This document shows, in pieces, positions 1 to 23,441 of a stretch of 23,441 bases of DNA. The translations under genes and the position numbers were made by a program. Numbering within the stretch: position 1 is the stretch's first letter; every line of letters starts with the position of its first letter. Origin of the DNA: a virus; IMG/VR virus record IMGVR_UViG_3300040751_000800, positions 1-23,441 of that record; one strand, 5' to 3'. The notes under the pieces were generated by a model that had not been told where the DNA came from, did no database searches, and saw only the letters and a program-made list of their open reading frames with translations.

Positions 1-1
1 T

Positions 2-97
2 AACCCCATTGAACTTGCTGATCGATACTACCAGTGGGTCACAAAGCCCACCGATTCCCTCATGCAAAAGGAACGGAAACGGACAACCAGATCCTGA
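2..97 (+). CDS. 3' end of an upstream structural-module gene (partial)
   Basis: Only the last 31 codons are visible, ending in TGA. The frame encodes an aromatic and basic tail (reading NPIELADRYYQW early and ending KRKRTTRS), which looks more like real coding than the other two forward frames. It lies directly before the capsid gene, where podoviruses usually carry a portal or scaffold gene, but nothing visible identifies the product. The start lies outside the window. Confidence 0.5.
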   Translation, partial: NPIELADRYYQWVTKPTDSLMQKERKRTTRS

Positions 98-201
98 CCC
101 GTACTTCTTCTGCTTCCTATCGGAATCCTGATACATCAGACATCTGATGTAGGACAACTCCAATCATAGGCATGAGATCAATTCTCATCTCAGGTTGGAT
201 T
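98..201 (+). promoter_or_regulatory. Capsid gene leader with two short hairpins
   Basis: This is the largest noncoding gap in the late operon. It contains a perfect 7-bp stem with a 4-base loop (133-139 pairing with 144-150) and a 6-bp stem with a 5-base loop (172-177 pairing with 183-188). The second stem ends 13 bases before the preferred capsid start and could affect ribosome access or mRNA stability. Neither hairpin is followed by a T-run, so they are not standard intrinsic terminators. No convincing promoter is visible. A role as an mRNA processing or protection element is inference. Confidence 0.35.
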
Positions 202-1107
202 ATGTCTAATCAGGTAACGACTGCTTTTGTTCAGCAGTACTCCCAGAATCTAGCTCACCTCGCCCAACAGAAAGGATCACGCTTGCGTGGTCTGGTGCGA
301 ACGGAAGGGGTCCGAGCAAAACAAGCCTTTTTTGATCAGATCGGTTCTCAAACTGCTTCCGTCCGGACAACCCGTGGAGCAGACACGATCATCAACGATA
401 CGCCTCATGCCCGAAGACGAGTGACTTTGGCAGACTACGAGGTAGCAGATCTGATTGATGATCAGGACAAACTCCGAATGATTGTCGATCCGACTTCTTC
501 GTATGCACAGGCTCAGGCTTTTGCAATCGGTAGAGCGATGGACGATGTCATCATCAGTGCAGCAACCGGAACTGCGTTTACTGGCGAAACTGGGTCAACT
601 TCGGTGACTCTTCCAGGATACAACAGTGGTTCTCAAATTGTGGCAGCGACTGTTCGTTCCACTGGTTCTGGAAGCACAGGACTAAACATTGAGAAACTCC
701 GTCAGGCAAAATTCCTGATGGACAATGCTGATGTAGATCCAAGCATCCCCAGAGTGATTGTCGTAGGTCCAAAACAGATCCAAGATCTGTTAGCGACAAC
801 AGAAGTCACCAGTTCTGATTTCAACACCGTGAAGGCGTTAGCTCAGGGACAAATCACTGATTTTCTTGGCTTTACCTTCATAACGTCTACCAGATTGTCT
901 CTAAATAGTTCTACAGATGTACGCAGTTGTTTTGCGTATGCAGTAGACGGAGTCCTCTTGGCAGTAGCCAAAGATTTGACGGTACGAATCGATGAACGTC
1001 CTGACAAGTCCTACGCTACCCAGGTCTATGCTTGTATGTCCATTGGGGCAACTCGGATGGAAGAGACCAAGGTTGTTCAAATCGAATGTGACGAATCACC
1101 AGCATAA
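202..1107 (+). CDS. Major capsid protein
   Basis: Probable shell-forming major capsid protein of about 301 residues. The sequence resembles the podovirus capsid family known as Phage_capsid_2. It starts MSNQVTTAFVQQYSQN, continues with a segment rich in Arg and Gln, then has a TTRGADT and PHARRRVTLADYEVADLIDD region and the FAIGRAMDDVIISAATGTA helix typical of these shell proteins. The C-terminal part (SCFAYAVDGVLLAVAKDLTV, then IGATRMEETKVV) is also typical. An upstream in-frame ATG at 172 would add ten residues. The ATG at 202 is preferred because the family start pattern begins there and an AGG-containing stretch lies upstream. Its place before a decoration-type protein and the tail tubular genes supports the call. 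Confidence 0.85.
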   Translation: MSNQVTTAFVQQYSQNLAHLAQQKGSRLRGLVRTEGVRAKQAFFDQIGSQTASVRTTRGADTIINDTPHARRRVTLADYEVADLIDDQDKLRMIVDPTSSYAQAQAFAIGRAMDDVIISAATGTAFTGETGSTSVTLPGYNSGSQIVAATVRSTGSGSTGLNIEKLRQAKFLMDNADVDPSIPRVIVVGPKQIQDLLATTEVTSSDFNTVKALAQGQITDFLGFTFITSTRLSLNSSTDVRSCFAYAVDGVLLAVAKDLTVRIDERPDKSYATQVYACMSIGATRMEETKVVQIECDESPA

Positions 1108-1116
1108 GGAGATTAA

Positions 1117-1611
1117 ATGGCTGTTACCACTCAAAAGTCTACCGAGTACACCAATGCTACGGCTGATCCGGTAGTCAACAACGAGTCCACCGAATTCCAG
1201 GGTCGACTCCGTGTAATGTTCTTCACCCATGACCAGGACGGTGCTGGGGATGCTACCTCTTCAGTAGCCATCGGGAAACTTCCGTCAGGACGAGTACGAG
1301 TTCTGTTGGGTCTTTCTCGCATGTACTGTAACTGGACCACTTCTTCGGCAACCTTGGATCTTGGTTGGGATGCTTATACAGACGGGGATAACACAGCAGT
1401 TGCTGCTGATCCCAATGGTCTGATCGATGGTCTCTCCGTAGACACGGTTGGCTATTTCAACATGGAAGGTGCTTTAGCCGGAATCAAGGCCACTGGCGGA
1501 ACCTATGTCTTTCAGTCAATGGGAGGTGTAGTGATCCGAGCAACCAGTCAGGATACGGCTATTGCCGATGGAGATGATCTGGTCGGTTACATCGTCTATG
1601 TGATTGACTGA
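1117..1611 (+). CDS. Probable capsid decoration or head-associated protein
   Basis: A 164-residue protein encoded 9 bases after the capsid gene, with a strong AGGAG ribosome site. It is rich in Gly, Ala, Thr and Asp, has no membrane segment or signal peptide, and looks all-beta (for example FQGRLRVMFFTHDQDG and VVIRATSQDTAIADGDDLVGYIVYVID). Small beta-rich proteins just after the capsid gene are often head decoration or stabilising proteins in podoviruses. The function is inferred from position and composition; no catalytic motif is visible. It ends in TGATG, sharing one base with the next gene. Confidence 0.5.
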   Translation: MAVTTQKSTEYTNATADPVVNNESTEFQGRLRVMFFTHDQDGAGDATSSVAIGKLPSGRVRVLLGLSRMYCNWTTSSATLDLGWDAYTDGDNTAVAADPNGLIDGLSVDTVGYFNMEGALAGIKATGGTYVFQSMGGVVIRATSQDTAIADGDDLVGYIVYVID

Positions 1612-2213
1612 TGTCTTCAGTAGTTCAGATCTGTAATATCGCACTGACGAATGTCGGTGAGACCAAAATTGCAGCACTGAATGAAGAGAACGAGAGGGCT
1701 AGAGTTGTCAATCTTCGCTACGAAGACTGTCGAGACTCGGTCCTCCGGTCTCATCCTTGGAACTGTGCAGTCCACCGAGTAGAACTCTCTGCCGATGTCA
1801 GTGCTCCCGTGTGGGGTTATGCCAAACGCTTTGCTCTACCTGCTGACTGTCTCCGAGTTCTGGACATTGAAAACTACTTTGAAGAATACGAAGTCGAGGG
1901 TCGGTATATTCTGACCGACAGTACGGCAGTTAAACTGAAGTACATCAAAAAGATTACTGATCCGAACGACTTCGATTCTCTATTGGTCCATGCCATTGCG
2001 CTTAAGTTAGCTTCGGAGATTGCAGAAAATCTGACAGGTCGAGCGGATCTTCGGGACAGGATGTTTACGAAGTATCTTCAGATTCTTTCAGAAGCTAGAG
2101 GAGTCGATTCTCAGGAGAGGTCGATGCCTGTCGAGTTTGTAGCCGATGGTTTGATCAATGCCCGTTTGGTCGGTTCTCAACCCAGAAGAGCCAAGTTTTC
2201 CAGTGAGGTGTAG
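1611..2213 (+). CDS. Tail tubular protein A-like (T7 gp11 type)
   Basis: A 200-residue protein, close to the 196 residues of T7 gp11, the gatekeeper ring between portal and nozzle. The N-terminus VVQICNIALTNVGETKIAAL, followed by an RYEDCRDSVLRSHPWNCAVHR segment, is the hallmark of this family (ICN-AL--LG at the start, then the DxxLRxHPWNFA-like block). The middle WGYAKRFALPADCLRVLDIE is also diagnostic. The C-terminal half is helical, including HAIALKLASEIAENLTG. The stop codon directly abuts the next start, matching the conserved tubular A then tubular B order. The assignment is firm from motif and order. Confidence 0.88.
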   Translation: MSSVVQICNIALTNVGETKIAALNEENERARVVNLRYEDCRDSVLRSHPWNCAVHRVELSADVSAPVWGYAKRFALPADCLRVLDIENYFEEYEVEGRYILTDSTAVKLKYIKKITDPNDFDSLLVHAIALKLASEIAENLTGRADLRDRMFTKYLQILSEARGVDSQERSMPVEFVADGLINARLVGSQPRRAKFSSEV

Positions 2214-5183
2214 ATGAGGATTCAAGCACTTCAGTCTTCCTTTGCAGATGGGATGATCTCTCCGAGAATGCAGGGGATGGTGGAACTGGAGTCCTATCGA
2301 TCTTCCTTGGCTCTTCTTGAGAACATGGTCGTTCTTCCCCAGGGTTCCGTAACTCGGAGACCAGGGACGTTCTTTGCCAACAGCACTCCTTCCAATGCCC
2401 AGGTCCGTTTGGTCCCGTTCAATCGGGGTCAAGGGACTTCGGTCATCCTAGAATTCTCTAATAACAAACTTCGTTTCTATGCAAATGATGGAATCATCGA
2501 ATCCGGTGGTTCTCCCTACGAAGTGGTTACCACATATACTACGGCTCAGTTAGCCGATCTCAGTTTTACTCAGTCTGCTGATGTCCTCTTCATCTGTCAT
2601 CCGACTCATCCTCCGAGAGAATTAAAGCGTTTAGATGTTGCCTCATGGTCCTTGACGGAACTGGTTTTAAAAGACGGCCCTTACTTTCCGGTCAACACCG
2701 AAGACACCACGATGACGGTTTCTCTAGCAGATACCGCAAACTGGACAGAGTCGTTTACCAATTCAACATTGACTGCAGAAGAGATCATCACGGTCACTTC
2801 TTCCAACGTAGACCCAGGGACCAATTCGTTTACCTCCAGCAATCATCCCTTTGTCAATGGGCAGAAGGTTCGTTTCACCGGAGCAACCGGACTAGCAGGG
2901 AACCCCGTAGCAGGGACGTATTCGCAATCGGCTCACGATAAAACAGTAACAAAGGCTCTTCATGGCTTTTCTGTTTCGGACGAGGTCTATCTGGATCACA
3001 CTTCCGGAGAAGGAATCAACGGGTTCTACACAATCGTTACGGTCCCTAATGCCAATGAGTTTACCGTATATGTGCCAGTAAGCAACACGACTTCTGGAGA
3101 CGTAGAGATTGCCACTCGCATTACTGCAGGAAGCGATTACTACATCATCCAGGCAACGCAGAACACCTTTAAACTTTCGACAACATCCGGTGGCACACCT
3201 CTGTTGATCAATGCTGCACCGACCACAGACGTAGTCTTTTTCCAAGACATCATCGACAAGAATGCCTACATCAAAATACTGGCTTCCGATACCACCGGAA
3301 TCAATCTGGACCTTGGTTTTCAGAGCTCTGATATCGGACGAGTCATCCGCTTGAACCTGCAGGTTGCGCCACAGATCAAATGGGGATATGCCGAGATCTT
3401 AGAACTGGACAGCAGCAATCCGACCACCACGATTCTAGCTAAAACAAAATCGGCTCTATCGACCCCAGGAACCACTACAGAATGGCAACTCGGCAGTTTC
3501 TCAGAGACCTCTGGATACCCCAGAACCGTTCAGATCTTTCAGCAGAGACTTGTTTTCGGAGGAACGTCTTCAGAGCCTCAGACCATCTTTTTTTCTCAGA
3601 CAGGAGACTTCAATAACTTTGCAGCATCGGAACCCTTGGGTCAATCCACAGGCAGAACGGATTCCAGTGGCAAGACGATCATTGGGGAGCAAATCTTCGA
3701 AAACAATGCGCTTTCGCTAACGATCTCTTCAGACACAGTCGATTTAATTGAATGGATGAACGAGGACCGCAGAATGACTCTCGGGACTTCTGGTGGGATC
3801 TTCCAGATCTATGGAGCAGATGACGATTTAACTGTCACTCCGTTCAATTTTACGATTGCCAAGGTCTCTGCCTGGGCTACCGATGCTACTGCGCTTCCGT
3901 CAAAAATCGGCAACAACCTGCTCTACGTTCAACAGAATGGCAGAAAAATCAGAGAGTTAGCCTTCGATAAATTGCAGGATCAGTACGCAGCAGCAGATCT
4001 ATCTTTGAGAGCAGAGAATCTAACAGAATCCGGCATTGTGGGAACAGCCTACCAAGATCAGCCGTACTCGGTTCTCTGGTGTAGAAGAGCCGATGGGAAG
4101 TTAGCTGCGATTACTTATGTCGATCTGTTGCAGATGAGAGCATGGCATTCCCATACGATAGCCGGAATTCACTACGACAGTACCTACGGAAATCACGCCA
4201 AGGTCGAATCGATTGCAGTCATTCCACGGAATACACACGATCAACTTTGGATGGTGGTCAAACGGCACAAGCGAGAAACGGCACTAGCATCATGTAACTT
4301 CAATCAATCCACTGACTTTTTTAGTACTGCTTCAGCCCATAGTCTTTCTGATGACGATGCCGTTGCTTTCGATTCTTCTACGATCACCGGATTCACTGCT
4401 GACACTCTCTATTATGTTGTTAATTCAACTTCTACTACTTTCCAACTTGCTGAATCAATTGGAGGATCTGCAATCACCGTCTCCGGATCAACAACGGATG
4501 TCTCGGTAACGACTCTTCGCAAATGTACAGAGGTCCGCTATGTCGAATTCATGGAAAGATACTATGTCGGTGACGAGATCGATCCAACAGATGCTCATTT
4601 TGTTGATTCTGGCCTCGAAGAGCCAACGAACCAACCCACAGCTACTACTGCCGTTACTGGTTTATCGCACCTTTCTGGAGAATCGGTTTCCATTCTGGCA
4701 GATGCTTCGGTGCAACCGAACCAGACCGTCAATTCCTCCGGAGAAGTCACACTACAGACGGCAGCAACCAAATACCGAATTGGACTCGGATACAACAGCA
4801 ATCTCCAAACGCTCCCGATGGTCCAACCGACCTCGGCTGGAACCTCTGTAGGCAACAAAAAGCGGATTCACAAGTTTGTCATCAAACTACTCGACTCCCT
4901 TGGTTTCAAGTACGGAAGCACTCCGTATCTCTTAGACACTGCGACTATCAACTATCTGGAGTCTATCGGAGTAATCTTCGGAGCAAACACATCGAACCTG
5001 ACAGAAGCCGTATTTAGAACGACAGCAGATCGAATCGGGGCAGCACTGTTATTTTTCACAGGAGAGAAAAGCTACACCTTGAGAGATGACTATGGAACCG
5101 AAGCTCAGTTGTACATTCGTCAGGATCAACCGTATCCCACAAATATTCTTCTTTTAGCCATCGATTACGAGACTAACGAGTAA
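2214..5183 (+). CDS. Tail tubular protein B-like (T7 gp12 type nozzle) with extra beta-domain inserts
   Basis: A 989-residue tail nozzle protein; T7 gp12 has 794. The N-terminus is typical: FADGMISPRMQGMVELESY, a conserved MVVLPQGSVTRRPGTFF block, and SADVLFICHPTHPPREL. The central IFFSQTGDFNNF and the VQQNGRKIRELAFDKLQDQY stretch also fit, as does LWMVVKRHKRE near residue 685. The extra length is largely explained by beta-rich inserts near residues 195-345 and 690-770, each with a pattern of His-hydrophobic-Asp/Gly, then YYV/YYI, then TTF-L. The second insert interrupts the usual step from VVKR to RYVEFMERY. The gene overlaps the following one by one base (TAATG). It should form the six-fold nozzle bound to the tubular A ring. 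Confidence 0.88.
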   Translation: MRIQALQSSFADGMISPRMQGMVELESYRSSLALLENMVVLPQGSVTRRPGTFFANSTPSNAQVRLVPFNRGQGTSVILEFSNNKLRFYANDGIIESGGSPYEVVTTYTTAQLADLSFTQSADVLFICHPTHPPRELKRLDVASWSLTELVLKDGPYFPVNTEDTTMTVSLADTANWTESFTNSTLTAEEIITVTSSNVDPGTNSFTSSNHPFVNGQKVRFTGATGLAGNPVAGTYSQSAHDKTVTKALHGFSVSDEVYLDHTSGEGINGFYTIVTVPNANEFTVYVPVSNTTSGDVEIATRITAGSDYYIIQATQNTFKLSTTSGGTPLLINAAPTTDVVFFQDIIDKNAYIKILASDTTGINLDLGFQSSDIGRVIRLNLQVAPQIKWGYAEILELDSSNPTTTILAKTKSALSTPGTTTEWQLGSFSETSGYPRTVQIFQQRLVFGGTSSEPQTIFFSQTGDFNNFAASEPLGQSTGRTDSSGKTIIGEQIFENNALSLTISSDTVDLIEWMNEDRRMTLGTSGGIFQIYGADDDLTVTPFNFTIAKVSAWATDATALPSKIGNNLLYVQQNGRKIRELAFDKLQDQYAAADLSLRAENLTESGIVGTAYQDQPYSVLWCRRADGKLAAITYVDLLQMRAWHSHTIAGIHYDSTYGNHAKVESIAVIPRNTHDQLWMVVKRHKRETALASCNFNQSTDFFSTASAHSLSDDDAVAFDSSTITGFTADTLYYVVNSTSTTFQLAESIGGSAITVSGSTTDVSVTTLRKCTEVRYVEFMERYYVGDEIDPTDAHFVDSGLEEPTNQPTATTAVTGLSHLSGESVSILADASVQPNQTVNSSGEVTLQTAATKYRIGLGYNSNLQTLPMVQPTSAGTSVGNKKRIHKFVIKLLDSLGFKYGSTPYLLDTATINYLESIGVIFGANTSNLTEAVFRTTADRIGAALLFFTGEKSYTLRDDYGTEAQLYIRQDQPYPTNILLLAIDYETNE

Positions 5184-5782
5184 TGGAACCTTTAACCGCA
5201 TTCCTTGTTTACAAGGGAGTTGAAACTGCTTTCAACCTCTATACGACAGCACAGCAGAATGCATTGACTGCTCAGAACTACGAAGCACAAGCGGCAGAAA
5301 TTTTACGGGCAGGAAAAGAGAACTATCAATTTTCCCTAGAAGAAGCTCAGTTGATACAACGGGTTGCTGCTGAGAACGCCAGACAGGTGGAATTTGCCGG
5401 AATGACTGCACTAGCTCAAGAAGAGATCGCAGGAAAGGCGAGGATTGGTAGGATTCGGGCCAGAGCCGGATCTTCTGGAGCAAGTGTCAATGTCGGTACA
5501 CCAGCCAACGTCCAAATCTCTCAGGAGTTTCAGAACCAGTACAACCAGAGGATGATCAATTACAACACCCGTTACGAAGCAGCAAGAACGAGACTGCAAG
5601 GGCAACTCCAGGCAGACATGAAGGTCAAACAGGCAGCAATCAACTGGAGACAAGCTCAGGGCCAAGCTGGAGTCCTACGAGGAGCAGCAGGAGCAACACG
5701 GGGTTCCAGAGATCAATCTCTATTGGGAACACTGTTCCAGGGAATTGGTGAAGGCATCACAGGATCGAGGTTATTCGGATGA
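5183..5782 (+). CDS. Internal virion protein, gp14-like (small core/ejection protein)
   Basis: A 199-residue, Ala/Gln/Glu-rich, strongly helical protein, near the 196 residues of T7 gp14. It starts with a short hydrophobic helix (LTAFLVYKGVETAFNLYTTA), continues through a long amphipathic helix, and has a Gly-rich linker (RARAGSSGASVNVGTPANV) at about residues 90-110. A second long helix and a Gly/Arg-rich tail follow. The RxRxGxSGxxV block in the middle is common in podovirus gp14-like proteins, which form a channel in the host outer membrane during DNA ejection. It sits between tubular B and the large core proteins, as in T7. Its stop overlaps the next start (ATGA). Confidence 0.7.
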   Translation: MEPLTAFLVYKGVETAFNLYTTAQQNALTAQNYEAQAAEILRAGKENYQFSLEEAQLIQRVAAENARQVEFAGMTALAQEEIAGKARIGRIRARAGSSGASVNVGTPANVQISQEFQNQYNQRMINYNTRYEAARTRLQGQLQADMKVKQAAINWRQAQGQAGVLRGAAGATRGSRDQSLLGTLFQGIGEGITGSRLFG

Positions 5783-8700
5783 GACTACCTTTCGACCAGA
5801 CCAATCTACAGAAACCCTCACAGAACCGACTGTCTCCGGTTTCTTCTCCGAGGACACAACCTCTGGATCTCCAGACCTCTGCAAACTATGCGAAGCTGGA
5901 ATCACTGAAGCAACTCGGCAAGGGCATCTTCTCCATCGGTGATGCGATCTTTCAGAATTATTCCAAAGACATTCAAGACGAGAAGAAACGTAAGGATTTG
6001 TTGATTCAATATGATCTCAACGAGTTCAGTGCAGAACAAAAAAGAAACTTTGAGACAGATCCTCCCGAATCACTTTCTGAAGCATATGCCAGAATTTCTG
6101 CTGGAGTCGATGGCACGAAGGATCAACCAGGGTTTGCTAAGAAATTAGCAGACAAGTATGAATTTTCAGAAAAGGAAATGGAGGTCTATCTTCGGAAATA
6201 CGAAGTCCAGAACCGTTTGATTGCCATGGCGCAACAGACTCAACGAGAGAATGAATCGAAGGTCTTCCAAACGACAACAAAACTAGACCAGGGTCTAACG
6301 GATTTCCAAGAAGGATTTAATCTCAATCAGTACGAAGGATTTTCCAAGACAGAACTTGCCGAAGCACTGGACACTCAGTTACTCGACATTTGGAACAGTT
6401 CCACTTCTGGACTCAATCCAGTTTTAAAACAACGTTTAGAAATTGAGACCTATGAGGATCTGAAAAAACTGAAACAAGGGTATCTCGCTCAGTATGACGC
6501 AAAAGTACTAGAAGAAAATCAAGCAGAGTTAGCCCGAAAGGTCAGCAAGGTCTTGAGCCAGGATCTGGATCGGGAAGCGGCACTAAGCGAAGTCAGCAGG
6601 ATTTTGAACAAGGCAGAAGAAAATGGGCTGATTAACGAAAAAGACAAAGTAGATCGGTTTCTGACAGCACAGACTTTATATGACCGGACTCTTTTTGAAC
6701 GATTGAAACGAGAAGATCCCGAAAGGCTTCTGGAGATGTTCCAGGAGCAAAAAGAAGGTGGTGAGAGTTTATTCCCTGGGATTTCTCCCTTGGAAAGAGA
6801 ACAAAAGTTGACAGAAATCTTTGATGTCATCAGAGGGAACAAGGCAGAAGGTCTTGGCAGAGTCCGCAAGGGAGTGGATGATGTCCTCAACGAAGTTCTG
6901 AATCCGAATACAGATCAGGCAGCACTTGAACTTTTCTTTGAGTCAGAGGTCTCCAAGTTACCTGCAGAGGAACAACCTGTTCTCCAGATAGCGTTTGATT
7001 ACGCAAAACGGTTGCGTGGTCGGATGCCAGATGTCAACAAGACGAATCTGCTGTACTTGGAAACTCAGTTGTTGGAATCAGAACCTGCGATGTTCGATGA
7101 GTCTGGAGGAAAAGATCCATCTGTTGGGTACAAGCGCACTCAGTTGAAAAGATTTAAGGATCAAGTTAAGGCAATCCGTGATTTCCGATTGTCGGACATG
7201 GCGTTGTCATGGCAGACCATGAATCCCCAAGCTGATCCTTTTGCAGAATCTTCCATCAAAGCAAATTTAGAACATCAGATCAAATTTCTGGGGAACCCGA
7301 ATATTTCATTAAATGAACTGGTTCGATCCGGAAGAGTCCGACTGTTGCCCAACCAAGTTCAACAAGCATCCATTCTTCGTTTAGAGTCTTTGGAATCCGG
7401 AGTGGAATACGCTCAGGCATTGGATGCAACTCTTCGGAATGCTGGTCCTTTTGCTCCATATCTCATGGAACAACTGGGTCGAGACAAAAAAGATGGAGGA
7501 ATTGGACTAGAACCCTCTGCTTACTTCAACAAGATCTTCCTGCAAAGTGGGCAACCCCAAGGAATCCGTAACAATATTTTAGAAAATCTAAGAAGTTCTG
7601 TCCGTAATCGGGAAGAGAACAACCGGAACTTCGGAGTTCTAGGGAAAGGAATTCCAAAGGTAGATTTCCAGAGGAGAGTCCGAACTCATCAATCGATAAA
7701 AGATTTTAATGCATCGTATCCGAAGAACATCCCAGGGATCTCTGCTTTTGTCGATAGTTCCATTGACATGGTTGAAGGATACACCTTGGAGATGCTCAGT
7801 CGAGATCCGGATTTAGATGTCCAAGATGCCATTGACACGGCAGTTTCTCAGTTGATTGATTTCAACTACGTTTTCTTGGATCCAGAATTTTCTGGTGGAA
7901 CAGGACGTAAGGTAAGAATTCCCAGAGGGGAAATGGGAGATCTGACACTGGAACAAATGGAAGATGCCCTAAGTGTTTACGTCAAGGAAGCCTATGATTC
8001 CATCCAAGACCCCAGAATCCGTGAAACGGCAGAAGACCGAGAGTGGGCATGGTTCAACAATCCGGATGACACAGGATTCAAGTTATACACAAGGACTCCG
8101 GATCTTCAGAGTTGGGCAGCAGTTGGAGGGGATCTAGCGGAGATCAGTTACGAAAAACTCCGAGTCATTGCATCGCTCCCAGAGACAACAAAACAGGCAG
8201 CAACGTCAACCCAGGTTTTGGAAACGACCACAGATTTTGGACTAACTCCTGGGCTACAGAAAGGCGCAAAGCAAGCTGGAGAAGAGATCAAGATGGGAAC
8301 AGGAACAACTCTTTGGGACATCTTGGGTAGTGGCTTTGAACTGATGGAAGAAGGTAGTGAGTGGGTCATGAAATCAGTCAGGCCGAAAAGAGAATACGTC
8401 AAAAAACGATCAGACAATCAGACCCGTGCAGCATCACCGAAGAAAGTGGTTGAACCAGAAACGAATCCGATTTTGGAAGAATTGACCTTGTTGCAGAACG
8501 AGGCCCAAACCATGGAGGAAACTGGAGGGATTGAGAAGCTCAATGAGTATGCTTCCATTGTGAAGGAAAGGATTCAGTTGAATGATCTCAAGGGAGCACA
8601 GAGGTATCTGCGTTTAGTCAGAGCACAGTTGGCAGAAGAGAAAACAAAAGCGGAAGCGATGAACGATCTTCTCAACTTCAGAAATTCCAGAAATCAATGA
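5779..8700 (+). CDS. Large internal virion / DNA-ejection protein (gp15-like position)
   Basis: A 973-residue, charged, mostly helical protein with no signal peptide and no obvious membrane segment. The N-terminal 40 residues are low in structure-forming residues (QNRLSPVSSPRTQPLDLQ). Long Glu/Lys/Gln helices follow, compatible with coiled coils (residues about 120-330). The C-terminal 90 residues are again a Glu/Lys helix. Position after the gp14-like gene and before two more large virion genes fits the middle component of the ejection machine, gp15 in T7 (747 residues). No enzyme motif was recognised, so the call rests on size, composition and order. Confidence 0.6.
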   Translation: MRLPFDQTNLQKPSQNRLSPVSSPRTQPLDLQTSANYAKLESLKQLGKGIFSIGDAIFQNYSKDIQDEKKRKDLLIQYDLNEFSAEQKRNFETDPPESLSEAYARISAGVDGTKDQPGFAKKLADKYEFSEKEMEVYLRKYEVQNRLIAMAQQTQRENESKVFQTTTKLDQGLTDFQEGFNLNQYEGFSKTELAEALDTQLLDIWNSSTSGLNPVLKQRLEIETYEDLKKLKQGYLAQYDAKVLEENQAELARKVSKVLSQDLDREAALSEVSRILNKAEENGLINEKDKVDRFLTAQTLYDRTLFERLKREDPERLLEMFQEQKEGGESLFPGISPLEREQKLTEIFDVIRGNKAEGLGRVRKGVDDVLNEVLNPNTDQAALELFFESEVSKLPAEEQPVLQIAFDYAKRLRGRMPDVNKTNLLYLETQLLESEPAMFDESGGKDPSVGYKRTQLKRFKDQVKAIRDFRLSDMALSWQTMNPQADPFAESSIKANLEHQIKFLGNPNISLNELVRSGRVRLLPNQVQQASILRLESLESGVEYAQALDATLRNAGPFAPYLMEQLGRDKKDGGIGLEPSAYFNKIFLQSGQPQGIRNNILENLRSSVRNREENNRNFGVLGKGIPKVDFQRRVRTHQSIKDFNASYPKNIPGISAFVDSSIDMVEGYTLEMLSRDPDLDVQDAIDTAVSQLIDFNYVFLDPEFSGGTGRKVRIPRGEMGDLTLEQMEDALSVYVKEAYDSIQDPRIRETAEDREWAWFNNPDDTGFKLYTRTPDLQSWAAVGGDLAEISYEKLRVIASLPETTKQAATSTQVLETTTDFGLTPGLQKGAKQAGEEIKMGTGTTLWDILGSGFELMEEGSEWVMKSVRPKREYVKKRSDNQTRAASPKKVVEPETNPILEELTLLQNEAQTMEETGGIEKLNEYASIVKERIQLNDLKGAQRYLRLVRAQLAEEKTKAEAMNDLLNFRNSRNQ

Positions 8701-9974
8701 TCTACGTTCCTGAGACCGACTATGTCGGAACCGAAGCAGCAGTCCGGAACTATGATCCGAGTTTTGGGTTAATAGCCAAGGAAGCATCCCGACTAGCACT
8801 GGGAGACACCACTCAGTCCTTGGCATTGTCCTTGGGGGCAATGTCAGAGGCAGAGAAGGAAGGTAAGATCACAAAAGAAGAGTACGAGCAGTCTAAGTTC
8901 TTTGATCCGAATATCAAGTACGATGATTCTTTTACAGTAGCCAAGGCCCGATTGCTCAAGGAGAGAATGGACCAGGAGAGACTGTATGAATACTATCTGC
9001 AGCAGATGTCTGGTTCTGACTATGTAGCTGGATTCCTGGGTCTTATTGCAGGTTCGATTCCTGATCCGATCAACTTTATTCCGATGCTTGGGTCCATGAG
9101 CAAAGCAGCAAGAGCACTGGAGTACGCAAGAGTAACGAGCAGGGTAGCCAAACGAGGGATTTTGGGAGCAGCAGATGCTGCCATTGCTTCAACTTTGGTC
9201 TCTCCGTTACTGATGGCAGAACGTGGAACGTACCAACAAAAGTACGATGTACAAGATGCTTTGATCGATATTGGACTCGCTACCGGAATCGGATTCGGAT
9301 TCGGATCTCTCCTCGGAAGAATTAAAGCAGGCGATAGTTTTCCTCCAAGAGCAACCTCGGTTGAAGATGTAAAGACCTATGCTCCGGAGTTGTCGAATCG
9401 ATTAGATACGATGGTTCCAGATGACACGGTGCTTCTTCAAGATGCTTTCTATACAAACCGGATGAGACAGATCATTGACGGAGTACCTCCGGAGATGAGA
9501 GCAAGAGCAGTCAGCAAGGCAATCACTCAGTCTTCCTTGGGAGAACCGATCAACGTCAATGCAGAGATGCAGACTGTTCTGAAGATTGAACCGTCTAAAC
9601 CGTTAGAGTACGGAGACACTGTTAGTCTGAATGGTGTGGAATACAAGGTTGATGAAATTATTGGAGATCGGATTGTTATCAATGGACCGAAAGGGGAAGA
9701 GTTATATGTGCAGTATAAATATCCAGATCCAGACTACACAGTAGCCAGAACCGAAGATCCGATTCCTCTAGTTGATGAAGTAATCGAAGCAGTCGAAAAA
9801 CAATCTGATGAAGAACTGGATAGCGGAATCCGAGAACTGGAAGCACAGAATCTACTGAAGGATGACGATGCCAAGGAGTTGGTACGGCTGGAAGATCTGA
9901 CCACAGAACAAGCCAATCGGGAAATCGAAGAATACTATGCCAATGTTTCTTACTGTGTGATGCGTAATGGCTAA
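8697..9974 (+). CDS. Putative DNA-ejection/internal virion protein with hydrophobic segments
   Basis: A 425-residue protein joined to its neighbours by overlaps of 4 and 8 bases. The N-terminal 110 residues are helical. Two stretches near residues 108-130 (YVAGFLGLIAGSIPDPINFI) and 150-210 (ILGAADAAIASTLVSPLLMA, then GLATGIGFGFGSLLG) are Gly/Ala-rich and hydrophobic, like membrane-active parts of ejection proteins. Residues about 300-345 form a small beta-rich segment (YGDTVSLNGVEYKVDEIIGD). The C-terminal 80 residues are highly acidic. No lytic transglycosylase or other enzyme motif was seen. Role as an ejected protein is inferred from context. Confidence 0.55.
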   Translation: MIYVPETDYVGTEAAVRNYDPSFGLIAKEASRLALGDTTQSLALSLGAMSEAEKEGKITKEEYEQSKFFDPNIKYDDSFTVAKARLLKERMDQERLYEYYLQQMSGSDYVAGFLGLIAGSIPDPINFIPMLGSMSKAARALEYARVTSRVAKRGILGAADAAIASTLVSPLLMAERGTYQQKYDVQDALIDIGLATGIGFGFGSLLGRIKAGDSFPPRATSVEDVKTYAPELSNRLDTMVPDDTVLLQDAFYTNRMRQIIDGVPPEMRARAVSKAITQSSLGEPINVNAEMQTVLKIEPSKPLEYGDTVSLNGVEYKVDEIIGDRIVINGPKGEELYVQYKYPDPDYTVARTEDPIPLVDEVIEAVEKQSDEELDSGIRELEAQNLLKDDDAKELVRLEDLTTEQANREIEEYYANVSYCVMRNG

Positions 9975-12558
9975 GAAAGATCCCTGTTTAAATATAGCAG
10001 TCAACGAGAAGTTCGGAGTTTCGGAAGATGTTGCCAAGGAACTGGTAGATCGTCTGAAGAAAGAGAAGGCACTGCTGCAGGGAGATCCGGACTACGAGGT
10101 CAAGTTCAAACGGGCAGCAGGAGAGATGTCCAACCAGATGAAACAGGCACTGGCATTTGCAAAACGAGCACGGAAGTCTCAGGCCATTATCAATTCAAAG
10201 TTGGATCAGAGGATCGTCAATAACCCGAAGGCCGCAGCAGAACTGGAAAAGTATCTGGTCGGTAGACAGAGTTATCGCAGACAGTCTGATGGGATCATGG
10301 AGTTGGATTCGATAGCAGGGCAACAGCAGTCCAAACGGAGAGAACGTTTAGGTCGAGTCATCCATGCCCTGGGAGTCAAAGGAGCATTTGCTCTGGCAAA
10401 GCCATCGGTTATGGGAAAGTACTTCCCTTTCGGTCAGGGTCTTTTCGATGATGTGAATTTCCATCGGGATCTGGTGATTGAACTCTTTGATGTCCCGAAT
10501 GGCAAACAGGGAACCAACAACATCCAGGCTCAGAAGATGGCTCAGGCCATTATTTCAGAAAAGCGAGATGTGATTGCGAGACTGAGAGCAAACGGGGTGA
10601 ATATCGGTTGGTTAGCCGATCATGTAACTACACAGTACCACGATTCAGTAGCAATTCGCTCAGGTGGCTTTGAGGCAACCGGACTGTTGAGAAAAGGGCT
10701 ATCGGAAGAAGAAGCCTTTCAGCGTTGGGCAAAACGTCTCTATGACCCGAATAACGAGAGACAGGGATTACTGGACATGGACCGGACCTTTGTCAAGCCA
10801 TCAGGCGAGACAGTTGTTGATCCAGATCAGAGAATGAAGTTTCTACGAGAAGTCTACAACAATATCATCTCTGGAGATCGCAAGGTTCATGAACTGGTTC
10901 CGACTGAGGCAAACGTAGGTCAGATGTCTTTGGCTTCCAAGGTTTCTCAGAGCAGGCAGTTGCATTTCAGAGATGCAGATTCATGGTTAGCGTACAACAA
11001 CGAGTATGGTCATCGGAACCCTGTGACTGCTGTGCTGACGGGACTAGAAAGAATTTCTGACGATCTGGAACTGATCAACCGAATGGGGCCGAATCCGGAT
11101 GCTGCTTTCAAGAGACTGCTGGCGAATACAGAATTGACCGCAGGAGAGAAAAACGTAATCCAGAGTCACTTTGACATGGTTTCCGGAAAAGCCTTTGAGA
11201 TTGCCAATCCAACGATCCATCAGTGGGAAACCGGAATTGCTTCTCTGCAAACCATGTCCAAACTCGGTAGTGCCGTATTCAGTGCGTTTTCTGATCCGAT
11301 CTACACGGCATTTACTCGCAGTTATCACGGAGTGAACATCTTCAGTGCTTATTACGATACTTATCGTACTGCTTTACAGTCCCTGGGGAGCAAAGAAATT
11401 AAGGAATTCGGTACTCTACTCGGTCTTGGACTAGAGGGAGCAGTTGGTTCTGCAGCATCACGATTTGCTCCAGCACGTTCAGCCACTCAGTATCTTTCCG
11501 GAGCAACCGATAACTTCTTCCGGTGGAACCTGTTGAATGGTTGGACAAACTTCATGCGCCAAGGTGCGGCTTACATGATGGCTAGAGACATGGTCAATGC
11601 GGCAAAGAAACCATGGAATCGTTTGAATGAACGTTATCGTTACGTCCTGTCTCAGTACGGAATCACAGAAGCAGATTGGGAAGCCATCAAGAAGTTACCG
11701 AGGACCAAGGTTTCTGGAATTGAAATCATTTCTCCCCATGGAGTCCGACAAGCCATTGACAACGGAGCAGTCCCACCGGATAGCGTAGCAAAAGCGAGAG
11801 AACTGGCAGACAAGGTCCAGATGTTCCTCGTTGGGGAAAACACGATGGCAGTTATTGAGCCTGGAGCACGGGAACAAGCCTATATGCGAAGAGTTCCCTT
11901 CGGTGGAGAGGGAGCAGGAAAAGCAGGGACTGCATCCGGCATGGCCGCAAGGCTCTTCTGGCAATTCAGAGGATTCCCGTTGTCAATGATGATCCGGAAC
12001 TTTCCACGGGTTGCCCAGATGGGTGCTCCTGCGATGTTTCATCTACTTCCGATGGTTGGTATCGGCTATGCCGTAAAGTCCGCTAAGGATGTCATGAAAG
12101 GCCGAGAACCACTTGATCCAAGAGACCCTGATAACATCTATAAAATTGCAGTCTCCGGTGTGTTGCAAAGTGGGTTCGGAGGACTAGCTGGAGACTTCTT
12201 GATTAACGATGTTCGCAAGTACGGTTATGGTCTTGCCGATTTACTCGGTGGACCTACAATTAGCACAGCACAAGATGTATTTGCAGTCGGTGGAGCAACA
12301 GCCGCAGTACTGAGAGGAGATGAAGAAATCGGAGAGATTGGAGAAAGTCTTTGGAAGGTCATCCGTAACAATACTCCTTATGTCAACTTCTGGGCTTCCA
12401 GAACAGCCTTTGACTACATGATTGATTACCAAGTTCGTGAAATGTTGAATCCAGGAAGTCTTACCAGAATGCAGAATCGTTTCCAACGAGAGAACAATCA
12501 GAACTTCTTGCCTGGACTTTCTCCTGCTGAAATCGTTCCGTATGGAGGATCTTTATGA
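9967..12558 (+). CDS. Very large internal virion / DNA-ejection protein (gp16-like position)
   Basis: An 863-residue protein, the last of the ejection block before the tail fibre. It begins with a short Cys-containing stretch (MAKKDPCLNIAVNEKFGV) and a Lys-rich helical region. The middle carries TDNFFRWNLLNGWTNFMRQG near residue 515, a pattern I recognise from long podovirus internal proteins. A Gly-rich segment with hydrophobic helices follows (residues about 640-780, including FWQFRGFPLSMMIRNFP). Together with the preceding 425-residue protein the total is 1288, near T7 gp16 (1318), so the pair may share that job. No transglycosylase motif was found in either. Its stop overlaps the fibre start (ATGA). 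Confidence 0.6.
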   Translation: MAKKDPCLNIAVNEKFGVSEDVAKELVDRLKKEKALLQGDPDYEVKFKRAAGEMSNQMKQALAFAKRARKSQAIINSKLDQRIVNNPKAAAELEKYLVGRQSYRRQSDGIMELDSIAGQQQSKRRERLGRVIHALGVKGAFALAKPSVMGKYFPFGQGLFDDVNFHRDLVIELFDVPNGKQGTNNIQAQKMAQAIISEKRDVIARLRANGVNIGWLADHVTTQYHDSVAIRSGGFEATGLLRKGLSEEEAFQRWAKRLYDPNNERQGLLDMDRTFVKPSGETVVDPDQRMKFLREVYNNIISGDRKVHELVPTEANVGQMSLASKVSQSRQLHFRDADSWLAYNNEYGHRNPVTAVLTGLERISDDLELINRMGPNPDAAFKRLLANTELTAGEKNVIQSHFDMVSGKAFEIANPTIHQWETGIASLQTMSKLGSAVFSAFSDPIYTAFTRSYHGVNIFSAYYDTYRTALQSLGSKEIKEFGTLLGLGLEGAVGSAASRFAPARSATQYLSGATDNFFRWNLLNGWTNFMRQGAAYMMARDMVNAAKKPWNRLNERYRYVLSQYGITEADWEAIKKLPRTKVSGIEIISPHGVRQAIDNGAVPPDSVAKARELADKVQMFLVGENTMAVIEPGAREQAYMRRVPFGGEGAGKAGTASGMAARLFWQFRGFPLSMMIRNFPRVAQMGAPAMFHLLPMVGIGYAVKSAKDVMKGREPLDPRDPDNIYKIAVSGVLQSGFGGLAGDFLINDVRKYGYGLADLLGGPTISTAQDVFAVGGATAAVLRGDEEIGEIGESLWKVIRNNTPYVNFWASRTAFDYMIDYQVREMLNPGSLTRMQNRFQRENNQNFLPGLSPAEIVPYGGSL

Positions 12559-15077
12559 CGGTCTCAGTACTCCGGAATCAAGTCCAGTACACAGGGAACA
12601 ATTCCACAACTCAATTTACTGTTAATTTTCCTTTCACCGAGAAGTCCCAGGTCAAGGTCTATCTAGATGGAACTCTTCAGACGATCACCACGCACTACAC
12701 TCTGACAGATCCGGACAGCACAGGAACCGTTACTTTTGTGACTGCACCAGGGACCGGAGTGGTTGTTTCCTTTATCCGAGAGACCGACTTTCTCCAGACA
12801 GTTGACTACGCAAATAATGACATTCTTGATGCTGAAACTTTAGAAGCGGCCTTCGACAAGTTAACGATGATGTGCCAGCAGGTAAAAAACCTTGCGGACA
12901 AGTCAGTTGGATTCGATGAAACAGTCAATGAGTCAGAAACAACCTCACTGAAATTAGCATCAGGAACCGGAGATCTTGCCGGAAAGCTACTGGCTTTCGA
13001 TGACTCTGGAAATTTTGTCACCACGCAAGAGATCGGAACATTTCGGGGCAATGACACTACGACCACTACAGCAGCCTATGTAGTCCGGGATCTGATCAGG
13101 GATTCATCGAATGACAATGTGTATTTCACGAAAGTAGATGCTCCATCGGGGACTCTCTTAACGAATACTACTTACTTTGAACTTCTTGTTGATGTCGAGA
13201 CTGTCAGAGGTCTGAAAGTCGATGCAGAAACTGCTAGGACGGGAGCAGAAACAGCACTGGCTTCTTTCCAGGGACAATACAAATCTTCGGCTACCGACCC
13301 ATACGGTGGTTCTGCTGATGCTGGAGACCTCTGGTACGATGAGACCAATTCGATATTAAAGTACTACACAGGATCTGCTTTTGAACCTGTCACTACTTCG
13401 TTAGCGACTGTTACCGGAAATTATTTAACGATTTCCAATCAAGTGATCACGGCTGGAGTGGTTCCGGTTTCCCTCGGTGGCACAGGCTCTACGACTGCTT
13501 CGGGAGCAAGGACTGCACTTGGGGTTTCAATTGGGTCTGATGTCCAAGCATATGATGCAGGACTCAACGATATTTCTTCTTTAGCCGTAACAGATGGCAA
13601 CATCATCGTAGGAGACGGAAGTAATTGGGTAGCGGAGTCTGGTTCAACAGCCAGAGCATCACTAGGGGTCACTATCGGATCTCAGGTCCAGGCTTGGGAC
13701 CAACAGTTAGACGATATCAGTGCTCTCGCAGTAACAGACGGAAATATTATTGTTGGTAATGGAACTACCTGGGTAGCGGAATCGGGTGCTACGGCTAGAG
13801 CGTCTCTGGGTTTGACCATCGGTACTGATGTCGAAGCGTACAGTTCCACCAATGCAGATTATTCAGATACCACAGCAAACTTCACGGGGACATTACAAAA
13901 CGGTGGTTCCAACGTAGTTGTAGACAGTGATATTGGTTCCTCGGTTCAAGCCTATGATGCAGACACTGCAAAGTATGACGATACAACAGCCAATTTTACC
14001 GGAACCCTCCAGAACGGAGGGAGTAACGTTGTTGTTGATTCAGACATCGGATCTTCGGTCCAAGGGTATGACGCTGACACGGCTAAGTACGATGACACCA
14101 CAGCAAACTTTACGGGGACTCTCCAGAATGGGGGGTCTAATGTAGTGGTCGATTCAGACATCGGATCTACGGTTCAAGCCTATGATGCGGATTTATCTAC
14201 AATCGCAGGACTGTCGAGTGCGGATGGGAACTTCATTGTTGGGTCTGCAACCGGATGGGTAGTCGAGTCTGGAGCAACCGTAAGAACTTCTCTCGGATTA
14301 GCTATCGGAACGGATGTACAAGCCTATGATGCGGACACCGCAAAGTACGATGACACTACAGCTAATTTCACAGGCACACTCCAAAATGGTGGATCAAACG
14401 TTCTTGTTGACTCAGATATTGGAAGCACAGTTCAAGCGGCAGGTTCGTACCTAACTTCAGTTGATTTAACTTCTAACGTCACAGGGACTCTTCCTGTAGC
14501 TAACGGAGGAACTGGAGTTACTTCTTTAGCATCACTGAATGCTGCTGATCTTGGATCGAATAATGGGGTGTCTAACGCTACAGACGGATATGTTCTGACT
14601 GCCGATGGGACAGGTGGCGTTGCGTGGGAAGCGGCAACAGGTGGATCAGCAATCAGTAATGTGGTTGAAGATTTAAGTCCGCAGCTCGGTGGGAACCTGG
14701 ATGTCAATGGGCAGTCCATCGTTTCGGTTTCAGCAGGGAACATCGCAATTACACCGGACACCACAGGCAAAATAATTCTTGACGGACTTTCGTGGCCCAC
14801 GGCAGACGGGACTGCAGATCAGGTATTAAAGACCGATGGTGCTGGCAATCTCAGCTTTGTGGATCAGTCAGGAGGTGGTGGCTCTGGCAGTTACATCGAA
14901 CACGCAAACAGTATCAGTGACAGCGTCACCGTAGCATCCGGTAATAATCGACTCTATATCGGAGACACCACGTTTAGCGGAACTCTGACGATTGAAGGTA
15001 AATTAGTTTCTATCGATGGTCCGTTTAATTTAACGGGAACGGCAAACATAACAGGAACCCTTTCAGTGAGACACTAA
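12555..15077 (+). CDS. Tail fibre protein with T7 gp17-like N-terminal anchor and repeat shaft
   Basis: An 840-residue fibre. Residues 1-120 match the T7 tail-fibre N-terminal domain pattern (VQYTGNNSTTQFTVNFPF, VKVYLDG, HYTLTD, VVSFIRETDFLQTVDYA, then a helix with DKLTMMCQQVKNLAD), which attaches the fibre to the nozzle. A helix (about 208-232) is followed by DLWYDETNSILKYYTGSAF, common in phage fibres. Residues about 318-630 form the shaft, built from two repeat types of 48 and 38 residues. A Gly-rich linker (GGGGSGSY) precedes a beta C-terminus ending in TLSVRH. No peptidase or depolymerase motif is visible, so receptor binding probably lies here or in the next protein. Confidence 0.85.
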   Translation: MTVSVLRNQVQYTGNNSTTQFTVNFPFTEKSQVKVYLDGTLQTITTHYTLTDPDSTGTVTFVTAPGTGVVVSFIRETDFLQTVDYANNDILDAETLEAAFDKLTMMCQQVKNLADKSVGFDETVNESETTSLKLASGTGDLAGKLLAFDDSGNFVTTQEIGTFRGNDTTTTTAAYVVRDLIRDSSNDNVYFTKVDAPSGTLLTNTTYFELLVDVETVRGLKVDAETARTGAETALASFQGQYKSSATDPYGGSADAGDLWYDETNSILKYYTGSAFEPVTTSLATVTGNYLTISNQVITAGVVPVSLGGTGSTTASGARTALGVSIGSDVQAYDAGLNDISSLAVTDGNIIVGDGSNWVAESGSTARASLGVTIGSQVQAWDQQLDDISALAVTDGNIIVGNGTTWVAESGATARASLGLTIGTDVEAYSSTNADYSDTTANFTGTLQNGGSNVVVDSDIGSSVQAYDADTAKYDDTTANFTGTLQNGGSNVVVDSDIGSSVQGYDADTAKYDDTTANFTGTLQNGGSNVVVDSDIGSTVQAYDADLSTIAGLSSADGNFIVGSATGWVVESGATVRTSLGLAIGTDVQAYDADTAKYDDTTANFTGTLQNGGSNVLVDSDIGSTVQAAGSYLTSVDLTSNVTGTLPVANGGTGVTSLASLNAADLGSNNGVSNATDGYVLTADGTGGVAWEAATGGSAISNVVEDLSPQLGGNLDVNGQSIVSVSAGNIAITPDTTGKIILDGLSWPTADGTADQVLKTDGAGNLSFVDQSGGGGSGSYIEHANSISDSVTVASGNNRLYIGDTTFSGTLTIEGKLVSIDGPFNLTGTANITGTLSVRH
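13506..14440 (+). repeat. Two interleaved coding repeat families in the tail fibre shaft
   Basis: Family A has a 144-base period starting at 13506, 13650 and 13794, and a partial copy just before 14280. It encodes LGV-IGSDVQAYDA, then DIS-LAVTDGNIIVG and WVAESG-TARAS. Family B has a 114-base period starting at 13869, 13983 and 14097, with a separated copy from 14355. It encodes TTANFTGTLQNGGSNVVVDS followed by DIGSSVQAYDADTAKYDD. The copies are nearly identical in protein but heavily different in DNA. Such repeats are expected to form a trimeric beta shaft, and copy number would set fibre length. Confidence 0.9.
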
Positions 15078-15772
15078 TGGCAGGAGAGATTCAACTTAAC
15101 AGCACCACGATGGCAACGGAGTCTTCTGGTACGATTACATTATCGAATGTGGACAGTGCTACCAACCGGACAAATCTGGGTCTTGGTTCAATGGCAACGC
15201 AAAATGCTAATGCTGTTGCAATCACAGGAGGGACTATTAACACGGTTCAACCTGCAACTGGACAAAGCCTGACCATTAAAGACGAAGACGGTAACACGGC
15301 AATTACCATTGGGACCGACAACACGGCAGCAGGATATTTAAGTCTGAATTTCGGCAGTTATCACGGCAGTTCTGGTGGAGCAGGTAGTGGCACTCTATCG
15401 GGTAATACTTTAAATGACTATGAAACTGGAACTTGGACCCCCAGCATTATTGGAGCTACTTTGTCTGGAGGTAGTGTGAGTGGTAGTTACACAAAAGTTG
15501 GAAGATTAGTAAGTCTGACAGCAGAATTTACAGGCGTTACTATTTCAAGTGTTTCTGGTTTTTCATACATTACTGGTTTCCCTTTTACTAGTTCTGCAAC
15601 ATCAGTGGGGAATATGGCCCATACTACGATGACAAGCATTGGTCAGGCAAGATTGGGGAGTGCTGGTTCGTCTGCTATTTTAACGCCACTCAATACAACG
15701 GGAGCAACTGGTCAATGGAATGCAGGATCAAGTAAATATATGACTTTCCAAATAACTTATCATGCGAGTTAA
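15077..15772 (+). CDS. Second tail fibre / receptor-binding protein
   Basis: A 231-residue, Ser/Thr/Gly-rich beta protein overlapping the long fibre gene by one base (TAATG). Residues 1-65 (LNSTTMATESSGTITLSNVD, then LGLGSMATQNANAVAITGGTI) resemble linker segments found at the ends of phage fibres. After a Gly/Ser-rich stretch (about 95-110), LNDYETGTWTPSIIGATLSG opens a C-terminal domain of a type common in distal fibre tips. This domain (about 112-231) is the best candidate for contact with the host surface. The DNA of this half is visibly richer in A+T than upstream genes, suggesting an exchanged module. Confidence 0.7.
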   Translation: MAGEIQLNSTTMATESSGTITLSNVDSATNRTNLGLGSMATQNANAVAITGGTINTVQPATGQSLTIKDEDGNTAITIGTDNTAAGYLSLNFGSYHGSSGGAGSGTLSGNTLNDYETGTWTPSIIGATLSGGSVSGSYTKVGRLVSLTAEFTGVTISSVSGFSYITGFPFTSSATSVGNMAHTTMTSIGQARLGSAGSSAILTPLNTTGATGQWNAGSSKYMTFQITYHAS

Positions 15773-15777
15773 AAATT

Positions 15778-16023
15778 ATGACAATTTTAAAACAAACTAT
15801 TACAGACAAAATCGAAATCGTTGGACAGTTTAACCACATTCAAGTTCGTGAAGCAATTCAAGTCTTAGAAGACGGACAAGTCATCTCACAATCCTACCAT
15901 CGCTATGTCGTAGCACCTGGCGAAACAAGCACAAATCCAAAAGTTTCTGCTGTCATTGCAGCAGTTCATACTCAGGAAATCAAAGATGCTTACCAAACAC
16001 ATTTAGCAGCACAAACCGACTAA
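15778..16023 (+). CDS. Small fibre-associated protein of unknown function
   Basis: An 81-residue soluble protein that starts 5 bases after the second fibre gene without a clear Shine-Dalgarno site. Pattern: a beta N-terminus (KIEIVGQFNHIQVREAIQVL), then ISQSYHRYVVAPGE and a helix with AVIAAVHTQEIKDAYQTHL. I recognise this layout from small proteins encoded next to fibre genes in marine-type phages, but no function is established to my knowledge. A fibre chaperone or tip component is a reasonable guess. It shares the A+T-rich composition of the preceding half gene. Confidence 0.6.
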   Translation: MTILKQTITDKIEIVGQFNHIQVREAIQVLEDGQVISQSYHRYVVAPGETSTNPKVSAVIAAVHTQEIKDAYQTHLAAQTD

Positions 16024-16036
16024 CAAGGCCGAGCAT

Positions 16037-16309
16037 ATGCCAGAGAACTTTGTAGCAGTATTAACAGATTTAGGTGGAACGATGGCTTCCCTAGCCTTTG
16101 CAGGGTATCTCATTGTGTACTTGCTCAAAGGGTTTGCAGAAGAGAGAAAAATCCATTTGGACAAAGATTCCCGTAATGATGATGAACTTCGATCTTTAAT
16201 GCGAGAGTCAAACTCTGCTTTGATTAGTACAATGCGTGAAACCAACACGATTCTATCGGAAATGAGAGTCGCAATATCGGAACTCAAAGAAACGATTCAT
16301 AATCGATGA
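16037..16309 (+). CDS. Membrane protein with coiled coil, candidate holin or spanin
   Basis: A 90-residue protein with one transmembrane segment at about residues 14-32 (MASLAFAGYLIVYLLKGFA), followed by a charged helix to the C-terminus (residues 35-88, heptad-like, Glu/Arg/Ser-rich). This layout of one N-terminal membrane helix and a cytoplasmic or periplasmic coiled coil matches small phage holin-like (BhlA-type) and inner-membrane spanin proteins. Position in front of the endolysin supports a lysis role. The choice between holin and spanin cannot be made from sequence. It overlaps the next gene by 4 bases (ATGA). Confidence 0.55.
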   Translation: MPENFVAVLTDLGGTMASLAFAGYLIVYLLKGFAEERKIHLDKDSRNDDELRSLMRESNSALISTMRETNTILSEMRVAISELKETIHNR

Positions 16310-16617
16310 AACTTCTACTGATCTTTTTTCTGTTTCTGGCAACGGTTGCTAAAGCTCACGAAGAACTCGATTACAAAACCCATTACTTATTTATGTGGAC
16401 AGGGAACTGTACGAATAGATTGATCCCCACTTACGAACAGAAGGGAGTCCCGTGGAACTTTGCGTTTTCGATGGCTAGCCAGGGTTGCTCCTGTGTGATC
16501 GATAAATTTAGAGAACAGTATAGCCAAACAGAAGTCATGTCTTTGACGGATGCAGAACGAGAAGAACGATCACTCTATTTCGCTCAAGTCTGTAGCGGAA
16601 TCACCAAGGAGATGTAA
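16306..16617 (+). CDS. Secreted Cys-containing lysis-cluster protein
   Basis: A 103-residue protein with a classic signal peptide: Lys at position 2, a hydrophobic core (LLLIFFLFLATVA) and a likely cut after AKA at residue 17. The mature part has four Cys (GNCTNR, QGCSCVIDKF, AQVCSGI), compatible with two disulfides in the periplasm. No lipobox is present, so it is not an o-spanin lipoprotein. It sits between two membrane proteins upstream of the endolysin, so a lysis or envelope role is inferred. The family was not recognised. Its stop shares one base with the next start (TAATG). Confidence 0.55.
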   Translation: MKLLLIFFLFLATVAKAHEELDYKTHYLFMWTGNCTNRLIPTYEQKGVPWNFAFSMASQGCSCVIDKFREQYSQTEVMSLTDAEREERSLYFAQVCSGITKEM

Positions 16618-16736
16618 TGGAAGAACTATTCAATCTAGCACTTGATACGGGATTTCTGGAAATGGGTCTGGTTGCCCTCGGTGCTCCAGCAGGACTCGTC
16701 TTCGGAGTCAAAATGTTCAAACGGATGAAGAAATGA
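16617..16736 (+). CDS. 39-residue membrane peptide, candidate small holin
   Basis: A short reading frame linked at both ends by overlaps (TAATG before, ATGA after), which supports that it is translated. The peptide has an acidic start (MEELFNLALDTG), one hydrophobic segment at about residues 13-30 (FLEMGLVALGAPAGLVFG) and a basic end (KMFKRMKK). That polarity, with the positive end in the cytoplasm, and the position immediately before the endolysin fit a minimal holin or pinholin. No family was recognised. Confidence 0.55.
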   Translation: MEELFNLALDTGFLEMGLVALGAPAGLVFGVKMFKRMKK

Positions 16737-17116
16737 TCGAAACTCGAAACTTCAAACATAGAGAACTCAGTTGTAATTGCTGTGGTGGCAATCAGATGAA
16801 CGTGGCTTTCTTAGAAAAACTACAGTTGATCCGAGATGAATATCAACAACCGATGGTCATTAGTTCTGCCTACCGATGTCCACGATATAACGATGAGATT
16901 TCATCCACTGGACCCACTGGACCACATACGACAGGAAGAGCCGTAGACATTCTGATCTACGGTCAGGAAGCCTATGATCTTATGAAACTTTGTCTCAAGT
17001 ACGGAATGACTGGACTCGGATTCAAGATGGCTGGACCGAGGAGTACTAGGTTTCTTCACTGTGACGATTTAACCAATACTGCGAAGTCTCCCCGTCCCTG
17101 GATCTGGTCTTACTGA
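16733..17116 (+). CDS. Endolysin, M15-type D-Ala-D-Ala carboxypeptidase/endopeptidase
   Basis: A 127-residue zinc peptidase of the peptidase M15_3 type, which cuts peptide cross-links in peptidoglycan. The substrate-cleft motif SSAYRCPRYND lies at residues 44-53. The zinc ligands are His65 and Asp72 in PHTTGRAVDI and His109 in FLHCDD. A CNCCGG cluster near residue 14-19 resembles the NFK-xEL-CxC start typical of these phage enzymes. There is no signal peptide, so access to the wall requires a holin, candidates for which lie just upstream. The end overlaps the convergent integrase gene by 7 bases. Confidence 0.9.
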   Translation: MIETRNFKHRELSCNCCGGNQMNVAFLEKLQLIRDEYQQPMVISSAYRCPRYNDEISSTGPTGPHTTGRAVDILIYGQEAYDLMKLCLKYGMTGLGFKMAGPRSTRFLHCDDLTNTAKSPRPWIWSY

Positions 17117-18063
17117 TCTTTCTGTACTAGCTGTAACAGTTTATCTAACTTTTCCTCTAACGACTGAAAATCCGTGTGTCGCAGGTTCGATTCCCGCTCT
17201 GGCCACTTCATCGTTTTTGTAACATCCTCTGTATCCTCTCTGTAAATTCCTAACGAATTCACTAATTCTTGTAGCGGCAAATGAGTCGTATTCAGATAGA
17301 GTTCTGTAGTCGATAATCGCTCATGTCGTAGCAGATGTTGCACGTGTACTGGGTTCATGTTTCCGGACAATAGTTCAGTAGCAACAGAAGCTCTATAACC
17401 ATGGAGTGGTTTCGGTCCATCTAAATCGATAGACTTCTGAAACTTTCTCATCGAATACGTGAGATGACTCAGTTCTTTAAAATGGTGATCCAAGTAATTA
17501 GTTTCCCCCTCATGTTTTTCGATCTGTAAAAACTCCAGTAGCTTCGGATGTATCGGGAGAATGGAGTCTTGTTTATTCTTTGTTGTCCAATCGTCTTTTC
17601 CTTCAATACGGATTCCAGATCCGATATCTGTCCAATTTAAATGGAACAGTTCTCCTGCCCTCATTCCGGTATATCTGAGCATGTAATGAGTTCTCCGAAG
17701 AATTTGATATCTCCGTGATCGTTGTGCTCTGTGATTAAGAATGGTTTCGATGATCTCCAGTTGATGAGTTGTCCAGACCTTCGGAATCTTTTTGTTCACT
17801 TTCAGCATCGGCACATAAAATTTCTGATGATTTAAATATTTATGACACCAGTTCAAATAAGCCTTCAGTGATCGTAAATGAGAATTGATTGAACCATCGG
17901 ATAGACCTTCGGACCGGAGATGATCGACAAAGTCCTTAAAAGTTTCGTAAGTAATGGAATCGGATGTCGAGAAGGCTTGCCATCGGGCTAATTGAGGTCG
18001 ATAGGTATCAACAGTCCTCTGAGAACGATATGTCCGTAGATAGTCGATATATTGATCAATCAT
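17110..18063 (-). CDS. int: Tyrosine recombinase, phage integrase
   Basis: A 317-residue integrase. The N-terminal core-binding (SAM-like) part spans residues 1-85 and the catalytic domain about 95-265. Catalytic residues are visible: Arg135 in YTGMRAGEL, a beta-hairpin Lys at 162 or 164 in WTTKNKQD, His221 and Arg224 in LHGYRAS, His247 in LLRHERLS, and nucleophile Tyr256 in TTELYLN. The remaining residues form a tail whose positions 287-301 (WPERESNLRHTDFQS) are the antisense translation of a tRNA-Phe 3' half, meaning attP lies within the gene. The final residues (SLEEKLDKLLQLVQ) form a short Leu-rich helix. The gene overlaps the repressor gene by 4 bases, so both are probably on one message. 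Confidence 0.93.
   Translation of the reverse strand: MIDQYIDYLRTYRSQRTVDTYRPQLARWQAFSTSDSITYETFKDFVDHLRSEGLSDGSINSHLRSLKAYLNWCHKYLNHQKFYVPMLKVNKKIPKVWTTHQLEIIETILNHRAQRSRRYQILRRTHYMLRYTGMRAGELFHLNWTDIGSGIRIEGKDDWTTKNKQDSILPIHPKLLEFLQIEKHEGETNYLDHHFKELSHLTYSMRKFQKSIDLDGPKPLHGYRASVATELLSGNMNPVHVQHLLRHERLSTTELYLNTTHLPLQELVNSLGIYREDTEDVTKTMKWPERESNLRHTDFQSLEEKLDKLLQLVQKDQ
17162..17206 (+). other. attP: attP core: 3' half of tRNA-Phe(GAA)
   Basis: On the + strand the sequence runs from GACTGAAAATCCGT (anticodon loop with GAA anticodon and the 3' anticodon strand) through GTGTC (variable loop), a T arm with TTCGATT loop, TCTGGCC (3' acceptor strand), the discriminator A and a following C. No D arm or 5' half precedes it, so this is a partial tRNA copy, the usual form of a phage attachment core. 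It lies inside the integrase reading frame, about 45 bases before the end of that gene. The direct repeat TGTAACA at 17132-17138 and 17218-17224 flanks it and could be an arm site. Confidence 0.85.
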
Positions 18064-18692
18064 AGTGCCTTTACTAAACGAACAACTCTTCCGACAATAA
18101 TGAACCCGTCACTATCATCAGCCGTAATCGTGAGATCCTTGTAGATCGGATTATCAGAAACAATCCGGTATTCATCTTGAGCTACCCGTTGCACCCGTTT
18201 GACATGAAGAGAATCCCAGAGTCTCAAGACATAGACTCCGTCACCGAGAAAGCCACTGTTCATATGAACGAGAATCGTATCTCCGGAACCCATCAAAGGA
18301 CTCATGCTGTCACCGACTACGGTAATGAAGGCTAAATTGCTATCCGGCAACTTTGGTAGCCACTCGGTAATCACAGAGATTGTTTCTCCGTTTTCATCGG
18401 CAGTCAGCGTCCCTGCTCCTCCACTAGCTTCGGTATCGAACTTTCGGATCAGCCGATAGTTATCATCTCTGATCACTTCTTCCGTTTTGACCTCATCTAT
18501 ATTTCCAAAGGCCTTTTCTATCTTGCTCAGAAAGTAGGATGAATCCTGTTTTCCTTGAAGAACTCGGTTCACTTTAGATCGATCCCATCCAATGGCATCT
18601 GCTATCTCCTGCTGAGAAAATCCCTGGGACTTCCGCCACAGATCAAAATTTTCTGATATTTTTTGCACTTTATTGTTGACTCGTTTAATCAT
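18060..18692 (-). CDS. LexA/CI-type autocleaving lysogeny repressor
   Basis: A 210-residue repressor. Residues 15-65 form an HTH (LWRKSQGFSQQEIADAIGWD and the recognition part RSKVNRVLQG). Residues about 86-208 form a peptidase S24 domain. Ser129 in VVGDSMSPL and Lys165 in LHVKRVQRV are the likely catalytic pair. An Ala93-Gly94 bond (GGAGTL) lies 36 residues before the Ser, matching the LexA/CI cleavage spacing. By family knowledge it should self-cleave with RecA after DNA damage. No Shine-Dalgarno is apparent before the start, so the mRNA may be near-leaderless. The divergent early operon starts 65 bases upstream, and the integrase gene follows. Confidence 0.9.
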   Translation of the reverse strand: MIKRVNNKVQKISENFDLWRKSQGFSQQEIADAIGWDRSKVNRVLQGKQDSSYFLSKIEKAFGNIDEVKTEEVIRDDNYRLIRKFDTEASGGAGTLTADENGETISVITEWLPKLPDSNLAFITVVGDSMSPLMGSGDTILVHMNSGFLGDGVYVLRLWDSLHVKRVQRVAQDEYRIVSDNPIYKDLTITADDSDGFIIVGRVVRLVKAL

Positions 18693-18706
18693 TTCTGATC
18701 AGATAT
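18676..18706 (+). promoter_or_regulatory. Candidate rightward early promoter
   Basis: A TTGACT -35-like hexamer at 18676-18681 is followed, after about 18-19 bases, by a weak -10-like stretch (CAGATA/AGATAT, 18700-18706). It overlaps the repressor start codon and contains the palindrome at 18694-18703, so repressor binding there would block it, as in lambda-type switches. The -10 is poor, and the assignment is inference. Confidence 0.35.
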
Positions 18707-18741
18707 GCACTCTGCTGCATCAGAGTGAACGGTTAACGGTT
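18694..18741. promoter_or_regulatory. Operator region between repressor and early operon
   Basis: Three elements lie in 48 bases. TCTGATCAGA (18694-18703) is a perfect 10-bp palindrome. CACTCTG and CAGAGTG (18708-18714 and 18721-18727) form a perfect 7-bp inverted repeat with a 6-base spacer. AACGGTT is repeated in tandem (18728-18741). The first two are plausible dimer sites for the S24 repressor; the tandem heptamer could bind another regulator, such as the HTH of the first early gene. Confidence 0.55.
18702..18729 (-). promoter_or_regulatory. Candidate repressor promoter (leftward)
   Basis: On the - strand a TTCACT -35-like hexamer (18724-18729) precedes a CATATC -10-like stretch (18702-18707) with 16 bases between. 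A transcript would begin only a few bases before the repressor ATG at 18692, which fits the missing ribosome site. The elements overlap the 7-bp inverted repeat, allowing autoregulation. Weak consensus match. Confidence 0.3.
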
Positions 18742-18756
18742 AGAACATGGAGTGAA

Positions 18757-19692
18757 ATGCAAGATACCAACCTTCTCAATACCACTCAGGCCGCCAAGGC
18801 TCTTGGAGTCAGTGTCGATCAGATACGAAGAATGATCAGTAATGGTCAGATCAAAAGTATCCAGACCCACGATAGATCCCCTCATTTAATCCCCACTGCA
18901 GAAATCCTCCGGAACACTGAGATAAAACCGAGATCCTCTCGGATGTCCTTTGAAGAATACTGTGAACTGGATGGACTGAATGCGTCTTTGATCAAGAGAC
19001 TGAACAAGTCTTTAAACCATTACCTCTCTACTCCGTCAGATCCGTCTTCAGCGATGGCAAAGGGAACCGCCATTCATGACAGCATTGAACTGCGACTAGC
19101 CGGAAAATCTTTCGGGGAAAAGTATGTGGTTGCGCCCAATGTGGACAGAAGGACGAAAGCAGGACGAGAGGAATACGATCAGTTTGTAGCAGAAGAAAAA
19201 AGAACGGTACTGAAGAAGGAAGACTACGAAGACGTAGTGCTGATGACCGAGTCAGTTTTCAGACATCCTGAGTTCTGGAGAATTATTCCTAATGCGGAAG
19301 TAGAACAGGTGATCACCTGGGAAGAAAACGGTATCCGAGCAAAAGCGAGACTTGATTACAGTGACGAGGGACAGCACCTCGTAGTGGATCTGAAGAGTGC
19401 TCAGGATGCTTCACCATACGGATTCAAGAAAGCAGTCACACGGTATCAGTACGACATTCAAGCCAACTGGTATCGAAGAGCTTATCAATCTGTTTCCGGT
19501 CACTACCCAGAGTTTTTATTTTTAGTTGTCGAAAACACAGCACCCTACAACGTAGCTCTTTACAAATTGTCCGATGAATTGATGCACAACGCAGAGTTCA
19601 AGATCAATCAGGCAGTCGAATTATACAAACAGTATCTCTCTGGAGAGATCTATAGCCAGGGATACCATGAGGACGTAATGGAGTTGTCATGA
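18757..19692 (+). CDS. HTH DNA-binding domain fused to RecE-like PD-(D/E)XK exonuclease
   Basis: With the ATG at 18757 (GGAG 4 bases before it) the protein has 311 residues. An upstream in-frame ATG at 18673 would overlap the repressor gene and the operators, and is unlikely. Residues 6-54 are an excisionase/MerR-like HTH (LLNTTQAAKALGVSVDQIRR, then a wing with SPHLIP). Residues 64-300 resemble the DUF3799/RecE exonuclease family: the GTAIHDSIE motif with His107, acidic residues near 181-183, Asp200 in KARLDY, Asp211-Leu-Lys213 in VVDLKSA, and a YQYDIQANWY helix (230-239). This should be the 5'-3' exonuclease partner of ERF. As first gene of the early operon it sits where Cro or Xis is usually found. 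Confidence 0.82.
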   Translation: MQDTNLLNTTQAAKALGVSVDQIRRMISNGQIKSIQTHDRSPHLIPTAEILRNTEIKPRSSRMSFEEYCELDGLNASLIKRLNKSLNHYLSTPSDPSSAMAKGTAIHDSIELRLAGKSFGEKYVVAPNVDRRTKAGREEYDQFVAEEKRTVLKKEDYEDVVLMTESVFRHPEFWRIIPNAEVEQVITWEENGIRAKARLDYSDEGQHLVVDLKSAQDASPYGFKKAVTRYQYDIQANWYRRAYQSVSGHYPEFLFLVVENTAPYNVALYKLSDELMHNAEFKINQAVELYKQYLSGEIYSQGYHEDVMELS

Positions 19693-20564
19693 AGCAGTGC
19701 AAACTATGCCGGAAGGAGATGTCGGTAACAGCCAATAACCAGAGGTACTGTGGAGATCCTTGTACCTATAAAATGTATGAACGAAGACATACAAGGCTAA
19801 AACCTAGTAACTGTGCAACCTGCAATAGCACCTTCCAACCAAAAACGAATATCAATGTCTACTGTTCCAAAGAATGTCAGAAAGTCGGAAGCAAGAAGTT
19901 CTATCAAGAGTATTTAAAGAAGAGACGAGAAGAACGTTCAATCAGATTAAAGGACAAACCAGAGAAGGTTTGTGCTTATCGGCACTGTAACCGGAAATTC
20001 AAAGATGTTCATCCAAACAAACGCTTCTGTAGCACGATCTGTCAGAGAGGGAACGAAAGAGTAGTTGAAAACGAAAAGTGGTTGAACAGAAAAAAGGTCC
20101 ATTGTGCAGCATCTACTTGTTCCAAGCTATTCATTCAGAAGAACTCCAACCAGATCTACTGTAGCCATGTGTGCAAGCGATTAGTCAGAAACCTTCGGGA
20201 CCGAGAACGATACAAACAGAATCCGAATAGGCCATGTAGCCGATGTAAACAACGGGTTCTATCAAAGAATTCCAAGGCAAAGATTTGTGATCGATGTTCC
20301 AAGGATCTTCAGCAGATCAAGATGAATAAACAGATGTTTAATGCTCCGGAATCCGACATTGTCTTTGAGCCGGAGAGCAATGACTTCTTCAGTAGTCCTT
20401 GGACCCGTTTACAGAAAAGACATTTCATCGATCTGGAACCGACCGACTCTTCCGTAGAGTCTTCGGATTTTAAGGATCAAATTCAAAACTATTTAAAGAA
20501 AGGAGGAAAGATTACGAAGCTATCAGTCGGTTTCTGTCACTCACCCATTACGATGGAGCAGTAA
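19689..20564 (+). CDS. Protein with five tandem zinc-finger (treble-clef-like) modules
   Basis: A 291-residue basic protein that begins in the ATGA overlap of the exonuclease gene. Five four-Cys modules are visible: C4-C7/C21-C25, C42-C45/C59-C63, C95-C100/C114-C118, C139-C144/C158-C162 and C183-C186/C200-C203. Every module has exactly 13 residues between its Cys pairs, and most have Tyr or Phe before the third Cys (YCGDPC, YCSKEC, FCSTIC, YCSHVC). Lys/Arg-rich helices separate them. The tail (about 220-291) is acidic, then has FKDQIQNYLKKGGKITKL, a short motif seen at the ends of other small phage regulators. DNA or RNA binding is likely; the precise role is unknown. Its place between exonuclease and ERF suggests a recombination or replication accessory. 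Confidence 0.7.
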   Translation: MKQCKLCRKEMSVTANNQRYCGDPCTYKMYERRHTRLKPSNCATCNSTFQPKTNINVYCSKECQKVGSKKFYQEYLKKRREERSIRLKDKPEKVCAYRHCNRKFKDVHPNKRFCSTICQRGNERVVENEKWLNRKKVHCAASTCSKLFIQKNSNQIYCSHVCKRLVRNLRDRERYKQNPNRPCSRCKQRVLSKNSKAKICDRCSKDLQQIKMNKQMFNAPESDIVFEPESNDFFSSPWTRLQKRHFIDLEPTDSSVESSDFKDQIQNYLKKGGKITKLSVGFCHSPITMEQ

Positions 20565-20809
20565 TGATCAGTTTAGACAAAGCAAAATCACTGATGAAAG
20601 GACCGAACTATATGGAGGAAATGGTCATGGAGACACTCAAAGCCTCTGATCTCTCGTTAATACCGGAGGATACGGAAGTAGATTTCGATGATGAAGAACT
20701 ACTGGAAGCCTTCCAGATTGCTCAGTCACAGATTCATTTGAAAAACTATCGTCTAGCGAATTCCGTTCTCCTTTTCTGTCACCGACTTCTCAAGGAAAGA
20801 TATGAGTGA
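20564..20809 (+). CDS. Small acidic protein of unknown function
   Basis: An 81-residue protein coupled to the zinc-finger gene (TAATG) and overlapping the ERF gene by 8 bases. The middle is strongly acidic (PEDTEVDFDDEELLEAF) and the C-terminal half looks helical (QIAQSQIHLKNYRLANSVLL). No membrane segment, no known motif. The tight overlaps support it as a real gene of the recombination operon, perhaps an accessory to ERF or the nuclease. Not recognised. Confidence 0.6.
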   Translation: MISLDKAKSLMKGPNYMEEMVMETLKASDLSLIPEDTEVDFDDEELLEAFQIAQSQIHLKNYRLANSVLLFCHRLLKERYE

Positions 20810-21260
20810 ACTATTTTTACAATTGACATCAGAACTATCGTCATCACTGGATACCCAGGAACTCGACAAGGCACTCGCCAAGGTCAAAGAGGAGATGAGT
20901 GCTCTCGTAGAAAAGGACGGAACCAATCCCCATTTCAGAAACAGTTTTACTTCTCTGTCCGCACTACTGAAAGCAGCAACTCCGGTACTCGCTAAACATG
21001 GACTCTCTCTTCAGCAGCATCCAACGAGTTCTAAGTTAGTATCCAGACTGTCTCATTCATCAGGTCAATGGATCGTATCAGAATATTCGTTACCGACACA
21101 CAAGGATGATCCCCAGGGAGACGGTTCAGCAATCACATATGCACGGAGGTACTGCTACCAGAGCATTCTGGGTCTAGCTGGAGACATGGATGACGATGGA
21201 AATGCCAGTATGCCAATTAGTGCTGGCCCTCCGATGCCGAGAACCGGAGTGAAACGATGA
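20802..21260 (+). CDS. erf: ERF-family single-strand annealing recombinase
   Basis: A 152-residue ERF protein, shorter than P22 Erf (204), mainly in the C-terminal part. The family signature is clear: helix EMSALVEKDGTNPHFRNSFT, then LLKAATPVLAKHGLSLQQ, and the conserved block GDGSAITYARRYCYQSILGL with AGDMDDDGN (residues 107-134). By family knowledge, such proteins form rings on ssDNA and anneal complementary strands, working with a 5'-3' exonuclease such as the RecE-like enzyme encoded three genes upstream. It overlaps the next gene by 4 bases. Confidence 0.92.
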   Translation: MSELFLQLTSELSSSLDTQELDKALAKVKEEMSALVEKDGTNPHFRNSFTSLSALLKAATPVLAKHGLSLQQHPTSSKLVSRLSHSSGQWIVSEYSLPTHKDDPQGDGSAITYARRYCYQSILGLAGDMDDDGNASMPISAGPPMPRTGVKR

Positions 21261-21475
21261 TCGAAGGATATCTGGAAGACATGCTGATGGAACGAAAGTA
21301 CGGAGTCTCTCTCCAAGAGATTCAGAATCTTTATAGCGTGATGACTTGGCAAGTGTATCTGCGATTACTCCAAGAAGACAGAAGGGAAACCGTTCCCTCG
21401 GATCTAGTGGAAGCTGCAGAACGTTATGTCATAGCCTTTAACGAATGGGATCAACAACGAAATTTAGAGGACTGA
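21257..21475 (+). CDS. Small helical protein of unknown function
   Basis: A 72-residue protein starting in an ATGA overlap with the ERF gene and ending directly before the next start. It is predicted mostly helical and acidic (IEGYLEDMLMERKYGVSLQE; later PSDLVEAAERYVIAFNEW). The stretch KYGVSLQEIQNLY could be a short HTH, but it is too short to assert. Not recognised; the call rests on tight packing in the operon. Confidence 0.55.
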   Translation: MIEGYLEDMLMERKYGVSLQEIQNLYSVMTWQVYLRLLQEDRRETVPSDLVEAAERYVIAFNEWDQQRNLED

Positions 21476-22345
21476 ATGTTACCACAACTATCACTCGTGG
21501 AAGATGATTTTCTATCAACAATTCGTAAGGTTTCCAGAGATGGATACTGTCGATTACACATTGATCCAAGTGACGCAAAGTCTTTACTGGTAAAAAACAC
21601 GAACAACCGGAAACTCCGACAAACCGTAGTCGATTACTATGCGAATGAAATGATCAATGGGAATTGGATAGACAACGGAGATCCGATCCGGATTGCACGG
21701 TCAGGGCGGTTACTGAATGGACAGCATCGGTTATCTGCACTGGTCAAGGCAGGAGTAACGCTACCGTTTCATTTTCTATCGAATCTATCAGAAGAATCTT
21801 TTGAGCAGATGGACAATGGAGCAAAGCGAACACTGAATGACAACCTTGATATCGTCTCGGATCATGTATCGATTCTCAATGGGATTTATCAGTTAAAAGA
21901 AGGAGTGATGCAACGGAAGAGAACCGGACCATCTCAGATCAAATCGGTAGTGACAGATGAGATCATCGAATTGATGGAAGAGATGCCGAGGACAAAGAGA
22001 CGGTTTATTCGTAGTCAGTACGTCAAAGCAGTGACAGTGACTTGTGTTCTCATTGGGGAACCAAAGGAAAGAGTTTTTAGTCGATACGAGAACATCATCA
22101 CGTTGACTCCAACAAATTCACTGGAACTGAACTTCAATCGGTGGCTTACCAACAATCTTACTTATAAAGGAGCACGGGTCAGTCATTACTTCTCAATTTC
22201 TCGGTTGGTTCCAGCATTCTATAAGTTTTATACGAGCATGGAATCCGATAAGCAATTTCGATTGGGAGAGGATGAATCCAAGGAGATTCTGAAATCTCTC
22301 TCTGTGTATCTGAAAGACTATTACAGATCACTGAATCACCCGTAA
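21476..22345 (+). CDS. ParB-like nuclease-domain protein
   Basis: A 289-residue soluble protein. Residues about 28-125 contain a ParB/Srx-like block: an N-terminal helix with YYANEMINGNWIDNGDPIRI, then the signature GRLLNGQHRLSALVKAGVTL (GxxxxxGxHRxxA, residues 77-96), and a following FEQMDNGAKRTLNDNLDI segment, all shared by phage proteins usually labelled ParB-like or hypothetical. The C-terminal 160 residues are helical and basic. Such proteins bind or cut DNA or bind CTP; here the activity cannot be set. It closes the tightly packed part of the recombination operon. Confidence 0.7.
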   Translation: MLPQLSLVEDDFLSTIRKVSRDGYCRLHIDPSDAKSLLVKNTNNRKLRQTVVDYYANEMINGNWIDNGDPIRIARSGRLLNGQHRLSALVKAGVTLPFHFLSNLSEESFEQMDNGAKRTLNDNLDIVSDHVSILNGIYQLKEGVMQRKRTGPSQIKSVVTDEIIELMEEMPRTKRRFIRSQYVKAVTVTCVLIGEPKERVFSRYENIITLTPTNSLELNFNRWLTNNLTYKGARVSHYFSISRLVPAFYKFYTSMESDKQFRLGEDESKEILKSLSVYLKDYYRSLNHP

Positions 22346-22353
22346 CCAGAATC

Positions 22354-22457
22354 AGACAGGGTATAGCCAGTGGGCCTTCCTCCCTAAACAAATGGTCCGA
22401 ATTCATTACTGGTTAATCAATACGAGAGTTCCGCATTTCTCTACGATGACCCTGTCT
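22354..22457 (+). ncRNA. Candidate structured RNA in the early operon gap
   Basis: In the only sizeable noncoding gap of the early operon, AGACAGGGT (22354-22362) pairs perfectly with ACCCTGTCT (22449-22457). Inside, 22364-22371 pairs with 22408-22415 (8 bp, one G-U), continuing through 22372-22376 with 22394-22398 (5 bp, one G-U) and leaving a 9-base bulge and a 17-base loop. A weak 4-bp helix (22425-22428 with 22439-22442) would complete a three-way junction. The element ends 19 bases before the next small gene. Function unknown; could be an mRNA cis-element or a small RNA. Confidence 0.4.
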
Positions 22458-22476
22458 CCTCACACATGGAGTAGCA

Positions 22477-22596
22477 ATGGATGCAACACTTCGCTTTTCT
22501 GTTTTCCTCACGTTGGCCTCACTAGCTTTCTTGCTACTGACTCCAGCGATCATCAATTCCATTAACTTCTGGACCAAAGTGTTCAGCCATTTCTAG
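22477..22596 (+). CDS. 39-residue single-pass membrane peptide
   Basis: A short reading frame with a GGAG ribosome site 5 bases before its ATG. Its stop codon lies within the AGGAGATC site of the next gene. The peptide has a single hydrophobic segment (FSVFLTLASLAFLLLTPAII, residues 7-26) and a short polar, aromatic end (NFWTKVFSHF). It is an unusual product for a recombination operon; possible roles are membrane anchoring or superinfection interference, both speculative. Not recognised. Confidence 0.55.
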   Translation: MDATLRFSVFLTLASLAFLLLTPAIINSINFWTKVFSHF

Positions 22597-22603
22597 GAGA
22601 TCA

Positions 22604-22861
22604 ATGAGAAAGATCGTACAGATCAGTACGCTTGTCCACGAAGACAATGTTTTCGTATATGCCTTGTGCGATGACGGGACTCTCTGGTGCTGCATCAAAG
22701 GGGTAGTCGATGAATTTATGCTCCCGATCAATGCTATGACAGATGACGATTGGGGGTTAGTTGCAAACGTACCTCAGATGGTTAAATGTCCTGATTTCCA
22801 AGAGAGTTCGGAGGCTATTCAAACATTACGTAATAAATTTTTTAAGAAATATAACTACTAG
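22604..22861 (+). CDS. Small protein of unknown function
   Basis: An 85-residue soluble protein with a good AGGAGA ribosome site. The first 50 residues look like a small beta sheet (KIVQISTLVHEDNVFVYALC, then DDGTLWCCIKG), a strand pattern like a single beta-propeller blade; the C-terminal 25 are helical and basic (LRNKFFKKYNY). The next gene follows after 9 bases. Small beta proteins of this kind are common in phage early operons. Function is unknown. Confidence 0.6.
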   Translation: MRKIVQISTLVHEDNVFVYALCDDGTLWCCIKGVVDEFMLPINAMTDDDWGLVANVPQMVKCPDFQESSEAIQTLRNKFFKKYNY

Positions 22862-22870
22862 GAGAAATCT

Positions 22871-23284
22871 ATGGACTTAGGATTTTCAATTGAAATCGAA
22901 TACCCGAAAGAAATGATTCAAACCTCTCCGTTGCCCCCTGGAGAGCATATGGTCGAGATCCAATACATTGGTAGCAAACCAACGAAGTCCGGTGGCTGGA
23001 TGCTAAACATGAAGTTAGCAAACGATCATGGACATGTCTGGGATAATTTCAATGTTGGTCATGCATCTGAAACCACTCGTCAGAGTGCTCAGAAGAAACT
23101 GGGAAGAGTAGCCCGTTGTAGTGGTCTGGAAGGATCGTTCAGTAATACGGATGATCTGTTAAACAGAACCGTAGCAGTCGAACTCGGATTAAATCAGAAC
23201 GGGTACATCGAAGTGCTGAAATACAAGGAGAAACTGTCACAGGTTCCGGTGGCGGATACTGATGACGATGAACCTGAGTTTTGA
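22871..23284 (+). CDS. ssDNA-binding protein of the DUF669 type
   Basis: A 137-residue protein with an excellent AGGAGA ribosome site. The layout LPPGEHMVEIQYIGSKPTKS followed by GGWMLNMKLAN and VWDNFNVGHASETTRQSAQK, with a later GLEGSFSN segment, fits DUF669-like phage proteins, an OB-fold group that protects single-stranded DNA. The C-terminus is very acidic (DTDDDEPEF), as in SSB tails that recruit partners. It is encoded next to the resolvase and downstream of ERF and exonuclease, which supports the role. It overlaps the next gene by 17 or 23 bases. Confidence 0.8.
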   Translation: MDLGFSIEIEYPKEMIQTSPLPPGEHMVEIQYIGSKPTKSGGWMLNMKLANDHGHVWDNFNVGHASETTRQSAQKKLGRVARCSGLEGSFSNTDDLLNRTVAVELGLNQNGYIEVLKYKEKLSQVPVADTDDDEPEF

Positions 23285-23441
23285 ATTACCTTTTCCTCCC
23301 TCGGTAAACACCTACTACCGGAGTTCTTTCCGTAGTAGATCGGTTTATCTGTCAAAAAAAGGACGGGAATTTCATCAACTAGCGTTAGTTGGTCTCATGG
23401 AGTTAAGCGATGCAGGAACATCCGATACTCTACACCCGTCC
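23268..23441 (+). CDS. RusA-like Holliday junction resolvase (5' part, cut by window end)
   Basis: The first 58 codons are visible. The N-terminus LSFELPFPPSVNTYYRS followed by VYLSKKGREFHQ is the typical start of RusA-family resolvases (PPSVN-YYR, then LSKKGREF). The catalytic Asp residues lie beyond the window. An ATG two codons upstream (23262) is an equally possible start. The gene begins inside the ssDNA-binding protein gene, indicating coupling. RusA cuts Holliday junctions made during replication and recombination. Confidence 0.82.
   Translation, partial: MNLSFELPFPPSVNTYYRSSFRSRSVYLSKKGREFHQLALVGLMELSDAGTSDTLHPS

Follow-up and report, generated by a model that had tools for sequence, protein, structure and literature searches.

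The DNA analyzed here (the window) is an IMG/VR virus record of 23.4 kb and contains capsid and tail genes as well as a peptidase/endolysin-like gene. The window phage is temperate, and the gene studied here, named the array gene after its row of zinc modules (Table 1), is located in its early operon. The genes of this operon follow in the order RecE-like exonuclease, array protein, 81-aa ORF, ERF, 72-aa ORF, phrog_5931 protein, and SSB-like protein. In a preliminary description, made from the sequence alone, the array gene was placed between the RecE-like nuclease and ERF. It indeed touches the exonuclease gene, whose stop overlaps the array start by 4 nt, but the 81-aa ORF separates it from ERF.

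Table 1. Positions in the window of the array gene, its parts, and the neighboring genes
Feature	Position	Strand	Residues	Description
Tyrosine integrase	17110..18063	-		Family matches
LexA/CI-type repressor, divergent	18060..18692	-		HTH and peptidase S24; family matches
RecE-like PDDEXK exonuclease, upstream neighbor	18757..19692	+		PF12684, 1e-25; phrog_412 exonuclease VIII, 4e-52
Array gene: five-module zinc array and SutA-RBD-like tail	19689..20564	+	291 aa	ATG start
Segment replaced as a unit in L014 and L016	19692..20337	+		blastn blocks stop at 19692 and resume at 20337
Module 1, CX2C-X13-CX3C	19698..19763	+	4–25	Cys 4, 7, 21, 25; Cys invariant in relatives
Module 2, CX2C-X13-CX3C	19812..19877	+	42–63	Cys 42, 45, 59, 63
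Module 3, CX4C-X13-CX3C	19971..20042	+	95–118	Cys 95, 100, 114, 118
Module 4, CX4C-X13-CX3C	20103..20174	+	139–162	Cys 139, 144, 158, 162
Module 5, CX2C-X13-CX2C	20235..20297	+	183–203	Cys 183, 186, 200, 203
Linker, disordered and mildly acidic	20337..20465	+	217–259	AlphaFold pLDDT <50
SutA-RBD-like module around FKDQIQNYLKKGGKITKL	20460..20528	+	about 258–280	
81-aa ORF, downstream	20564..20809	+	81 aa	Without family match (Pfam, PHROG); conserved in relatives
ERF single-strand annealing protein	20802..21260	+		PF04404, 1e-19; phrog_2324, 6e-38

Several other features of the window were observed. The exonuclease carries at its N terminus an excisionase/MerR-type HTH (HTH_17, 2.5e-6), which is an unusual fusion that is retained in relatives. 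The phrog_5931 protein (21476–22345) appeared ParB-like by eye; it is retained in some relatives, and in the contigs L004, L006, L014, and L016 its place is taken by short unrelated ORFs. The tail-fibre gene (840 aa) contains repeated blocks (TLQNGGSNVVVDSDIGSSVQAYDADTAKYDDTTANFTG) at 13640–14430.

Zinc modules and predicted fold of the array

The five modules of the preliminary description, with their X13 spacings and coordinates, were all found to be exact in 19689–20564. More than two four-cysteine modules were obtained in none of 20,000 composition-preserving shuffles of the window protein. The array is strongly basic, with 56 K/R versus 17 D/E in residues 1–215, and the tail (residues 216–291) is only mildly acidic, with 12 D/E versus 8 K/R. 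The motif YLKKGGKITKL, previously singled out in this tail, proved to be a distinct element. On the other hand, the constant X13 spacing applies to the window protein but not to its family, in which the module spacings vary: module 1 is X14 and module 3 is CX2C in L014 and L016, module 4 is CX2C in L011 and L012, and X11 modules are present in other lineages. The Cys spacings had also been read as a sign of duplication followed by specialisation. This reading did not hold, because CX2C and CX4C interchange at one module position between relatives; as the gaps at the same module differ by 1–2 residues, the spacing is no record of duplication history.

An AlphaFold model of the window protein was built from 13 sequences. 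In this model, modules 2–4 consist of a beta hairpin and a helix (pLDDT 80–89; 82–89 for module 2), with the knuckle in the hairpin and the second Cys pair at the helix start, as in treble clefs. Module 1 was predicted with low confidence, and the treble-clef features are less clear in modules 1 and 5. Long helices join the modules, the linker is disordered, and a further helix (residues 261–270) is located just before the glycines of the tail. The nearest folds of the array modules are YacG and CGNR, and YacG was the best single-module match for both the window model and the L104 protein (TM 0.6–0.68 by target length). When the whole model was searched using Foldseek, only matches with E >0.001 were obtained. 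The whole window protein has no Pfam match to DUF2116, zf-FCS, or YacG, the sequence matches being below the cut-offs. The searches with single-module profiles were also weak, with DUF2116 found in seven of 22 modules (best 2e-4) and weak similarity to NinG. The PDB sequence matches of the array to eukaryotic C2H2 fingers were not considered meaningful, as they reflect shared CxxC stretches. The predicted treble clefs agree with the zinc-binding array proposed in the preliminary description, and from the modules, their predicted fold, and the basic charge we infer that the array binds zinc and nucleic acid.

Relatives of the array protein and exchange of the array

Relatives of the array protein were found in 15 viral contigs. 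The order exonuclease, array, 81-aa ORF, ERF is the same in every relative whose flank is present, and all 20 module cysteines are retained in the full-length relatives. The dN/dS values, which are about 0.1–0.25 for the array and about 0.02–0.14 for the tail, indicate purifying selection, which implies that the protein is expressed and has a function. Hence, the relatives, the retained cysteines, and the purifying selection together establish that the array gene is real.

The comparison with L014 and L016 revealed an exchange of the array. The DNA of these two contigs is 92%–97% identical to the window up to 19692, which is the array start codon, and 91%–92% identical again from 20337, which is the array/tail border. 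Between these positions the DNA similarity is lost, and the replacement is a diverged five-module array. The overall protein identity of 49% is explained by a nearly identical tail together with an array in which only about a third of the residues are identical. In L010, dS is about 1.2 for modules 1–2 versus 0.14 for modules 3–5, hinting at a possible exchange inside the array.

The repressor region also varies between relatives. At least two immunity types were observed (18060–18692; L010, L011, and L014), which differ by replacement of the repressor N terminus and the intergenic operator region. L010 and L014 have a common repressor type and different arrays, while L016 has the other repressor type and the array of L014; among the relatives compared, the array type is independent of the repressor/operator type. 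In L015 and L012, the integrase is lost and the repressor gene is reduced to its start, and the array is kept. The junctions of the two deletions differ (L015:4540–5060 and L012:4760–5040), and these contigs apparently derive from the same phage as lytic variants. Just 5′ of the exonuclease start lies the sequence AACGGTTAACGGTTA (18728–18742), whose core AACGGTTA is shared by every relative, including those with a replaced repressor and operator region. As a candidate target site of the array, this box was ruled out because it is unchanged in the relatives with the swapped array; no target site was found.

Similarity of the tail to SutA and its distribution in phages

The best Pfam match of the whole window protein, obtained before any motif search, was SutA-RBD (PF20661, E=0.0098), with a score of 15.7 bits, which is under the curated threshold of 29.3 bits. 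SutA of P. aeruginosa grips the beta protrusion of RNAP via a helix, a pair of glycines, and a short strand; its binding to RNAP beta is impaired by substitutions at L67, M71, F74, L75, G78, G79, V81, and I84, and likewise by substitutions of K60 and R64 (PMC9300723). In a gapless match, L67, M71, F74, and L75 correspond to F261, I265, Y268, and L269 of the window protein, and G78, G79, V81, and I84 correspond to G272, G273, I275, and L278. These residues fall in the helix (261–270), the GG (272–273), and the hydrophobic positions 275 and 278 of the tail module, and all eight beta-protrusion contact positions are hydrophobic/aromatic or Gly in register. The polar contacts K60 and R64 are not kept, as the window tail has S254 and S258 there. 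Since the curated cut-off is failed and two of the ten contacts are missing, our claim is limited to the tail probably working like a SutA-type RNAP dock, and not to its being SutA.

Further phage modules were gathered with a degenerate DNA pattern, which was built on the window motif in view of the SutA interface. For this reason, the positions set by the pattern do not count as independent evidence, and the similarity to SutA of the phage modules, which are short (about 18–25 residues), is partly by construction. A profile of 30 phage modules from outside the window family ranked SutA (7f0r) at the top among 177,635 PDB sequences (E=1e-4; runner-up 0.025), and all 30 of these modules matched PF20661 (best 5.8e-13). 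The window tail scored 30.9 bits with this profile, a value reached by one of 5,000 shuffles of the tail in which every pattern position was fixed. The positions of K60 and R64 were left free in the search pattern, and the commonest residues there, among up to 68 phage modules, were K (25) and R (37), respectively.

The scan of viral contigs with the KIT form of the pattern, for which the matches listed were used, and with the KVT form, which gave 78 stretches, showed that the module is present in at least 133 ORFs, mostly of 50–100 aa. The pattern-matching ORFs of L037, L046, L076, and L096 were dropped, as they scored <10 bits with the module profile. Most of the matches listed are free SutA-RBD-like proteins that lack a DNA-binding domain, and these occur in many settings. 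Several stand-alone phage relatives, as well as JBD44 gp62, YA3 ORF34, and Ab31 ORF35, pass the PF20661 curated cut-off. The matches listed include 26 ORFs of at least 125 aa that carry the module, and 19 of these have recognizable zinc or HTH segments. The arrangements comprise two zinc modules with the tail module (L042, L063, L090, L104, L105, L119, L124, L144, and L148), the five zinc modules of the window family, an HTH-like segment with one zinc module (L055, L110, L133, and L140; HTH partly by eye), an HTH with the tail module (L077 and L218), and one zinc module (L089). The remaining seven ORFs fall into two lineages, one of a cyanophage-type structural protein and one of a cell-wall hydrolase ORF (L043). 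The cyanophage-like structural protein (MADVKVPALLHKMSKAAQKAW...), seen in L146, L147, L159, L168, L173, and L206 with the SutA-RBD-like stretch DIASDVAKFLERGGKVTVY, is the main fusion of the module to a partner outside the DNA-binding domains.

The neighbors of module-bearing genes are mostly DNA-metabolism genes and point to no single common pathway. A profile of the two-module proteins recovered the window family and also a second protein with five zinc modules and the tail module, which is unrelated and occurs in L276/L277 (318 aa, 22% identity); its gene belongs to an early operon that follows the integrase and repressor genes, with exonuclease and ERF not adjacent. In about 20 contigs, the gene of the L104 two-module group is located between TerS-like, RuvC, and TerL genes. 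On the other hand, JBD44 gp62 and YA3 ORF34 (phrog_22237), in which SutA-RBD is joined to an HTH, adjoin exonuclease and Erf, and Ab31 ORF35 (phrog_12813), in which the module is combined with a zinc module and an HTH-like segment, adjoins Bet, exonuclease, and SSB. These proteins are annotated only as hypothetical or putative transcriptional regulators, and SutA is absent from the papers on the three phages. In L278, a module-bearing regulator is located upstream of a YqaJ-type exonuclease (by eye). The expectation that homologues are always found beside exonuclease and ERF is thus correct for the window's own lineage, and such neighbors recur in JBD44, YA3, and Ab31, but it fails for L276/L277 and the L104 group. 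These two contexts show that the architecture can occur away from recombination genes, though it is often near them.

In tblastn searches of named phages, the array gave weak partial matches only (E 0.1–1) and the tail gave nothing usable, and the array profile had no match in genome contigs. The capsid protein scan of genome contigs found mostly alphaproteobacterial relatives (43%–58% identity). None of the capsid-relative loci contained the tail module or the early genes of the window, and the search for SutA-RBD in five capsid-relative genomes gave noise only. The capsid relatives point to Alphaproteobacteria, whereas SutA was described in Pseudomonas. The homologues are not a well-described family with another function, as no curated family covers the protein. 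No description of SutA-RBD in phages, of its zinc-array or HTH fusions, or of the array cassette swap was found in open-access full text. Hence, while treble-clef zinc modules and SutA-RBD are already known, their combination in phages seems to be undescribed.

Possible role in phage transcription

These data suggest, with a probability of roughly 0.6, that the window protein acts as a phage transcription factor of modular build, which binds nucleic acid and docks on RNAP. This interpretation builds on the module architecture, the match of the tail to SutA, the recurrent linkage of the tail to DNA-binding domains, and the array exchange that left the tail in place. A transcription factor was among the roles proposed in the preliminary description, and both the SutA-RBD-like tail and its recurrent fusion to DNA-binding domains argue for it. 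The five basic treble-clef modules would bind nucleic acid, with DNA of the phage or the host as the most likely target, and the flexible, mildly acidic linker would connect them to the C-terminal module, whose helix, Gly-Gly, and short strand would dock on the beta protrusion of host RNAP. As the tail matches the part of SutA that grips RNAP, the protein probably recruits or steers the host enzyme, and we infer that it binds RNAP in the host of this phage. The polymerase tethered at sites chosen by the array could then activate, read through, or redirect early transcription. On the sequence alone, the effect could be activation, antitermination, or host shut-off.

The same anatomy would also fit a protein that takes over the host, in which binding of RNAP by the tail and of nucleic acid by the array would inhibit host transcription or defence rather than steer phage genes. 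The fast change of the array and the many free SutA-RBD-like proteins, the majority among the matches listed, are consistent with this, but the repeated fusion of the module to DNA-binding domains suggests a choice of sites, and we consider such a role decidedly unlikely. A different possibility, which is unlikely but stays a live rival because exonuclease and Erf neighbors recur in other lineages, is that the array, bound to branched or single-stranded DNA, would load exonuclease and ERF or bridge them, with the tail serving as an interaction peptide for either of them. In its own lineage the gene always lies between these two genes, module-bearing regulators adjoin exonuclease and Erf or Bet genes elsewhere, as described above, and the zinc modules resemble those of NinG and of HNH/EndoVII nucleases. 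However, the positioning of exonuclease and ERF on DNA, as previously proposed, is at odds with the same architecture occurring without either of them adjacent, both in L276/L277 and among the terminase and RuvC genes of the L104 group. The tail is also found as free 50–100-aa proteins in many settings, and its match is to an RNAP-binding domain and not to any known nuclease or annealase partner.

The anti-repressor function also suggested earlier, in which the protein would act on immunity through the divergent CI/LexA-type repressor, would fit the location of the early operon directly opposite the repressor, and the swapping of the array between close relatives, as often happens to immunity genes. 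This function became improbable, since L015 and L012 keep the array despite the loss of integrase and most of the repressor, and since the array type does not follow the repressor/operator type in L010, L014, and L016. Finally, the weak PHROG matches of the zinc modules to HNH endonuclease families and the weak NinG likeness of single modules could suggest a nuclease or structure-specific endonuclease in which a NinG/HNH zinc part was multiplied. These matches are confined to the zinc modules, the whole protein has no NinG or HNH family match, and neither the stretches between the modules nor the disordered tail that makes up the remainder contain a catalytic domain, which makes this origin of the protein very improbable.

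Beyond the window protein, we give about even odds to the proposal that phages carry a widespread, undescribed, mobile RNAP docking module related to SutA, which is either free or joined to interchangeable DNA-binding domains, and that the window array is exchanged as a unit. Such an exchange would mean that phages re-target the polymerase by swapping the DNA-reading half of the protein and keeping the half that grips the polymerase. This would provide a testable function for a large group of phage proteins now called hypothetical, and would suggest that phages commonly target the beta protrusion of RNAP. Long arrays of zinc modules are better known in eukaryotes, and if the transcription-factor interpretation is true, the cassette-swapped phage array with its fixed effector tail would be an example, found in nature, of a transcription factor built from modules.

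The proposed factor can be compared with several known systems. The modules of YacG, CGNR, DUF2116, and zf-FCS share with the window modules the pattern CXXC...(Y/F)C(S)XXC and the hairpin and helix, but they are single, while the window protein has five in a row joined by helices. The phage factors lambda Q and N are loaded onto RNAP at selected nucleic-acid sites; the window protein has no visible sequence similarity to these antiterminators, and a different RNAP contact is proposed for it. SutA (PDB 7f0r, 7xl3, 7xl4; PF20661) has, like the window protein, an acidic disordered stretch followed by a helix, GG, and a short strand, but it is a small cellular protein without a zinc array or other DNA-binding domain, whereas in the window protein a zinc array precedes the acidic linker. 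JBD44 gp62, YA3 ORF34, and Ab31 ORF35, from P. aeruginosa phages, share with the window protein the combination of a SutA-RBD-like module and a DNA-binding domain, but differ in that the module is N-terminal and is joined to one HTH instead of a zinc array. The occurrence of such relatives in the laboratory P. aeruginosa PA14 phages JBD44, in which genes can be deleted using CRISPR editing (PMC11898732), and YA3 makes the proposed docking on RNAP testable.

Follow-up and report, generated by a model that had tools for sequence, protein, structure and literature searches.

An HTH_17 domain joined to a RecE-family exonuclease in the first early gene of a group of phages

The first gene of a phage's rightward early operon (18757–19692, + strand; open for 311 amino acids) encodes, judging from its sequence, a single polypeptide in which an N-terminal winged helix of the HTH_17 family is joined to a double-strand exonuclease of the RecE family (activity predicted). 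As a rule, phages make their recombination nucleases and their early regulators as separate proteins. In the sequences of relatives as well as here, the join is real and preserved; the role of the HTH is a proposal only. We propose that the nuclease works with an Erf-type partner and that the added HTH_17 domain represses its own operon via an AACGGTT repeat in the leader. The mechanism is conjectural, and we give this reading a probability of roughly 40%.

Gene order and the two domains

The window (the whole stretch of DNA that we analyzed) is one virus record, 23,441 bases long. Its left part has genes for tail and internal virion proteins (assigned by eye), followed by an integrase, a CI-type repressor, and the early operon that begins with the fusion gene. 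The repressor (18060–18692, - strand; HTH_3 plus Peptidase_S24, by Pfam and PHROGs) is the directly divergent neighbor of the fusion gene. The initial annotation placed the fusion at the Cro/Xis position and reported no separate Cro or Xis gene in the window. Both statements stand, the second as far as HTH_17 genes are concerned: the fusion gene is the first gene directly divergent from an S24/CI-type repressor, and the window has no HTH_17 match besides the fused domain. The same is true of G001, a relative of 37.1 kb that is probably complete because its ends repeat over 99 bp. The gene for lambda-type Cro is likewise the first one divergent from CI, and the fusion, like Cro, is a candidate DNA-binding product. 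Unlike Cro, the fusion carries a nuclease and is not of the HTH_3/Cro type by family search (HTH_3 scored 12.1 bits, under the Pfam cut-off of 23).

The fusion gene is followed by genes for a cysteine-rich protein, an Erf-type single-strand annealing protein (20802–21260, + strand, 1.1 kb downstream of the fusion; Pfam and PHROGs), a phrog_5931 protein, and an SSB-like protein, with the start of a RusA-like gene (by eye) at the contig end. In recombination, the nuclease probably works with the Erf-type annealer. The cysteine-rich (zinc-finger-like) protein is encoded directly after the fusion (19689–20564); G003 and L006 have a different sequence for its N-terminal two thirds but keep its C-terminal part. 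The slot at 21476–22345 is also variable: it holds phrog_5931 here and a separate HTH_17 gene in G002, L004, and G008. G007 also has a serine-recombinase-like ORF (by eye) immediately downstream. We found no tRNA genes in the 17 sources searched and no Rfam matches at 17000–23441.

Pfam assigns residues 6–52 (18772–18912, + strand) to HTH_17 by a small margin (27.9 bits versus a curated cut-off of 27; E = 2.8e-6) and residues 87–297 to DUF3799 (91.6 bits versus 26; E = 8.5e-26). As a whole, the RecE/DUF3799 nuclease domain, of the PD-(D/E)XK type, comprises residues 63–311 (18943–19689, + strand), so the linker between the domains is short (residues 54–62). In NCBIfam, the protein matches RecE, and the excisionase-like model TIGR01764 ("excise") scores 25.3 bits, short of the 28.8 required (E = 1.5e-5). 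In PHROGs, it matches exonuclease VIII (E = 3.6e-52) and also phrog_575 and phrog_66, both at about 1e-3. HTH_17 is above the cut-off in 9 of 10 records, and the tenth (L017) lacks all of the gene but its C-terminal part. As a protein, the HTH of L014 is slightly below the Pfam cut-off (26.6 versus 27). AF2 predicts HTH helices at residues 9–16, 20–28, and 48–52 with moderate confidence; its confidence in the wing is low. Residues 1–62 have a net charge of +4, and the remainder of the protein has a net charge of -11.

The nuclease half belongs to the RecE/DUF3799 family, as judged from its profile match, its predicted fold, and its active-site residues. Among solved structures, E. coli RecE is the closest in sequence (E = 9.4e-18), and the AF2 model of the fusion matches this structure (PDB 3h4r) with Z = 20.8 and an rmsd of 2.4 over 201 residues, at 23% identity. 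It also matches models of viral exonuclease VIII. The AF2 model was built from 27 sequences and has a mean pLDDT of 81.9, with most of the nuclease above 85, the HTH at about 64–68, and residues 35–54 below 50. (A first model, from 10 rows, had a mean pLDDT of 49.8 and was dropped.) H107, E183, D200, D211, K213, Q235, and Y239 are invariant in all 27 aligned rows; given the RecE/RecB family motif, we take these seven to be active-site residues. Their D-x10-D-x-K spacing, like the fold, is shared with E. coli RecE (exonuclease VIII; DUF3799, phrog_412). The VIA list of structure matches says little about the fold of the HTH, because less than one fifth of its rows reach residues 1–27. In contrast to the E. 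coli system, the annealing protein next to the nuclease is of the Erf type and not RecT.

Translation, selection, and distribution of the fusion

In IMG/VR, we found 15 full-length relatives of the fusion (85–99% identity) and one partial relative. The window and the full-length relatives (16 of 16 sequences) share the ATG at 18757 and the GGAG ribosome-binding site before it (18749–18752, + strand), and all 15 of these relatives keep the HTH. Together with the above-cut-off matches to HTH_17 and DUF3799, this bears out the earlier description of an excisionase-type HTH as the N-terminus of a RecE-like nuclease. No other upstream in-frame start is present in 8 of the 14 sequences that were checked. 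Within HTH codons 1–53, 33 variable sites have synonymous changes only and 11 have non-synonymous changes. Because the ATG is shared, the HTH is present in 15 of 15 relatives, and the changes are mostly synonymous, the HTH must be translated and constrained. That translation begins after the HTH, an objection raised in the initial annotation, is contradicted for a sole start by the shared ATG, the lack of other upstream starts in 8 of the 14 sequences, and the selection on the HTH.

Pairwise dN/dS for codons 1–60 ranged from 0.03 to 0.21 in nine pairs. For the nuclease, eight pairs gave a defined ratio (0.02–0.08), and the ninth pair was saturated. The HTH had the higher value in all eight pairs for which both were defined. 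This might suggest that the HTH is the leftover of a regulator, joined by chance and without a role of its own, and that the leader motif is merely part of the translation start region. But as judged by these ratios, the HTH is still under strong purifying selection, and the predicted second-helix residues (S19, V20, D21, Q22, R24, R25, M26, and I27) are invariant in 10 aligned rows, so we consider a leftover very improbable. Some pairs hinted at reduced synonymous change in the HTH, but this was absent from 20-codon windows over 14 sequences.

An additional product that lacks the HTH is possible, since Met63 is invariant in ten aligned rows and might be an internal start. A Shine-Dalgarno score did not discriminate between ATG1 and ATG63, in part because the stretch that was scored stopped four bases short of the ATG. 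In the window, Met63 is preceded by a 6-bp hairpin, but this is not conserved (it is perfect in just 5 of 16 sequences).

The initial annotation suggested a search for the same domain pair in other phages. Beyond the 15 full-length close relatives, we did not find it among the loci and matches listed. We used four other RecE-like nucleases as seeds in viral_contigs, which listed 179 loci, 178 of them with a nuclease ORF; 12 of the 178 are cut by a contig end, leaving 166 assessable. (Relatives of two of the seeds are overrepresented among these loci; for these two seeds, the loci are the best 80 of 226 and the best 80 of 81.) None of the 166 assessable loci listed has room for an HTH, that is, at least 40 residues before the nuclease domain; the fusion family has 60. 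Therefore, within the material surveyed, the fusion seems to be confined to this group of phages. Six further named relatives that we aligned also lack a fused HTH.

Other searches gave similar results. When the fusion was compared to phage records, the best 60 of 843 matches all began at residue 20 or later, as did the best 40 of 75 matches in plasmid records. Four early-starting matches that we inspected by eye (L019, L020, L055, and L057) have no fused HTH. The HTH alone matched 69 phage records (best E = 0.03); among the best 60 of these there was no exonuclease, and those with annotations were mostly excisionases, HTH proteins, or hypothetical proteins. A search of genome_contigs for prophages or hosts found no relative of the fusion or of the phage's terminase. 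An Erf-anchored search found three distant phages (L069–L071), with no RecE-like ORF detected in the stretch covered. And in the titles and abstract openings of a mostly non-subscription literature, we found no paper on an HTH_17-RecE fusion. This kind of nuclease is known; within this material, its pairing with HTH_17 appears to be new.

The neighborhood has a counterpart in phiV10 (Uetakevirus), to which the phage is distantly related through an 863-aa virion protein (27.5% over 79%; about 25–28% in phiV10-like podophages). The early region of phiV10 has RecE beside the regulator AlpA, but unlike the HTH described here, AlpA is separate and adjoins a RecE-RecT fusion. This shows that regulators of a broadly HTH_17 kind and RecE are already neighbors in related phages.

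The leader repeat and proposed autoregulation

Upstream of the fusion gene are an inverted repeat, CACTCTG-N6-CAGAGTG (18708–18727), which is a candidate operator for the repressor, and a tandem AACGGTT AACGGTT (18728–18741, + strand), which is a candidate site for the HTH. Thirteen repressor sequences are of three types: eight are like the window's, G007, L006, and L011 form the second type, and L015 and G008 form the third. In the N-terminal half, type 2 has 27–31 of 61 residues in common with the window and type 3 has 40–45 of 71, while the C-terminal halves of both types are nearly identical to the window's (131–134 of 137–139 residues; G008 lacks this half). In other words, three swapped DNA-binding halves are found on a near-constant S24 half, and the operator region, including the inverted repeat, changes along with them, as in immunity-type switching.

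The spacer between the repressor and the nuclease also varies with repressor type, except for AACGGTTA, which adjoins the ribosome-binding site and does not differ among the 16 leaders. Of the tandem repeat, the second copy and an A are invariant in all 16, and the first copy varies; it is poorly preserved in L006 (4/7), L011 (4/7), and L014 (5/7). In G001, a close same-strand pair of AACGGTT is found at the fusion promoter only. In the same scan, the window, G007, and G008 each had one more close pair elsewhere, with one mismatch, so not every contig has the motif at a single place.

We propose that the HTH would bind the AACGGTT repeat in the leader of its own gene and that, as the fusion protein accumulates, early transcription would decrease, which would be a Cro-like autoregulation by a recombination enzyme. 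The HTH may in addition give the nuclease a general affinity for DNA. The conservation of AACGGTTA across three repressor types fits a Cro-like autoregulatory site, as does the confinement of the pair in G001 to the fusion promoter, and binding of the HTH to leader operators is plausible. Furthermore, according to PMC11963761, there are HTH_17 factors, RdfS among them, that bind and repress or autoregulate their own promoters, and BldC, another HTH_17 protein, binds direct repeats of 9 bp. RdfS, BldC, and Pukovnik Xis belong to the same domain family as the fused HTH (Pfam above cut-off and predicted helices), but they are small separate proteins. RdfS regulates its own promoter (same source), much as we propose for the fusion.

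Several observations argue against autoregulation. The leader repeat is 7 bp long instead of BldC's 9, and its first copy is weakly kept in the three relatives named above. The invariant block adjoins the ribosome-binding site, so AACGGTTA may be conserved for a role in this region or in translation. The wing of the HTH is modeled with low confidence, L014's HTH is under the Pfam cut-off, and a consensus scan of the fusion leader found no sigma-70-like promoter. Also, the leader site could be bound by another protein instead of by the fused HTH. A candidate is F15, a family of Cro/CI-type HTH proteins of 114–115 amino acids found in eight mapped contigs that reach further, which could be a second regulator. 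(F15 is at 7822–8166 on the - strand of G001, in flipped coordinates; there it has 114 amino acids, is conserved, is on the opposite strand, and resembles MqsA, HipB, and DicA below cut-offs.) We are more tentative about a stronger version of our proposal: that the exonuclease sits in Cro's position and, with its own winged HTH on the early leader, shuts off its own operon, with the level of nuclease setting early transcription. Tethering of the nuclease at the promoter may also occur.

The main rival to autoregulation is that the HTH serves the nuclease only, by giving it a non-specific or structure-specific affinity for DNA or a docking surface (for Erf, for example), with no regulation of the operon. 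The short linker and the positive charge of the HTH on an otherwise negative protein would fit this, as would the domain's retention where CI and integrase are lost. And RdfS and BldC can bind without a clear consensus (PMC11963761). But all 166 of the assessable related nucleases listed manage without an HTH, and the conservation of AACGGTTA is independent of repressor type. We view a nuclease-serving HTH as possible, if somewhat doubtful.

Integrases and separate HTH_17 genes

The initial annotation also suggested that the fusion might regulate its own operon or act in excision. The regulatory idea is partly supported by these sequences, since all 16 leaders retain AACGGTTA even though the DNA-binding half of CI and the operators change. 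The excision idea is not: two relatives keep the HTH without an integrase, G001's repeat pair is at the promoter only, and an excisionase-type gene stands apart from the fusion in three relatives.

The window's integrase (17110–18063, - strand) is a XerC/D-like tyrosine integrase, by Pfam, PHROGs, and NCBIfam. Its gene overlaps both of its neighbors, so there is no room next to it for an attP of the usual kind. Twelve mapped contigs cover the whole interval between the peptidase and nuclease genes, and 10 of them have an integrase. (G002, L006, and L017, whose sequences begin within this interval, and the unmapped L008 and L010 are not counted.) The other two, L007 and G008, have lost the integrase together with most or all of the repressor, by deletions with different end points (L007:5300–5560 and 25960–26400 of the G008 contig), and judging from these losses they are probably becoming obligately lytic. 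The fused HTH is intact in both, so it is not kept only with a cognate integrase. The HTH codons of L015 and L016 (which is G008) differ by nine synonymous changes and one non-synonymous change. G008's leftover fragment of the repressor also looks constrained (15 synonymous and 8 non-synonymous differences in 72 codons), so the loss of the integrase and repressor may be recent.

The initial annotation considered a distinct xis or cro gene elsewhere in the phage as evidence against its proposal. As far as HTH_17 genes are concerned, the window and G001 have none, but G002, L004, and G008 have a separate 63-aa HTH_17 gene downstream of the fusion. In G002 and L004, its product scores 30.9 against TIGR01764, above the cut-off of 28.8, and also has a match to phrog_66 (E = 3.2e-9); in G008, it is below the cut-off (20.8). 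As G008 has no integrase, its separate HTH_17 gene may not encode an excisionase either.

Could the fused HTH nevertheless be the phage's excisionase (recombination directionality factor), so that one protein combines Xis and nuclease? Its weak matches to TIGR01764, phrog_575, and phrog_66 point that way, as do the integrase in most contigs and the lack of another HTH_17 match in the window or G001. The closest solved Xis is Pukovnik Gp37 (4j2n), with E = 1.5. But the HTH persists, mostly with synonymous changes, in phages without an integrase; L004 has both an integrase and a separate HTH_17 gene; and G001 has no second close AACGGTT pair. These comparisons weaken the case for an excisionase, and we think that this role is unlikely. 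The position of the gene, the independently kept leader repeat, and the persistence of the HTH without an integrase fit autoregulation better than excision. We caution that a match to HTH_17 is not sufficient to call a protein an excisionase.

This fusion is a simple protein for probing both recombination and regulation. If such a fusion is stably kept where Cro or Xis is usually encoded, a single molecule would tie the amount of a recombination enzyme to the control of the lytic program.
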